A stretch of DNA of 54,910 nucleotides from Solirubrobacteraceae bacterium (GTDB lineage Bacteria > Actinomycetota > Thermoleophilia > Solirubrobacterales > Solirubrobacteraceae), in the NCBI GenBank assembly GCA_030681525.1, contig JAUXSD010000241.1, positions 1 to 54,910 on the forward strand. The letters run 5' to 3'. The translations under genes and the position numbers were made by a program. This document shows, one piece after another, positions 1-54,910 of the stretch. Position 1 is the stretch's first letter, and each line of letters opens with the position of its first letter. Under the pieces are notes generated by a model that saw only the letters and a list, made by a program, of their open reading frames with translations, was not told the DNA's origin and searched no databases.

Positions 1-278
1 CGAGGTGCAGGAACGACGCGTCGAGTGCCGAGATGCGGTGACCGTGTGCGATGCGGTGATTGTCGCACTTGCGACGGCACCGGTCCGAGCCGGTCGGCAT
101 TGTGTGCGGCGATGGTGGATCCCGTGGCCCGCGTCGTCAGACGTCCGTGTATCGCGGATGCAAGGCGCCGCGGGCCAAAGCTGGACAGTGCCAGCGGCAC
201 GGACGCCTTTGGCGTGTGGCGATCCTGCGCCGCGAGACGCGGGCAGCTGGCGGCGTGGGTCGTGGGATCAACCATCTA
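1..278. other. non-coding stretch upstream of dinB
   Basis: I see no convincing gene here. It holds a short inverted repeat, GTCGCA-ct-TGCGAC, at 62-75, and a nested inverted structure at about 173-217 (GCCAAAG pairing with CTTTGGC around a small GTGCC/GGCAC stem). No actinobacterial SOS box (CGAAC-N4-GTTCG type) was found in front of dinB. The long open frames through this stretch are by-products of the high GC content. Confidence 0.4.
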
Positions 279-1334
279 ATGGCTCCGATCGCGCACCTCG
301 ACATCGACGCGTTCTACGCGAGCGTCGAGCTGCTGCGCCGCCCGGAGCTGCGCGGCCTGCCGGTGATCGTCTCCGGCAGCGGCCCGCGCGCGGTGGTCAC
401 GACGGCGTCCTACGAGGCGCGCCGCTTCGGCATCGGCTCGGCGATGCCGACGTCGCGGGCCCGCCGGCTGTGCCCGGACGCGATCCTCGTCCCGCCGGAC
501 TTCGACGCGTACCGCGCGGCCTCGCGCGGGGTGATGGCGCTCGTGCGCCGGGCGGTCGAGCGCGTCGAGGTCGTCGGCCTCGACGAGGCCTACCTCGATC
601 TCGTCGACCTCGTCGCGCCGCGCGCGGCGATGCGCCGCCTCGTCAGCGACATCCAGGACGCCACGGGCCTGGACTGCTCGATCGGGATCGGCCCCAACCG
701 GATCGTCGCGAAGGTCGCCTCGGATGCCGAGAAGCCGCGCGGGTTCGTCTGCCTCACGCGCGAGCAGGCCTGCCAGCGATTCGCCGACCACCCGCCGGGG
801 CTCGTCCCGGGCATCGGCCCGAAGACCGCGGCGCGCCTGGAGCAGATGGGCATCACGACGCTGCGCGCGCTGGCCGCCACGCCGGTCGACGTGCTCGTCG
901 CGCGCTTCGGCGCCAACCACGGCCCGGACCTGCGGCGCCGGGCGCGCTTCGAGGCATCGGCCCGGCTGACGCCGGTGCGCACCGCGCACTCCGAGTCGCG
1001 CGAGACGACGTTCGACTACGACATCTCGGACGCCGCGAGGCTCGAGGAGATCCTCACCGACCTCGCCCGTCAGCTCTGCGAGCGCCTGGCCCGGCAGGAG
1101 CGGCGGGGGCGCAACGTCGCGATCAAGGTGCGCCTGTCGGACTTCACGACCGTGACGCGGGCGCGCATGATCGCCGAGGCGACGAACGACCCGGCGGTCG
1201 TGTCGGGCGTCGCGCTCGAGCTGCTGCGCGAGTACGCGCCGGCCCGGCCGGTGCGGCTGCTCGGCGTGCGCGTCGCGTCCTTCGAGCGGGGCGAGGCGGC
1301 GCGCGACGCCGGCCAGCTCGCGTTGCCGTTGTAG
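279..1334 (+). CDS. dinB: DNA polymerase IV (Y-family, error-prone)
   Basis: A 351-residue Y-family translesion polymerase. The N-terminus reads HLDIDAFYASVE, with the metal-binding Asp at about residue 8 and the steric-gate aromatics at 12-13. The second catalytic motif GLDEAYLDL sits at about 100-108 (D102, E103), followed by the GIGPNRIVAKVAS motif and a helix-hairpin-helix GIGPKTA. The little-finger domain fills the C-terminal third, and the length matches the family. An open frame extends upstream to position 60, but homology begins at the ATG at 279. No LexA box is visible, so SOS control is not supported by this sequence. The stop codon TAG is also the start of the -10 element of the next gene. 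Confidence 0.93.
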   Translation: MAPIAHLDIDAFYASVELLRRPELRGLPVIVSGSGPRAVVTTASYEARRFGIGSAMPTSRARRLCPDAILVPPDFDAYRAASRGVMALVRRAVERVEVVGLDEAYLDLVDLVAPRAAMRRLVSDIQDATGLDCSIGIGPNRIVAKVASDAEKPRGFVCLTREQACQRFADHPPGLVPGIGPKTAARLEQMGITTLRALAATPVDVLVARFGANHGPDLRRRARFEASARLTPVRTAHSESRETTFDYDISDAARLEEILTDLARQLCERLARQERRGRNVAIKVRLSDFTTVTRARMIAEATNDPAVVSGVALELLREYAPARPVRLLGVRVASFERGEAARDAGQLALPL

Positions 1335-1337
1335 CGT
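1332..1337 (+). promoter_or_regulatory. leaderless-type -10 element TAGCGT
   Basis: TAGCGT lies 7 nt before the GTG start at 1345 and overlaps the dinB stop codon. The same TAGCGTTCGG block precedes the paralogous hydrolase at 25043. No good -35 is visible. Confidence 0.55.
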
Positions 1338-1344
1338 TCGGTCC

Positions 1345-2154
1345 GTGCCGAACATCGAGATCGCCGGAACCGACCTGTATTACGAGCGCCGGGGAGCGGG
1401 TGAGCCGATGCTGCTCATCCAGGGCCTCGGCGGAAACAGCCTGCACTGGGGCGAGGGCTTCCTCGGCGGCCTCGAGGACAGCTTCGAGCTGATCGTCTTC
1501 GACAACCGCGGCGCCGGGCGCAGCGGCGCTCTGGAGGGCGACCTGACGATCGCCGACCTCGCGCAGGACGCCCTCGGGCTGCTCGACGCGCTGGAGATCG
1601 AGCGTGCCCACGTCGTCGGGATCTCGATGGGCGGGATGGTCGCCCAGGAGATCGTCCTCGCCGCGCCCGAGCGCGTCCTGACGCTGACGCTGGGCTGCAC
1701 GTTCCCGGGCGGGCCGGAGGCGAAGATGACCGACATGGAGGTCGTCGGCATGCTCGCCGAGGCCGTCCTGTCCGGCGACGACGAGCGCACGCTGCGCGTC
1801 GGCTACGAGGTCATGATCGCGGCCGAGTACGGCGAGCAGGAGGGCGCCTACGAGCTCTACAGCGAGCTGGCGGGCCAGTACCGCGCGCCGATCCCCGTGC
1901 TGATGGCCCAGCTCGCCGCGATCATGGGCCACGACACGAGCGAGCGCCTCGGTGCGGTCACGGTGCCGACGCTCGTGGTCCATGGCACGGAGGACCGGCT
2001 CATGGAGGCCGAGAACGGCGAGCTCATCGCCCGCCTGATCCCCGGCGCGCGCCTCGAGCTGCTCGAGGGCTCAGGCCACATGTTCTTCTGGGAGCAGCCC
2101 GAGCGCAGCGCGCAGCTCGTGCGCGAGCACGCGACCTCCGCCGCGGAGGCGTAG
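1345..2154 (+). CDS. alpha/beta-fold hydrolase
   Basis: A 269-residue alpha/beta hydrolase. It has the oxyanion-region motif QGLGGN (about 26-31), the strand-turn FDNRGAGRS and the nucleophile elbow GISMGGM with Ser94. Asp217 (HGTEDRL) and His245 (GSGHMFF) complete the triad. The substrate cannot be read; the layout resembles small esterases and enol-lactone hydrolases. It is closely similar along its whole length to the protein at 25043-25867, including the C-terminal SGH/VGH-x-FFWEQP block, so the two are paralogues. The GTG start is set by the conserved N-terminus and the -10 element 7 nt upstream. Confidence 0.88.
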   Translation: MPNIEIAGTDLYYERRGAGEPMLLIQGLGGNSLHWGEGFLGGLEDSFELIVFDNRGAGRSGALEGDLTIADLAQDALGLLDALEIERAHVVGISMGGMVAQEIVLAAPERVLTLTLGCTFPGGPEAKMTDMEVVGMLAEAVLSGDDERTLRVGYEVMIAAEYGEQEGAYELYSELAGQYRAPIPVLMAQLAAIMGHDTSERLGAVTVPTLVVHGTEDRLMEAENGELIARLIPGARLELLEGSGHMFFWEQPERSAQLVREHATSAAEA

Positions 2155-2173
2155 TACACCCGGCCGCGTGTGC

Positions 2174-2932
2174 CTAGTAGAGCGCGGCGGCGAGGCGCCG
2201 GCGCGACTCGCGCGCCAGCGGGTCCTGTACGCCGAGCTCGTCGAGCACGGCGACGATGACCTTGCGCAGGCGCTCGCGGTCCTCGCCCTCGGGGTCGCTG
2301 GCGGCGAGCTCGTCGAGCAGGATGTCGAGGCCGGCCTCCGTGGCATCCGCGTCGAGCTGGGCGAACGCCTCTGTCACGCGCGCGTTCTCGCCGTCCTGCT
2401 GCTCGAGCAGGATGCGGGCGGCGAGGCCGTCGGCGGCGAAGTTGCCCGCGACGTTGCCCAGCAGGCCGAGCGCCGTGCCGGGGTCGCCCGCGGCGTAGAG
2501 CACCCGGGCGAGCTGGAAGTTCGCGTCCGGGTTGGCGGGCTCGAGCTCGAGCACCTTGCGCAGCGACGCCTCGTCGCCGGCGTCCAGCAGCTGCTTGGTC
2601 TCGGACGGGACGAGGCCGTCGAAGAACGCCTCGACCTGGCTCGGGCCCTGCGCGCCGACGAACTCCGCCGCGACCTCGCCGTCGACGAACGCCTTGACCG
2701 CCGGGATCCCCTGGATGCCGAACTGCTGGGCGATGCCCGGGTTCTGGTCGGTGTCGATCTTCACGAGGACGACCTTGCCGTCGCGCGCCTCGGCGGCCTT
2801 CTCGAGCACCGGGCCGAGCTGGCGACAGGGCGCGCACCAGGGCGCCCAGAAGTCCACGACGACCGGCAGCTCGGCCGATCGGGCCACCACCTCGGTCTGG
2901 AAATCGGCTTCGTCGACGTCGATCACGGTCAT
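2174..2932 (-). CDS. thioredoxin-domain protein with TPR-like tail (YbbN/CnoX type)
   Basis: A 252-residue protein with an N-terminal thioredoxin fold (about 1-105, active site WCAPC with Cys33 and Cys36, cis-Pro in GIPAV). A helical TPR-like half follows (ELEPANPDANFQLARVL and similar helices), which is the architecture of YbbN/CnoX co-chaperones. Those proteins act in cytoplasmic redox protection and hand clients to chaperones. Unlike E. coli YbbN, which lacks a complete CxxC, this copy keeps both cysteines. A TTG start 18 nt upstream is possible, but the ATG at 2932 has TACCCT exactly 7 nt before it. The gene is convergent with the hydrolase ending at 2154 and divergent from 2973. Confidence 0.9.
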   Translation of the reverse strand: MTVIDVDEADFQTEVVARSAELPVVVDFWAPWCAPCRQLGPVLEKAAEARDGKVVLVKIDTDQNPGIAQQFGIQGIPAVKAFVDGEVAAEFVGAQGPSQVEAFFDGLVPSETKQLLDAGDEASLRKVLELEPANPDANFQLARVLYAAGDPGTALGLLGNVAGNFAADGLAARILLEQQDGENARVTEAFAQLDADATEAGLDILLDELAASDPEGEDRERLRKVIVAVLDELGVQDPLARESRRRLAAALY

Positions 2933-2939
2933 GCGATCA

Positions 2940-2945
2940 AGGGTA
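2940..2945 (-). promoter_or_regulatory. leaderless-type -10 element TACCCT
   Basis: Read on the minus strand, TACCCT is 7 nt before the ATG at 2932. This supports that start over the upstream TTG and predicts a leaderless mRNA. Confidence 0.5.
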
Positions 2946-2972
2946 GTCAAGCCGGCCTGCCAGGCTTGCGCA

Positions 2973-3800
2973 ATGGCTGAGCGAGTGATCGAGGCGGGCG
3001 GCGGCGTCCGGCTCGCCGTCGGGGACGACCCGGGGGAGGGGATGCCGGTCGTGCTGCTGCACGGCCTGACCGCGGCGCGGCGCTACGTGGTGATGGGGTC
3101 CAGCCGGCTGCAGCGGGGCGGCCATCGCGTCGTCGCCTACGACGCGCGCGGCCACGGAGCCTCGACGCCGCCGGAGGCCGCCGATGCCTACGGCTACGAG
3201 CGGTTGACCGCCGATCTGGCGTGCGTGCTCGACGCGTGCGAGCTCTCGCGGGTGGTGCTGGCGGGCGTGTCGATGGGCGCGCACACGTGCCTGCGCTTCG
3301 CGCTGGAGCAGCCCGAGCGCGTGGCCGGTCTCGTCGTGATCACGCCGGGCTTCGACCCGGTCGAGTACGCGCGGCCGCAGCGGCTGGCACGCTGGGACGC
3401 GCTGAGCGACGCGCTGCGCGCGGGCGGCATCGAGGGCTTCGCCGAGGCGTTCGGCGTGCAGCGGATCCCGCCGGCGTGGCGCGAGACGGTGGGACGCGCG
3501 CTGCGCCAGCGCATGGCGGTCCACGAGCACCTCGACGCGGTCGCCGACGCGCTGCGCTGTGTCCCGCGCTCGGCGCCGTTTGCGGACCTGCACGCGCTCG
3601 AGCAGATCGAGTGCCCGGCGGTGGTGATCGGCTCGCGCGACGAGGCCGACCCCGGCCACCCGCTGGAGATCGCCGCCCTGTACGCCGAGCTGCTCCCGGC
3701 GGGACGACTCGTGGTCGAGGACGAGGGCTCGTCGCCGCTGGCGTGGCAGGGGGGACGGGTGTCGAAGCTCATCGCGGATGTGGCGGAGCAGGCAGAATGA
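2973..3800 (+). CDS. alpha/beta-fold hydrolase
   Basis: A 275-residue hydrolase with LLHGLTAARR (oxyanion region), YDARGHGAS and the nucleophile elbow GVSMGAH (Ser100). The candidate acid is in GSRDEADPGHP. It is not closely related to the two hydrolases at 1345 and 25043. The start is the ATG at 2973, where homology begins; an open frame upstream reads into the antisense of ybbN. CAGGCT lies 6 nt before the ATG and may be a weak leaderless -10. Its stop overlaps the next gene's start (ATGA), so the two are translationally coupled. Confidence 0.85.
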   Translation: MAERVIEAGGGVRLAVGDDPGEGMPVVLLHGLTAARRYVVMGSSRLQRGGHRVVAYDARGHGASTPPEAADAYGYERLTADLACVLDACELSRVVLAGVSMGAHTCLRFALEQPERVAGLVVITPGFDPVEYARPQRLARWDALSDALRAGGIEGFAEAFGVQRIPPAWRETVGRALRQRMAVHEHLDAVADALRCVPRSAPFADLHALEQIECPAVVIGSRDEADPGHPLEIAALYAELLPAGRLVVEDEGSSPLAWQGGRVSKLIADVAEQAE

Positions 3801-4252
3801 GGCGGACCCCGCCCATGAGGCCGCCGCCGGCCACCGCCGGCCCCTCCGCCACCCCGCTCGTACGCAAGCTCGGCTTCCAGCCTGGCATGCGGGTGCACTA
3901 CGCACACGCGCCACAGCACCTCGACGCGCTCGTCGGCGAGCTGCCCGACGGCGTGCGGGTGCTCAAGCGGCCGGCCGCGAACCTCGACCTGGCGCTGCTG
4001 TTCGTCACCGAGCGCGCCGCGCTGGCCCGGGGCCTGCAGACGCTGCAGCCCAGGCTCGGGCCGGCGGGGATGATCTGGGTGGCCTGGCCGAAGCGGGCGT
4101 CGAAGGTGGCGACGGACATCACCGAGGACGTCGTGCGCGAGGTCGCGCTGCCGCGCGGGCTCGTCGACGTCAAGGTCTGCGCCATCGACGAGGTCTGGTC
4201 GGGCCTGAAGCTCGTGATCCGCCGGGAGCGGCGCGGCCCAACCGCCCCTTAA
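3797..4252 (+). CDS. DUF3052 family protein
   Basis: A 151-residue protein matching the DUF3052 pattern: LGFQPGMRVHY near the N-terminus, a FVTERA segment, then the family signature IWVAWPKRASKVATDITEDV and a C-terminal VDVKVCAIDEVWSGLKLVIRR. The family is widespread in actinobacteria and its biochemical role is unknown to me. The start codon overlaps the stop of the upstream hydrolase (ATGA). A strong hairpin follows the stop. Confidence 0.87.
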   Translation: MRRTPPMRPPPATAGPSATPLVRKLGFQPGMRVHYAHAPQHLDALVGELPDGVRVLKRPAANLDLALLFVTERAALARGLQTLQPRLGPAGMIWVAWPKRASKVATDITEDVVREVALPRGLVDVKVCAIDEVWSGLKLVIRRERRGPTAP

Positions 4253-4263
4253 CGACAAATCGA

Positions 4264-4291
4264 CCCCGGACGCCGCGAGGGCGTACCGGGG
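4264..4291. terminator. bidirectional hairpin terminator
   Basis: CCCCGG-ACGCC-gcgag-GGCGT-a-CCGGGG forms an 11-bp stem with a single bulged base. It lies 11 nt after the DUF3052 stop and 60 nt past the HU stop on the other strand. There is no U-tract, as is common in GC-rich actinobacteria. Confidence 0.6.
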
Positions 4292-4351
4292 CCGAGGAAG
4301 TCGGTGGCGCGGGCCGGCGGTCTGTGCCGACCGGAGTTGCGCGGGGTGGCG

Positions 4352-4627
4352 TCAGCCGTTGAGCGACTTCTTCAGCGCTGCTGCCGCCGAGAACTTCGCG
4401 GCCTTGCTGGCCGCAATCTGGATCGTCTCGCCGGTGGCCGGGTTGCGGCCCTCGCGCGCTGAACGCTCGCTCACGCTGAACTTGCCGAAGCCTGCGACCG
4501 CAACCTCGCCGCCTCCGGCGAGCTCTGCGGCGATCGCGTCAAAGGTGGCGTCGACCGCGCCCTTTGCATCAGAACCGCTGAGACCGGTGTCCGAGGCCAC
4601 CTTCTGTGCGAGCTCCTGCTTGGTCAT
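4352..4627 (-). CDS. hup: HU-family nucleoid DNA-binding protein
   Basis: A 91-residue HU/IHF protein. It begins MTKQELAQKVA, has the helical dimerisation half (about 1-45), the GFGKFSVSERSAREGRNPATGE beta-arm region (about 47-68) and a C-terminal helix. It has no Lys/Ala-rich tail of the mycobacterial HupB kind. It acts as a homodimer that bends and compacts DNA. The ATG is preceded by GGGAG at a normal Shine-Dalgarno distance. It is convergent with the DUF3052 gene. Confidence 0.95.
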   Translation of the reverse strand: MTKQELAQKVASDTGLSGSDAKGAVDATFDAIAAELAGGGEVAVAGFGKFSVSERSAREGRNPATGETIQIAASKAAKFSAAAALKKSLNG

Positions 4628-4907
4628 TGAGTGCTCCCGTCTCGAGTACAGATGGCGCTTACGCTAGCGGCTGCCCCGGCGGCGCGGGGCTTTTCCCGGT
4701 TTGACGTGCTGTCAAGCGGGCTGCCCACCGGCGGCCGAGCGCTCCCGTGCGGGCGCCCCTTCCCGGCGCTACCCACCGCAAGCCGGAGTAACGCGCAACT
4801 TTGCGGCGAGGCCGGCGCAGGGCCCTCCTGGAGGAGGGCGCGCGTTGATCGACCGGCTGACCGCGGGGGGGCAGGCGTCACCGCCCGCCCCGCCCGGTCG
4901 GGTCAGC
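4628..4907. other. intergenic region upstream of hup
   Basis: No gene was found in these 280 bases. The perfect inverted repeat TTGAC-gtgct-GTCAA (4700-4714) contains a consensus-like -35 TTGACA when read toward hup, but no matching -10 lies 16-18 nt on, so it could equally be an operator. The palindrome GCCCTCC-tgga-GGAGGGC (4822-4839) lies about 70 nt past the M28 stop and could end that transcript. Confidence 0.35.
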
Positions 4908-6449
4908 TCAGCGCTGGTTGTGGTGTCCCAGCCGCGTCGAGCTGCGGGCGCTGCGCGCGCCGCTGCGCTTGCGGGTGGCCGCGGTCGAGGCGCCGACCGC
5001 CTCCTTGCGAGCGGCGAACACCGCGGTCGCGTGGGTCGCCGCCTGCGAGAGCTGGCGCAGGCCGACGTAGTTGATGTTCGAGATCGTGTCGCACGCCTGG
5101 TGGTAGCAGCGGTCGAACGGCTCGCCCGCCACGCCACCGTGGCGCTCCTGCTGCTCGACCGTCTTGACGTTCTCGGCGCCCGAGAACAGTCCGCCGGCCG
5201 GGATCCCGACGTCGATGAACGGCTTGTAGTCCGACCGTCCGTCGAACGCCGTCGGGTCGGCGGCCAGGCCCTTCGCGGCGAAGTACTCCTCGAAGACGTG
5301 CTCGATGTCGTCCGAGCCGGAGGGTCCGGCGAGGCCGAACGCCGAGCCGTCCCCGTCATAGACGAGACGGATGAAGTTCGGCGAGGCGAGCATGTCGAAG
5401 TTCAGGTTCAGCCCGATCCTCGCGCCCTCCTCGTCGCTCAGCCCCGCGACGTAGCGCGTGGCTCCGACCAGCCCGGCCTCCTCGGCGCCCCAGAACGCGA
5501 AGCGCACGGGGTTGCGCGACGGCCGGTTTCGCGCCATCTCCTCGGCGATCTCGAGGATCGTGCCGCTGCCGCTGCCGTTGTCGTTGATGCCCGGACCCTC
5601 GGGGACCGAGTCCAGATGCGCACCGACGAGGACGACCTTGCCCGCGCCGCGCGGACGCCGCGGGGCGAGGTCGGCGATCACGTTCGACGTCGTCGTCGGG
5701 GTGATCTTCGTCGACGTGGCGACGTGCACGACCGTGCCCGGCGTGGCGGCGAGCTCGTTGCCGATGGCGAAGCTCGTGCCGATGGCGGGGATCGTCGCGG
5801 TCGTGTCCTCGCCGAGCGTGCCGGCGAGCGTGTCGTCGCGACCGGGCTGGCCCTCGTTGAAGACGACCGCCGCGGACGCACCGGCGGCCTGCGCGTTCTC
5901 GACCTTCTGGGCGAACGGGCACGTGCCACGCTGCATGAGCGCGACGTTGCCGCGCGTAAAGCCGGCGAAGTCCGCGGCCTCGCAGCCCGAGGTGTTGCTG
6001 TTCGCCGCGGCGCCCGGCGGCAGCACGACGTCGATCGGCTGGAGCGCGGCGGTGACGTCGCCCGAGCCCGAGTAGCTCATGATCTGAAACTCGTCGGGGT
6101 TGACGAACGCCCGCGGGTTGGGCGAGACGCGCTCGAAGACGGCCGGCGAGAGCACGTCGAAGGCCTTGAACGTGAACACGGTCTGCTCAGGCTCGTAGCC
6201 GGCCCGCTCGAGGCGGCGCATGACGTACGCCGCGGAGGCGTCGTAGCCCGGGGTGCCCGAGGCCCGCGTGCCGTTGTTCATCGTGGCGATGTTCTGCAGC
6301 GCCTGCAGATGAGCTCGGATGCCGCTGACCTTGACGTCTTCGCGCAGGTCCTCCGAGGTCTTCATCGGATCGTGGTCGGCGCTGGCCGCCGGCACGAACG
6401 CGAGTGTGAGAGCCATGCCCGTGAGCAGCGCTCTGATCGATCGATCCAC
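4908..6449 (-). CDS. secreted M28-family zinc aminopeptidase with PA domain
   Basis: A 513-residue exported metallopeptidase. It begins with a signal peptide (about 1-24, MALTLAFVPAASA). A protease-associated domain follows (about 130-240, with CEAADF, RGTCPFAQKVENAQAAGA). The M28 catalytic core starts at about 260: His278 (GAHLDSV), Asp290 (NDNGSGSG), Glu323/324 (GAEEAGL), Asp352 (NFDML) and His450 (YHQACDT) fit the two-zinc ligand set. The C-terminus is short and basic. It probably releases N-terminal residues from peptides outside the cell. An open frame runs upstream to 6566, but the GTG at 6449 is chosen because AAAGGAG sits 6 nt before it and it starts the signal peptide. Confidence 0.9.
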   Translation of the reverse strand: MDRSIRALLTGMALTLAFVPAASADHDPMKTSEDLREDVKVSGIRAHLQALQNIATMNNGTRASGTPGYDASAAYVMRRLERAGYEPEQTVFTFKAFDVLSPAVFERVSPNPRAFVNPDEFQIMSYSGSGDVTAALQPIDVVLPPGAAANSNTSGCEAADFAGFTRGNVALMQRGTCPFAQKVENAQAAGASAAVVFNEGQPGRDDTLAGTLGEDTTATIPAIGTSFAIGNELAATPGTVVHVATSTKITPTTTSNVIADLAPRRPRGAGKVVLVGAHLDSVPEGPGINDNGSGSGTILEIAEEMARNRPSRNPVRFAFWGAEEAGLVGATRYVAGLSDEEGARIGLNLNFDMLASPNFIRLVYDGDGSAFGLAGPSGSDDIEHVFEEYFAAKGLAADPTAFDGRSDYKPFIDVGIPAGGLFSGAENVKTVEQQERHGGVAGEPFDRCYHQACDTISNINYVGLRQLSQAATHATAVFAARKEAVGASTAATRKRSGARSARSSTRLGHHNQR

Positions 6450-6596
6450 GTGGATCTCCTTTGAGGTGGGCGTCGCGCCGACCTCCCCGGCGCGCACAGA
6501 TGGGGGGTCGGTACCCGTGGCGGCAGCGCGGTAAGCCCCGCGCCCGGCCGCGACCGGAGAAGCCACGCGTCTTCTGCGGGATCGAACATTTGCTCA

Positions 6597-6639
6597 GTGG
6601 AACAAGAATCCAAATTTAGTTGTGCCATAATCACGGGCG
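6597..6639 (+). promoter_or_regulatory. AT-rich promoter/operator of the oxidase-ZIP-DtxR operon
   Basis: This is the most AT-rich stretch nearby. It carries CATAAT (6626-6631), a near-consensus -10, 8 nt before the ATG at 6640, so the mRNA has almost no leader. Upstream the A/T runs (around CAAATTTAG) are a plausible site for the DtxR-family regulator encoded third in the operon. I could not match a defined DtxR or MntR box. Confidence 0.5.
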
Positions 6640-7674
6640 ATGAGCAAGCGACTGACACGCCGGCGCCTGCTGGGCGCGGTTCCCGCCGTCGGCCTGGGCG
6701 CCACCGCGCTGCACGCGGCGATCCCGCACGGCCACGGCTCCGCCGCGGCGGCCGCCGAGCACGGCGCGAGCGGCGCGCACGCCACCGGCAACGGCCACGC
6801 CGCCTTCCGCGGAGGCGAGGTCGACCACCGCGCCAACGGCTTCGACCCGCACACGATCCTGCGCGACTTCGACCGCGGCAGGACGAGCCGGATGGCCGAC
6901 GGCCGCACGCTGCGCGAGTGGACGCTGATCGCCTCCGAGCACGAGATCGAGATCGCGCCCGGCGTGCGGTTCACCGCCTGGTCCTACAACGGCCGCATCC
7001 CCGGCCCGACGCTGCGCGCCACCGAGGGAGACCGGCTGAAGATCACGTTCATCAACGGCGGCCGCCACCCGCACACGATCCACTTCCACGGCATCCACCC
7101 GGCGGCGATGGACGGCGTCGCCGGCCTCGGCGACGGCGAGATCGGCCCCGGCGGCCGCACCGTCTACGAGTTCGACGCCGCGCCGTACGGGCTGCAGCTG
7201 TACCACTGCCACGTCCGGCCGCTGGCCGAGCACATCGCCAAGGGCCTCTACGGCACGCTGATCATCGACCCGCAGCAGCCGCGGGCGAAGGCCGACGAGA
7301 TGATCATGGTCATGAACGGCTTCGACACGAACTTCGACCGCGCCAACGAGCTGTACGCGGCGAACACGATCGGCTTCGCGTACTCCGACAAGCCAGTCCA
7401 GGTCAAGCGGGGCGAGCTCGTGCGGGTCTACCTCGTCAACGTCCTCGAGTACGACCTCATCAACTCGTTTCACCTGCACGGCAACTTCTTCCACTACTTC
7501 CCGACGGGGTCGTCGCGGCAGCCGAGCGAGTTCACGGACACCGTGATGCTCTGCCAGGGCCAGCGCGGGATCCTCGAGATGCGCTTCCCGAACACCGGCA
7601 AGTACATGTTCCACGCCCATCAGTCGGAGTTCACCGAGCTCGGCTGGATGGGGTTCTTCGAGGTCTCCGCCTAG
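6640..7674 (+). CDS. two-domain multicopper oxidase, Tat-exported
   Basis: A 344-residue cupredoxin-type oxidase. The N-terminus has a twin-arginine signal (RRRLLG at about 7-12, then a hydrophobic stretch) and a His-rich linker (about 25-65). Domain 1 carries HFHGIH (148-153) and the type-1 copper region YHCHVRPLAEH (188-198, Cys190). Domain 2 carries HLHG (278-281) and HAHQSEF (325-331). Two-domain enzymes of this kind act as trimers with trinuclear or type-2 copper between subunits. The substrate is unknown. Being co-transcribed with a ZIP transporter and a DtxR-type regulator suggests oxidation of Mn(II) or Fe(II), or copper handling. The next gene starts 2 nt after the stop. Confidence 0.88.
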   Translation: MSKRLTRRRLLGAVPAVGLGATALHAAIPHGHGSAAAAAEHGASGAHATGNGHAAFRGGEVDHRANGFDPHTILRDFDRGRTSRMADGRTLREWTLIASEHEIEIAPGVRFTAWSYNGRIPGPTLRATEGDRLKITFINGGRHPHTIHFHGIHPAAMDGVAGLGDGEIGPGGRTVYEFDAAPYGLQLYHCHVRPLAEHIAKGLYGTLIIDPQQPRAKADEMIMVMNGFDTNFDRANELYAANTIGFAYSDKPVQVKRGELVRVYLVNVLEYDLINSFHLHGNFFHYFPTGSSRQPSEFTDTVMLCQGQRGILEMRFPNTGKYMFHAHQSEFTELGWMGFFEVSA

Positions 7675-7676
7675 CC

Positions 7677-8891
7677 ATGCAGGCCGGCGCGCCCACCGCC
7701 GACGCGACCCGCGACCCGACGGGCCGCGGCATCCCGTCGTGGGTGCTCGGCCTCGTGCCGCTGCTGCTGATCATCGCCGCGGTCGGCGCGTTCTCCGCGC
7801 TCGACGGGCCCGGCCTCGGCGAGCGCACGGGACCGCCCGCCGAGGAGCTGGCCATCGAGCGCACGACGCTCGTGCCCGGCGCGATCGAGCTGACGGTCCG
7901 CAACGACGGGCCCGATGCGGTCTCGGTCGCCCAGGTCGTCGTCAACGACGCCTACGCGGGCTTTCGCGGCGCCGAGTCGCCAATCGGCCGCCTGGCCTCG
8001 GAGAAGCTCGTCATCGAGCATCCCTGGAACGAGGGCGAGGCCTACTCGGTCGCGCTGGTGACCTCCAGCGGCGGGACGATCGAGCACGAGATCCCCGTCG
8101 CGGTGCTCACGCCTGAGACCGACGCGAGCTTCTTCGGCCTCATGGCGCTGCTCGGGATCTACGTCGGCGTCATCCCGGTCGCGCTCGGGATGCTCTGGCT
8201 GCCGTGGATCCGGCGCATCCCGCCGGGCTGGCTGCGGGTCGTCATGGCGCTGACGGTCGGCCTGCTGGCGTTCCTGGCGCTCGACGCAACGCTCGAGGGC
8301 GTCGAGCTGGCGGGGGAGGGGTCGCAGGCGTTCGGCGGCGTCGCGCTCGTCTTCCTCGGCGCGGCGGTCGCCTACCTCGCGCTGACCGGGATCGGATCGT
8401 GGCTGTCGCGCCACCGCCGGGCGCGCGCCGCCGCGGGCGCGAGCGGCTCGACGCTCGCGATGCTCATCGCCGTCGGCATCGGCCTGCACAACCTCGGCGA
8501 GGGCCTCGCGATCGGCACCGCCTACGCGACCGGCGCGCTCGCCCTTGGCGCGTTTCTCGTCGTCGGCTTCGCCCTGCACAACACGACCGAGGGCCTGGCG
8601 ATCGTGGCGCCGATCGCCGACGCCAAGCCGTCGCTGGGCCGCCTGGCGCTGCTCGGTCTCGTGGCGGGCGCGCCGGCCGTGCTCGGCGCCTGGATCGGCG
8701 CGTCGGCGTTCAACAACTCGGTCGCCGCGTTTCTGTTCGGCGCCGGCGCGGGAGCGATCGCCCAGGTGATCGTGCAGCTCGCCCCCTCGCTGCGCGAACC
8801 GGGCGAGCGCAGCCTGGCGCCGCGCGTCGTCGGCGGCCTGCTCGCCGGCCTGGCGCTCATGTTCACGACCGGCCTGCTTGTCAGCGTGTAG
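7677..8891 (+). CDS. ZIP-family divalent metal transporter with extracytoplasmic N-terminal domain
   Basis: A 404-residue membrane protein. One N-terminal membrane helix (about 20-43) leads into a hydrophilic Ig-like segment (about 50-145). About seven to eight membrane helices follow. The ZIP metal-site motifs are HNLGEGLAIG and HNTTEGLAI in adjacent helices, with the second-motif pattern of the ZupT subgroup. It should move Zn, Mn or Fe across the membrane. The extra extracytoplasmic domain is unusual for a bacterial ZIP and could dock the co-encoded exported oxidase (inference). It starts 2 nt after the oxidase stop and ends 3 nt before the regulator. Confidence 0.87.
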   Translation: MQAGAPTADATRDPTGRGIPSWVLGLVPLLLIIAAVGAFSALDGPGLGERTGPPAEELAIERTTLVPGAIELTVRNDGPDAVSVAQVVVNDAYAGFRGAESPIGRLASEKLVIEHPWNEGEAYSVALVTSSGGTIEHEIPVAVLTPETDASFFGLMALLGIYVGVIPVALGMLWLPWIRRIPPGWLRVVMALTVGLLAFLALDATLEGVELAGEGSQAFGGVALVFLGAAVAYLALTGIGSWLSRHRRARAAAGASGSTLAMLIAVGIGLHNLGEGLAIGTAYATGALALGAFLVVGFALHNTTEGLAIVAPIADAKPSLGRLALLGLVAGAPAVLGAWIGASAFNNSVAAFLFGAGAGAIAQVIVQLAPSLREPGERSLAPRVVGGLLAGLALMFTTGLLVSV

Positions 8892-8894
8892 GGC

Positions 8895-9575
8895 ATGGCG
8901 ATGGCCTCCGGCACCGGACAGAGCAACGCGATCGAGGACTACGCGAAGTCGATCTACTCGCTGCAGCGGCGCGCGGCCGGCGGGGCCGTCACGACGAACG
9001 CGCTGGCCGAGCGCTGCGGTGTCACGCCGGCGTCGGCGTCGGCGATGGCCAAGAAGCTCGCCGAGCGCGGCCTGGCGATCCACGAGCCCTACCACGGCGT
9101 GCGCCTGACCCCGGCGGGCGAACGGCTCGCGCTGGAGATGCTGCGCCACCACCGGCTGCTCGAGCTCTACCTCGCCGAGCACCTCGACGTTCCGTGGGAC
9201 CGCGTCCACGAGGAGGCCGAGGCGCTCGAGCACGTCCTGTCGGAGTTCCTCGAGGCGCGCATCGCCGCCAAGCTCGGCCATCCCACGCACGACCCGCACG
9301 GCGACCCGATCCCCGACCACGACCTCGTCATCGACGAGGGCCACACCGAGGCGCTCGACAGCCTGCCGGTCGGCGCGGGCGGGCGCTTCGTGCGCGTGTC
9401 GGACTCCGATCCGGAGATGCTGCGCTATCTCGACGAGCGCGGGATCGCGATCGGCGCCGCGTGCCGGGTCAGCGAGCGCCAGCCGTTCGACGGCCCGATG
9501 ACCGTCCGCTTCGGCGACGCCGAGCACGTGCTGGGCGGCACGCTGGCGCGGGCGATGCGCATCGAGCTGGACTGA
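8895..9575 (+). CDS. DtxR/MntR-family metal-dependent transcriptional regulator
   Basis: A 226-residue regulator. The N-terminal winged helix (about 10-75: AIEDYAKSIYSL, LAERCGVTPASASAMAKKLAERGL) is followed by the dimerisation/metal domain with LALEMLRHHRLLELYLAEHL and HEEAEALEHVLSE, which supply the usual His and Glu ligands. A C-terminal FeoA/SH3-like domain starts at about 150. It likely senses Mn or Fe and controls its own operon through the AT-rich promoter at 6597-6639. It is the last gene of the three-gene unit. Confidence 0.92.
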   Translation: MAMASGTGQSNAIEDYAKSIYSLQRRAAGGAVTTNALAERCGVTPASASAMAKKLAERGLAIHEPYHGVRLTPAGERLALEMLRHHRLLELYLAEHLDVPWDRVHEEAEALEHVLSEFLEARIAAKLGHPTHDPHGDPIPDHDLVIDEGHTEALDSLPVGAGGRFVRVSDSDPEMLRYLDERGIAIGAACRVSERQPFDGPMTVRFGDAEHVLGGTLARAMRIELD

Positions 9576-9590
9576 GCTGAGCGTCCTCGT

Positions 9591-9608
9591 CGGGTCACGG
9601 TCGACCCG
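9591..9608 (+). terminator. candidate hairpin terminator
   Basis: CGGGTC-acggtc-GACCCG is a perfect 6-bp stem 15 nt after the regulator stop. It has no U-tract. The remainder of 9576-9741 shows no gene. Confidence 0.35.
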
Positions 9609-9741
9609 CCGTCCGGTCGATGCGGCGCGCGTCGCGGCGCGGTCGCCAGGGTGCGGCGTGCGCCGCGTAGCGCCGCGGACGCGCGCGCAGCATCGTCAAG
9701 GCCGTAGCGCTCCCCGTCCCGAACGACCCGGAGGTGCGGCC

Positions 9742-10506
9742 ATGCCCGCTCGAGCAACAGCAGCGATCAGCCCGCTCACCCCGCGCCAGATCGGCGCCGT
9801 CGCCGCCGGCGCCGGCGTCTTCAACAGCCAGCACTGCTTCCCGGCGACGCAGCGCAAACTACGTCATCTCGCCCGACCGCGCGCACCGCGAGCAGGGCGA
9901 GACGCTCGACTTCTTCGAGACCTCGACGTCCGACGCCGTCCAGGTGCGGATCGAGGGCAGGCGCTGTTCTCGTTCAACTCCGATCCCGAGGTCGTGAAGG
10001 CCTTCCACACGAAGTACGGCGTGCGGACGTTCGACGGGCGCCATCCCTACGACGGCTCGGAGGGCTGGGCGGCTTTCCTGGCGGTGCAGTTCCGCCCGGT
10101 TCTCGACAACGCGCTGCGCGAGGCGAGCGCTCCGGTACCGCTGCGTGGAGCTCAACAACACGTGCGCCTACGTGCAGGACTCGGCGGCCGTCGCCACCGG
10201 CAACGTCGACGTCGACAGCGACAACTCGCAGAACCTCAGCAAGGTGCAGGCCGAGATCGGCACGACGCTGGAGGCCGATCTGGAGGCGACGCTGGGCGGC
10301 CCGTTCTTCGAGAACGTGCAGTTCCGCGGGCCGAGACGCTGGCGCGCGCGGACGGCTCGCTGGCGGTGGTGCTGGTCCGCGACGACGACCCGCACGTGCG
10401 CACGGTGCGCGAGCTGCCGCGCGACCTCGGGTCGATCGAGCTGGCCGCCGAGCTGCGCCTGGCGCGCGAGGACGCGCAGCTTCAGGTCGACGAGCTCAAC
10501 CGCTGA
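9742..10506 (+). pseudogene. decayed SPFH/band-7 domain gene (multiple frameshifts)
   Basis: Segments of one protein lie in alternating reading frames. The ATG at 9742 (preceded by GGAGG) opens frame 1 with a membrane-helix region (IGAVAAGAGVFNS) up to about 9865. NYVISP and GETLDFFETSTSDAVQVRIEG continue in frame 2. LFSFNSDPEVVKAF to about 10137 is back in frame 1. VELNNTCAYVQD to FFENVQFR (about 10325) is in frame 2. The end up to 10506 is in frame 1 and is not recognisable as SPFH. The pieces join into the order expected of an SPFH protein. At least four frameshifts make a functional product unlikely. The final frame-1 part may belong to a different, fused fragment. Confidence 0.72.
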
Positions 10507-10531
10507 GCGGACGGCCGGGGGGCCGAGCCCG

Positions 10532-10537
10532 TAGCCT
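10532..10537 (+). promoter_or_regulatory. leaderless-type -10 element TAGCCT
   Basis: TAGCCT is exactly 6 nt before the GTG start at 10544, which predicts a leaderless transcript. Confidence 0.5.
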
Positions 10538-10543
10538 GCGCCC

Positions 10544-11812
10544 GTGCAGGACGACGACCGCCGGCGCCTGCTCACCCTGCCGGTCGTCGGCTGGGTGCTC
10601 TACGACTTCGCGAACACGATCTTCTCGTTCGTCGTCGTCACCCGCTACTTCAACGACTGGATCATCGAGGAGCGCGGGCAGCCGGACATCTACGTCGGCC
10701 TCATGGTGGCCGCCGTGTCGCTGGCGCTCGTCGTCGCGCTGCCGCTGATCGGCGCGCTGGCCGATCGCAGTGGGCGCCACAAGCCGATCCTCATCGTGTT
10801 CACGCTCGTCTGCGTCGCGGCGACCGGACTGCTGGGCGTCGTCGAGTCGATCCTGCTCGCGCTCGTCGTCGGCGCGATCGCCACGTTCGCGTTCAACACC
10901 GCCGACTCGCAGTACCACCCGCTGTTGAGCGTCGTCACGCCCGAGCGCAACCGTGCCCGGGTCTCGGGGATCGGGGTCGCCGTCGGCTACCTCGGCACGT
11001 TGAGCGTCCTGTTCCTGATCGGCGGGATCGCCACCGACGGCCACGCGCAGCGGGCGTTCCTGCCCGCCGCCGCGCTGTTCGCGCTCTTCGCCCTGCCGCT
11101 GTTCTTTCTCGTCAAGGAGGACCGTACGGGCGGCGAGCGACCGCCGGTCGGGCCGTTCGCCCAGCTCGCCGCGACCCTGCGCCGGGCGCGCGGCCGTCCG
11201 CACGGCCGGCTGCTGCTCGCGCGGTTCTTCTATGTCGACGCGATCGCCACGGTGCTCGCGTTCATGACCGTCTACGCGCGCCGGACGGGCGACTTCGACG
11301 GTCGCGAGCTCGACGTCCTGCTCGGCGTCGCCACCGTCGCGGCGATCGCCGGCGCGCTTGGCGCGGGCTGGCTCGCCCACCGCCACGGTCCGCGCCGCGT
11401 CGTGCTCGGCACCCTGGGGATGACGATCACCGTGCTGGTGATCGGCGCGGGCACCGGGTCGAGCGCGCTGCTGTGGGTCATCGGGCCGCTCGTCGGGGTC
11501 GCGCTGGGGTCGCTGTCGGCCGTCGACCGCGTCTTCCTGCTGCGTCTCGTGGCGCCCGAGCGCCGCGGCGAGGACTTCGCGCTGTACGCGCTCGTCGGCA
11601 AGCTCTCGTCCGGCTTCGGGCCGCTCGTGCTGTGGGGCGGGACGGTGCTCGTGGCGACCGAGCTGGGCCTGTCGAAGTTCGACGCCAGCCGGATCGCGAT
11701 CTTCGTCCTGGCCGGCGCGGCGCTGGCGGGCTACCTGATCCTGCGGCCGATCGCCGACGCACCGGCGGCGGGCGGCGCGCCGGCGGCCGCGGCCGCGCCG
11801 GCGCCGGCCTGA
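10544..11812 (+). CDS. MFS transporter, UMF1/Atg22-like
   Basis: A 422-residue polytopic protein with about twelve hydrophobic helices. The start has the pattern VVGWVLYDFANTIFSFVVVTRYF, and the loop after helix 2 is GALADRSGRHKP, the MFS signature. YDFANT near the N-terminus and the VGYLGTL segment are typical of the UMF1 (unknown major facilitator)/Atg22-like branch, often linked to amino-acid efflux. The tail is Ala/Pro-rich. The GTG start is supported by the -10 six bases upstream. It is convergent with the DsbA-like gene, only 4 nt apart. Confidence 0.85.
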   Translation: MQDDDRRRLLTLPVVGWVLYDFANTIFSFVVVTRYFNDWIIEERGQPDIYVGLMVAAVSLALVVALPLIGALADRSGRHKPILIVFTLVCVAATGLLGVVESILLALVVGAIATFAFNTADSQYHPLLSVVTPERNRARVSGIGVAVGYLGTLSVLFLIGGIATDGHAQRAFLPAAALFALFALPLFFLVKEDRTGGERPPVGPFAQLAATLRRARGRPHGRLLLARFFYVDAIATVLAFMTVYARRTGDFDGRELDVLLGVATVAAIAGALGAGWLAHRHGPRRVVLGTLGMTITVLVIGAGTGSSALLWVIGPLVGVALGSLSAVDRVFLLRLVAPERRGEDFALYALVGKLSSGFGPLVLWGGTVLVATELGLSKFDASRIAIFVLAGAALAGYLILRPIADAPAAGGAPAAAAAPAPA

Positions 11813-11816
11813 GCGC

Positions 11817-12686
11817 TCAGGCGGGCGACCACAGCGAGCTGTTGCCCGCGCCCGCGCGCACGACGCTGCCCTCGCCGACCGCGGCGATGAGCGCGGTCTC
11901 GGCGGCGAGCAGGTCGGGCGCGCCGAGGTGCGGCGTCATCGCCGCGGCGACCTCGGCCGAGGCCAGCGGGTACGGGAATGTGGCGAGCACCTCGACGGGG
12001 TCGTTCGCCGGCTCGCGCCGCGGGAGTGTCGGGCCGAGGTTCGCCACCACGACGTCGTACGCCTCGACGGGCTGAAATCCGCCCGCCTCCAGCCGGCGCC
12101 CGTCGAAGTCCAGGATCAGCGACGGCGCGGTGTAGCGCACGGTCCCGTCGGTGTTCGCGGCCCGGCCCTGGAACTCGGTCGGCGAGCCCGCCGCCGTGCG
12201 CGCCCGCGCCCGGTCGGCCTCGTAGGCCGCGAGCACGTCGGCGTCCTCGATGCGCGCGACGATCGCGTCCGCGTCGAGGCCGGGCACCGTCGCCAGCGCC
12301 CCGCGCAGCATTGCCGGGTCCTCCAGCCGGCCGGTCGTCGTGAACTGCGCGAACTGCAGCGCGCGGAAGGCCGACAGCTCGAGCTGCGGCGCGTCGAGGC
12401 GGGTGGCGACGATCGCCCGGCAGCCCGGCGCGGTGGCGCTGAGGTCGGACTTCGGGGTGAACGCGAACGGCATCCCGAACGGCGCGAACGTCGTGCGCCA
12501 GTTCATCGCCGACACCACGGGCTGGTACCCGCGGGCGACGTACTGCGCGCGATCCTCGGCCAGACCGATCGTCACGAGCGTCCAGCGCAGCGCGTCGCCG
12601 TAGCGCCAGCGCAGCGTCGTGTGGGCGGGCCAGGCCGAATACGCCCACGGGCAGCCGGGGTCGGTGAAGTGGGTGACCTCGATCAC
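11817..12686 (-). CDS. DsbA-family (FrnE-like) thioredoxin-fold protein
   Basis: A 289-residue protein starting VIEVTHFTDPGCPWAYSAWP. This is the FrnE/DsbA-like N-terminal strand and active-site helix. The active site reads CPWA, so the second cysteine of the usual CxxC is missing. The middle is a helical insertion domain (ELSAFRALQFAQF and following), and the cis-Pro region lies near GNSSL/SLILDF. It has no signal peptide, so it is cytoplasmic. FrnE-like members include oxidoreductases and polyketide-associated isomerases; with a single Cys it may act on glutathione-like or CoA conjugates (inference). The GTG at 12686 lies 13 nt after the stop of the SEC-C gene, so the two are probably co-transcribed. 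Confidence 0.8.
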   Translation of the reverse strand: MIEVTHFTDPGCPWAYSAWPAHTTLRWRYGDALRWTLVTIGLAEDRAQYVARGYQPVVSAMNWRTTFAPFGMPFAFTPKSDLSATAPGCRAIVATRLDAPQLELSAFRALQFAQFTTTGRLEDPAMLRGALATVPGLDADAIVARIEDADVLAAYEADRARARTAAGSPTEFQGRAANTDGTVRYTAPSLILDFDGRRLEAGGFQPVEAYDVVVANLGPTLPRREPANDPVEVLATFPYPLASAEVAAAMTPHLGAPDLLAAETALIAAVGEGSVVRAGAGNSSLWSPA

Positions 12687-12699
12687 GCGGGGCGCGCGC

Positions 12700-13680
12700 T
12701 CAGCTGCCGCAGCAGCGCTTGTACTTGCGACCCGAGCCGCACGGGCACGGCTCGTTGCGACCGGGCTCGGCGGCGCCGCCGCCGGTGCCGGCGAGCGCCT
12801 CGGCCAGGGTGGCGCGCAGGATTTCGAGCTGGGCGGCGTCGAGCAGTACCTCGACGTCCTGCTGGAAGCGCACGGCGGCGCCGTCGCCGGACCGGCTGAC
12901 GATCTCGAAGCCTCCCGCCGACGCGCGCCAGGCGAACGGCGGTGTGGCGATCCGCTCGCGCAGGGCGCGCACCGCGTCGGAGGCGAAGCCGTGGTTGTGC
13001 TGGTCTGAGGCCCCATCGGGCGCGACGTGATCGAGCTCGACGACGACCGCCACCGGCGTGCCGAACACGACGAGGGTCAGCTCCTCGGCGATCGCGACCC
13101 GGCGCGGGCGGCCGAGCGAGCGCCAGGCCGCGAGCGCTCGGCGCCGGTCGGCGTCGTCACCGCCGGCGCCCTCGGTGAAGCGCAGGGCGCGCTCGGCGGC
13201 GCCCGGCGCCGCGGGCGAGCGCCGCGCGGCGGCCGCCATCGCCAGCGCGGCGTAGATGCCGCCGGCGGTCGGCGTCTCGCCCTCGCCGCGCGCCTGCAGC
13301 CCGGCGATCGCCTGCATGCCGGCCGTGACGGCGATCTCCACCGCCTGCGCGGCGAGCGCGACGTGCGCGAGGCGCCCGAAGGCGGAGGTCGTCTGGGGGT
13401 CGGTCGGCCCGACCGAGGCCGAGAAGGCCTTGATGGCGTCGGTCAGCGCGCCGAGCTGCTCGGCCTCCGGCGCGCCGGTGCGGCGCAGCATGTCGGCCAG
13501 GCGCGACTGCGCCATGCCGGTCAGCTCGCTCTCGTCGCCGTGCTTCGTGACCGCGCGGTCGACGATCGCGCGCAGCGTCGCCACCGCGCCGGCGGCGTCC
13601 CCTTCGGCGAGCTGCTCGAGCGCCCGCTGGTCGGCGGCCTCGATCGCCTCGGGGCGCAGCTCGAGCAGGTCGACCGTCAT
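12700..13680 (-). CDS. SEC-C motif protein with helical repeat region
   Basis: A 326-residue protein. About 1-150 are TPR-like helices (QLAEGDAAGAVATLRAIVDRAV, QSRLADMLRR). A middle alpha/beta region follows (EELTLVVFGTPVAVVVELDHV). The protein ends in a SEC-C zinc motif, RNEPCPCGSGRKYKRCCGS, with the C-x-C-x8-C-C pattern. SEC-C tails bind zinc and often mediate contact with the ribosome or SecB. The rest is unrecognised. GAGGG lies near the Shine-Dalgarno position. Confidence 0.8.
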   Translation of the reverse strand: MTVDLLELRPEAIEAADQRALEQLAEGDAAGAVATLRAIVDRAVTKHGDESELTGMAQSRLADMLRRTGAPEAEQLGALTDAIKAFSASVGPTDPQTTSAFGRLAHVALAAQAVEIAVTAGMQAIAGLQARGEGETPTAGGIYAALAMAAAARRSPAAPGAAERALRFTEGAGGDDADRRRALAAWRSLGRPRRVAIAEELTLVVFGTPVAVVVELDHVAPDGASDQHNHGFASDAVRALRERIATPPFAWRASAGGFEIVSRSGDGAAVRFQQDVEVLLDAAQLEILRATLAEALAGTGGGAAEPGRNEPCPCGSGRKYKRCCGS

Positions 13681-13704
13681 CGCGCCGCCCTCATCCGGGC
13701 GCCG

Positions 13705-13941
13705 TCAGGCGTGGGTCGCGCACCCGCCTCCGCCGCAGCAGCCCTGGGCCGCCAGCGCCGAGCCGACGTCGCGCTGGAAGTGACGCTGGCCGGAGGCCAT
13801 GTTCGGCGTGAGGAAGGTCGAGAGAAGACGCTTGGTCTCCTCGGTGCCACAGGTGGGGCACGGCGGTGACGGTGCGTCGGAGCGGCACAGCTCCTCGAAG
13901 GTCAGTTCGCAGGAGGTGCAGGAGAAGTCGTAGATCGGCAC
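13705..13941 (-). CDS. FmdB-family zinc-ribbon protein
   Basis: A 78-residue protein that begins MPIYDFSCTSCELTFEELC, the FmdB/regulatory zinc-ribbon pattern. It has two CxxC pairs (C8/C11 and a CPTCG about 20 residues on), a KRLLSTF turn and a Cys/Gly-rich end (QGCCGGGGC). The family was named from the amidase operon of Methylophilus, and its function is still vague. The GTG at 13941 rather than a start 36 nt upstream is chosen because family members begin with MPIYDF and because a textbook promoter ends 7 nt before it. Confidence 0.87.
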   Translation of the reverse strand: MPIYDFSCTSCELTFEELCRSDAPSPPCPTCGTEETKRLLSTFLTPNMASGQRHFQRDVGSALAAQGCCGGGGCATHA

Positions 13942-13948
13942 GCGCGGG

Positions 13949-13977
13949 ATCGTGGCCGCCGCGGCACCGTCTGTCAA
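13949..13977 (-). promoter_or_regulatory. promoter of the FmdB gene, leaderless
   Basis: Read on the minus strand: perfect -35 TTGACA (13972-13977), a 17-nt spacer, -10 CACGAT (13949-13954), then 7 nt to the GTG at 13941. It is the clearest complete promoter in the window. Confidence 0.7.
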
Positions 13978-13992
13978 GCGCCGCCCGCCGGG

Positions 13993-14307
13993 TCAGGCGG
14001 GTTCGTTGTCGACCGCCTGGTACGGCCGCGGATCGGAGTCGTCGATCGAGACGATGCAGGAGGGCGGGCAGCCGAGCGGCAGGATGAGCTGCTTGCCGGT
14101 CCACCACCACGCCTCGACCTCGGTGACCATCGGGTCCGGCACGTCGAGCTCGAACACGACGCAGGCGTCGGCGCCGAGCGTGATCGCGCGGTCGTAGGCG
14201 TAGTCCTGCGAGAGCGCCTTGTTGGGCGCGACGTAGCTGCCGGGGCGCAGGCCCTCCGCGATGATGCCCTCGCGGCAGTCGGCGGTGGTTCCGTGGAAGA
14301 CGATCAT
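13993..14307 (-). CDS. small protein with HGT motif, possibly ADP-ribosyltransferase-fold
   Basis: A 104-residue protein that begins MIVFHGTTADCREGIIAEGLRPGSYV. A His-Gly-Thr strand, a short helix and a GLRP turn followed by a YVAPN-x-ALSQDYA segment recall the NAD-binding core of ADP-ribosyltransferase-fold proteins (KptA/PARP-like H...Y pattern). A catalytic Glu is not obvious, and EVEAWWW is only a candidate. The function is unproven. An open frame upstream adds 26 residues with no similarity. CCGAGG precedes the ATG at 14307. It is divergent from the gene at 14374. Confidence 0.65.
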   Translation of the reverse strand: MIVFHGTTADCREGIIAEGLRPGSYVAPNKALSQDYAYDRAITLGADACVVFELDVPDPMVTEVEAWWWTGKQLILPLGCPPSCIVSIDDSDPRPYQAVDNEPA

Positions 14308-14370
14308 GGCCTCGGAGCAGTCTGACGCATTGCGCTGCGGGAACGGCTTCGCGGCGGCCGGTGTAGCACC

Positions 14371-14388
14371 CGTATGCGTACCCATACG
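14371..14388. promoter_or_regulatory. palindrome over a start codon, candidate operator
   Basis: CGTATG-cgtacc-CATACG is a perfect 6-bp inverted repeat that includes the ATG at 14374. It lies in the short divergent region between the genes starting at 14307 and 14374. A regulator bound here would block both initiation and transcription. It could also be chance. Confidence 0.35.
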
Positions 14389-14916
14389 ACGGCGGCGCTA
14401 CTTGCGATCACCGGCCTCCTCGCGCTTCCGGCCGGCGTGTCGGCCGGCGGCTGGGCGATGGTGCAGCTCAGCTCGACTCCCGACGGCGTGGCGGCCGGCA
14501 AGCCGTGGGACGTCGACATCTCGGTGCTCCAGCACGGCTTCCGCCCGCTGGACGGCGTCCATCCCACCGTGACGATCGCCTCCGCCGACGGATCGCTCCG
14601 GCGCACGTTCACGACCCGCCCAGCCGGCCGGGCGGGGGTCCATCGCGCGTCGGTGACGTTCCCCCGTGCGGGGACGTGGCGCTACACGATCGACGACGGC
14701 TTCACGATGCGCCACCCGTACCCGCCGGTGCAGATCGGCGACGGCGCGGGCGCGGCGGCGGGCGCCTCCGGCCAGCGCGACGGTGGCGGCGGGCTCGCCC
14801 TCGACCGGCTCGGGCTGGCGGGCCTGGCCGGGCTGCTCGCGGCGGGCGTCGCGCTCACCCCGGCGCGCCTGCGCGCGCGGCGCACGGAGCATCCCGCGGC
14901 CGCTGCGGGGACCTGA
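14374..14916 (+). CDS. secreted/membrane-anchored YtkA/FixH-like protein
   Basis: A 180-residue protein with a signal peptide (about 1-24, ALLAITGLLALPAGVSA). A beta-rich domain follows (GGWAMVQLSSTPDGVAAGKPW, then TFTTRPAGRAGVHRASVTFP, GTWRYTIDDGF), and a C-terminal membrane helix lies at about 150-168. The Ig-like pattern with a final GTWRY strand fits the YtkA/FixH-like family, often near copper or cytochrome oxidase genes. The next gene, a cytochrome c, starts 1 nt after its stop, so the two are coupled and may act together at the outer face of the membrane (inference). Confidence 0.75.
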   Translation: MRTHTTAALLAITGLLALPAGVSAGGWAMVQLSSTPDGVAAGKPWDVDISVLQHGFRPLDGVHPTVTIASADGSLRRTFTTRPAGRAGVHRASVTFPRAGTWRYTIDDGFTMRHPYPPVQIGDGAGAAAGASGQRDGGGGLALDRLGLAGLAGLLAAGVALTPARLRARRTEHPAAAAGT

Positions 14917-14917
14917 C

Positions 14918-15310
14918 GTGCCGGGCGGGCCGGGCGTCCGGGCCGGTCTGGCCGGCGTGCTCGCAGCCGGCGCGGTGCTGCTCGCGCTCGGCGGGCCCGC
15001 GCGCGGCGACGAACCGCCGGCGGCGGTCGCGCGGGACGACACCGTCGCGGCCGGCCGTGCGCTCTTCGCGCGGATGGGCTGCGGAAGCTGCCACCGCCTG
15101 GCGGCGGGCGCCGGCATCGGCCCGATCGGACCCGACCTCGACCTCATGCTGCCCGGCTACGACGCGAAGTCGCTGCGGGCGAAGATCGCCGACCCGTACC
15201 CGACCGGCCCGACCGGATCCTTCCTCCGGATGCCGGCCTACGGCGACCGGATGAGCGATGCCGAGCTCGACGCGCTCGTCGCGTTCCTGCTCTCCACCAC
15301 GCGCGACTGA
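14918..15310 (+). CDS. membrane-anchored class I c-type cytochrome
   Basis: A 130-residue protein. The hydrophobic N-terminus (about 8-26) is an uncleaved anchor or signal. The haem motif is CGSCH (C55, C58, H59), preceded by ALFARMG. The axial Met is probably in FLRMPAY (about residue 100), and the fold ends SDAELDALVAFLL, the standard cytochrome c C-terminal helix. It carries one electron at the extracytoplasmic face. The GTG start lies 1 nt after the preceding stop. Confidence 0.87.
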   Translation: MPGGPGVRAGLAGVLAAGAVLLALGGPARGDEPPAAVARDDTVAAGRALFARMGCGSCHRLAAGAGIGPIGPDLDLMLPGYDAKSLRAKIADPYPTGPTGSFLRMPAYGDRMSDAELDALVAFLLSTTRD

Positions 15311-15342
15311 CCCCCCGGCGCGTCCGGATCCACGAGCTTCGA

Positions 15343-15348
15343 TAGCGT
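15343..15348 (+). promoter_or_regulatory. possible -10 element TAGCGT
   Basis: TAGCGT ends 12 nt before the moeA ATG, which would leave a leader of about 5-6 nt. It may give moeA a promoter independent of the cytochrome genes. Confidence 0.35.
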
Positions 15349-15360
15349 CCGCCTCTCTCC

Positions 15361-16578
15361 ATGGGCGGCGGCGAACCGAAGCGGATGTCGATCGAGGAGG
15401 CCAGGCGCCTCGTGCTCGAGCGGGTCAGCCGCCTCGACGGCGAGGCGGTCGCGCTGGACGACGCGCTGGGACGCGTCCTCGCGCAGGACGCCGTCGCGCC
15501 CAACGACCTGCCGCCGTTTCATTCCTCGGGCATGGACGGGTTCGCGGTCCTGGCCGGCGACACGGCCGACGCTCCGGTCGCGCTGCGGATCATCGGCGAG
15601 GCGCGCGCGGGCCTGCTGGCGGCCGAGCCGGTCACCCACGGCACCGCGATCCGCGTGTCGACCGGTGCGGTGATCCCCGCGGGCGCCGACGCGGTCGTGC
15701 GCCAGGAGCTCACCGAGATCGAGGACGGCGCGGTGATCGTCAACGAGGAGGTCCCCCCGGGCAACGACGTGCGCTACGCCGGCGAGGACATCCCGGCGGG
15801 GGAGACGATCCTGCACGCCGGGACGCTGCTCGGCGCGGCCGAGATCGGCGCGCTCGCCGCGGTGAACATCGCGCGGCCGGTCGTGGTCCGGCGGCCGCGG
15901 ATCGCGCTCGTCAGCACCGGCGACGAGCTCGTCTCGCCCGGCCCCGAGCTCGAGCCCGGCCAGATCCGCGACGGCAACGCGCCCGCGCTGACCGCCGCGA
16001 CCCGCGCGGCGGGCGGGGAGATCGTCACGAGCCTGCGCGTCGGCGACGACCGCGCGGCGACCGTCGAGATCCTCGGCGGCGCGCTCGAGGGCGCGGACAT
16101 CGTCGTCACGGTCGGCGGCGTGTCGGTCGGCCCGCACGACCACGTCCGGCCGGCGCTCGAGGCGCTCGGCGCCGAGCAGGTCTTCTGCCGGGTGAGCCTC
16201 AAGCCCGGCGGCCAGGTCTGCTTCTACGTGGCGCCGGCCGGTGAGCTGGCGTTCGCGCTGCCCGGCAACCCCGCCTCCGCGCTGACCGCGTTTCGCGTGC
16301 TCGCCGTGCCGGCGATCCACGGGATGCTCGGCCGCAGCCTCAAGCTGCAGACCACGCGCGGGATCGCCGAGACCGACCTCATCGGCACGATCGGCCGCAC
16401 GTCGGTGATCCGCTGCCATGCCGAGATGCACGACGACGGCTGGCACGTGACCCCCAACGGCGACCAGCGCTCGCACATCCTCACCTCGATGCTCGGACTG
16501 CCGGTCATCGCGCTCGTGCCGGAGGACTGCGAGGTCCTGCGCGCCGGCGAGCCCGTGGACATCGAGTTCGTCGGCTGA
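15361..16578 (+). CDS. moeA: molybdopterin molybdenumtransferase
   Basis: A 405-residue MoeA. Domain order is standard: N-terminal LPPFHSSGMDGFAV (about 51-64), the beta-rich RVSTGAVIPAGADAVV segment, then the MoCF-type domain with VSTGDELVSPG, GQIRDGNAPALTA and VTVGGVSVGPHDHV, and a beta-barrel C-terminus. It inserts molybdate into adenylylated molybdopterin. The usual GGxSxG is GGVSVG here. Its neighbours include a YqeB-type factor for molybdenum hydroxylases, consistent with a molybdoenzyme encoded elsewhere. Confidence 0.94.
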   Translation: MGGGEPKRMSIEEARRLVLERVSRLDGEAVALDDALGRVLAQDAVAPNDLPPFHSSGMDGFAVLAGDTADAPVALRIIGEARAGLLAAEPVTHGTAIRVSTGAVIPAGADAVVRQELTEIEDGAVIVNEEVPPGNDVRYAGEDIPAGETILHAGTLLGAAEIGALAAVNIARPVVVRRPRIALVSTGDELVSPGPELEPGQIRDGNAPALTAATRAAGGEIVTSLRVGDDRAATVEILGGALEGADIVVTVGGVSVGPHDHVRPALEALGAEQVFCRVSLKPGGQVCFYVAPAGELAFALPGNPASALTAFRVLAVPAIHGMLGRSLKLQTTRGIAETDLIGTIGRTSVIRCHAEMHDDGWHVTPNGDQRSHILTSMLGLPVIALVPEDCEVLRAGEPVDIEFVG

Positions 16579-16600
16579 CGCCGAGCGGCGGACTCTGCGG

Positions 16601-17482
16601 ATGCCGGCCTGCCGCGTGGCGCTCGCAACCTGCGCCGAGCACCGCGACCTCGACGCCGAGGGGCGCCTGCTGCTCGGAGCGCTCGGCGATCTCGGCGTCG
16701 ACGCCCGGCCGGTGGTCTGGAACGAGGAGCCGCCCGGCGGCTGGGAGCGGTTCGACCTCGCCGTCGTCCGCGCGACGTGGGACTACACGTTCGCGCTCCC
16801 GCGCTTTCTGGAATGGACACGGGCGGTCGGCGACGCCAGGCTGCTCAACCCGCCCGGCGTCATCGCCTGGAACGCCGACAAGCGCTACCTCATCGATCTC
16901 GCCGGCGCCGGCATCCGCACGATCGCGACGCATCACCTCGCGCCCGGTGCACCGTTCACGCCTCCGCCGGGCCGCTTCGTCGTCAAGCCCGCGGTCGCCG
17001 GCGGCGCCCGCGGCGCGCAGGCCTTCGACGAGGCGCGACACGAGCAGGCGCGGGCGCACGTCGCCAAGCTCCACGCCGCCGGTCACGATCTGCTCGTGCA
17101 GCCCTACCTCGACGCCGTCGACGGCGACGAGGGCGAGACCGCGCTCGTCTTCATCGAGGGCGAGCTGTCGCACGCGATGCGCAAGGGGCCGCTGCTGGCC
17201 CTCGACGTCGCGCCGGTGCAGACGGGCTTTCGCGCCGAGCAGATGAGCGTCGTCGCCGCGCCCGCTCCCGACGTCGTCGCGCTCGGCCGGCGCACGCTCG
17301 CCGAGGTCCACGATCGCTTCGGCGGGCCGCTGCTCTACGCCCGTGTCGACGTGCTGCGCGACGGGGCCGGCGAGCCCGCCGTGCTCGAGCTCGAGCTCAT
17401 CGAGCCGTCGCTGTTTCTGGACTTCGTCCCCGGCACGGCGCAGGCGCTGGGCCGCGCCATCCTCGCGCGCCTTCCCGGGTAG
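16601..17482 (+). CDS. ATP-grasp domain protein
   Basis: A 293-residue protein. The N-terminal part reads FDLAVVRATWDYTF and LNPPGVIAWNADKRYLIDLAGAGI, typical of RimK/glutathione-synthetase-like ATP-grasp enzymes and of the cycloserine-ligase (DcsG) branch. FVVKPAVAGGARGAQ is the ATP-binding lysine and glycine loop. LLVQPYLD, RVDVL and LELELIEPSLFLDF give the late Mg-binding residues. It probably ligates a carboxylate to an amine; the substrate is unknown. It lies between moeA and the yqeB-like gene, 22 nt after moeA. Confidence 0.83.
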   Translation: MPACRVALATCAEHRDLDAEGRLLLGALGDLGVDARPVVWNEEPPGGWERFDLAVVRATWDYTFALPRFLEWTRAVGDARLLNPPGVIAWNADKRYLIDLAGAGIRTIATHHLAPGAPFTPPPGRFVVKPAVAGGARGAQAFDEARHEQARAHVAKLHAAGHDLLVQPYLDAVDGDEGETALVFIEGELSHAMRKGPLLALDVAPVQTGFRAEQMSVVAAPAPDVVALGRRTLAEVHDRFGGPLLYARVDVLRDGAGEPAVLELELIEPSLFLDFVPGTAQALGRAILARLPG

Positions 17483-17488
17483 TCGGGG

Positions 17489-17494
17489 TACGGT
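17489..17494 (+). promoter_or_regulatory. leaderless-type -10 element TACGGT
   Basis: TACGGT is 6 nt before the GTG at 17501. It gives the yqeB-fluC genes a possible promoter of their own inside the run. Confidence 0.5.
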
Positions 17495-17500
17495 CCCGCC

Positions 17501-18292
17501 GTGGCACGCGTGCTCATCCGCGGCTCGGGCGACGTCGCCTCGGCGGTCGCCCACATGCTGCTGCTCGGCGGACACACGGTCGTCGTCCACGACGTCGCGC
17601 TGCCGGCGGCGCCGCGCCGCGGGATGGCGTTCGCCGACGCGATCTTCGACGGATCCTGTGAGCTCGACGGTGTCCGCGCCCGCCGCGTCGAGCTCGAGGA
17701 GCTCCGCGCCGCCGCGCCGGGGGGCGACGAGGTGCTCGTCAGCGTCGCGCCCGCGCTCGGCGACGTGCTCGCGACCGTCGCGCCCGCGGTTCTCGTCGAC
17801 GCGCGGATGCGCAAGCGCGTCCAGCCCGAGCCCCAGCGCGGGCTGGCGCCCCTGACGATCGGCCTCGGTCCGAACTTCGTCGCCGGCGAGACGACCGACC
17901 TGGCGATCGAGACGCAGTGGGGCGAGGAGCTTGGTGCGATCGTGGCGCAGGGCGCGACGAAGCCGCTCGGCGGCGAGCCGCGGGCCTTCGCGGGCCACGC
18001 CCGCGACCGCTTCGTCTACGCCCCGGTCGGCGGCGTCATGCGCACCCGGGCGCAGATCGCGCAGCGCGTCGCCGCCGGGGAGGTCGTCGCGACGATCGAC
18101 GCCGAGCCGCTGCGCGCGCCGCTGGACGGGATCCTGCGCGGGCTCGTCCACGACGGCGTGCCGGTCGCGGCCGGAGCGAAGGTGGTCGAGGTCGACCCGC
18201 GCGGGGACCTGACGAAGGTCTTCGGGATCGGGCCGCGGCCGCGGCGGATCGCCGCGGGCGTGCTGGCGGCGATCGCAGCCCGTGCGCGCTGA
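17501..18292 (+). CDS. yqeB: EF2563/YqeB-family selenium-dependent molybdenum hydroxylase factor
   Basis: A 263-residue protein starting ARVLIRGSGDVASAVAHMLLLGGHTVVVHD, the Rossmann-like opening of the EF2563/YqeB family. It continues VLVDARMRKR, ITIGLGPNFVAGETTDLAIET and a C-terminal half with VYAPVGGVMRTRAQIAQRV and DGILRGLVHDGV. The family goes with maturation of selenium-dependent molybdenum hydroxylases, related to the XdhC group. The hydroxylase is not in the window. The symbol follows the family name and is tentative. Its 3' end overlaps fluC by 11 nt. Confidence 0.8.
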   Translation: MARVLIRGSGDVASAVAHMLLLGGHTVVVHDVALPAAPRRGMAFADAIFDGSCELDGVRARRVELEELRAAAPGGDEVLVSVAPALGDVLATVAPAVLVDARMRKRVQPEPQRGLAPLTIGLGPNFVAGETTDLAIETQWGEELGAIVAQGATKPLGGEPRAFAGHARDRFVYAPVGGVMRTRAQIAQRVAAGEVVATIDAEPLRAPLDGILRGLVHDGVPVAAGAKVVEVDPRGDLTKVFGIGPRPRRIAAGVLAAIAARAR

Positions 18293-18668
18293 CCGGCGCG
18301 TGCTCGCGGCGATCTTCGCCGGCGGGTTCTGCGGCACGGTCGTGCGCGCGCTCGTCGGCGAGGCGCTGCCCTACCAAACCGGCGAGTGGCCGTGGGCGAC
18401 GCTGGTCGTCAACGTCGCGGGTGCGCTCGTCCTGGGCTACGTCATCACGCGCGTCGAGGCCGGCCGCGAGCCGTTCCGCCACGCCGGGCGGCTGCTGGGC
18501 ACCGGATTCTGCGCGGCGCTGACGACGTTCTCGACGCTCCAGCTCGAGCTGCTGGAGATGCTCGACGACGACCGCTACGCGCTCGCGGCCGCCTACGCGC
18601 TCGTCAGCATCGCGGCCGGGCTGCTCGCCGTGGTCCTCACGACGCGACTCGCCGAGGACGTGCGGTGA
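18282..18668 (+). CDS. fluC1: fluoride channel FluC subunit 1 (CrcB)
   Basis: A 128-residue four-helix membrane protein of the CrcB/Fluc family. Signatures are GGFCGTVVRALVGE in helix 1, TLVVNVAGALVLGY in helix 2 (conserved Asn) and GTGFCAALTTFSTLQLE with the fluoride-lining Thr-Phe-Ser. Fluc channels are dual-topology dimers that export fluoride. It overlaps the upstream yqeB-like gene by 11 nt and the next fluC by 4 nt (GTGA). No fluoride riboswitch is visible, and there is no untranslated space for one. Confidence 0.92.
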   Translation: MRADRRVLAAIFAGGFCGTVVRALVGEALPYQTGEWPWATLVVNVAGALVLGYVITRVEAGREPFRHAGRLLGTGFCAALTTFSTLQLELLEMLDDDRYALAAAYALVSIAAGLLAVVLTTRLAEDVR

Positions 18669-19036
18669 GCGGGCCGCTGCTGCTGCTCGTCGGGCTCCTC
18701 GGCGGCGCTGGCGCGTGCGCGCGCTTCGTCGTCGACGCGGCGATCACCGCCCGCGCTGCCCGCGGGCGGCGGTTCCCGCTCGGCATTCTCGCCGTCAACC
18801 TCGGCGGCGCGTTCGCGCTCGGCGTCGCGGTGGGCGCCACGCTGCACGGCGACCGCCACAGCCTGATCGCCACCGGGCTGCTGGGCTCCTACACGACGTT
18901 CAGCACCTGGATGTTCGACAGCCACCGCCTCGCGCGCGACGGCCGCGGGCGCGCCGCCGCGCTCAACCTCGGCGCGAGCCTCGTCCTCGGCCTGCTCGCG
19001 GTCTGGCTCGGCCGCGCGCTCGGAGAGGCGTTCTAG
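18665..19036 (+). CDS. fluC2: fluoride channel FluC subunit 2 (CrcB)
   Basis: A 123-residue partner of fluC1: GGAGACARFVVDA in helix 1, GILAVNLGGAFALGV in helix 2 and GLLGSYTTFSTWMFDS in helix 3 with the conserved TTFST. Adjacent fluC pairs usually make antiparallel heterodimers with each copy fixed in one orientation. Subunit 1 has more positive charge at its N-terminus, which fits opposite topologies (inference). Translation is coupled through the GTGA overlap at 18665. Confidence 0.92.
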   Translation: MSGPLLLLVGLLGGAGACARFVVDAAITARAARGRRFPLGILAVNLGGAFALGVAVGATLHGDRHSLIATGLLGSYTTFSTWMFDSHRLARDGRGRAAALNLGASLVLGLLAVWLGRALGEAF

Positions 19037-19124
19037 GTGCCCATCGCGGCGATCGCCTCGTCCTTGTCGTAGCGCGCGAGCGCCGGAACGCCAGGAGCAC
19101 CAGGCCGGCGGCGGCGGCGCGGTG
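19037..19124 (-). other. possible 3' remnant of a small membrane-protein gene
   Basis: On the minus strand this gap encodes AGLVLLAFRRS in one frame and then RYDKDEAIAAMGT followed by a stop (19033-19035) in another. Together they look like the end of a membrane protein broken by a frameshift. The evidence is short and could be coincidence. Confidence 0.25.
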
Positions 19125-20375
19125 CTAGCGCTTCGAGGCGGGCTGGTGCAGGAACGCGACGAGCCGCCGGCGCCCGTCGTCGCCGCGACGCAGCAGCACC
19201 CGCCGCAGGCCCCCGAAGTCGGTGACCGTGGCGCTGTAGCCGCCGCGCACGCGGCGCGGCCGGTCGGCACGCAGCCAGCGGCGCACGAGCGTCCGCGCCG
19301 CGGCGCAGGTCAGACCGCGGCCGGCGGCCCGCACGTCGGACACGCCGCTCGCGCGTCCACTCCGTCCGAGGCCGCCGCAGCGGGCATCGGTGTCCGGGGC
19401 CGGGATCGCCTGCCAGTCCGGCGACTCGTCGGCCCCGGCGTAGCGCGTCAGCCGGCGCGGGTCGCCGCCCGCGGCCGGCATGACGTGGATGTCGCCGTGG
19501 GTGGCGTCGACCCCGCTCGTGTAGGCCAGCCGGCGGCCGTCGGGCGACCAGCTCGGCCCCTCGTCGTGCGCGGCGTTGGCGGTGAGCTGCACCGGGCGGC
19601 TGCCGTCGGCGCGCATGACCCAGATCTCCATGTCGCGCTCGGGGTTCGCGGCGCCGACGTCGGCGTCGCTCTCGAACGCGATCTGCCGGCCGTCCGGCGA
19701 CCAGCTGGGCGCGGAGTCGTAGGCGCCGGGCACGTCGAACAGCGGCGCCGGCACGCCGCCGCTGCGGGCCATCGAGAAGATCCCGCGGTCGGTGTCGCCG
19801 GTGGGCGACAGGATCGCGGCGTAGGCGATGCGGCGCCGGTCGGGCGCGAAGCTCGGGTAGAGCGGGGGATGCGGGGGCGCGAAGCGCACGGCCGGGTTCT
19901 CCCCGCGCGGGCCCATCTGCCAGATCGACGACTGGCGCCCGGACGCACTGCGCCGAAACAGGATCCCGCGGCCGCCGGGCAGCCAGGACGGCTGGCTGGA
20001 GGCCTGGCCGGTCGGCGTCTCGGTCAGCCGCAGATGGCGCGTGCCGCCCGCGGTCATCCGCGCGACCTCGAAGTTCACCGGCGAGTCGGGCTTGTCGATC
20101 GAGTAGGCGATGCGCGTGCCGCCGGGCGACCAGTCGGGCTGGCGGTCGGTCGCGGGGTTCGTCGTCAGCCGGCGCACGTCGCTGCCGTCGGGGCTCATGC
20201 TGAAGATGTCGAACTCCTTGGCCTGCGGGTCGGTCCGCACGCTGGAGAACGCGATCCGGCCGTTGAAGACGTCGGCCGCGGCCGGCGCGGCGAGGGTCAG
20301 CCAGACCGCCGCGCACGCCAGCGCCGCTCGCGCGCATGCACCCCGCGGCCGGGGGCGCGTGTCCGAGCCCGTCAT
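19125..20375 (-). CDS. secreted TolB-like beta-propeller (PD40 repeats)
   Basis: A 416-residue protein with a signal peptide (about residues 15-35, ending AAPAAADVF). At least five TolB/WD40-like PD40 blades follow: IFSMSPDGSDVRRLT, PDWSPGGTRIAYS, PSWLPGGRGILFR, PSWSPDGRQIAFES and PSWSPDGRRLAYTS. The C-terminal third is Arg-rich with paired cysteines (DARCGG, LTCAA). Such propellers usually bind other secreted proteins or peptidoglycan; no Pal/TolA system is evident here. A TTG start 9 nt upstream is possible, but the ATG at 20375 sits 8 nt after a TATCGT element. Confidence 0.85.
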   Translation of the reverse strand: MTGSDTRPRPRGACARAALACAAVWLTLAAPAAADVFNGRIAFSSVRTDPQAKEFDIFSMSPDGSDVRRLTTNPATDRQPDWSPGGTRIAYSIDKPDSPVNFEVARMTAGGTRHLRLTETPTGQASSQPSWLPGGRGILFRRSASGRQSSIWQMGPRGENPAVRFAPPHPPLYPSFAPDRRRIAYAAILSPTGDTDRGIFSMARSGGVPAPLFDVPGAYDSAPSWSPDGRQIAFESDADVGAANPERDMEIWVMRADGSRPVQLTANAAHDEGPSWSPDGRRLAYTSGVDATHGDIHVMPAAGGDPRRLTRYAGADESPDWQAIPAPDTDARCGGLGRSGRASGVSDVRAAGRGLTCAAARTLVRRWLRADRPRRVRGGYSATVTDFGGLRRVLLRRGDDGRRRLVAFLHQPASKR

Positions 20376-20383
20376 CCACGCCA

Positions 20384-20389
20384 ACGATA
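20384..20389 (-). promoter_or_regulatory. leaderless-type -10 element TATCGT
   Basis: Read on the minus strand, TATCGT lies 8 nt before the ATG at 20375 and would overlap the alternative TTG start, which argues against that start. Confidence 0.4.
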
Positions 20390-20493
20390 TCGGCGTTCCG
20401 GGATCTCACAGAAGCAACGAGCGTCCGATGCCGAGCTCGAGGGTGAAACTTCATCGCGATCCTCGGCCGGCCGCGGCCACAGCGACGCGCCGC

Positions 20494-22320
20494 TCATCGC
20501 CGCGTTCGCGGTGGGAAGTTCTGGTTGCGGCGAAAGACGTTGTCGGGGTCGTACACGGACTTGAGCGTGCTGAGGCGGGCGAGCTTGGCGGGTGGGTAGG
20601 CGCGCGCCACGCCGGTGGCTCCTTCGTCGCTCATCGCGTTGACGTACATGCCGCTGGCGAAGGGTTCGAGGGATGCGCCGTAGCGCCGGGCGGCGGACAT
20701 CCGCTGCTCGTCCTCGGCGCCGTCCGACCAGCGCGCCGAGGCGACGAACTCGAACAGCGCGTCGCGCTGGCTGAAGGCGCTGTCGGCGTCCGGCACCTCG
20801 GCGATCGCGCCGCCGTAGGCCTGCAGGGACGCGTCGGGGAGGTGCTCGCCGGACCCGTCGGACGTGCCCCGCAGCAGGAACGCCTCGATCGCCGCGTCCG
20901 GCAACGACCGCAGGTAGTGGCCCTTCCAGTAGCGCCGCAGCGCGTGGCCCTCGTGCGTGTCGTCCATCCGCTGCAGCTCGAGGTACGGGAGCGCCTCGAT
21001 GCGCTCGGCGACCGGGCGGCCGAGGGCGCGCAGGGCCGGGAGCAGCCGGCGGTCGAGCTCGGGCTCGCCCGCCCACACGAAGCCGATGGCGGCCACCGGC
21101 CGACCGCGCCAGCGCGACGGGAGAACCGGGGATTGCGACTCGCCGACCCAGGCGGTGAACGTCGCCGCGCGAGGGGCGGTCGCGTTCAGGTCGCGCCAGC
21201 CCCGCAGCGCCGCCGGTGCGTCGTCGAGCGCGAAGAACAGCTCGACGACGTGCGCCTGCCGGGCCACCGGGTGAAGCCGGAACTCGAACTCGGAGACGAC
21301 GCCGAAGTTGCCGCCCCCGCCGCGCAGGGCCCAGAACAGGTCGGGGTGGCCGGCCTCGTCGACGTGCCGCCTCTGGCCGTCGGCGGTGATCAGCTCGTAG
21401 GCCTGCACGTTGTCGCACGACAGCCCGAGCCGGCGCGCGAGCCAGCCCATGCCGCCGCCGAGCGTCAGCCCGCCGACGCCGGTGTGCGACACGTTGCCCG
21501 CCGTCGTGGTCATTCCATGCTTCATCGCGGCGCGATCCAGCGCGCCGAGCAGCGCCCCGCCCTGCACCCATGCGCGTCGGCGCAAGGGATCGACGCGGAC
21601 GCCGCCCATCGGTCTCAGGTCGATCATCAGGCCGTCGTCCGGGACGCACAGCCCGAGCACGCTGTGCCCGCCGCAGCGAACGCCGATCTCGAGGTCGCGC
21701 TCGCGGCCGAGGCGGATCGCCTCGGCCACGTCGTCGGCGTTGGCGCAGCGCACGATCGCCCGGGGCCGCCGCTGCACCATCGCGTTCCACACCGTCCGTG
21801 CCTCGTCGTAGCCAGGGGCCCCGTCCTCCAGGAGCCGGCCGTCCGCCGCAGCACGCATCGTCGGGCGGGGCCGCGATCGGCGGGTGGCACCGCCGCCGCG
21901 CGGACTGGTCGCACCCGCGGAAAGCCGGCGCAGCAGGCTCACGTCGTCGCGGATCGCGTCGTGCTGCACCGCGCGGCCGCTCTCGTCGAAGCGGTACAGA
22001 TGGCACTGGCGCCATTCGACCTTCTCGCCGGTGGCCGGGACCCCGAGGAGCGTGCCCTCGTGGCTTCCGGACAGCGTGCCGACGCAGATGACCGTATCGC
22101 CATCGCGCGCCAGGTGCTCGATCTGAAACCGGGCGTCGGGAACGGCGCTCCAGATGCGTTGCACGACCTGACGATGACCCTCCGGGCCGGGCGGCGTGCC
22201 CGGCAGCGCGTTGCGGTTGACGAACTGCGGCGCCGTGATCGCGTCGATCAGATCGAGGTTGCGGCCGTTGAAGGCCTGCTCCCAAAACGCGCGAACGCGC
22301 CCTTCGATGTCGCTGTCCAC
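20494..22320 (-). CDS. SnoaL-like domain fused to FAD-linked (berberine-bridge type) oxidase
   Basis: A 608-residue fusion. Residues 1-135 are a SnoaL/ester-cyclase NTF2-like domain (FWEQAFNGRNLDLIDAITAPQFVN, GTLSGSHEG). An Arg-rich linker (about 138-160) leads to an FAD-binding PCMH domain with RPRAIVRCANADDVAEAIRLG, GGHSVLG (His for covalent FAD), SHTGVGGLTLGGG and FWALRGGGGNFGVV. The C-terminal BBE box is YDPDNVFRRNQNF. The second FAD-linking Cys of bicovalent members is absent. The domains usually occur as separate proteins. The GTG at 22320 has GGGAGG just upstream; the open frame beyond it is not homologous. Confidence 0.87.
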   Translation of the reverse strand: MDSDIEGRVRAFWEQAFNGRNLDLIDAITAPQFVNRNALPGTPPGPEGHRQVVQRIWSAVPDARFQIEHLARDGDTVICVGTLSGSHEGTLLGVPATGEKVEWRQCHLYRFDESGRAVQHDAIRDDVSLLRRLSAGATSPRGGGATRRSRPRPTMRAAADGRLLEDGAPGYDEARTVWNAMVQRRPRAIVRCANADDVAEAIRLGRERDLEIGVRCGGHSVLGLCVPDDGLMIDLRPMGGVRVDPLRRRAWVQGGALLGALDRAAMKHGMTTTAGNVSHTGVGGLTLGGGMGWLARRLGLSCDNVQAYELITADGQRRHVDEAGHPDLFWALRGGGGNFGVVSEFEFRLHPVARQAHVVELFFALDDAPAALRGWRDLNATAPRAATFTAWVGESQSPVLPSRWRGRPVAAIGFVWAGEPELDRRLLPALRALGRPVAERIEALPYLELQRMDDTHEGHALRRYWKGHYLRSLPDAAIEAFLLRGTSDGSGEHLPDASLQAYGGAIAEVPDADSAFSQRDALFEFVASARWSDGAEDEQRMSAARRYGASLEPFASGMYVNAMSDEGATGVARAYPPAKLARLSTLKSVYDPDNVFRRNQNFPPRTRR

Positions 22321-22503
22321 GTCGCTGCCTCCCTGGGTGCGCCTCGGACCGTCGTTCCCCGTAAGACGGATGAGCGGGCCAGGACTCATCGCCATCCCCG
22401 CAACTTGCCCGTCGGCCTGGGCTGCGCACCTGGCGCCACGGGCTGCCGGGCTTCGAGCTGGCCACGGGTCACGCGGCGACACCCACCGCGCGCGCACTTG
22501 AGG

Positions 22504-22509
22504 CATGAT
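22504..22509 (+). promoter_or_regulatory. leaderless-type -10 element CATGAT
   Basis: CATGAT is 7 nt before the ATG at 22517. It overlaps the upstream in-frame ATGs at 22505 and 22508, which argues that 22517 is the true start. Confidence 0.4.
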
Positions 22510-22516
22510 GCGGCCG

Positions 22517-22765
22517 ATGGCTGCCACCCCCGAGGAGCTCAGCGAGGACGAGCGGCGGCGGTTGCGGCGCGCCGGAGAGCGGCTGCGCACGGCAAGCAAG
22601 GAGCTCGAGTCGCTCGTCGCGACCGAGCCGATCAAGAACCGCTGGGAGCCGGAGTCCGCGCCGCCGGAGATCCTCGATGCGGCGCGCGCCGAGCTGGCGA
22701 CGGCCTGGAGCGAGCTGGCCCGCGGCTACCGCGAGCTGCTTGGCATGGAGCTGCCGCCGGCCTGA
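22517..22765 (+). CDS. small charged helical protein, unknown function
   Basis: An 82-residue, highly charged, probably all-helical protein (SEDERRRLRRAGERLRTASKELESLV, then AARAELATAWSELARGYRELLGMEL). No cysteines, signal or membrane segment. I do not recognise the family. Codon use is typical of the genome, so it is likely real. Its last 40 nt overlap the 3' end of the convergent gene 22726-23175. In-frame ATGs at 22505 and 22508 are alternative starts. Confidence 0.6.
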   Translation: MAATPEELSEDERRRLRRAGERLRTASKELESLVATEPIKNRWEPESAPPEILDAARAELATAWSELARGYRELLGMELPPA

Positions 22766-23175
22766 CGTCCCGCGGCACGGCGCAGGCGGTAGCCGAGAAA
22801 GCGGCGACGCCCGTTGGAGGCGTCGGCGTAGGCGCGCTCGATGCAGTGCCCGGCCTGCTCGAGCTCGAAGATCGTGCCGGCGGGATCCTCGATCCCGGCC
22901 GCCGCGAGCTCCTGCTTGGCCACCGGCTGCCCGTCCGCGTCGCGCAGGACGCCGAGCAGCCTGCGCTCCGCCGACGGCGGGGCGGCGCGTGGCGCACCGT
23001 TCGGGTCGCCGCCGGTGCGCCCGTCGGCCGCGTCTCGGTGGCTGCCGCACAGCGACAGCGTCCCACCGCAGACGCCGCACGGAACCCCATGGCGAATAAT
23101 GCTCTTGGCCTCCGCGCTGCTGATGACCGCCCGGCAGCGATCGCATCGCACCAGTACCGGTGACTCCCCCGTCAT
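22726..23175 (-). CDS. zinc-ribbon protein, unknown function
   Basis: A 149-residue protein. The first 45 residues form a four-Cys ribbon: VRCDRCRAVISS, then VPCGVCGGTLSLC. A flexible Pro/Gly stretch (about 50-68) leads to a small winged-helix-like domain (AERRLLGVLRDADGQPVAKQELAAAGIEDPAGTIFELEQAG). The combination suggests a DNA- or RNA-binding regulator, but that is inference. GGGGGATC precedes the ATG. The 3' end overlaps the convergent gene ending at 22765. Confidence 0.68.
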   Translation of the reverse strand: MTGESPVLVRCDRCRAVISSAEAKSIIRHGVPCGVCGGTLSLCGSHRDAADGRTGGDPNGAPRAAPPSAERRLLGVLRDADGQPVAKQELAAAGIEDPAGTIFELEQAGHCIERAYADASNGRRRFLGYRLRRAAGRQAGGSSMPSSSR

Positions 23176-23325
23176 CTCGATCCCCCGTCCTTTGCGATGA
23201 GCCCGCGCCTCGGGATCGTCCCGGCCGCGTTCTCCCTCTCGATCCCGAGCGCGCGCCCCCTCGCGCGGCCCGCCCTGCCGAGCAAGTATGGACCCCGGTC
23301 AGGACAATGCAACCCCGGCTTGGCG

Positions 23326-24339
23326 CTACGCGTGCGACAGCTCGCGCTCGACCGCGCGCAGCACGGTGGCGCGGCCCTTGTGCGCGCGCTCGTGGTCGCG
23401 CACCTTCGCCGTGAGCTCGTCGTCGGCCGCGCGCAGACGATCGACGATCTCGCCGGCGTTCATGTCGTCGTAGCCCGCCCATGGCTCGTCGCCGCGCAAC
23501 GTGCCGATCCGGTCCAGGACGGTGCTGCGGTCCTGGGTTCTGCGCTCGTAGACCTCGACCGTCGTCAGGTCGACCTGCGACAGGCCCGGCAGCCGCTTGA
23601 CGATCTGCTCGGCCGTGAGCCCGTCGTAGCCGGCGATCGGCAGGTCTGGCTCGGAGGCCACCGCTCCCTTGGCGGCGCCCTCGGCCTGCGCGGCGCCGGG
23701 CACGCGCCGCGCCTGGCGCTGCGCCGTGCGGGCGGCGTCGCGGACCGCGTGCTCGGTGTCCTCGGCGACGTCGCGGACGGCATCGGCGGCGCCGGTGTCC
23801 GCAATGTCGTAGGACCCGTCGCCGCCGATGTCGGCGCGTGCGACGGCCTGCGTCAGCGCGGGAAGCTCGTCCTGGATCGCCGCGAGCATCGCCTCCTCGT
23901 CGCGGCGGATCGACGCCGCGAGCTCGGCCGTCTGCGTGTCACCCACCGCGCGCGCGAGGTGCTCGAGCGCGATGTAGGTGGCGATCTCCAGCGCCTCGGT
24001 GGCGCAGGCGTCCTTGGCGTTCTTGAGCACCTTCTCCTCGCCGCCCGTCCCGCGCACGAGGTCCAGCGGCGCCTTGGCGAGCGCGAGCATCTGGCCGACG
24101 GCGTCCTGTGCCGTGCCGACGATGGCGCCGAGCGCGTCGCCGCCGCCCTGCAGCTCGCGGCGGCGCGCGGCGACGCGGGTGGCGTGGTCGCGCGTCTCAC
24201 GCAGGTGGCGCTCCAGCGCGCTGCGGTAGCGGCCGTGCGGCGCCATCGCGATCTGCTCCTGCAGGACGCGGGTGAGCGCCATCTCGGTGGCGTGGGCCTC
24301 GTTGAGGTACTGGACGATCTTCTTCTCGGACTGGGTCAC
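23326..24339 (-). CDS. DUF892 ferritin-like domain protein with tandem C-terminal repeat
   Basis: A 337-residue protein. Residues 1-160 are a DUF892/YciE-like four-helix bundle (KKIVQYLNEAHATEMALTRVLQEQI, HLRETRDHATRVAARRREL, EALEIATYIALEHLAR). A charged linker follows. The C-terminal 110 residues contain two related copies of a module: AGYDGLTAEQIVKRLPGLSQ...YERRTQDRSTVLDRI and AGYDDMNAGEIVDRLRAADD...YERAH-like HERAHKGRATVL. DUF892 proteins are linked to stress responses; iron binding is not assured because EXXH pairs are incomplete. The GTG at 24339 is preferred to a TTG 39 nt upstream because GGGAG lies before it and homology begins there. Confidence 0.78.
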   Translation of the reverse strand: MTQSEKKIVQYLNEAHATEMALTRVLQEQIAMAPHGRYRSALERHLRETRDHATRVAARRRELQGGGDALGAIVGTAQDAVGQMLALAKAPLDLVRGTGGEEKVLKNAKDACATEALEIATYIALEHLARAVGDTQTAELAASIRRDEEAMLAAIQDELPALTQAVARADIGGDGSYDIADTGAADAVRDVAEDTEHAVRDAARTAQRQARRVPGAAQAEGAAKGAVASEPDLPIAGYDGLTAEQIVKRLPGLSQVDLTTVEVYERRTQDRSTVLDRIGTLRGDEPWAGYDDMNAGEIVDRLRAADDELTAKVRDHERAHKGRATVLRAVERELSHA

Positions 24340-24430
24340 GGCGGCGGCTCCCGGGCTCGCAGATGTGCGTGCGTACAAGGGGCGTACCCGTTCGCGCGGC
24401 GCCGACGCGTGCGCCGCGCGGTCCGGCCGG

Positions 24431-24979
24431 TCAGTCGATCTTCAGCGACGAGACGAAGCTGCGGTAGGCGGGCGGAGCGGCCGTGACGTCCGCGCCGCCG
24501 GTGACGTACTGCAGCTGAAAGACGCGTCCCTTCGCCAGGATCACCCGTGCGAACACCGTGCCCTTGTTGCCGTTGGCGTCGGCGGCGTCGGCGATCCTCG
24601 CGTCGCGTCCCGGAAAGCCCTGGTAACGGATCTTCGTGGTCGTCCGCAGCTTCCCCTTGACGCTCGCGGCGGCGCCCTCGACCGCCCCGTCGAGGTCGCC
24701 GCGGACGCCCTCGGGCACCGTCAGCACGCTCATCGAGAAGCCCTCTTCGCCGCCCTCGGTGATGTACGCGGTGATCGGCACCGGGCCCGCCGCCGTCTGC
24801 GCGGTGATGACCTGGCGCTTGGGCGTGCCCGGCATCCGCACGCTGAAGCCCTCGCCCTGCAGCGTCTTGACCTCCGGCCGGCTCGCGTCTGCGTCGCCCT
24901 CGTCGCCGCCGCAGGCGGCGAGCCCCGTCGCGAGCAGCCCGGCGAGCGCGACGAGCAGCAGTCCGCGGAGGATGCGCAT
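24431..24979 (-). CDS. lipoprotein, unknown function
   Basis: A 182-residue lipoprotein: MRILRGLLLVALAGLLATGLAACGG with a lipobox (LAAC, Cys23). The mature part has KTLQGEGFSVRMPGTPKRQVITAQTAAGPVPITAYI, then FPGRDARIADA and a C-terminal YRSFVSSLKI. This pattern (a short modified beta domain ending in FxxSFxxx) is common in actinobacterial secreted proteins of unknown role. GAGGG lies upstream of the ATG. It is divergent from the hydrolase at 25043. Confidence 0.8.
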   Translation of the reverse strand: MRILRGLLLVALAGLLATGLAACGGDEGDADASRPEVKTLQGEGFSVRMPGTPKRQVITAQTAAGPVPITAYITEGGEEGFSMSVLTVPEGVRGDLDGAVEGAAASVKGKLRTTTKIRYQGFPGRDARIADAADANGNKGTVFARVILAKGRVFQLQYVTGGADVTAAPPAYRSFVSSLKID

Positions 24980-25029
24980 GCGCGAACCCTCGCAGGATCG
25001 CCCCAGGCGCGTCCAGGGTCCCCGCGCGC

Positions 25030-25035
25030 TAGCGT
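25030..25035 (+). promoter_or_regulatory. leaderless-type -10 element TAGCGT
   Basis: TAGCGT is 7 nt before the GTG at 25043, and the following TCGG also matches the element before the paralogue at 1345. This suggests the promoter was duplicated along with the gene. Confidence 0.55.
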
Positions 25036-25042
25036 TCGGCGG

Positions 25043-25867
25043 GTGCCACGGGTGGCCGTCGCCGGCAGCGAACTGCATTACGAGCGCCGCGGACGGGGGC
25101 CTGCGCTGCTGCTCATCCAGGGCATGGGCGCCAACGGCACGCACTGGGGCGAGCCGTTTCTGAGCGAGCTCGAGCGCGACTTCGAGCTCGTGCTCTACGA
25201 CCACCGCGGCATCGGCCGCAGCGCGCCGCTGCCGGGCGGCGCGAGCGTGACCGTGCCGGGTCTGGCGAGCGACGCGCTCGGGCTGCTCGACGCGACGGGG
25301 ATCGACGCCGCCCACGTGCTCGGCATCTCGATGGGCGGGATGGTGGCCCAGGAGCTCGCGCTCGCCGCCCCGGAGCGGGTGCGGTCGCTGATCCTCGGCG
25401 CCACCTCCTGCGGCGGCACGCAGGCGCGGGCGACGGCTCCCGAGGTCGTCCAGCGCCTGACGACGGTCGCGCTGTCGCGCGATCGCGAGCGCATGCTGCG
25501 CACCGGCTTCGAGCTCGTCGTCTCGCGCCGGCACGCCGCCGAGCCGGCGAACTTCGCCCAGTTCGTCGCGGCCGCCCAGCAGTTTCCGGCGAGCGTGCCG
25601 ATCCTGCTCGCCCAGAAGGGCGCGGCGGACGCGCACGACACGTACGCACGCCTGCGCGCCGTGCGGGTGCCGACGCTGGTCATCCACGGCACCGCCGACG
25701 AGCTGCTGGCGTCGATCAACGGCGACCTCGTGGCGTCGCTGATCCCGGGCGCGCGGCTGGAGCTGCTGGAGGGCGTCGGGCACCTCTTCTTCTGGGAGCA
25801 GCCGCAGCGCTCCGCCGAGCTCGTGCGGCAGTTCGCGCTGGACGCCCGGGTACTGTCCAGCGCATGA
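25043..25867 (+). CDS. alpha/beta-fold hydrolase, paralogue of 1345-2154
   Basis: A 274-residue hydrolase with LLIQGMGANGTHWG, YDHRGIGRSAP and the nucleophile elbow GISMGGMVAQE. The acid lies in VIHGTADEL and the His in GVGHLFFWEQPQRSAELV. It is closely alike over its full length to the hydrolase at 1345, and the two share the start context. The substrate is unknown. Its 3' end overlaps the next gene by 4 nt (ATGA). Confidence 0.87.
   Translation: MPRVAVAGSELHYERRGRGPALLLIQGMGANGTHWGEPFLSELERDFELVLYDHRGIGRSAPLPGGASVTVPGLASDALGLLDATGIDAAHVLGISMGGMVAQELALAAPERVRSLILGATSCGGTQARATAPEVVQRLTTVALSRDRERMLRTGFELVVSRRHAAEPANFAQFVAAAQQFPASVPILLAQKGAADAHDTYARLRAVRVPTLVIHGTADELLASINGDLVASLIPGARLELLEGVGHLFFWEQPQRSAELVRQFALDARVLSSA
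25851..25856 (+). promoter_or_regulatory. leaderless-type -10 element TACTGT
   Basis: TACTGT lies 7 nt before the ATG at 25864, inside the end of the upstream hydrolase gene. It may give the FmdE-like gene its own leaderless mRNA in addition to read-through. Confidence 0.45.
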
Positions 25868-26370
25868 CGCACATCGAGGTAGCCGAGCAGGGGCAGACGA
25901 GCGCCTTCTCGTTCGAGGACATGATGAAGTACCACGGTCCCGGCTCGCCGGGCGGCGTCGCGATGTCGTTCAAGGTGCTCGAGCGCGCGTTCGGGGTCCT
26001 GTCACCGGACGGGCCGCCGCAGCGGCGCGAGGTCGCCGTGCGCACGTCGTTCGGCGGGCCCGGCGCGCGCGACGGGGTCGAGGCGGTCACCCGCGCGGTG
26101 ACCGGCGAGCGCTACACGCACGATCCGACGCTCACGCGCCCGCAGCTCGGCCGCGAACGCGAGCGCTTCGTGTTCGTCGTGACCTACGGCGACCGGTCGG
26201 TCACGCTCGTGCTGCGCGACGGCTACGTCACGCCGGAGTTCATCGACCTGGCGCGCACCGAGGGACGTACGCAGCAGCAGAACGAGCGCTTCACCGCCGT
26301 GAAGGCGGAGCTGGCCGAACTCGTGATGGGCAGCGCGGCGGACGACGTCTACGACGTCGACGAGGGTTAG
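25864..26370 (+). CDS. uncharacterised protein, possibly FmdE-like
   Basis: A 168-residue protein. FSFEDMMKYHGPGSPGGVAMSFKVLERAFGVL followed by EVAVRTSFGGPGARDGVEAVTRAVTGER resembles the order of FmdE/FwdE-type domains (HGHxCPG...G-x-R...then a DA-V-x-T turn). The metal-binding Cys and second His of that family are missing, so if related it is a non-catalytic member. The C-terminus is charged (DDVYDVDEG). It overlaps the upstream hydrolase by 4 nt. No firm function can be given. Confidence 0.65.
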   Translation: MTHIEVAEQGQTSAFSFEDMMKYHGPGSPGGVAMSFKVLERAFGVLSPDGPPQRREVAVRTSFGGPGARDGVEAVTRAVTGERYTHDPTLTRPQLGRERERFVFVVTYGDRSVTLVLRDGYVTPEFIDLARTEGRTQQQNERFTAVKAELAELVMGSAADDVYDVDEG

Positions 26371-26373
26371 GCT
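26368..26373 (+). promoter_or_regulatory. leaderless-type -10 element TAGGCT
   Basis: TAGGCT begins at the stop codon of the upstream gene and ends 7 nt before the ATG at 26381. Confidence 0.5.
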
Positions 26374-26380
26374 GCCGGGC

Positions 26381-27040
26381 ATGCAGGTGCTGGCGGCCCT
26401 GGGTGACGCGCCGACCGCGGCGATCGCGGTCCTCGCGATCCTGGTCGGCGTGTTCCTCGCCGCGCGCGGCCCGCGCGAGAAACGCGCCGCCGCCGCGGGG
26501 ACCGGCGGCGCCGAGGCGTCCGGTCCCACCATGCTCAAGCTCCCCGCCCCGGCGGCGCCCGACGCCGACGCGGACGTCGAGCCCGGCTTCGTCGGACCGC
26601 AGGGGGAGGTCGTCGGTCACGGCCGGATCCGCCTCGGCGCGAGCGGTCCGCTCGCCGCCGGCGCACCGGCCGCGCCCCCGGCGGCGCCGTCCGTCGAGCC
26701 GGAGCCGGAGCCTCAGCCGGAAGCCGCTCCGGACCCCGCGCCCGCGGCGCATTCGGCGCCCGAACCCGACGAGCCGGAGCCCGAGCCCGCGCCGATCGCC
26801 CCCGAGGCCCCGCTCTTCGCGTCCCCGCCGAGCCTGCCCGAGGCACCCGCCCTGCCGGAGGCGGCGGCGCCCGCGCCGGACGCGCAGAGCGATCCGCCGC
26901 CCGAGCCGCCCGCGTCCCCGGAGCCCGACGAGCCCAAGGAGCCGGCCTGGCGGGCCGCCGCCCGCGCCGCGAGCGGCGCGGTGCCGTTCCGCCAGGGCAC
27001 GATCAAGCTCGGCGGCAAGCCCGCCAAGAAGGACGAGTAG
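26381..27040 (+). CDS. Pro/Ala/Glu-rich protein with N-terminal membrane anchor
   Basis: A 219-residue protein. One hydrophobic helix (about 12-28, AAIAVLAILVGVFLAA) is followed by a basic patch (RGPREKR). A short ordered segment (GFVGPQGEVVGHGRIRLG) comes next, and then about 110 residues of low-complexity Pro/Ala/Glu (EPEPEPQPEAAP, EPDEPEPEPAP). It ends in a basic tail (FRQGTIKLGGKPAKKDE). The long tail is probably cytoplasmic and disordered. The role is unknown. A strong terminator follows. Confidence 0.72.
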   Translation: MQVLAALGDAPTAAIAVLAILVGVFLAARGPREKRAAAAGTGGAEASGPTMLKLPAPAAPDADADVEPGFVGPQGEVVGHGRIRLGASGPLAAGAPAAPPAAPSVEPEPEPQPEAAPDPAPAAHSAPEPDEPEPEPAPIAPEAPLFASPPSLPEAPALPEAAAPAPDAQSDPPPEPPASPEPDEPKEPAWRAAARAASGAVPFRQGTIKLGGKPAKKDE

Positions 27041-27054
27041 GCGCGCACGCAGAA

Positions 27055-27085
27055 GAGCCCGCCGGCGCAGAACGCCGACGGGCTC
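27055..27085. terminator. strong hairpin terminator between convergent genes
   Basis: GAGCCCGCCGGCG-cagaa-CGCCGACGGGCTC is a 13-bp stem with one mismatch. It lies 14 nt after the stop at 27040 and 54 nt past the sigma-factor stop on the other strand, so it can serve both. Confidence 0.75.
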
Positions 27086-27139
27086 GTGGTGCGGCGTCAT
27101 CCGCCGGCCGGGCGCCGGCGGGGACGGTGGGGGGCCCGG

Positions 27140-28084
27140 CTACGCGGCTTCGCGCAGCCCGGCCAGCGCCTCTTCGCCCTCGAGGCTGCGCATCGCGGCC
27201 TCCTCGAGCTGGCGGGCGCGGTCACGGGTGATGCTGAGCTCGCGGCTCGTCGCCTCGATCGAGCGCTCGCGGCCGTCGCGCAGGCCGTAGCGCAGCTCGA
27301 CGACGCGGCGCTCCTCGCCCGTCAGGCGGCCGAGGGCGTCGGCGACCGTGCGCTCGAGCTCGCTGGACTGAGCCTCTTCGCTCGGGTCCGGCCGGTCGCT
27401 CGCGATGAAGTCGCCGAGGTTCGAGTCGCCGTCGTCGCCGATCGGCACGTCGAGGCTCGTGACGTGGCGGCGTGCCTCGCGCAGGGCGAGCACGTCGGCC
27501 ACGGTCATGTCGGCCGCTGCCGCGACCTCCTCGTCGGACGGGTCGTGCGAGAGCTTCGCCGTCAGGTCGCGCTCGACCCGCGAGAGCTTGCGCTCGCGCT
27601 GCTCGATGTGCGTCGGGAGGCGAATCGTCCGCGACGTGTTCGCGAGGCCGCGCTGGATGCTCTGCCTGATCCACAGCGTCGCGTACGTCGAGAACTTGAA
27701 GCCCTTGCGCCAGTCGAACTTCTCCGCGGCGCGGATCAGCCCGAGGGTGCCCTCCTGGACGAGGTCGCCCAGCGGCAGCCCGAGACCCTGGTAGCGACGC
27801 GCCTGGGAGACGACGAGGCGCAGGTTCGCGTTGATCATGCGGTCCTTGGCATCGACGTCACCGCGCTCGATGCGCTTGGCCAGCTCGATCTCCTCGGCGG
27901 CGGTCAGCAGCTCGTAGCGCGACGCCTGGTTGAGGAACGTCTGCAGCGAGTCGGCGGTCATCTCCGCCTGGGCGCGGGCCGTCTGGCGCGCGGATTCCTC
28001 AGCCGGCGTCCGCCGCTTCGGGCGCTTCGGGGGGGCGCTGTGCTCGCCTCGGCGGCGCGCGCTCGTTGTCGTTGTCCTAGCCAT
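27140..28084 (-). CDS. RpoD/SigA-family RNA polymerase sigma factor (group 2 type)
   Basis: A 314-residue sigma-70 factor. A basic N-terminus (about 1-40) precedes region 1.2 ([29 protein letters not shown]). Region 2 contains [38 protein letters not shown] and [19 protein letters not shown]. Region 3 and region 4 ([15 protein letters not shown], then the helix-turn-helix) complete it. It lacks the long region 1.1 of a primary factor and ends just after region 4, so I take it as a group 2 or alternative housekeeping-like sigma. AAAGGG is at a good Shine-Dalgarno distance from the ATG at 28084. Confidence 0.9.
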
Positions 28085-28270
28085 GCGATCCCTTTCAGAT
28101 GTGTCGGCGCGCCGTGTTCGCGACCCACCCCGACCCGTCTGCTCATTGCCTGCCCGAAGGCCGCACGTCAGAAGACGGGAGAGGAGGCGGTCGAGCGAGT
28201 GGGGGCTGTTCCCACACGGCGCCGGAAAGAATCGTACCAGATGATTGCGCGAGCAACAAATCTGGCGCGA
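28085..28270. other. divergent intergenic region
   Basis: It separates the sigma factor from the secreted protein at 28283. It carries the sigma-factor ribosome site next to 28084. I could not identify the sigma-factor promoter. Confidence 0.4.
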
Positions 28271-28276
28271 TACCCT
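28271..28276 (+). promoter_or_regulatory. leaderless-type -10 element TACCCT
   Basis: TACCCT is exactly 6 nt before the GTG at 28283. It is the same hexamer as in front of the YbbN-like gene. Confidence 0.5.
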
Positions 28277-28282
28277 CTGACG

Positions 28283-28858
28283 GTGCGCCGTTTACCCGCT
28301 TGTGCGGTGGCCCTCACATCTTTTGCTCTGGGCCTCGGCGCCGCGACCTCCAACGGCGCCACCGAGCATACCTGCGTCGGCGCCGACTGTGTGGGTCCGA
28401 GCGCCGTCGCCGCCGCGGCGGCCGCCGCGCCCGCGCGGATCACGCCCTCGGGCGTGGGGGCGGTCCGGCTGCGGCGGACCTACATGTCGCTGCGCCGCGC
28501 GGGATCGCTGGGCAAGCTCATCACCGGCTGTGAGCTGGGCGGACCGCGGACGCGGTCGGCGACGTTGCGTGCCCCGCTCTCCGGCCATGTCGACCTCACG
28601 CTGCGCTCGCCCCGCCGCGTGGCGACGATCCTCGTGCGGGGCGGCGCGACCGCGCGCGGCATCGGCATCGGCGCGACCTCGGCCAGGGTCCGCCGGGCGT
28701 TCCCGGGCGCGAAGATCGATCATCGCGGCGACGCGGTCCTCGGCCTGACGATCGTGCGCGTGCCCCGGGGCGCGGGCGGCCGGCTCGAGTTCGGCGTCGA
28801 CACGAAGACGAAGCGGGTCACGCTCATCGGGATCCCGCGGATCCCGGTCTGCGATTAG
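28283..28858 (+). CDS. secreted protein, unknown function
   Basis: A 191-residue exported protein. From the GTG at 28283 it starts [17 protein letters not shown], a compact signal peptide ending near SNGA. The mature part holds [72 protein letters not shown] and a final [14 protein letters not shown]. The two Cys may form a disulfide. This looks like the secreted domain often seen in Thermoleophilia, of unknown role. An ATG at 28241 would add 14 residues, but the promoter and the signal peptide favour 28283. Confidence 0.72.
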
Positions 28859-28985
28859 CCCTCGCCCGCGCGAGCCGCGGCTGCCTACCGGTCCGCGTCC
28901 GGTGGCTGGGCGGGACGAGCAATCGTCTTGGAGGGTGCGGTCCGGGCGGGGCGTGGGTGACGACGGCGGTGCCGGCGGACGGGCG

Positions 28986-29022
28986 GGTCGGTGTGTTCAT
29001 GCACCACATGAACAACCCGACC
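28986..29022. repeat. perfect/interrupted palindrome between convergent genes
   Basis: TGTTCATG-cacca-CATGAACA is a perfect 8-bp inverted repeat (28994-29014). Beyond a 2-nt internal loop the pairing resumes as GGTCGG/CCGACC (28986-28991 and 29017-29022). It lies between the stops at 28858 (+) and 29060 (-). It may be a bidirectional terminator or a mobile repeat unit. The AT-rich core is unusual for a terminator in this genome. Confidence 0.5.
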
Positions 29023-29059
29023 GGCCCTGTGCGGGCGGCGGTTCGCGCCGGCCGTACCC

Positions 29060-29548
29060 TCAGCCCAGCGCCAGGAGCTCGAACTCCACCCGTCCCGCCT
29101 CGATCGTGGCGAGGCCCATCGTGCGCGCCGGCGCCCGGCGGCGCTCGGTGGGTGAGCCGGGGTTGAAGATCTGAAAACCGTCGCGCTCGGCGTGCTCGGG
29201 CATGTGCGTGTGGCCGAAGATCACCGCGTCGCAGCGCGGGAAGTCGGCGCGCAGGCGCTCGAGCCGGCGGGCGGCCGGGCCCGGGATGTGGATCATCCCG
29301 ATGCGCGCGCCGCCGAGCTGGAGCTGCAGCCGCGCGGGCACGAGCCGGCGCACCGCCTCGGTGTCGACGTTGCCGCTGATCGCGTGCAGTGGCGGGCCGA
29401 GCGAGCGCAGCAGGTCGAGTACCGGTACGTCGACGAGGTCGCCCGCGTGCAGGATCGCGTCGGCCGCCCGGCAGCGTTCCAGGCAGGCGTCCGGGATCGC
29501 GCGCGCGCCGCGCGGCATGTGCGTGTCGCTGATGATCGCCAGCCGCAT
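29060..29548 (-). CDS. YfcE/MJ0936-type metallophosphoesterase
   Basis: A 162-residue calcineurin-like phosphodiesterase. Metal-site motifs appear in order: LAIISDTHMP (Asp8, His10), ILHAGDLVD (Asp about 37), ISGNVD (Asn about 59) and VIFGHTHMPE (His pair), plus a MIHIPGP strand. Homologues cleave phosphodiesters with Mn or Ni; the natural substrate is unknown. It is divergent from the epimerase at 29590, with 41 nt between. Confidence 0.9.
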   Translation of the reverse strand: MRLAIISDTHMPRGARAIPDACLERCRAADAILHAGDLVDVPVLDLLRSLGPPLHAISGNVDTEAVRRLVPARLQLQLGGARIGMIHIPGPAARRLERLRADFPRCDAVIFGHTHMPEHAERDGFQIFNPGSPTERRRAPARTMGLATIEAGRVEFELLALG

Positions 29549-29577
29549 CCGCCCGCAGGTTCGCAGCCCGTGCGGGG

Positions 29578-29583
29578 TACGGT
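29578..29583 (+). promoter_or_regulatory. leaderless-type -10 element TACGGT
   Basis: TACGGT is 6 nt before the GTG at 29590. The same hexamer and spacing precede the gene at 17501. Confidence 0.5.
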
Positions 29584-29589
29584 CGCAGG

Positions 29590-30603
29590 GTGGCCTCGTC
29601 GCGATCAGGACTGACCGTCGCCGTCACGGGCCCGACCGGCACGTTCGGCTTCGGGCTGATGGCGCTGCTGCAGGACGACGACCGCATCGCCGCGATCACC
29701 GGCATCGCCCGCCGCCCGTTCGACCCCGCCGTCCATGGCTGGTCGAAGATGCGCTACCGCGAGGGCGACGTGCGCGACCGGGCCGTGCTCGAGGCGGCGT
29801 TCGCGGGCGCCGACGTCGTCGTCCACCTCGCGTTCAACGTCGCCGGACGGGCCGATCGCGAGACGCTGCGCGCGATCAACGTCGAGGGCACGATGAACGC
29901 GTTCGCCGCGGCGGCCGCGGCGGGCGCGACCCGCTTCGTCTACGCCTCGTCGGTCGCCGCCTACGGGTTTGACTCCGACAACCCCGTCGGGCTGACCGAG
30001 GAATGGCCCGCCCGTCCGGCCGAGCACCTCTTCTACGCCCGCGAGAAGGCCGAGATCGAGCGCCGGCTCCAGGACGCCGCCGCCGCGCATCCGCAGCTCG
30101 GCCTGTACGTCGTGCGGCCGCCGATCGTGCTCGGCCCGCACGCCGTCGGCGCCAAGGCCTTCGTGCCGGCGCCGCTCGAGCCAGTCGTGCGGCGTGCGGT
30201 GGGGGTCGTATTGCGGCTGCCGGTCGCGCTGCCCGTGGCGCTCCCGCCGCTGCCGGTGCAGCTCATCCACGAGCAGGACGTCGGCGATGCCCTGCGCCTG
30301 TGCGCCGTCGGCGCCGGCCCGCCCGGCATCTACAACGTGGCCGGCGACGGCGTGCTGAGCGCCGTCGACATCGCCCGTGAGGCCGGCCTGTGGGCGATCG
30401 CGGTCCCGCGGGCGCCGGTGCAGGCGGCCGCCCGGCTGCTCGCGGCGCTGCCGTTCGCGCCGCCGTCGCTGGGCTGGGCCGAGGCGGTGGCCAGCCCGGT
30501 GATCATGGACACGGCGAAGGCGCGCCGCGAGCTCGGCTGGCACCCGCGCTGGACCGCCCGCGCGGCGCTGCGCGAGACGCTGGCCGGCTGGCGCGAGCGC
30601 TGA
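29590..30603 (+). CDS. NAD-dependent epimerase/dehydratase (extended SDR)
   Basis: A 337-residue extended short-chain dehydrogenase. The cofactor loop is VTGPTGTFGFGL. EGDVRDRAVLEAAFAGADVVVHLAFNV and INVEGTMNAFAAAAAAGATRFVYASSVAAYG follow. The active-site YxxxK is FYAREK. The last third has HEQDVGDALRLCAVG and a C-terminal RRELGWHPRWTARAAL motif typical of nucleotide-sugar epimerase relatives. The substrate is unknown. It is convergent with the lyase gene, 3 nt apart. Confidence 0.87.
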   Translation: MASSRSGLTVAVTGPTGTFGFGLMALLQDDDRIAAITGIARRPFDPAVHGWSKMRYREGDVRDRAVLEAAFAGADVVVHLAFNVAGRADRETLRAINVEGTMNAFAAAAAAGATRFVYASSVAAYGFDSDNPVGLTEEWPARPAEHLFYAREKAEIERRLQDAAAAHPQLGLYVVRPPIVLGPHAVGAKAFVPAPLEPVVRRAVGVVLRLPVALPVALPPLPVQLIHEQDVGDALRLCAVGAGPPGIYNVAGDGVLSAVDIAREAGLWAIAVPRAPVQAAARLLAALPFAPPSLGWAEAVASPVIMDTAKARRELGWHPRWTARAALRETLAGWRER

Positions 30604-30606
30604 GCC

Positions 30607-31506
30607 TCAGGCGTCCGCGCCGGCCCGCGCCAGCACCCGCAGCGCGGCGACCCGCACGGCCTCGTCGAGCATCTGCCCGTCGAGCGCGACCGCGCCGGCG
30701 CCGCCGTCGCGCTCCGCCGCGGCGAGCGCGTCGATGACGGCGCGCGCGTGCTCGATCTCCGCGTCGGACGGCGTGAACAGCTCGTTGAGCGCCGCGACCT
30801 GCGCCGGGTGGATGGCCCACTTGCCGTCGAAGCCCATGTCGCGTGCGCGCTCGGCTGCGGCGGTGAAGCCCTCGTCGACCTTGATGCCGAGGTAGGGCCC
30901 GTCGATCGCGGCGACGTCGTGGGTGCGCGCCGCGACGAGGATCGCATCCTGGATCGCGCGCCACGAGTCGAGCTCGGCACGCGCGCCCGCGGCGCGGCCC
31001 AGCGACGCCGACAGGTCCGCATAGCCGAGGATCAGCGCGTCCAGGCGCGGCGAGGCGCCGGCGATCTCGTCGAGCCGCGCGACGCCCGCGGCGGTCTCGA
31101 TGAGCGCCTGCACGCGCAGCGGGGCGCGGCCGGTCCGAGCCGCCGCCTCGGCGCCGTCGAGCAGGCGCTCGACGAACTCGAGGTCGCCGCGGCTCTCGAC
31201 CTTGGGGACGATGATCGAGTCCGGCCCGCGCTCGGCCGACGCCATCGCGACGATGTCGGCGTGACACCAGGGGGTGCGCGGCGCGTTGACCCGCACGCTG
31301 ACGCGGACGCCGTCCCACCCCGGCTCGCGCAGCGCCGTCACCGCCGTCTCGCGGGCCTCGTCCTTGGCCGACGTCGCGACCGCGTCCTCGAGGTCGACGA
31401 TCACCTCGTCGGCGCCGCGCAGGGGCGCCTTGGCGAGCATCGCGGCGGACGAGCCCGGAACGGACAGGCAGGAGCGGCGGGCGGTGGGAGGCGCAGACGC
31501 GGACAT
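30607..31506 (-). CDS. HpcH/HpaI (CitE-like) CoA-ester lyase
   Basis: A 299-residue TIM-barrel lyase. RSCLSVPGSSAAMLAKA and DEVIVDLEDAV give the CoA/phosphate-binding start and the first acidic metal ligand. Further motifs are VRVNAP, IIVPKVES, ALIETAAGV (Glu metal ligand), LGYADLSASLG and GKWAIHPAQV. Relatives split (S)-malyl-CoA, citramalyl-CoA or the citryl subunit. The choice among these cannot be made by eye. The nitrilase gene lies 36 nt upstream on the same strand, though this gene has its own leaderless promoter. Confidence 0.88.
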   Translation of the reverse strand: MSASAPPTARRSCLSVPGSSAAMLAKAPLRGADEVIVDLEDAVATSAKDEARETAVTALREPGWDGVRVSVRVNAPRTPWCHADIVAMASAERGPDSIIVPKVESRGDLEFVERLLDGAEAAARTGRAPLRVQALIETAAGVARLDEIAGASPRLDALILGYADLSASLGRAAGARAELDSWRAIQDAILVAARTHDVAAIDGPYLGIKVDEGFTAAAERARDMGFDGKWAIHPAQVAALNELFTPSDAEIEHARAVIDALAAAERDGGAGAVALDGQMLDEAVRVAALRVLARAGADA

Positions 31507-31512
31507 GGCGGC

Positions 31513-31518
31513 AGCGTA
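31513..31518 (-). promoter_or_regulatory. leaderless-type -10 element TACGCT
   Basis: Read on the minus strand, TACGCT is 6 nt before the ATG at 31506. The 15-nt context is almost identical to that at 40826-40840. Confidence 0.5.
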
Positions 31519-31542
31519 ATCGCGTCCGCCTCGCCGCGGCGT

Positions 31543-32502
31543 TCAGGCCGGCTGCTCGGTGGGCGCCGGCCGGCCTCCGTCGGCGCGCTCTGCGGGAGGC
31601 GGCGCGACGAGGCCGCCGAGCACGTCGTCGCGCGAGTAGTGGCCGACGGCATCGAACAGGCGCTTGGCGTGCAGGCCCTGGCGCAGGTCGCAGTCGTGGA
31701 CGAGCATGCCCTCCTCGCCGTACAGCGGCCCGGCGACGATCCGGCCCCAGGTCGGCTCGATGATCACCGCGCCGCCGTTGCCGATCACCTCGCGGTCGGG
31801 CAGCGCGAGCGGGAAGTCTTCGGGGAACGCCGCGGTCGGGATGAACTGCGGCACGGCGATCACGAACGCGCCGGACTCGATCGCGATCGCCCGCATGTGG
31901 GCGATCCAGACGTCGGAGTCGTCGGCGGTGGGAGCGACCCAGAGCTGCGGGCCCTGCCGGTAGATCGCGTAGCGCGCGAGCGGCATGCGGTTCTCCCAGC
32001 AGATCAGGCCACCGATCCGCCCGCACGCCGTGTCGACCACGCGCAGGTCGTCGCCGCGGCCGATGCCGTGAAACAGCCGCTCGTGCTGCGTCGGCATGAG
32101 CTTGCGATGCTTGTGCAGCAGGCCCTCCGGGCCGAGATAGAGCATCGTGTTGTAGAGCGTCCCGGGCCGTTCGGACTCGCGCTCGTTGACGCCGATCACC
32201 GCGTGGATGCCCAGCGTGCCGCACGCCTCGGCGAGCTCGTCGACGAGCGGCCCCGGCACGTCGACCGAGCTGAGCCACATCCGTTCCCACAGCTCGTCGC
32301 TTCCGCCGAACGTCGCGGCCTGGTGGGCCCACGCGTTGGACGGATACAGCGACACGAACGTCTCGGGCAGCACCGCCAGCTCGGCACCCGCCTGCGCCGC
32401 CTCCGCGAGCAGGACGACGGTCTTGGCGACCGTCGCCTCGGCGTCCAGGATGACCGGGGTCGCCTGGATCGCGGCGACGCGGACCGTGCGCAGGATCGTC
32501 AC
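31543..32502 (-). CDS. nitrilase-family carbon-nitrogen hydrolase
   Basis: A 319-residue nitrilase. The catalytic triad is visible: Glu in VLPETFVSLYP, Lys in HRKLMPT and Cys in GGLICWENRMPLARY. The CWENRMPL pattern is that of true nitrilases rather than amidases. A C-terminal Pro/Ala-rich tail (about 295-319) follows. It should convert an organic nitrile to a carboxylic acid and ammonia. The GTG start is supported by a -10 six bases upstream. Confidence 0.9.
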   Translation of the reverse strand: MTILRTVRVAAIQATPVILDAEATVAKTVVLLAEAAQAGAELAVLPETFVSLYPSNAWAHQAATFGGSDELWERMWLSSVDVPGPLVDELAEACGTLGIHAVIGVNERESERPGTLYNTMLYLGPEGLLHKHRKLMPTQHERLFHGIGRGDDLRVVDTACGRIGGLICWENRMPLARYAIYRQGPQLWVAPTADDSDVWIAHMRAIAIESGAFVIAVPQFIPTAAFPEDFPLALPDREVIGNGGAVIIEPTWGRIVAGPLYGEEGMLVHDCDLRQGLHAKRLFDAVGHYSRDDVLGGLVAPPPAERADGGRPAPTEQPA

Positions 32503-32508
32503 GGCGCG

Positions 32509-32514
32509 ACCCTA
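32509..32514 (-). promoter_or_regulatory. leaderless-type -10 element TAGGGT
   Basis: Read on the minus strand, TAGGGT is 6 nt before the GTG at 32502. Confidence 0.5.
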
Positions 32515-32572
32515 CATCGGCGGGTCGGGGCGTTCAACGAGACGCCGGGCCGCGTCCCCCCGGCGCCCGCCG

Positions 32573-33631
32573 TCAGGCGGGCCGCACGGACGCGATCGCC
32601 GGCAGTCGCTGGGCGACGCCGAACCAGCTCTTGCCGGCGTCGCCGGAGCCGAAGATCTCGCCCGACGTCGCGCCGAAGTACAGCTCGAGCGCCGTTCCCG
32701 CCCCGGTCGCGGCGAACGACTGGCGCAGGATCGACAGGTAGGCGTCGCCCTGCGGCAGCCCGTGGTTGCGCGCGATCCACGTCGTGCCGGCGTCGCGCGT
32801 CTCCCAGACGACGACGTCCCCGTCGGTCACGCGGTCGGCGGTGGTGACCGGGATGACGTAGGCGCTGTCGGGATCGGCCGGGTCGAGCACGACCGGGAAG
32901 CCGAAGTCGTGGGGCAGGCCGGCGGCGATGTCGGTCCAGGAGGCGCCGGCGTCGTCGGAGCGGTAGACGCCGCCGTGGAACTGCAGGAAGAGCCGCTCGG
33001 GGCGCCGCGGCGCGCGCTCGAGGTGGTGTACGCAGAGGTCGATCGCGGTCGCACGCGCCGCCTCGGGCAGGTAGTCGGCGACGATCCCGTCGTTGCCGTG
33101 CGCCCACGTCTCGCCGCCGTCCTCGGTGAGCCACACGCCGGCGGCCGAGATCGCCAGCGCGAGGCGCTGCGGCTCCTCGGGCCACGGCGCGATCGAGTGC
33201 ACCGACAGCCCGCCGGAGTCGCGCCGCCAGCGCGGGCGCGTCGGGTGCTCCCACAACGCGCGGTTGAGCTCCCACGTCTCGCCGTCGTCGCGGCTTTGGA
33301 ACAGCACGCCCGGGTCGCCGCCGGCGTAGACGAGCCCCGGCGCCTCGCCGGGCACGATCACCCAGACGCGCTTGAGCGCGTCCTGGCCGCCCTTGGGCAG
33401 CGCGACGCCGCGGGCGGGCTGCCACTCGTCGCCGAGGTCGTCGCTGAACCAGATCCGCGGCCCCCAGAACGGCGACGTCACCGCGGCGAACACCCGGCCC
33501 GTGCGCGGGTCGCGCACCGCGTAGTCGACGGGCTCGCCGACGAACGCGCGCATCCTGATCGCAAACTCCGCCCCCGGCTCGCCCTCGAGCACGAAGAGAC
33601 CCTTGCGGGTCCCCACGAGCAGCTCTGTCAT
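32573..33631 (-). CDS. BNR/sialidase-like beta-propeller protein (cytoplasmic)
   Basis: A 352-residue protein made of repeated BNR/Asp-box blades: SDDLGDEWQP, SRDDGETWEL, TEDGGETWAH, RSDDAGASWTD, TRDAGTTWIA and GSGDAGKSWFG. It has no signal peptide or membrane segment. It starts MTELLVGTRKGLFVLEG, the usual opening of the exo-alpha-sialidase-annotated group found in actinobacteria. True sialidase catalytic residues (Arg triad, FRIP motif) are not evident, so the enzymatic name should not be trusted. It starts 18 nt after the MoaD/ThiS-like gene and is very probably its operon partner. Confidence 0.82.
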   Translation of the reverse strand: MTELLVGTRKGLFVLEGEPGAEFAIRMRAFVGEPVDYAVRDPRTGRVFAAVTSPFWGPRIWFSDDLGDEWQPARGVALPKGGQDALKRVWVIVPGEAPGLVYAGGDPGVLFQSRDDGETWELNRALWEHPTRPRWRRDSGGLSVHSIAPWPEEPQRLALAISAAGVWLTEDGGETWAHGNDGIVADYLPEAARATAIDLCVHHLERAPRRPERLFLQFHGGVYRSDDAGASWTDIAAGLPHDFGFPVVLDPADPDSAYVIPVTTADRVTDGDVVVWETRDAGTTWIARNHGLPQGDAYLSILRQSFAATGAGTALELYFGATSGEIFGSGDAGKSWFGVAQRLPAIASVRPA

Positions 33632-33649
33632 GCGTGCGTCAACGCGGGG

Positions 33650-33910
33650 TCATCCGCCGGAGATCGCGGGCAGGATCTCGATCTTGTCCGTCGTCTCGAG
33701 CGCCGTGTCCGCGTCGGCGGGCTCGCCGTTGACGAACACGTTGATGTGGCGGCGCAGCACGCCGCGCTCGTCGAGGATCCAGCCCTCGAGTCCCGAATGG
33801 TCCTGCTCGAGCTGCTTGAGGAGCTCGTCGACGGTGCCGGCCTCGACGTCGAGCTCGGCCTCACCGCCCGCCAGCTTCTCCAACTGCCCGCGAAGTCGCA
33901 CGATCGCCAT
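33650..33910 (-). CDS. MoaD/ThiS-type ubiquitin-like small protein
   Basis: An 86-residue beta-grasp protein ending in the required di-glycine (IEILPAISGG). It begins MAIVRLRGQLEKLAGGEAELDVEAGTVDELLKQLE and carries a HINVFVNGEPADADTALETTDKIEILP strand-turn pattern, all typical of MoaD/ThiS. Such proteins carry a C-terminal thiocarboxylate to a sulfur acceptor or are conjugated to it. No MoaE or ThiG is adjacent; its operon partner is a BNR propeller. The start is fixed by TAGACT 6 nt upstream. Confidence 0.85.
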   Translation of the reverse strand: MAIVRLRGQLEKLAGGEAELDVEAGTVDELLKQLEQDHSGLEGWILDERGVLRRHINVFVNGEPADADTALETTDKIEILPAISGG

Positions 33911-33916
33911 GTCGCA

Positions 33917-33922
33917 AGTCTA
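33917..33922 (-). promoter_or_regulatory. leaderless-type -10 element TAGACT
   Basis: Read on the minus strand, TAGACT is 6 nt before the ATG at 33910 and probably drives both this gene and the propeller gene. Confidence 0.55.
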
Positions 33923-33952
33923 GGTTCCCGCGCGGGCCGGCGTTCAGCCGCG

Positions 33953-34870
33953 TCAGCCGGGCGCGGGCGGCAGCGGCGTCTGCGAACGCCGCCGGCGGCC
34001 CGGCGGCAGCCGCCCGCCGGTCGCCAGCCACGAGCCGGCGAGGATCAGCAGCAGCCCCGCCGCGGCGCCGGGCCCCGGTCGCTCGCCGAGCACGACGACG
34101 CCCAGCGCGACCGCCACGACCGGCGCGATGTACGTGATGACGAGCGCGCGGCCGGCGCCCGCCTCGGCCACGAGCGCACCGTAGAACGCGAACGCCGCGG
34201 CGGTGCAGAAGATCCCGAGCACGACGAGCGAGACGACCGCCTCGGCCGACGGCGTCCCGCGCGGCGGCGCGAGCACGGCGGCCGGCGTCAGCACGAGCGC
34301 GGCGATCGCCAGGGCGGCGCCCATCGACGCGCGCGGGTCGAGATCGGCCAGCTTGCGCTTGAGGATCATCGGCCCGACGGCGTAGCAGAAGGCCGACAGC
34401 AGGATCGCCGCCGCCCCGAGCAGCTCGTCGGTCGATCCGGTGGCGTCGATGCCGACGAGCGCGATCACGCCGACCAGGCCCAGCAGCAGACCGCCCAGCC
34501 GCGACCCGCTCACCCGCTCGGTGTCGTCGAAGCCGGCGAGCGCGAGCAGCGCCACGAACAGCGGCGCGGCCGCGACGATGATCGCCGCCAGCGAGGAATC
34601 GACGTGCTGCTCGCCGGCCGCGATGAGCGGAAACGGGACGACGATCTCGATGACCGCGAAGCCCGACAGCCAGCCCCAGCGCCCGCGCAGCGGCGCGAGC
34701 ACACCCGCGACCCACGCCAGACCGAGCAGCACCGCGCCGCCCAGCACGACGCGCACCCAGGCCAAGAAGCCGGGGGAGATGCCGTCGTCGACGGCGATCT
34801 TGATGAACAGGTAGGGGATCCCCCAGAGCGTCGAGACCGCGAAGAAGGCGATCCAGGCGCGGGGGCTCAT
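33953..34870 (-). CDS. EamA/DMT-superfamily transporter
   Basis: A 305-residue protein with ten predicted membrane helices in two EamA repeats. It starts [27 protein letters not shown]; the second repeat begins near [26 protein letters not shown]. The tail is basic ([14 protein letters not shown]). It is likely a metabolite or amino-acid exporter of unknown substrate. Its ATG overlaps the globin stop (ATGA), so it follows glbO in one operon. An open frame 48 nt longer is not needed. Confidence 0.87.
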
Positions 34871-35271
34871 TCGCGCCGGTTGACGAGGTGGGTCGCCGTC
34901 GCCTCGAGGTGGCTGCACAGCTCCGCGCGATGCTCCTCGGCGAGCCCGGCCTCGTCGAGGGCGGTGCGCATCGCCGCCAGCCAGGCGTCGCGCTCGCGCA
35001 GGCCGATCGCGAACCGGGCATGGCGCATGCGCAGGCGCGGGTGGCCGCGCGCGTCGGAGTACGTCGTCGGGCCGCCCCAGAACTGCATGAGAAACAGCGC
35101 CAAGCGCTCCTCGGCCGGGCCGAGGTCGTCGTCGGTGTACACCGCCCGCAGCACCGGGTCGGTGGCGACCTGCTCGAAGAAGCGCGCGACGATCCGCCGG
35201 AACGTCGGCTCACCGCCGATCGCGGTGTAGAGGTCCCGCGCGGGAGGGGTCGGCACGGTCGGCAGCGACAT
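34867..35271 (-). CDS. glbO: group II truncated haemoglobin
   Basis: A 134-residue truncated globin. The order [33 protein letters not shown], then [38 protein letters not shown] and [12 protein letters not shown], matches mycobacterial GlbO closely. The proximal His is in RMRHARF, the group II Trp at G8 is in RDAW, and a B10 Tyr/Phe region is in ARFF. It binds O2 or reacts with NO and peroxide. The start is the ATG at 35271, 7 nt after TACGAT. The downstream transporter is translationally coupled. Confidence 0.93.
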
Positions 35272-35278
35272 GAAGCCG

Positions 35279-35284
35279 ATCGTA
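35279..35284 (-). promoter_or_regulatory. leaderless-type -10 element TACGAT
   Basis: Read on the minus strand, TACGAT is 7 nt before the globin ATG at 35271. Confidence 0.5.
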
Positions 35285-35343
35285 CTCACGGCGAAATCAC
35301 CGCCTGCGGCCGCCGCGCGACCCCCCGACCCGTACCCGATCCA

Positions 35344-35359
35344 CCCCCCACCCGGGGGG
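35344..35359 (+). promoter_or_regulatory. GC hairpin and possible promoter upstream of fabD
   Basis: CCCCCC-accc-GGGGGG forms a perfect 6-bp hairpin about 41 nt before the fabD GTG. Separately, AACGGT (35389-35394) lies 6 nt before the GTG and fits the loose NANNNT leaderless -10. If that is the promoter, the hairpin is upstream of it and could be a protein-binding site rather than an attenuator. Confidence 0.3.
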
Positions 35360-35400
35360 AACCCCTGTTCGGACGCCGGCTCGGACGCAACGGTACGAGC

Positions 35401-36279
35401 GTGTTCGATTCCAGCCCCACTGCCATCCTCTTCCCAGGACAGGGCAGCCAGACCCAGGACATGCGTGCCCTCGTGGCCGCAGTGCGTCCCGACCTGCTCG
35501 ACGCGGCGATCGAGCTCATCGGCGAAGACCCCTTCCCGCGCGTGGAGGAGTCCACGCGCTTCGCCCAGCCCGCGATCCTGTGCGCCTCGCTGGCGAGCTG
35601 GACGCGGCTGCGCGGCTACGTCGATCCGATCGCGTTCGCCGGCCATTCGCTCGGCGAGTTCTCCGCGCTGGCGGCCGCCGGCGCCATCCTCGACCACGAC
35701 GCGCTGCGCCTCGTCGTCCTGCGCGGCGATCACATGGCCCGCTCCGGGGAGGCCTCCGGCGGCGGCACCATGCTCGCCCTGCTGGGCGCCTCGCCCGACG
35801 CGGCGGCGCAGCTCGCCGAGCGCCACGGCGTGAGCCTGGCCAACGACAACGCCCCCGGCCAGGTCGTGCTGTCCGGCGCGCCCGACGCGCTCGACGCCGC
35901 CCGTGCCGACGCCGAGGCGCAGGGCCTGCGCGCGCTGCCGCTCGGCGTCGCCGGCGCGTTTCACTCGCCGCAGATGCAGGGCGCCGTCGCGCCGTTTCGC
36001 GCCGCGCTGGGCGACGTGGCGTTCCACGAGCCCGACGCGCCGGTCATCTCGTGCGCGACCGCCGCGCCGTTCGCCGATCCCGCCACCGAGCTGGCCGAGG
36101 CGCTCATCTCGCCGGTGCGCTGGCGCGAGACGATGGACGCGCTCGACGACGTCGGCAGCGAGTTCTACGTCGACGCCGGCCCCGGCCGCGTGCTGGCCAA
36201 GCTCGCGCCCCGCAACATCAGGGGCGCCAGCGCCGTCACCGCCGAGGCGCTACTGGAGGACATCGGTGCCCGCGTCTAG
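35401..36279 (+). CDS. fabD: malonyl-CoA:ACP transacylase
   Basis: A 292-residue FabD. It begins [14 protein letters not shown]. The nucleophile is [14 protein letters not shown] (Ser at about 82), and the catalytic His is in [22 protein letters not shown] is the expected substrate loop. It loads malonate onto ACP. It is the first gene of a fabD-fabH-fabG-carboxylase operon and shares a divergent promoter region with glbO. The GTG start at 35401 fits the homology start; fabH begins 14 nt before its stop. Confidence 0.94.
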
Positions 36280-37270
36280 GCTGCTCGAGCCGGCCCCGGC
36301 CGGCCCGCGCTCGCAGCCGTCGCGGCGCCGCACCGCGGGGATCGCCGGCTTCGGCCGCGCGCTGCCCGCGACGGTCGTCGACAACACCCCGATCGCCGCG
36401 CGCATCGGCGTCGAGCCGGCCTGGATCACGAAGCGCACGGGCATCTCCCGGCGTCGCCGCAGCGCCGACGGCGAGGGACTGACCGAGCTGGCGATCGAGG
36501 CCGGCGCCCGCGCGCTGGCCGCGGCCGCCGTGGACGCCGCCGACGTCGATGCCGTACTCGTCGCCACCTCCTCCTCCGACGACATCGTGCCGCAGGCCGC
36601 GCCGCTCGTGGCCGGTGCGCTGGGCGCCGAGCGTGCGATGTCGTGGGACGTCGGGCTGGCCTGCACCGGCTTTCTCGCCGGTCTCCAGCAGGGCGCCGCG
36701 CTCATCGAGAGCGGCCGCGCGACCACCGTTCTGCTGATCGGCGCCGACATCCTCACCCGCTACACCGACGCCGACGACCGCCAGACCGCCGCGCTGTTCG
36801 GCGACGGCGCGGGCGCCGCGGTGCTCGTGCCCGGCGGGGCCGGCAGCATCGGCCCCGTCGTGCTCGGCGGCGAGCCGCAGCGCGACGTGCTCTACATCGA
36901 TCGCACCGACAACGTCGTGCGGATGGACGGCAAGTTCGTATACGCCCACGCCGTCGACCGCATGGAGCGCGCCTGCCGCGAGCTGCTGGCGATCGCCGAG
37001 CTCGAGATCGACGACGTCGAGCTCGTCATCGCCCACCAGGCCAACGGCCGGATCATCAACGCCGTCCGCGAGCGCTTCGGCCTCGATCACGCCCGCGTCG
37101 CCGACTACGTCGCCGACCTCGGCAACACTTCGGCCGCCTCGGTCCCGCTCGCGCTCTCGCTGGCGCAGGACGACGGCCGGCTGCCCGAGCAGGGCCACGT
37201 CCTGCTGACCGCCTTCGGCGCCGGGTTCTCCTGGGGCGCCGCCCTTCTCACGTTTGGAGACATGCCATGA
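36266..37270 (+). CDS. fabH: beta-ketoacyl-ACP synthase III
   Basis: A 334-residue KASIII with a 25-residue Pro/Arg-rich N-terminal extension before the conserved GIAGFGRALPATVVDN. The catalytic triad is visible: Cys in DVGLACTGFL, His in IAHQANGRII and Asn in LGNTSAASVPLAL. ITKRTGISRRR is the CoA-binding Arg region. It condenses an acyl-CoA primer with malonyl-ACP to begin fatty-acid synthesis. GGAGGA within the fabD 3' end is its ribosome site; it overlaps fabD by 14 nt and fabG by 4 nt. Confidence 0.94.
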   Translation: MPASRLLEPAPAGPRSQPSRRRTAGIAGFGRALPATVVDNTPIAARIGVEPAWITKRTGISRRRRSADGEGLTELAIEAGARALAAAAVDAADVDAVLVATSSSDDIVPQAAPLVAGALGAERAMSWDVGLACTGFLAGLQQGAALIESGRATTVLLIGADILTRYTDADDRQTAALFGDGAGAAVLVPGGAGSIGPVVLGGEPQRDVLYIDRTDNVVRMDGKFVYAHAVDRMERACRELLAIAELEIDDVELVIAHQANGRIINAVRERFGLDHARVADYVADLGNTSAASVPLALSLAQDDGRLPEQGHVLLTAFGAGFSWGAALLTFGDMP

Positions 37271-38064
37271 GCACCGCCACCACCACGCCCGACGCCCATG
37301 AACCCGCGGTGCAGCCCGCCACGCGCGACGGTTGCCGCCCCGACGGCGCGGTCGTGCTCGTGACCGGCGCCTCGACCGGCATCGGCGCCGCGATCGCCCG
37401 CGAGCTCGCCGCCGACGGCTGGGCCGTCGCGGCCGGCTTTCGCTCCGACGCCGACGGCGCCGCGCGCACCGTCGACGCGATCGAGCAGGCCGGTGGGTCG
37501 GCGCTTGCGATCGGCGGCGACGTCTGCGACCCGGCCGCGATGGCCGACGTGCTGGCCCAGGCGCAGGAGCGCCTCGGTCCCGTGCTCGGCCTCGTCAACA
37601 ACGCCGGGGTGCGCGCCGACGGTCTGGCCATCCAGATCGACGACGACGCCTGGGACCGAGTGCTGGAGACGAACCTCAGCGCCGCGTTCAAGCTCACGCG
37701 CAGCGTCCTGCGCCCGATGATGAAGGCCCGCTTCGGGCGCGTCGTGAACGTCGCCTCGGTCGTCGGCCCGCGCGCCAACGCCGGCCAGGCCAACTACGCC
37801 GCCGCGAAGGCCGGGCTCATCGGCATGACGAAGACGATCGGCGTGGAGATCGCGCGCCGCAACGTCACGGTCAACGCCGTCGCGCCGGGCTTCATCGAGA
37901 CCGAGATGACCGCCGACGTGCCCAAGGAGGTGCTCGACGCCGTTCCCGCCCGCCGCGCCGGTCGCCCCGACGAGGTCGCCGCCGCCGTCCGCTTCCTCGC
38001 CTCCGACGCCGCCAGCTACGTGACCGCCACGACGCTGTTCGTCGACGGCGGCATGAGCGCCTGA
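37267..38064 (+). CDS. fabG: 3-oxoacyl-ACP reductase (SDR)
   Basis: A 265-residue short-chain dehydrogenase. After a 25-residue variable N-terminus come VLVTGASTGIGAAIA (cofactor loop), LVNNAGVRADGL, the catalytic Ser in VVNVASVVG, NYAAAKAGLIGM (YxxxK) and APGFIETEMT. It ends TTLFVDGGMSA. It reduces 3-oxoacyl-ACP with NADPH. TTGGAGA is a good ribosome site, and the start overlaps the fabH stop (ATGA). Confidence 0.93.
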   Translation: MSTATTTPDAHEPAVQPATRDGCRPDGAVVLVTGASTGIGAAIARELAADGWAVAAGFRSDADGAARTVDAIEQAGGSALAIGGDVCDPAAMADVLAQAQERLGPVLGLVNNAGVRADGLAIQIDDDAWDRVLETNLSAAFKLTRSVLRPMMKARFGRVVNVASVVGPRANAGQANYAAAKAGLIGMTKTIGVEIARRNVTVNAVAPGFIETEMTADVPKEVLDAVPARRAGRPDEVAAAVRFLASDAASYVTATTLFVDGGMSA

Positions 38065-38071
38065 GGCCGGC

Positions 38072-39529
38072 ATGAGCACCCTCGCACTCGTCGAACCGAC
38101 CACCGCGGAGAAGCTCACCGCGCTCGAACGCCTCGAGGCGCTCTGCGACGAGGGCTCGCTGCAGCTCATGCGCAGCGAGGTCCGCGGCCGGCGCATGGGC
38201 GACCGCACGAGCCCCAACGACGGCGTGATCGGCGCCACCGGCCTCGTGGGCGGACGCCCGATCGCCTGCTACGCCCAGGACCCGACGTACATCGGCGGCT
38301 CGCTCGGCGAGGTCCAGGCCGAGACGATCTGCCGCGTCCTGCGCACCGCCGGCCGCGCGCGGATGCCGGTCATCTCCTTCATCGAGTCCGCCGGCGCGCG
38401 CCTGCAGGAGGGCGTCGCCGCGCTCGCGGGCTACGGGCGCATCTTCAACGAGAACGTCGCCCTGTCGGGCCAGGTGCCGCAGATCTCGGTCATCTGCGGC
38501 GCGTCGGCCGGCGGCGGCTCGTACTCGCCGGCGCTGACGGACTTCGTCGTGATGACGCAGCAGGCCTCGATGTTCCTCACCGGGCCGAGCGTCGTGAAGG
38601 AGGTCATGGGCGAGGACGTCGACGCCGCCGCGCTCGGCGGCGCCAAGGTCCACGACCGCAACGGCGTCTGCCAGCTCAACGCCGACAGCGACCTGCAGGC
38701 GGTGTGGCTCGTGCGCGAGCTGCTCGACCACCTGCCCCAGCACGCGATGGAGGCCCCGCGGCACATGCCGGTCGTCGCGCCGGCCGAGGGCCCGTCCGAT
38801 CGCGCCGTGCCGGAGTCCAAGCGCAAGGTCTACGACGTGCGCGACGTGGTGCGCACGCTCGTCGACGGCGGGCGCCTGGTGGAGATCAGCCCGCGCTGGG
38901 CGCGCAACATGTTGACCGGCTTCGCCCGCCTGGACGGCCGCACGGTCGGCATCGTGGCCAACCAGCCGCGCTACCTCGGCGGCGTGCTCGACGCGCAGGC
39001 CGCGACGAAGGGCGCGCGCTTCGTGCGCACGTGCGACCTGTACGGGATCCCGCTCGTCGTGCTCGTCGACACGCCGGGCTTCCTGCCCGGCACGTCGCAG
39101 GAGAAGCTCGGCGTCATCCGCCACGGCGCCAAGCTCGTCCACGCGTTCGCGGCGGCGACCGTCCCGCGCGTGACCGTCGTGCTGCGCAAGGCCTTCGGCG
39201 GCGCGTTCATCGCGATGAACAGCCGCGAGCTCGGCGCCGACCTCGTGCTCGCCTGGCCGCAGGCGCAGCTCGGCGTGATGGGCGGCCCGCAGGCGGTCGA
39301 CCTCGTCGCGCGGCGAGCGATCGCCCCCGCCGACGATCCGTCGGCCGAGCGGGCCCGCCTGGCCGAGGAGTACGAGCGCGACGCGCTGACCGCCGAGGTC
39401 GCCGCGCGCGAGGGCGTCATCGACGAGATCGTCGACCCGGCCCACACGCGGACGCGCCTGGCGGGCGCCCTTCGGATGCTCGACGGGGCCGAGCGGATCG
39501 GCTCGGTCAACCGCAACATCCCGCTGTAA
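38072..39529 (+). CDS. accD: acyl-CoA (acetyl/propionyl-CoA) carboxylase beta subunit
   Basis: A 485-residue carboxyltransferase with both halves of the crotonase-like fold. The N-half has TSPNDGVIGATGLVGGRP, FIESAGARLQEGV and CGASAGGGSYSPALTDF. The C-half has GIPLVVLVDTPGFLPG and LRKAFGGAFIAMNSR. There is no N-terminal zinc ribbon, so this is the AccD/PccB type of actinobacteria rather than the split E. coli form. It transfers carboxyl from biotin to an acyl-CoA, supplying malonyl-CoA to the operon's Fab enzymes. The biotinylated alpha subunit is not in the window. It starts 7 nt after fabG. Confidence 0.9.
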   Translation: MSTLALVEPTTAEKLTALERLEALCDEGSLQLMRSEVRGRRMGDRTSPNDGVIGATGLVGGRPIACYAQDPTYIGGSLGEVQAETICRVLRTAGRARMPVISFIESAGARLQEGVAALAGYGRIFNENVALSGQVPQISVICGASAGGGSYSPALTDFVVMTQQASMFLTGPSVVKEVMGEDVDAAALGGAKVHDRNGVCQLNADSDLQAVWLVRELLDHLPQHAMEAPRHMPVVAPAEGPSDRAVPESKRKVYDVRDVVRTLVDGGRLVEISPRWARNMLTGFARLDGRTVGIVANQPRYLGGVLDAQAATKGARFVRTCDLYGIPLVVLVDTPGFLPGTSQEKLGVIRHGAKLVHAFAAATVPRVTVVLRKAFGGAFIAMNSRELGADLVLAWPQAQLGVMGGPQAVDLVARRAIAPADDPSAERARLAEEYERDALTAEVAAREGVIDEIVDPAHTRTRLAGALRMLDGAERIGSVNRNIPL

Positions 39530-39539
39530 CCCGCACCAC

Positions 39540-39571
39540 GGGCCCGCCGCCCCCTCAGGCGGCGCCGGCCC
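39540..39571. terminator. candidate hairpin at the end of the fab operon
   Basis: GCCGCC-ccctca-GGCGGC (39546-39563) with an outer GGGCC/GGCCC pair lies 11 nt after the accD stop. The loop contains the stop codon of the convergent glutaredoxin gene. Confidence 0.4.
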
Positions 39572-39815
39572 AGGCGGCCATGGCGCCGCTCTTCTCGGCG
39601 GCGCGCAGCTCGTTGAGCCCGCCGAGCGGCTCGCCGTCGACGACGATCTGCGGGTAGCTCTCCAGGCCGGTGACCTCGGTCAGCTGCGCCTGCAGCTCCG
39701 GATCGTCGCTGAGGTCGACCTCCTCGAACTCGACGCCGCGCTTGCTCAGCAGGTTCTTCGCGTGCTCGCAGTACGTGCACGACGCGGTCGAGAAGAGGAC
39801 GACGCGGCTGGCCAT
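39555..39815 (-). CDS. glutaredoxin-family protein
   Basis: An 86-residue glutaredoxin fold with FSTASCTYCEHAKNLLSKRGVEFEEVDL (active site CTYC), the cis-Pro in ESYPQIVVDGEPLGGLNELRA and a short Ala-rich end. It is close in plan to mycoredoxin and NrdH-type proteins, which use mycothiol or thioredoxin reductase in actinobacteria. It is cytoplasmic. The ATG is 6 nt after a CATACT element. Confidence 0.88.
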   Translation of the reverse strand: MASRVVLFSTASCTYCEHAKNLLSKRGVEFEEVDLSDDPELQAQLTEVTGLESYPQIVVDGEPLGGLNELRAAEKSGAMAAWAGAA

Positions 39816-39821
39816 CTGCTG

Positions 39822-39827
39822 AGTATG
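39822..39827 (-). promoter_or_regulatory. leaderless-type -10 element CATACT
   Basis: Read on the minus strand, CATACT is 6 nt before the ATG at 39815. Confidence 0.45.
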
Positions 39828-39834
39828 GCGCGCG

Positions 39835-40680
39835 TCACGCGCCCCTCCTGCGGGCGAAGTGCACGAACGGCATCGGATCGCGGTCGCCGATGCCCTTCGT
39901 CGTGTGGCCGCCGTTGACCATGAAGTGCAGATGCCAGGCGTTCGCGAAGCCGGCGTGCCCGAGCTTCTGGCCGGCCTTCACGAGCTGGCCCCTGCGGACG
40001 ACGGCCTTCTCGGCGTGCCCGTAGCCGAAGTGCAGGCCTCGCTTGAACGGGCCGGCGTCGACGAGGCACTCGAGCTGGATGATCCCGTCTCCGTGCGAGA
40101 TGGGGTGACCGTGGCTGGGCTGCGCGCCCTTGCCCCACCAGCCGCCCTTGCGGACGTCGATGACGCGCGCGTCGCAGATCGCGTAGACGACGTCGTCGGC
40201 CTCGCAGATGAGGTCGACGCCGTCGTGCCCGGCGGCGAAGCCGTGGGCGTGCGTCAGGATCGGGTCGACCGGCGTCGCGACCGGGCCGCCGCCGAGCTCC
40301 GCGTAGTAGCGCGGCCCGCGCGCGAGCCGGCCCTGCCGGGCCTTCGCGCGGGCGAGCTGCTGCGGCGTGCGCCGCTCGGGTTCGCGGATGATCGCCTGGG
40401 CGCCCTGCGTGCAGCAGCGGCGGCCCTGGTCGGTCGCGAGGACCGTGTCCTCGCGCAGGCCGAGGAAGTAGCCGGCCTCGACCGCGGCGAGCGCGGCGGC
40501 CTGGGTGAACATGTCGTGCACCGGTGTCGGGATGTCGATCCGGCGCATCTCGAGCCGCTGGCGGACGGCGCGGTTGAGGTTCGCGACGTCGCGGCCCCGC
40601 ATCGGCGGGTCGCTGACGACGAGGTCGCGGTGGGCGACGGGGTCCTGGGACGCCGGTCGCGGGGTGGTGTGGACGGCCAT
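39835..40680 (-). CDS. M23-type (LytM-like) metalloprotein
   Basis: A 281-residue protein. The N-terminal half (about 1-125) has a short repeat-like helix region (DPPMRGRDVANLNRAVRQRL) resembling a peptidoglycan-binding start. The C-terminal half is a LytM/M23 barrel: GHDGVDLICEADD (His and Asp metal ligands), LHFGYGHAEKAVVRRGQLVKAGQKLG and HLHFMVNGG (HxH). M23 enzymes cut peptidoglycan cross-bridges. No signal peptide is visible, so export or a phage-like lysin role is open. AGGAG precedes the ATG at 40680. Its stop lies 7 nt upstream of the glutaredoxin -10. Confidence 0.78.
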   Translation of the reverse strand: MAVHTTPRPASQDPVAHRDLVVSDPPMRGRDVANLNRAVRQRLEMRRIDIPTPVHDMFTQAAALAAVEAGYFLGLREDTVLATDQGRRCCTQGAQAIIREPERRTPQQLARAKARQGRLARGPRYYAELGGGPVATPVDPILTHAHGFAAGHDGVDLICEADDVVYAICDARVIDVRKGGWWGKGAQPSHGHPISHGDGIIQLECLVDAGPFKRGLHFGYGHAEKAVVRRGQLVKAGQKLGHAGFANAWHLHFMVNGGHTTKGIGDRDPMPFVHFARRRGA

Positions 40681-40825
40681 TGGGTTTGCTCCTGATCGGA
40701 CGCGGTGGGCGGAAGGCTCGGCCCAGCGAGCATCCGCGCCCGGATCGGCGACGTCGTCACCCGGCGAGGGGAGCGCCATCCCCCCGCGGCGGCCGCGACC
40801 GGGCACGGCGCGGGGTCATGAGGCG
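40681..40825. other. divergent intergenic region
   Basis: No gene. It carries the Shine-Dalgarno site of the M23 gene near 40688. I did not find the promoter of that gene. Confidence 0.35.
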
Positions 40826-40831
40826 TACGCT
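40826..40831 (+). promoter_or_regulatory. leaderless-type -10 element TACGCT
   Basis: TACGCT is 6 nt before the ATG at 40838. It supports this short open frame being a real gene. Confidence 0.5.
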
Positions 40832-40837
40832 GCTGCC

Positions 40838-41035
40838 ATGCGCGCCGCTCTCGCCACGGCGAGGTACTGGGGACCGCTGGTCGCGGGCTTGCTGTGCCTC
40901 GTCGCCATGTCGTTCGTGGGCCTGGTCGTGAGCTGGCTGCTGCTGCTCGCGGGCCTCGCGCTGATCCTGGACGGCGCCACGGCGATGTTCGCGCGTGCGA
41001 CCGGGACCGGAGGCATCACCAGCCACCGCCAGTAG
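40838..41035 (+). CDS. small two-helix membrane protein
   Basis: A 65-residue protein with two adjacent hydrophobic helices (about 9-28, WGPLVAGLLCLVAMSFVGLV, and 29-47, SWLLLLAGLALILDGATAMF) and a short polar end (ARATGTGGITSHRQ). The family is not recognised. A leaderless promoter lies directly upstream. Confidence 0.62.
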   Translation: MRAALATARYWGPLVAGLLCLVAMSFVGLVVSWLLLLAGLALILDGATAMFARATGTGGITSHRQ

Positions 41036-41111
41036 GCGCCGCGACCGGGTCTGTCGGCGGGCCGGCGGCCAGCGGACGAACGCGGGCATCGACGGCGGGG
41101 CCGCTTCGTGA

Positions 41112-41117
41112 GAGGAT
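41112..41117 (+). promoter_or_regulatory. possible leaderless -10 element GAGGAT
   Basis: GAGGAT is 6 nt before the GTG at 41124 and fits the loose NANNNT pattern only. Confidence 0.3.
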
Positions 41118-41123
41118 CGCGCC

Positions 41124-41738
41124 GTGGGGTTCTTTCGCCGCGATACGAGCCGCCGCTCGGAGCCGCCCGACGCCTTCGACGCCAACGGGGCCGGCGCCCT
41201 GCCCGACGAGGAGCACGAGGGCGTGACCCGTGAGCTGGCGCAGGTCGTGGCCGAGAGCGTCAACGAGGTCCCGATCGACCGCGACACGTTGGCGCTGCTG
41301 CAGGTCGGGTTGCCCTATCTCCTCCAGCGCGAGTGCTCCGACCAGGCCGTCGTGGTGGGTCAGACGGCCGCCCGCCTCGGCTACCTCGCGCGGGCCGCGG
41401 AGTCGGCGATGCTCGAGCCCGACCACCCGCCGGACGCCGACCTGATCGCCACGCTGCAGGCCGGGCTCGAGGAGGCCCACGCACAGGGGACGACGGAGCG
41501 TGACGCGATGGCCGATCTCGCCGCCGCGCTGGCGACCGGCGAGTCGCTCGACCCGACGCCGGAGGAGGGCGGCCCGACGTGGACGCTGCCGGGGCTGGGC
41601 GGGCAGGCCCGCGGCCGGCTGCGCGACGACCTCGTGGGGCGGCTTCCGTGCCCGCCGGGCGTGCTGGCCGACGATCTCAGGCGAACCTGGAAGTACGGCT
41701 ACTTCCTGTGTGCGCTCGACGAGCTCACCGTGGACTGA
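41124..41738 (+). CDS. uncharacterised protein
   Basis: A 204-residue soluble, acidic protein. It starts MGFFRRDTSRRSEPPDAF, then has helical segments (HEGVTRELAQVVAESVNEVPIDRDTLALLQVGLPYLLQ; ADLIATLQAGLEEAHAQG). The C-terminal part has RGRLRDDLVGRLPCPPGVLADDLRRTWKYGYFLCALDEL. No known domain is recognised. The N-terminal residues are basic but there is no membrane helix. It is followed by two small minus-strand genes. Confidence 0.65.
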   Translation: MGFFRRDTSRRSEPPDAFDANGAGALPDEEHEGVTRELAQVVAESVNEVPIDRDTLALLQVGLPYLLQRECSDQAVVVGQTAARLGYLARAAESAMLEPDHPPDADLIATLQAGLEEAHAQGTTERDAMADLAAALATGESLDPTPEEGGPTWTLPGLGGQARGRLRDDLVGRLPCPPGVLADDLRRTWKYGYFLCALDELTVD

Positions 41739-41784
41739 GCTCGGCGCTGAGCCGCGGCGAACGGCCGGCGACGCGGCGCCGCGG

Positions 41785-41997
41785 TCACACCGCGCTGTAG
41801 AAGGCGATCAGCACCGCCAGAGCGGCCAGGATCAGGCCGGTGCAGACGCCGAAGAGAAAGAGCTCCCACCGCACGAGCAGCGGGACGTCGAGGATCTCGC
41901 CCAGCCAGCGGGGGATGCGGAAGTCGACCCCGCCGGCGGTCCAGAAGTACTCGTAGTCCTCGTCGTCGTCGAACACGCGCGTGGACGGCTCGGCCAC
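41785..41997 (-). CDS. small single-helix membrane protein
   Basis: A 70-residue protein with an acidic N-terminus (FDDDEDYEYFWTAGGVDF) and one C-terminal membrane helix (about 46-68, FLFGVCTGLILAALAVLIAFY). Function unknown. It lies 9 nt after the stop of the gene at 42007-42246, so the two are probably co-transcribed. Confidence 0.6.
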   Translation of the reverse strand: MAEPSTRVFDDDEDYEYFWTAGGVDFRIPRWLGEILDVPLLVRWELFLFGVCTGLILAALAVLIAFYSAV

Positions 41998-42006
41998 CGC
42001 ACCCGA

Positions 42007-42246
42007 TCACCGACCGCGGGGCTCGGCCCCCTCGTCGAGCACGCTGGACAGCGGCGCGAGCCCCTGGTCGACCATGCGGCGGCGCTCCCTGAACTCGGCC
42101 GGGGTCAGCGGCGCGCAACGTGACAGTGCCCGGGCCTGCGCGCGTGTCAGCCCCTCGCGCGCGTCCCGCCGCTCGGCAGCCGGCGGGCCGGCGGGTTCGT
42201 CCTCGGCCGAGGTGGCTCGCCAGAACGTCGTTGCTCGTTCGAACAT
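42007..42246 (-). CDS. small polar protein, unknown function
   Basis: A 79-residue, Arg/Glu/Ala-rich, helical protein (ERRDAREGLTRAQARALSRCAPLTPAEFRERRRMVDQGLAPLSSV). No domain is recognised. GGGGGA lies before the start; a GTG one codon upstream (42249) is the alternative. It is paired with the membrane protein gene at 41785. Confidence 0.55.
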   Translation of the reverse strand: MFERATTFWRATSAEDEPAGPPAAERRDAREGLTRAQARALSRCAPLTPAEFRERRRMVDQGLAPLSSVLDEGAEPRGR

Positions 42247-42249
42247 CAC

Positions 42250-42431
42250 GCAATCCCCCGCCCGCGGTTATGGCCCAGCGACGCACGGCCTGCGGCGGCC
42301 TCGTGGACCCTGATGGACAGAACCCTACGCTGTATGTCAAACACATACACATAGGGGTGCGGCGCTGCGGATGGGTCGGGGCCGGCGCGACGCGATTCGA
42401 CACACCGCGGGCGCGCAGGCACCATGGCGGG
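42250..42431. promoter_or_regulatory. divergent region with operator-like palindrome
   Basis: The 7-bp perfect inverted repeat TGTATGT-caaac-ACATACA (42331-42349) stands out as AT-rich in this GC-rich sequence. Read on the minus strand it contains a consensus -35, TTGACA (42335-42340), for the gene at 42246; the -10 position 17 nt on (TCCATC) is weak. A regulator bound here could control both directions. Confidence 0.45.
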
Positions 42432-43349
42432 GTGCACGGCGACGAGCTCTACGGGGTGGCGCTCGAGCAGTTCATCCCCGAGCGCGGCGCGCTGGTCAAG
42501 GCGCTGCGGGCCGAGAAGCGCCGCGACGACGCGGCCGCCGTGGCCGCGCTGCGCAAGCCATCGGTGGCGGCGTGGGCGGTCAACCAGCTCGTGCGCTCGC
42601 AACCCTCCGGCGTGCAGGAGCTCTACGCGGCCGGCGACGCGCTGCGTGACGCCCAGGCGCGCCTGCTCGCCGGAACCGGCGACGGGCGGGCGCTGCGGGC
42701 GGCGAACGAACGCGAGCGGGCGGCCGTCGACGCGCTCGTGCAGGCCGCCCGCGGCCTGCTGTCCTCCGACGGGCACGAGCTCAGCCCGGCCGTCGTCGAG
42801 CGCGTCGCCGACACGCTGCACGCCGCCGCGCTCGACGAGGCGGCGCGCGAGCAGGTGCGCGAGGGGCGGCTGGCGCGCGAGCTGCGCCACGTCGGCCTCG
42901 GTCTCGGGGAGTCGGCGGACCCGTTCGCGGTCGCGCCGCCCGCGCCGCGACAGCCGGCCGCGAAGCCCGCCGCCGGCAAGGCGAAGGCGAAGGCGAAGGC
43001 GCCGGGGCCGGCAGCCGTGTCGGCACCCGCCAGGCGGGCGGCGCCCGTGGCCAAGCCGTCAGCCGAGGCGCGGCGCGCCGCGCGCGAGCAGGCCAAGCGC
43101 GAGCGCGGGGAGCGCGAGCTTCGCGAGCGCGAGCGCGCGGAGGCTCGCAAGGCGGCCCGGATCGCCGAGGCGGCGGCCAAGCGGCGCGTCGAGCGCGCCG
43201 GCCACGCCCTCAAGGCCGCCGAGGAGCGTCGCGAGCGCGCCGCCAAGGCGCTCGAGCAGGCCGACGACGCCCTCGTCGCCGCGCAGGCCGAGGTCGACGA
43301 GGCCGCCGCCGCGCACGAGCAGGCTCGGGCCGAGCTCGACGCGGCCTGA
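42432..43349 (+). CDS. coiled-coil protein, unknown function
   Basis: A 305-residue protein. The conserved N-terminal part (about 1-120) has LEQFIPERGALVKALRAEKRRDDAAAVAALRKPSVAAWAVNQLVR, a pattern I know from uncharacterised actinobacterial proteins. A Pro/Ala/Lys-rich hinge (about 165-205, with KAKAKAKAP) leads to about 100 residues of Ala/Glu/Arg coiled coil to the end. It is likely cytoplasmic and elongated. The GTG at 42432 is where homology starts; the open frame upstream is not coding-like. Confidence 0.72.
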   Translation: MHGDELYGVALEQFIPERGALVKALRAEKRRDDAAAVAALRKPSVAAWAVNQLVRSQPSGVQELYAAGDALRDAQARLLAGTGDGRALRAANERERAAVDALVQAARGLLSSDGHELSPAVVERVADTLHAAALDEAAREQVREGRLARELRHVGLGLGESADPFAVAPPAPRQPAAKPAAGKAKAKAKAPGPAAVSAPARRAAPVAKPSAEARRAAREQAKRERGERELRERERAEARKAARIAEAAAKRRVERAGHALKAAEERRERAAKALEQADDALVAAQAEVDEAAAAHEQARAELDAA

Positions 43350-43390
43350 TCTCGCGCGTCGGTGGGGTGGGTCGTTGCGGGGTCTTTCGC

Positions 43391-43798
43391 TCAGGCAGCC
43401 AGCGTGGCCGCCGCCTCGCACGTCACGCCGCGCGGGCCGGAGGCGCGCACCTTCACGCGGTCGCTGCCGCCGAGGTCGCGCAGCGTGCGACGCACGCGAA
43501 ACGAGCGGCTCGAGCGCGAGGTGCGCACGCTGCCGCGCCACACCACGCGGCGCTCGTGGACGAGCACGACGCGCCAGCGCTCGCCGCGGCGGTTGCGCCG
43601 GACCTCGAACTCGACGCGGATCCGGCCGTCGCGCGAGCGCAGCCGCAGCTTCGACGACGTGCCCTTCCCGCACGTGCCCTCGACGCGCGCCTCGCGGCGG
43701 TCGTCGTCGCCGTCGCGCGCGGCCGCCGGCGGCGCGCCGGCGACGAGCAGCGCGACCGCGATCGCTACGACGGCGCACGGGCGGACGACAACGCTCAT
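43391..43798 (-). CDS. secreted protein, paralogue of 45932-46414
   Basis: A 135-residue exported protein with a signal peptide (about 1-27, VVAIAVALLVAGAPPAAA). The mature domain has VEGTCGKGTSSKLRLRSRDGRIRVEFEVRRNRRGERWRVVLVHE and ends SDRVKVRASGPRGVTCEAAATL, with two cysteines bracketing a probable beta sandwich. The same motif order (GTC...SSAKL, FEVDQNRNGVRWRV, GEVC) is in the protein at 45932, so they are paralogues. The two genes flank the sensor/regulator pair. Function unknown. Confidence 0.75.
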   Translation of the reverse strand: MSVVVRPCAVVAIAVALLVAGAPPAAARDGDDDRREARVEGTCGKGTSSKLRLRSRDGRIRVEFEVRRNRRGERWRVVLVHERRVVWRGSVRTSRSSRSFRVRRTLRDLGGSDRVKVRASGPRGVTCEAAATLAA

Positions 43799-43872
43799 GA
43801 CCACACCATCGCCCGCGTCGGCCGATGGCGCAATGGGACTTTCGTCGCGGTCCGGAGTTACCGTCGACGCGC

Positions 43873-44499
43873 TCAGCCGCCGGCCACCCCGTGGCGCTCG
43901 GCCCACAGCGCCGCCTGCGTGCGATCGGTCACGTCGAGCTCGCGGAAGATCCGCGTGAGGTGCGACTTCACGGTCTTCTCGCTGATCTGCAGGCGCCGCG
44001 CGATGAGCTTGTTCGGCAGCCCCTCGACGAGCAGCGCGAGCACCTCGCGTTCGCGCGCCGACAGGTCGCCGAGCGGGTCGGGCGCGCTGCGGGCGTCGAG
44101 GATCGTGCGCGCGGCGCGCGGGTCCAGCGGCGACTCGCCGCGGGCGGCGGCGCGGATGCCCTCGCCGACCTCGTCGGCGTCGACGTCCTTGAGCAGGTAG
44201 CCGCAGGCCCCGGCCTCAAGAGCGCTCAGAATCCGGAGGCGGTCCGAGAACGCCGTCAGCACGACGACCGCCGTGCCCGGCTGCGCGGCGGCGATCCGCT
44301 TCGTCGCCTCGATCCCGTCGAGCACCGGCATGTCGAGGTCCATGAGCACCACGTCGGGCGTCAGGCGCGCGCACTGCGCCACCGCCTCGGCGCCGTCGGC
44401 CGCCACGCCGACGAGCTCGACGCCGTCCAGCGCGGAGATGAGGCGGCCGAGGCCGTCGCGGATCACCCCGTGGTCGTCGGCGAGCAGGACGCGGATCAT
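43873..44499 (-). CDS. NarL/LuxR-family response regulator
   Basis: A 208-residue response regulator. The receiver domain has IRVLLADDHGVIRDGL (acidic pair), the phospho-acceptor Asp in VVLMDLDMPVLDGIEA, Thr in VVLTAFSD and Lys in YLLKDVD. A LuxR-type helix-turn-helix fills the C-terminus (LSAREREVLALLVEGLPNKLIARRLQISEKTVKSHLTRIFRELDV). It starts inside the kinase stop (ATGA overlap at 44496-44499), so the pair is coupled. Confidence 0.94.
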   Translation of the reverse strand: MIRVLLADDHGVIRDGLGRLISALDGVELVGVAADGAEAVAQCARLTPDVVLMDLDMPVLDGIEATKRIAAAQPGTAVVVLTAFSDRLRILSALEAGACGYLLKDVDADEVGEGIRAAARGESPLDPRAARTILDARSAPDPLGDLSAREREVLALLVEGLPNKLIARRLQISEKTVKSHLTRIFRELDVTDRTQAALWAERHGVAGG

Positions 44500-45863
44500 C
44501 GGGCCGGCAGCTCCAATCGCACCGTCGTCCCCGTGCCGGGCGCCGAGCGCACGTCGAGCGTCCCGTGGGCCTGCGTCACGAGGGCCTCCAGCAGCGTCAG
44601 GCCGAGGTGGCCCTCCGCGCCGCGCTGCTCGCGCGCCGCGGCGTCGAAGCCCGCGCCGTCGTCGCTGACCACGAGCCGGGTACCGGCGGGCTGCGCGCGG
44701 GTGACCGCGACGCTCACCGCCCGCGGCGCGGCGTGCGCCTGCGCGTTGCGGATCGCCTCGCGCGCGACCCGGTAGACCAGCGTGTCGTGTTCCATGGCGC
44801 GTGGGTCTCTATCACGCGGCAGATCCTCGACCTCCAGCGAGGTCTCGATCCCCGCCGCCTCCAGCGGGCTGAGCAGGTCGCTCAGCGCCACCTGCAGGCC
44901 GGCCGACTCCAGGTTCGGCGGATGGATCTCGACGAGCAGCGTGCGCAGATCGCGGACGCCCTGGCGCAGCGTCGCGGTTGCTTCGCGCAGCGCGCCGGCG
45001 GCCGCCGCGTCGCCGCGCCGTTGCGCGTCCGCCGCCAGCGGCGCCAGCCCGAACGCGACCCCGGCGAGGTCCTGCACGACGCCGTCGTGCAGGTCGGCCG
45101 CGATCCGCCGGCGCTCCTGGGTGGACGCCTCGACGGCGCTGGTCAGCAGCGCCTCGCGCTCGCGGTGGCCGCGCTGCAGGCGCCGCGCCATCGTCCAGGC
45201 CAGCGGCAGCTGGAACAGCACGAGCACGATGATCCCGCCGATGAGCGGCGGGGCGAGGGCGGTGAGCAGCCGCGCGCTGCTGGCGTTGACCGAGCTGAAG
45301 CGCTGGTAGATCTCGAAGAGCAGTTGCGTGCCGTCCGGGGTGCGGATCGGGGTGTGCGCCTCCAGCAGCTTGCCCTGCGGGCGCTCGTAGCGGTTCTCGG
45401 GCTCGGCGAGGTCGCTGAGCTCGGCCTCCGCGCCACCGGTGTCGAACAGCTCGCGCTCCTCCGTGCCGAGCGCGTAGCGGTCGCCGATCAGGGCCGGCTC
45501 GTCGGAGTAGAGGATCCGGCCGTCGCGCGTCCACAGCTTCACGCGCACGATCGAGTCGTCGATCACCTGCGCGGTGACGAGGTCGTCGAGGTGGCGCAGC
45601 GCGGCCGGGTCGCCGCGCACGATGCCGTTGCGCAGGCCGGCCGCCTCGACGAGCCGAGCCTCCGCGCCGACGCGGTCGCGGGTGTCGCCGATCGCCTCGT
45701 CGATCGCCACGTCGCGCAGCGCGAAGAAGGCGCCCACGACGATCACCGCGATCGCCGCGAGGCTGCCGAGCATGAACCGCGCGACGGCCGCGTCGACGCG
45801 CGGCGGCGCGCCCGCGCGGGCGCCGCCGCGGCGGTCCCGGTCGCCCTCGGACCTAAGTCCCAT
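44496..45863 (-). CDS. NarX-type sensor histidine kinase
   Basis: A 455-residue membrane kinase. The first membrane helix is at about 27-48. An extracytoplasmic sensor domain (about 50-200) follows, with VRVKLWTRDGRILYSDEPALIG, a Cache/CHASE-like pattern. The second helix is at about 205-228. The HisKA_3 box is TQERRRIAADLHDGVVQDLAGVAFGL (phospho-His in LHDGVVQ). The HATPase domain has AREAIRNAQAHA (N box), SDDGAGFD (G1) and GHLGLTLLEA (G2). The ligand is not readable. The N-terminus is basic and Arg-rich. Confidence 0.93.
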   Translation of the reverse strand: MGLRSEGDRDRRGGARAGAPPRVDAAVARFMLGSLAAIAVIVVGAFFALRDVAIDEAIGDTRDRVGAEARLVEAAGLRNGIVRGDPAALRHLDDLVTAQVIDDSIVRVKLWTRDGRILYSDEPALIGDRYALGTEERELFDTGGAEAELSDLAEPENRYERPQGKLLEAHTPIRTPDGTQLLFEIYQRFSSVNASSARLLTALAPPLIGGIIVLVLFQLPLAWTMARRLQRGHREREALLTSAVEASTQERRRIAADLHDGVVQDLAGVAFGLAPLAADAQRRGDAAAAGALREATATLRQGVRDLRTLLVEIHPPNLESAGLQVALSDLLSPLEAAGIETSLEVEDLPRDRDPRAMEHDTLVYRVAREAIRNAQAHAAPRAVSVAVTRAQPAGTRLVVSDDGAGFDAAAREQRGAEGHLGLTLLEALVTQAHGTLDVRSAPGTGTTVRLELPAR

Positions 45864-45931
45864 TGCGGGCCGGACCGCCTCCGCCCGACAGTGCTGTCAA
45901 CGCCCCACCGAGCCCGACCGGGAGCAATCCG

Positions 45932-46414
45932 ATGACGAACGTCCGCACCATCTCGCTGAGCCTAGCCCTCGCCCTCACCGCCATCGCGCCGGCCGCCGCG
46001 ACGGCCCGCAACGGCGCCGACGATCCGCCCGGCGACGACCGCGGCGGTCAGCGCGTCGCCGACGACAGCGGCGGCTCCTCGTCCGGCTCGGGCTCCTCGG
46101 GCGGCGCGAAGGCCAACCGCCGCCTGGTGACGGGCACGTGCACGGGCCGCTCGAGCGCGAAGCTGAAGGTCAAGCCCGACGACGGCCGGCTGGAGACCGA
46201 GTTCGAGGTCGATCAGAACCGCAACGGCGTCCGCTGGCGCGTGACGCTGCGGCGCAACGGTGCGATCGCGGTCACCACGCGTGCGACGACCCGCGCCCCG
46301 AGCGGCTCGTTCAGCGTCGAGCGCCGGCTGGCCAACCGGGCGGGCAGCGACACGATCAGCGCCCGCGCGACGAGCCCGTCGGGCGAGGTCTGCACGGCGC
46401 GCGTGACGATCTGA
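45932..46414 (+). CDS. secreted protein, paralogue of 43391-43798
   Basis: A 160-residue exported protein: signal peptide (about 1-25, LSLALALTAIAPAAATA), a Gly/Ser/Asp-rich linker (about 27-62), then VTGTCTGRSSAKLKVKPDDGRLETEFEVDQNRNGVRWRVTLRRNG and a C-terminal SDTISARATSPSGEVCTARVTI. The domain matches that at 43391-43798, with the Cys pair in the same places. GGGAG lies before the ATG. It diverges from the kinase gene, with 68 nt between starts. It may be a target or partner of the sensor (inference). Confidence 0.75.
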   Translation: MTNVRTISLSLALALTAIAPAAATARNGADDPPGDDRGGQRVADDSGGSSSGSGSSGGAKANRRLVTGTCTGRSSAKLKVKPDDGRLETEFEVDQNRNGVRWRVTLRRNGAIAVTTRATTRAPSGSFSVERRLANRAGSDTISARATSPSGEVCTARVTI

Positions 46415-46415
46415 C

Positions 46416-46430
46416 GCGGCCCGCGGCCGC
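46416..46430. terminator. candidate hairpin between convergent genes
   Basis: GCGGCC-cgc-GGCCGC is a perfect 6-bp stem 1 nt after the stop at 46414 and 7 nt past the convergent aldo/keto reductase stop. There is no U-tract. Confidence 0.4.
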
Positions 46431-46437
46431 CGCCCCC

Positions 46438-47433
46438 TCAGCGGTGCACGGTCGACATGTCGGCGTAGCGATCGCCGGCGACCGTGCCCGCGGGCGCGAC
46501 CTCGTCGAGCCGGGACAGGTCGTCGGCCGTGAGCCGCACGTCGGTCGCGGCGGCATTCTCCTCCAGATACGAGCGTCGCTTCGTGCCCGGGATCGGGACG
46601 ATGTCGTCGCCCTGCGCCAGCACCCAGGCCAGCGCGAGCTGGCCGGGCGTCACGCCCTGCTCGGCGGCGATCTGCTCGACCCGTGCGACGAGGTCGAGGT
46701 TGCGCTGGAAGTTCTCCGCCGCGAAGCGCGGAAAGCGGCCGGCCCGGCGCGAGTCGCCCTCGGGCAGGTCCTCGATCGAGCGGATCCGACCGGTCAAGAA
46801 GCCGCGCCCGAGCGGGCTGTAGGCGACGAAGCCGATGCCGAGCTCGCGGACCGTGGCCAGGACGCCGTCGTGCTCGGGGTCGCGCGTCCACAGCGAGTAC
46901 TCGGTCTGCAGCGCGGTGATCGGGTGCACGGCGTGCGCGCGGCGGATCGTCTCCGGCGCCGCCTCCGAGAGCCCGAGGTGGCGCACCTTGCCCTGCGCCA
47001 CGAGCTCGGCCATCGCGCCGACGGTCTCCTCGATCGGCGTCTGCCGGTCGACGCGGTGCTGGTAATAGAGGTCGATGTGCTCGATGCCGAGGCGCCGTAG
47101 CGAGGCGTCGCAGGCCTCGCGCACGTACCGTGCGTCGCCGCGGATGCCGAGAAACTCGCCGTTCTCGCCGCGGACGTTGGCGAACTTCGTCGCCAGCACG
47201 ACATCCTCCCGACGGCCGGCGATCGCCTTGCCGACGAGCTTCTCGTTCGTGAACGGGCCGTACATGTCGGCGGTGTCGAGGAAGTCGACGCCCAGCTCGA
47301 GCGCGCGGTGGATCGTGGCGATCGCCTCGCCCTCGTCGGCCGAGCCGTAGAACTCCGACATCCCCATGCAGCCCAGGCCCTCGGCCGAGACCTCGAGCGC
47401 GGCCTCGCCGCGGCCCAGCGTCCGCCTGTCCAT
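46438..47433 (-). CDS. aldo/keto reductase
   Basis: A 331-residue NADPH-dependent reductase. Catalytic residues: Asp and Tyr in [11 protein letters not shown], Lys in VLATKFAN and His in LYYQHRVD. The cofactor end has [16 protein letters not shown]. The pattern is of the AKR13 / YajO-like group with [13 protein letters not shown] at the start. The substrate is unknown. A strong ribosome site (GAGGAGG, 6 nt before the ATG) marks the start. Confidence 0.92.
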
Positions 47434-47496
47434 CCGAACCTCCTCATCGTGCGTTGGTCGCGTTCCGCGCCGCGGCCTACCCGCCCGCGACGGCCG

Positions 47497-48606
47497 CTAA
47501 GAGCGCGGCCGCGCCCGCGGCGCGCCGGGGCGCCCGTCGCCGTCCGGCTCCGGCTCGGGCACGTCGCGGTGCCAGACGACCTGCTGGGGAAACGGGATCT
47601 CGATCCCCTCGGCGTCGAACGCCTCCTTGAGGCGCTGGCGCAGCTCGCGGCTGACGTTCCACTGGTCGGCCGGCCGTGTCTTCACGACGAGCCGGATCAC
47701 GATCGCGCTCGCTCCGAGCCGCTCGACGCCCCACACCTCCGGCTCCTCGAGGATGTCGTCGCGCTCCTGCCACAGCGCATCCGCGACGCGCTTGATGACG
47801 CCCTTCGCCTGATCGATGTCGGTGTCGTAGGCGACCTCGACGTCCAGCAGCGCGCGCGACCAGTGCTGGCTCTTGTTGCCGACGCGGCGGATGTCGCCGT
47901 TGGGCACGTGCCAGACGGTGCCGTCGACCGCGCGCAGCCGCGTCGTGCGCAGCGACACCGCCTCGACCGTGCCCGAGGTCTGCTGGTCGAGGTCGACGAT
48001 GTCGCCGACGCCGAACTGGTCCTCGACGAGGATGAACACCCCCGACAGGAAGTCCTTGACGAGCGACTGCGCGCCGAAGCCGAGCGCGATGCCGACGATC
48101 CCCGCCCCGGCCAGCAGCGGCGCGAGGTTGACGCCGAACTCGCCGATGATGAGGAAGATCGCGATCGTGAAGATCACCCCGGTGGCGACGCTGCGCATGA
48201 CGCTCGTCAGCGCGTTGATGCGCTGCTCGGCGCGCAGGCTGACCTCGCCGGTCTCCAGCAGCGCCGCCGGCGTGCGGCGCCGCAGCGAGCCCAGCCGCTC
48301 GTGTACGGCGCCGGAGTGCAGGGTGCGCAGCCCGCGTCGCACGGCGCGGCCGACGAGCTTGTTGAGCACGTAGGCGACGAGTAGGATCGCCAGCGCGGTC
48401 AGCGTCGCGCCGAGGGCCTTGTCGGCGAGCTCGGCCAGCCCGCGGTCCTCCGTCCACTCGAAGACCTCGCGACAGAAGAAGCCCGGGTCCTCGCCACAGG
48501 TGTCCCGCAGCTGGGTCGGCGTCACCGCTGAGAGCGGGGCTAGCACAGCGAGCGACACGCTAGCAACCGGTCCCGGGGGATCTTCGCAAGCCGTTAACAA
48601 CCCCAT
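47497..48606 (-). CDS. MscS-family mechanosensitive channel
   Basis: A 369-residue small-conductance channel homologue. A Cys-containing extracytoplasmic N-terminus (about 1-55; DTCGEDPGFFCREVF) precedes three membrane helices (about 60-85, 135-155, 160-185). The pore-lining helix has LAPLLAGAGIVGIALGFGAQSLVKDFLSG, and the beta domain starts FGVGDIVDLDQQTSGTVEAVSLRTTRLRA. The C-terminal tail is Pro/Arg-rich. It opens under membrane tension. Its ATG is only 13 nt from the divergent steA start. Confidence 0.91.
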   Translation of the reverse strand: MGLLTACEDPPGPVASVSLAVLAPLSAVTPTQLRDTCGEDPGFFCREVFEWTEDRGLAELADKALGATLTALAILLVAYVLNKLVGRAVRRGLRTLHSGAVHERLGSLRRRTPAALLETGEVSLRAEQRINALTSVMRSVATGVIFTIAIFLIIGEFGVNLAPLLAGAGIVGIALGFGAQSLVKDFLSGVFILVEDQFGVGDIVDLDQQTSGTVEAVSLRTTRLRAVDGTVWHVPNGDIRRVGNKSQHWSRALLDVEVAYDTDIDQAKGVIKRVADALWQERDDILEEPEVWGVERLGASAIVIRLVVKTRPADQWNVSRELRQRLKEAFDAEGIEIPFPQQVVWHRDVPEPEPDGDGRPGAPRARPRS

Positions 48607-48607
48607 C

Positions 48608-48613
48608 TAGACT
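48608..48613 (+). promoter_or_regulatory. leaderless-type -10 element TAGACT
   Basis: TAGACT is exactly 6 nt before the steA ATG at 48620. Its -35 would lie inside the divergent mscS coding sequence. Confidence 0.6.
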
Positions 48614-48619
48614 CAGTCG

Positions 48620-49762
48620 ATGGCCGTCGCCGTCGCCCGCGAGCTGTCCGGAGCCGCCCGGCTGGGGCGCCGCACGAAGCTCATCGTCAAGACGCTGGCC
48701 CCTGGGCAGATCGCCGTCCTGGACCATCGCGACCTCGACCGCGTCTCGGCCGAGGACCTCATCGCCGCGGGCGTGCCGGCCGTGCTCAACTGCAGCCCGT
48801 CCTCGACGGGCGCCTATCCGAACATGGGGCCGCTGCTGCTCGTCCAGGCCGGGATCCATCTCGTCGACCTGCCCGACGACGCGCTGTTCAAACGACTGAA
48901 GGACGGCGACCCGATCACGATCCGCGGCGGGGAGATCCTGCGCGGCGGCAAGGTCGTCGCGACGGGCGCGGTGCAGGAGCCGGCCGCCGTGCGCGCCTCG
49001 ACCGACGAGCGGCGCCGCGAGATCGGCGACGCGCTCGAGGCGTTCGCGCGCAACACGATCGAGCACATGCTCGAGGAGCGCGAGCTGCTCTCCGGGCGCA
49101 TCGAGCTGCCCCGCTTCGACACCGACTTCCGCGACCGCCCCGCGCTCATCGTCGTGCGCGGCGTCGACCACGAGAAGGACCTGCGGATGCTGCGGCCCTA
49201 CATCCGCGACGTCAAGCCGAAGATCATCGCCGTCGACGGCGGCGCCAACGCGCTGCTCGCCGCCGGCTTCAAGCCCGACATGATCGTCGGCGACATGGAC
49301 TCCGCCAGCGACACCGCTCTGCGCTGCGGCGCCGAGCTCGTCGTGCACGCCTACCCCGACGGCCGCGCGCCGGGCCGCGAGCATCTCGAGGAGCTGGGGC
49401 TGCCCTTCAAGCTCGTCCCCGCGCCGGGCACGAGCCAGGACGTGGCGATGATCATCGCCGCCGAGAAGGGCGCCGAGCTGATCGTCTCGGTCGGCTCGCA
49501 GTTCAACCTCGTCGAGTTCCTCGACAAGAACCGCCGCGGGATGGCCTCGACGTTCCTCACGCGCCTGCGCCTGGGCGAGATCCTCGTCGACGCCAAGGGC
49601 GTGAGCCGGCTGTACCGGCCGCTGCCGGGGCGCTCGCCGGTCGCGTTCGTCGTGGCGGCGGGCCTGCTGTGCCTGCTGGGTATCGTCGTGCTGACGCCGT
49701 CGCTGCGCGACCTCGCCGACCTCATGTGGCTCAAGCTCGAGGTCGTGCTCGGGCTCGAGTGA
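48620..49762 (+). CDS. steA: SteA-like protein (thiamin pyrophosphokinase-like fold, membrane-anchored)
   Basis: A 380-residue protein. The N-terminal part has KTLAPGQIAVLDHRDLDRVSAEDLIAAGVPAVLN, then GPLLLVQAGIHLVDLP. The middle has a thiamin-pyrophosphokinase-like core (RPYIRDVKPKIIAVDGGANALLAAGFKPDMIVGDMDSAS). A C-terminal membrane helix lies at about 340-362 (FVVAAGLLCLLGIVVL). In corynebacteria and mycobacteria SteA acts with SteB at the division septum. Gene order steA-steB-(transferase)-pyrG supports this call. Confidence 0.88.
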   Translation: MAVAVARELSGAARLGRRTKLIVKTLAPGQIAVLDHRDLDRVSAEDLIAAGVPAVLNCSPSSTGAYPNMGPLLLVQAGIHLVDLPDDALFKRLKDGDPITIRGGEILRGGKVVATGAVQEPAAVRASTDERRREIGDALEAFARNTIEHMLEERELLSGRIELPRFDTDFRDRPALIVVRGVDHEKDLRMLRPYIRDVKPKIIAVDGGANALLAAGFKPDMIVGDMDSASDTALRCGAELVVHAYPDGRAPGREHLEELGLPFKLVPAPGTSQDVAMIIAAEKGAELIVSVGSQFNLVEFLDKNRRGMASTFLTRLRLGEILVDAKGVSRLYRPLPGRSPVAFVVAAGLLCLLGIVVLTPSLRDLADLMWLKLEVVLGLE

Positions 49763-49776
49763 GTCGCCGCACCTGA

Positions 49777-50640
49777 ATGTTCGACTTCCGCTACCACGCG
49801 CTGTCTCTGGCAGCCGTCTTCATCGCGCTCGTCGTCGGGCTGCTGCTCGGCGTCGCGATCGGCGACAAGGAGCTCGTCTCCTCGGCGCGCGAGGACCTGC
49901 GCAGCTCGCTGCGCGCCGACGTGCGCCAGGCCGACCAGGAGCGCGACGAGGCGAAGGCCCGCCTGGAGGACCAGGAAGATTTCGCCGACGAGGCGTATCC
50001 GATCCTCACGCGCGACCAGCTGCGCGGACGGCGCATCGGGCTCGTCGTGCTGGGCGACGACGACGCCGCTCCGGACATGATCCGGCGGGCGCTGGAGCCC
50101 ACCGGCGCCGACCTCGCGCTCGTCGCCGTCGTGCGCGAGAACGTCGAACTGCAGGCGCTCGCCGACCGCGCGATCGGCACGCGCTACGCCGACGTCGCGC
50201 AGGACGCCGACCTGCTCGACGACCTCGGCCGGCGCGTCGGCATCCAGATGGTGCTGGGCGGCCGGCTCGTCCGCCAGCTGCGCACCGCGCTGCTGGATCG
50301 GCTGAGCGGCAGCTTCGGCAACCTCGACGGCGTCATCGTCATGCGCCCGTCCGACCGCCCGGAGGACAAGGACGCCGCCGACCGGCTCGCCGCCCTGCAG
50401 GACGGCATCGCCCGCGGCCTCGTGCAGACCGGCATCAAGGTCGTCGGCGTGGAGCGGCGCGCCAGCGATCCGTCGCACATCGGCTGGTATCGCGAGCGCG
50501 AGATGTCGACCGTCGACAACATCGACGAGCACGCCGGCCGGGCGGCGATGGTCTTCGTGCTGGCCGGCGCCCAGGGCGCCTACGGCCGCGACGACGCCGC
50601 CCAGGACCTGCTGCCGCCGGTCGTCGGGCGGGTGCGCTGA
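49777..50640 (+). CDS. steB: SteB/MctB-type membrane protein (copper transporter annotation)
   Basis: A 287-residue protein. One membrane helix near the N-terminus ([30 protein letters not shown]) is followed by a coiled coil (about 40-70, [20 protein letters not shown]) and an extracytoplasmic alpha/beta domain. This matches Rv1698-type MctB, first described as a copper transport protein, and its homologue SteB, a partner of SteA. Septal and copper roles are both reported for the family. It starts 14 nt after steA. Confidence 0.88.
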
Positions 50641-50687
50641 GCGTGCCCCGCCGCGGCGGCCGGGCGACCGCCGTCCGCCGTCCTCGC

Positions 50688-50693
50688 TAGGTT
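50688..50693 (+). promoter_or_regulatory. possible -10 element TAGGTT
   Basis: TAGGTT ends 9 nt before the GTG at 50703, leaving an mRNA leader of about 2 nt. Confidence 0.4.
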
Positions 50694-50702
50694 CACGTCC
50701 CG

Positions 50703-51523
50703 GTGCAAGCCCTGCCGTTCGTCTTCTCGCTGCTCGTCGCCGTGGTGCTCGTGCCGCTGGTGCTGTCCCGGCTCTCCGAAGCGGGGCTGACGCGGGAGAA
50801 CTACCGCGGCCGGGTCCTGCCGGTCCCGCTGGGCCTGGCGATCGTGCCCGTGGCGCTCATCGCGCTCATCGGAGTGATGCTGCTCGCGCGCCTGACCGAC
50901 CTCGACGTCTACCCCGACAACCTCGGCTTCGCGATCGTCTTCGTGCCCGGCATCGCGCTGCTCGGCCTCGTCGACGACATGCTCGCCGGCGCCGGCCGCG
51001 GCTGGCGCGGCCACGGCAAGGACGTCCTGAGCGGGGCGCTGTCGACCGGGCTGCTCAAGGCCGCCGGCACGCTCGGCCTGGCGCTGCTCGTCGCCTCGTC
51101 GCTGCCCGGCTCGGACGCCGACTTCCTGCTGGCCGCCGCCGTCCTCGTGCTGGCGACGAACGCCTTCAACCTGCTCGACCTGCGGCCGGGCCGCTCCGTC
51201 AAGGCGTTCGTCCTGCTCGGCATCGGCCTGACGATCGCCACCACGAACACCCAGGCGCTGGCGGGGCTGGGCCTGTTCATCGGCCCGGTGCTCGTCGCGG
51301 GCTACTTCGACCTGCGCGAGCGAGCGATGCTGGGCGACGCCGGATCGAATGCGATCGGCGCCCTGGCCGGGCTCTGGCTCGTGCTCACCCTCGACACCGA
51401 CGGCCAGCTCGTCGCGCTCGCCGTGCTTCTGCTCGTGAACCTTTTCGGGGAATTTCGGTCAATCTCGAACGTCATCGAGAAGGTTCCGGGTCTACGCCAC
51501 CTAGACTCGTTGGGAAGGCCAGG

Positions 51524-51527
<4 letters not shown>
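50703..51527 (+). CDS. MraY/WecA-like glycosyl-1-phosphate transferase
   Basis: A 274-residue polytopic membrane protein with about eight helices. The family's polar motifs are [14 protein letters not shown] (Asp-Asp, substrate/Mg), [17 protein letters not shown] (Asn/Asp loop) and [13 protein letters not shown] near the C-terminus. It is shorter than MraY (about 320-360) and lacks some cytoplasmic loops. It probably joins a sugar phosphate to a lipid carrier for a cell-envelope polymer. It sits between steB and pyrG, where mycobacteria have no such gene. Its 3' end overlaps pyrG by 4 nt. Confidence 0.82.
51502..51507 (+). promoter_or_regulatory. possible internal -10 element TAGACT for pyrG
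   Basis: TAGACT lies 16 nt before the pyrG ATG, with GGAAGG between as a ribosome site. It could give pyrG an extra transcript with a short leader. Confidence 0.4.
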
Positions 51528-53203
<1,676 letters not shown>

Positions 53204-53238
53204 ACGGGCTTGCGCCGTCCATGCTGGGTCGTGCGCGC

Positions 53239-53255
53239 TCGCCCGGCGTGGGCGA
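53239..53255 (+). terminator. candidate hairpin terminator after pyrG
   Basis: TCGCCC-ggcgt-GGGCGA is a perfect 6-bp stem 36 nt past the pyrG stop, with no U-tract. Confidence 0.35.
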
Positions 53256-53280
53256 TGTGGTCGGCGGACGGCCGAAATTG

Positions 53281-53536
53281 CCGCCGCGGCTGATCAGTCG
53301 CTTCTACCGGATCGTGATCCGGATACCTCGCCGATCACGGCCGCCGCACTTTCATGCCGTTCACGCGGGGGGAGGAGGCGGTGATCGTGATGGCGTATTC
53401 GGTTCGATCCGCGACGAGCGCGACGTCTTCGAGGCCGTCAGCCGGCCTGACGGCTCTCTCCCCGGGACGCGCGCTCGAGGAATGGATGCTCTATCAGGGT
53501 GGCCTGCGCACCAGGACGGACGGCTTCCGGCGGCCC
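53281..53536 (+). pseudogene. decayed DUF4160 gene
   Basis: Pieces of a DUF4160 protein lie in alternating frames. ISRFYRIVIRI at about 53293-53325 is in frame 1, matching the family start (TISRFYGIVIxM). YLADHG is in frame 2, PPHFHAVHAG back in frame 1, then GEEAVIVMAYSVR in frame 2. GSLPG in frame 1 and RALEEWMLYQGGLRTR in frame 2 match the family ending (LP-x-RAL...EW-x-x-H...EL). No single frame covers the gene. A perfect hairpin sits in the middle (53434-53454). DUF4160 genes often sit with a DUF2442 partner; none is here. Confidence 0.6.
53434..53454. repeat. perfect hairpin inside the DUF4160 remnant
   Basis: GCCGTCAG-ccggc-CTGACGGC is an 8-bp perfect stem followed by TCTCTCC. It may be an inserted palindromic unit or a terminator that formed after decay. 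Confidence 0.4.
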
Positions 53537-53537
53537 G

Positions 53538-54218
53538 TCAGTCGCAGAGCGCTGTCGGGAACCGCGGCGCCGCCGCGCGAACTACCGCACAGTCAAGCGT
53601 CGATCCGTATGTGATGAGACGCCAGCGCGTGGCGTCTCGCCGCCACGCGGCGACGCGGGTGCGCTCGCAGGCTGACCGTCGTTCGGTCTGCTCCGGCAGG
53701 CAGTCGCTGAACGTGTAGCGCGTGCTGGCGAAGTTGCCGCGGCAGCGCATCCGATCGATGGCGAACCGCAGCTGATCGACGTCCTCGCGGAGGGCCGCGA
53801 CGAAGGCGCGCGAATCGCAGCGCCGCAGCCCGGAGTCCGGGGGCGGCTGCGCGCAGAGGCGATGGGCGGCGGCCTGGGCGGAGCAGACACCGGGCGCAAC
53901 GCGTTCGATCTCGCTCCAGAGCCCGCTGTGGTCCTCCCACAGCAACGTGGCCCGCGTCTCGCCCTGGCTGACGCGCGTCAGCGCGTACCCCGGTGCGCAC
54001 CGTAGCGTTCGAATCGACGCGGGCGCCCCCTGCGACGTCGAGCGCAGTTCTTGCAGCAGCGCAGGCTTCGTGCATGGTGCCTGTGCGGCGGCCGTGGTCT
54101 TCGCGTCCTGCCTCATGGCGGACGAGTCACCCGTGGTGGCGGTCGAGTCACGCGTTTCGCCGCAGCCTGCAACCAGCACCGCGGCTGCGAATGTCAGCAC
54201 GAATGCACCCCGCCCCAC
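53538..54218 (-). CDS. lipoprotein, unknown function
   Basis: A 226-residue lipoprotein: signal with lipobox LVAGC (Cys19), then a Ser/Thr/Ala-rich linker (about 20-48). The mature domain has eight or more cysteines (APCTKPALLQELR, IRTLRCAPGYALTRV, GVCSAQAAAHRLCAQPP, LRRCDSRAF, MRCRGNF, DCLPEQTERRSACERT), probably paired as disulfides. CAPGYAL is the type of small secreted domain seen in other Thermoleophilia. The GTG at 54218 starts the signal peptide directly. Function unknown. Confidence 0.72.
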   Translation of the reverse strand: MGRGAFVLTFAAAVLVAGCGETRDSTATTGDSSAMRQDAKTTAAAQAPCTKPALLQELRSTSQGAPASIRTLRCAPGYALTRVSQGETRATLLWEDHSGLWSEIERVAPGVCSAQAAAHRLCAQPPPDSGLRRCDSRAFVAALREDVDQLRFAIDRMRCRGNFASTRYTFSDCLPEQTERRSACERTRVAAWRRDATRWRLITYGSTLDCAVVRAAAPRFPTALCD

Positions 54219-54257
54219 GCACCCATTGGAGCAGATGAGCGCACGCGAGCGATGCAG

Positions 54258-54401
54258 CTACACAGTCAAGCGGGACGCCGGCGACGCCAGTTCGACGTTC
54301 AAGCCGAGCCGCTCCTTGGGGGTGGGGATCTTGCGGAGGATCTCGTCCTCCGGCGCGAGCCACGGGTTCAGGTCTCGGCGGGCGTCAGGGGCGAGACGCA
54401 T
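54258..54401 (-). CDS. possible small ORF or gene remnant
   Basis: The frame encodes 47 residues (MRLAPDARRDLNPWLAPEDEI then LRKIPTPKERLGLNVELASP) with strongly coding-like third positions and ends in TAG. No ribosome site or promoter is clear. It may be the surviving end of an older gene. Confidence 0.3.
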   Translation of the reverse strand: MRLAPDARRDLNPWLAPEDEILRKIPTPKERLGLNVELASPASRLTV

Positions 54402-54444
54402 GCAACGCTGCTGGCCGCGAGCTGCCGTGAGCTTGACGAGGCAA

Positions 54445-54475
54445 CGAGAAGGCCGCCCGGTGAGCGGCCTTCTCG
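54445..54475 (-). terminator. hairpin terminator of the repeat-protein gene
   Basis: CGAGAAGGCCGC-ccggtga-GCGGCCTTCTCG is a perfect 12-bp stem. Read on the minus strand it lies 20 nt after the stop at 54496 and is followed by a short TTGCC. Confidence 0.75.
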
Positions 54476-54495
54476 TGTCTCTTGCACCCGCGCGT

Positions 54496-54910
54496 TCAGC
54501 AGGTCTGGGTGTCGCCGGGTCCCGGGCCGGCGAGGGCCACGCAGGCGGGGGCGTTGGCGACCGCGAGGTTGTTGTCTGCACCGGCGGCCTGCGCGGTGGT
54601 GTCGGTGCCCTTGGCCTTGGCGGTGTTGCTGTCGCCGAAGCCTGCCGTCGCGCGGCTGGCGTCGCCGCTGGCCGTGGCGGTGTTGTTGTCGCCCTGGACT
54701 GCCGTGGCGGTGCTGTTGAGCCCGCTGGCCGTCGCGGTGTTGCTGTTGCCGTCGGTTGCGATGGCGACGGCGCTGTCGCCGCCGGCCGTGGCAGTGTTTC
54801 TGTTTCCACCGGCCGCCTGCGCGGTGCTGTCGGTGCCGCCGGCCCTGGCGGTGTTGCCGTTGCCGAAGCCTGCCGTCGCGCGGCTGCCGTCGCCGCTCGC
54901 CGTGGCGGTG
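54496..54910 (-). CDS. repetitive secreted protein, 5' end beyond the window
   Basis: The C-terminal 137 residues of a gene running off the right edge. The protein is a run of short G-x-x-N/S-T-A-x-A units (GNSNTATASGLNSTATAVQG, GDNNTATASGDASRATAGFG), the style of YadA-head and related beta-solenoids. A higher-order repeat is visible: about 35 residues starting TATASGD-x-SRATAGFG occur twice, 76 residues apart (54909 and 54681, reading leftward). It ends with a non-repetitive NAPACVALAGPGPGDTQTC, two cysteines. The terminator at 54445 follows. Codon use matches the genome. The number of repeats cannot be told. Confidence 0.72.
   Translation of the reverse strand, partial: TATASGDGSRATAGFGNGNTARAGGTDSTAQAAGGNRNTATAGGDSAVAIATDGNSNTATASGLNSTATAVQGDNNTATASGDASRATAGFGDSNTAKAKGTDTTAQAAGADNNLAVANAPACVALAGPGPGDTQTC

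Follow-up and report, generated by a model that had tools for sequence, protein, structure and literature searches.

The window, that is the whole stretch of 54,910 nucleotides analysed here, corresponds to contig G000:C235 in full; the draft genome to which it belongs comprises 4,556,627 bases in 352 contigs. At its right edge lies a minus-strand frame (54909-54496), free of stop codons up to the contig edge, whose 137 residues are rich in Asn/Thr/Ala/Gly repeats. Two cysteines, Cys123 and Cys137, close the translated frame (C-terminal letters ...GPGPGDTQTC, then the stop codon), in agreement with the original prediction of a repeat frame reaching the right edge and ending in a Cys-framed tail. 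The window holds the 3' end of the gene only, its 5' part being located beyond the right contig edge. The features of the region are as follows:

54496..54909, minus strand: 3' part of the gene of a putative secreted 19-residue-repeat protein (137 codons and stop), based on a GC3 of 0.91, an in-frame paralogue on contig C73 of the same genome, homologues and an AlphaFold2 model
54571..54855, minus strand: five complete 19-residue coils (residues 19-113), N-T-A-x-A-x-G-x-x / S-x-A-x-A-x-x-G-x-x, from register analysis and the 57-bp spacing
54805..54909, minus strand: first copy of a 35-residue block (residues 1-35), from self-comparison
54577..54681, minus strand: second copy of this block (residues 77-111), 76 residues or four coils later, from self-comparison
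54499..54570, minus strand: last strand and C-terminal tail with Cys123 and Cys137 (a putative disulfide cap) up to the protein end, from sequence and from similar tails in the relatives G137, G218 and G538 (absent in G134)
54770..54910, no strand assigned: 141 bases matching positions 1-141 of C73 (L004) without a difference, an assembly-graph overlap whose terminal 36-mer occurs in this genome only at both contig ends
54444..54476, minus strand: stem-loop with a 15-bp stem directly 3' of the stop codon, also present in C73 and weaker in C136, another contig of the genome

The GC content of the repeat frame by codon position (0.60/0.72/0.91) is of the type usual for coding sequences of GC-rich bacteria. 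The openness of the frame carries little weight, because most other frames at the locus are also stop-free or nearly so. The stem-loop following the gene (z of -3.33 in the window, -2.90 in C73 and -1.53 in C136) is terminator-like without a clear T run; promoter and terminator prediction on the minus strand of the window found neither a sigma-70-type promoter nor a T-run terminator. The repeat gene is followed on its own strand by a small ORF (53538-54218), whose product has several cysteines and a lipoprotein-like signal (VLVAGC).

The coils start at Asn 19, 38, 57, 76, 95 and 114, exactly 19 residues apart, and each divides into halves of 9 and 10 residues. This register replaces the unit of 7-8 residues that had been read from the sequence at first. 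N-T-A at positions 1-3, A5, G7, A12 and A14 are invariant in the five complete coils. At lags of 19 and 38 residues, self-identity reaches 0.52 and 0.54, respectively, as compared to a maximum of 0.358 in shuffled sequences (n=1000, lags 1-60): the repetition in this frame is beyond chance. At the DNA level, direct repeats are spaced by 57 bp, and TRF reports periods of 57 and 114. The 35-residue block does recur 76 residues (228 bp) apart as first noted, but "almost unchanged" was too strong a wording, the two copies sharing 28/35 amino acids (80%) and 94/105 nucleotides (90%). Growth of the gene by duplication of blocks, also part of the original prediction, is consistent with both the 57-bp register and the position of the best match, at 4x57 bp.

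AlphaFold2, run on the single sequence and as a single chain, predicts a solenoid with two strands per coil, in which the strands follow one another at alternating steps of 9 and 10 residues (mean pLDDT 88.5, pTM 0.82). As a control, this DNA was also translated in a frame of the other strand, where the same 57-bp repeat is present; folding of that chain yields helices with a pLDDT of 54.2 and a pTM of 0.28. According to a report on AlphaFold2, the program confidently over-predicts β-solenoids, with 32 of 78 random perfect repeats folded in this way, 16 of them with a pLDDT above 80 (PMC11795689). Unlike the perfect repeats described there, those of the window are imperfect; by analogy, the same bias could still act on them. 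Since the window repeats are not perfect and no solenoid came out of the control frame, the β-solenoid is regarded as the likely and best-supported fold of the repeat protein, and it is considered unproven in view of this bias. The sequence displays what is generally expected of a β-solenoid, namely a coil of fixed length (19 residues) with Ala at positions 3, 5, 12 and 14 in 5/5 complete coils. VIA-align against 124 chains ranks the β-helix of the Vag8 autotransporter at the top (Z 10.9, rmsd 2.0, 130 residues aligned), followed by a mixture of β-helical and other proteins with Z values of 8.2 and below. Foldseek returned no match at E <= 0.001 in the PDB, nor did the search of viral structure models, in which the weak rows include YadA-like phage proteins (E 0.02-0.03) and entries with "Curlin associated" names, e.g. 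A0A6J5M3R0. Solved structures sought by sequence gave nothing up to E 10 in one search and a single row at E 0.84 in another.

A DNA search of the genome itself identified the same sequence at C73:1-471, with 93% identity, and a partial copy on C136. The C73 copy is a second 3' end of 137 residues, in the same frame, with no indels over the 137 codons and 89% amino-acid identity; its C-terminus has the same ending as the window protein. Contig ends that agree over exactly 141 bases are the trace left at a branch by a de Bruijn assembler with k = 141, the largest default k of MEGAHIT. Because exactly 141 terminal bases are common to the window and C73, the common middle of the two genes was probably lost in the assembly as a collapsed repeat. 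Given this overlap (L004:1-141 / window 54770-54910), other repeat genes of the draft genome may also end at contig edges. C136 is a decayed copy, in which the repeats and the Cys tail lie in different frames; there, ~68 bp matching the upstream region of contig C50 are joined directly onto the repeats, a junction that looks as after an internal deletion. To note, a palindrome (TGACGCGCC...GGCGCGTCA) is found beside the C73 and C136 copies, at L004:608-644 and L005:2325-2361, and is absent from the window; it is possibly a dispersed intergenic hairpin element.

Using the N-terminal part of a relative, a 5' end was found at G000:C50:1-177 (minus strand), reading MTRNRGWALGVACLVVGGSAAPPAAAAQDMCVAAGGKVRYQSGTATCGASGWGSVALAR with a TTG start. 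This 59-residue fragment comprises a signal peptide, recognized by eye, and a Cys-pair segment, and the contig edge precedes any repeat. The genome thus provides a single 5' end (C50) as compared to two 3' ends (window and C73). C50 is assigned to the gene family because of the ~68 bp of upstream sequence that it has in common with C136, and the family layout likewise ties it to the window gene; the contigs themselves are not joined. Its signal peptide and N-terminal Cys pair appear in the same arrangement as in complete relatives from other genomes. The signal peptide that was to be looked for is present, as read by eye, in this fragment, and the relatives are signal-peptide proteins too. On L037:398-4094, reading by eye places a response regulator gene and its neighboring histidine kinase gene upstream of the C50 5' end, and ABC transporter genes at a greater distance.

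Past the 141 shared bases, the window and C73 show 27 differences in 274 bases. These are distributed 8/10/9 over the codon positions, a flat pattern with no third-position excess. The coil region beyond the shared edge contains 12 amino-acid changes, with 0 at positions 1, 3, 5, 7, 12 and 14, which represent 32% of the sites (simple binomial P 0.0099; P 0.049 for the four Ala positions alone), and two synonymous changes, at coil positions 3 and 14. It was from these very sequences that the scaffold positions had been chosen, so the signal does no more than suggest selection acting on them. For comparison, 14 coils of 18-19 residues were hand-picked from G137, G134 and G218, leaving out coils of 10, 16 and 20 residues, terminal coils and all G538 coils. 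Since the search pattern imposed Asn1 and Ala3, the information in these coils comes from the remaining positions alone; Thr occupies position 2 in 7/14 and position 4 in 6/14.

Relatives were searched for in overlapping sets of 61, 396, 399, 42, 35 and 121 genomes and were accepted after reading the frames. At most 8-10 candidates per genome were scored in the 396- and 399-genome searches, the tallies of which are lower bounds; G538 was found only in the 42-genome search, where all of its candidates were scored. At least four other genomes harbor an accepted relative (G137, G134, G218 and G538). The proteins of G137 (232 amino acids) and G538 assemble a signal peptide, an N-terminal Cys pair, the repeats and a Cys-pair tail, while that of G134 has the first three elements without the C-terminal pair. 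In G218, the module follows an extra N-terminal Cys-containing region with a sub-threshold TSP_3 match. The C-terminal Cys-pair tail is thus found in 3/4 relatives (G137, G218 and G538), and coil length is mostly 18-20 residues in G137, G134 and G218. No match was accepted among six genus mates or the rest of the bacterium's own family in the 61- and 121-genome searches. The distribution of the family hence appears patchy, compatible with either horizontal transfer or loss, and among bacteria the family seems to be rare, scattered and unnamed. The neighboring ORFs, read by eye, differ from locus to locus, with no conserved partner gene.

Plasmids and phages gave no match by tblastn, nor did viral contigs with an N-cap DNA pattern. 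Peptide patterns retrieved 231 stretches from genome contigs, none of which was confirmed, and the N-cap pattern had one unrelated match there, in the Acidobacteria contig L049, rejected as it is located inside a dehydrogenase-like frame. Several other candidates were set aside. The match in G011/L009 spans glutamine-synthetase-like and formate-dehydrogenase-like frames (by eye) and was treated as chance, and that in G000:C58 (E 0.03) spans an apparent histidine kinase and response regulator (by eye). L028 and L029 were rejected as low-complexity frames rich in Arg, and L057 as an apparent RTX-like secreted protein. G155 encodes a PE-domain protein (Pfam PE) with repeats of similar flavor and was left out of the family. 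A clear PE-family protein, a hallmark of mycobacteria, is carried by a genome listed in the same phylum, from which this phylum is read as Actinomycetota. At L015:958-2028 and L056:4581-5573, both on the minus strand, the PE domain (Pfam PE, E 8.7e-32) is accompanied by C-terminal repeats of the G-x-x-S-T-A-x-A type with a YadA-like flavor; the usual repeats of PE proteins are PGRS, unlike this type.

The Pfam scan of the window fragment was performed with an E-value limit of 10, HMMER filters dropping very weak matches. Its sole row is DUF3060 (PF11259; E 0.0043, 17.2 bits for a cut-off of 23.1, over 37 residues), a family for which the literature search listed one vaccine-design paper, and the C73 copy has no row at the same limit. 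In NCBIfam a single MARTX repeat row was obtained (E 1.8), in PHROGs only rows at E 0.15 and 0.28, and padloc found nothing. The 59-residue C50 fragment, which is short, has no Pfam row, including for the two-partner-secretion domain. The nearest Pfam family appears to be DUF6764 (PF20550), a weak likeness below its cut-off of 27 bits: G134 scores 26.4 and G538 13.8, with no row for the window or C50 fragments. Members of DUF6764 were found in at least 5 of 396 genomes, and in the genome of the window none was found among 8 of 18 candidates scored. In the literature searched, DUF6764 is named among rare unknown domains, in one count and one table. Profile comparison with this family gives a probability of 90 when signal peptides are included and 38.8 without them; with mature proteins, hhalign yields a score of 31.6 versus at most 16.5 in 50 column shuffles. 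The alignment of the C-cap is driven partly by low-complexity Ala/Gly. A distant kinship with DUF6764 through the N-cap is plausible, not established.

Several other explanations of the locus have to be weighed. A chance open frame in GC-rich DNA, with no gene at all, would account for the many stop-free frames of the locus, but the GC3 pattern, the paralogues, the homologues with signal peptides and the conservation of the scaffold make it almost negligible. It is unlikely, while deserving real consideration, that the protein is a largely disordered or loosely ordered, low-complexity Ala/Gly/Thr/Asn-rich secreted protein and its solenoid an AlphaFold2 artefact: the fragment has few large hydrophobic residues (LIVMFWY 10/137) and 26% Ala, Foldseek finds no significant match, and AlphaFold2 over-predicts β-solenoids for repeats, as described in PMC11795689. 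Opposed to these points are the exact 19-residue register, the alternating fixed Ala residues in the window and in the hand-picked coils from elsewhere, the paralogues without amino-acid change at scaffold positions, and the wrong-frame control, which yields no solenoid. In a curli-like functional amyloid, coils of separate molecules would stack end to end into matrix fibers. Two strands per coil with G-x-x-N/S turns recall the curlin layout, "Curlin associated" viral models are among the weak rows, and a CsgA fibril appears in VIA-align with Z 7.8, but with an rmsd of 7.1 over 92 residues. Such open-ended stacking would, however, be blocked by a Cys-pair cap at either end or at both, and curli-like polymerization is less likely on that account; moreover, there is no curlin Pfam row, and the neighboring ORFs contain no curli export genes (by eye). 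This alternative is judged improbable.

The T-A-T found on the Asn face in 3/5 complete coils could form, by stacking of T-x-T, the flat binding plane of an ice- or crystal-binding protein, and ice-binding proteins are present among the weak Foldseek rows. Those rows have E > 1, Arg and Lys interrupt the face, and T-x-T is not kept in the relatives, as judged from the Thr counts in the chosen coils, leaving this explanation with a slim chance. Slimmer still is that of an RTX-like calcium β-roll, for which speak the half coils of 9 and 10 residues, the Asp/Asn-rich turns and the MARTX repeat row; the GGxGxD motif is missing, the GGxGxDxUx nonapeptides are absent from the window fragment, and there is no RTX Pfam row. 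The head of a YadA-type trimeric autotransporter adhesin in a monoderm is just as doubtful. The A-x-A-x-G flavor is similar, and YadA-like phage proteins are among the weak viral fold matches mentioned above, but the 19-residue period and the Cys-pair layout differ, and membership is refuted on the profile and anchor tests: no YadA-head/Hep_Hag row is obtained for the window fragment up to the E-value limit of 10, and the intact C-terminus has no anchor. From the original prediction of a YadA-head-like β-solenoid, the solenoid remains likely, backed by AlphaFold2 and the control frame, while the attribution to YadA is abandoned on period, profile, anchor and Cys pairs.

The reading preferred here, and considered fairly probable, is that the gene of which the window contains the 3' half encodes a Sec-exported, Cys-capped solenoid rod of 19-residue coils, passive, extracellular and of variable length. 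In the predicted model, each coil would contribute two short parallel strands with Ala pointing inward, and the coils would stack into a thin rod. Caps closed by disulfides, as proposed from the sequence, would keep this rod soluble and stop edge-to-edge polymerization. Signal peptide and both Cys pairs occur together in relatives, and in the genome of the window they are split between C50 and the window. The rod may lengthen or shorten through recombination between the 57-bp coils. Neither the sequence nor the Pfam scan reveals a membrane anchor at the intact C-terminus. A sorting signal, which the original prediction had suggested seeking, is not found either: the chain stops after ...GDTQTC without an LPXTG-type motif or a hydrophobic tail, as does the C73 copy, and covalent wall attachment via a C-terminal motif is not indicated. 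Judging from this anatomy, the variable outward residues could bind wall polymers, surfaces or matrix. We infer that the protein most likely functions as a passive rod, its inner residues fixed and its outer ones variable, soluble or loosely associated with the wall, serving adhesion or the matrix.

To our knowledge, exported capped solenoid rods have rarely been described for single-membrane bacteria, and the literature search retrieved no related report on YadA-like heads or on secreted or disulfide-closed solenoids in actinobacteria. If fold and caps hold, protein design would gain a compact exported solenoid that follows a simple 19-residue code and brings its own end caps, and the protein could be an adhesin or a matrix protein in poorly studied lineages. 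Repeat genes of this type break draft assemblies and are consequently under-counted.

Among known systems, the head of YadA is a thin solenoid with A-x-A-x-G alternation, also seen in the window repeats, but its period is of ~14 residues instead of 19, and the window family adds Cys-pair end caps. Each repeat of curlin (CsgA) consists of two short strands, G and N occupying the turns, while the window family differs by its Cys-pair ends. The DUF6764 members examined resemble the family in having a signal peptide, Cys pairs at the N-terminus and near the C-terminus, and an Ala/Gly/Ser-rich alternation in between; they are shorter (~150-170 amino acids) and do not possess regular 19-residue N-T-A-x-A coils. 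The coil length has a precedent in the FHA (TpsA) rods, filamentous haemagglutinin being reportedly a rigid rod in which a motif of 19 residues is repeated (Makhov, 1994, by its title). FHA is a very long protein of Gram-negative two-partner secretion, whereas the relatives described here are short with Cys-pair ends, and the window has no haemagglutinin-repeat Pfam row. It is tentatively proposed, with less than even confidence, that these proteins are extracellular rods of monoderms and make up a separate family without a name: 19-residue solenoids capped by Cys pairs, scattered over distant lineages of one phylum, decaying and duplicated in the present genome and changing length by coil recombination. 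Such rods would correspond, in bacteria with a single membrane, to the passenger rods of autotransporters, without requiring an anchor in an outer membrane.
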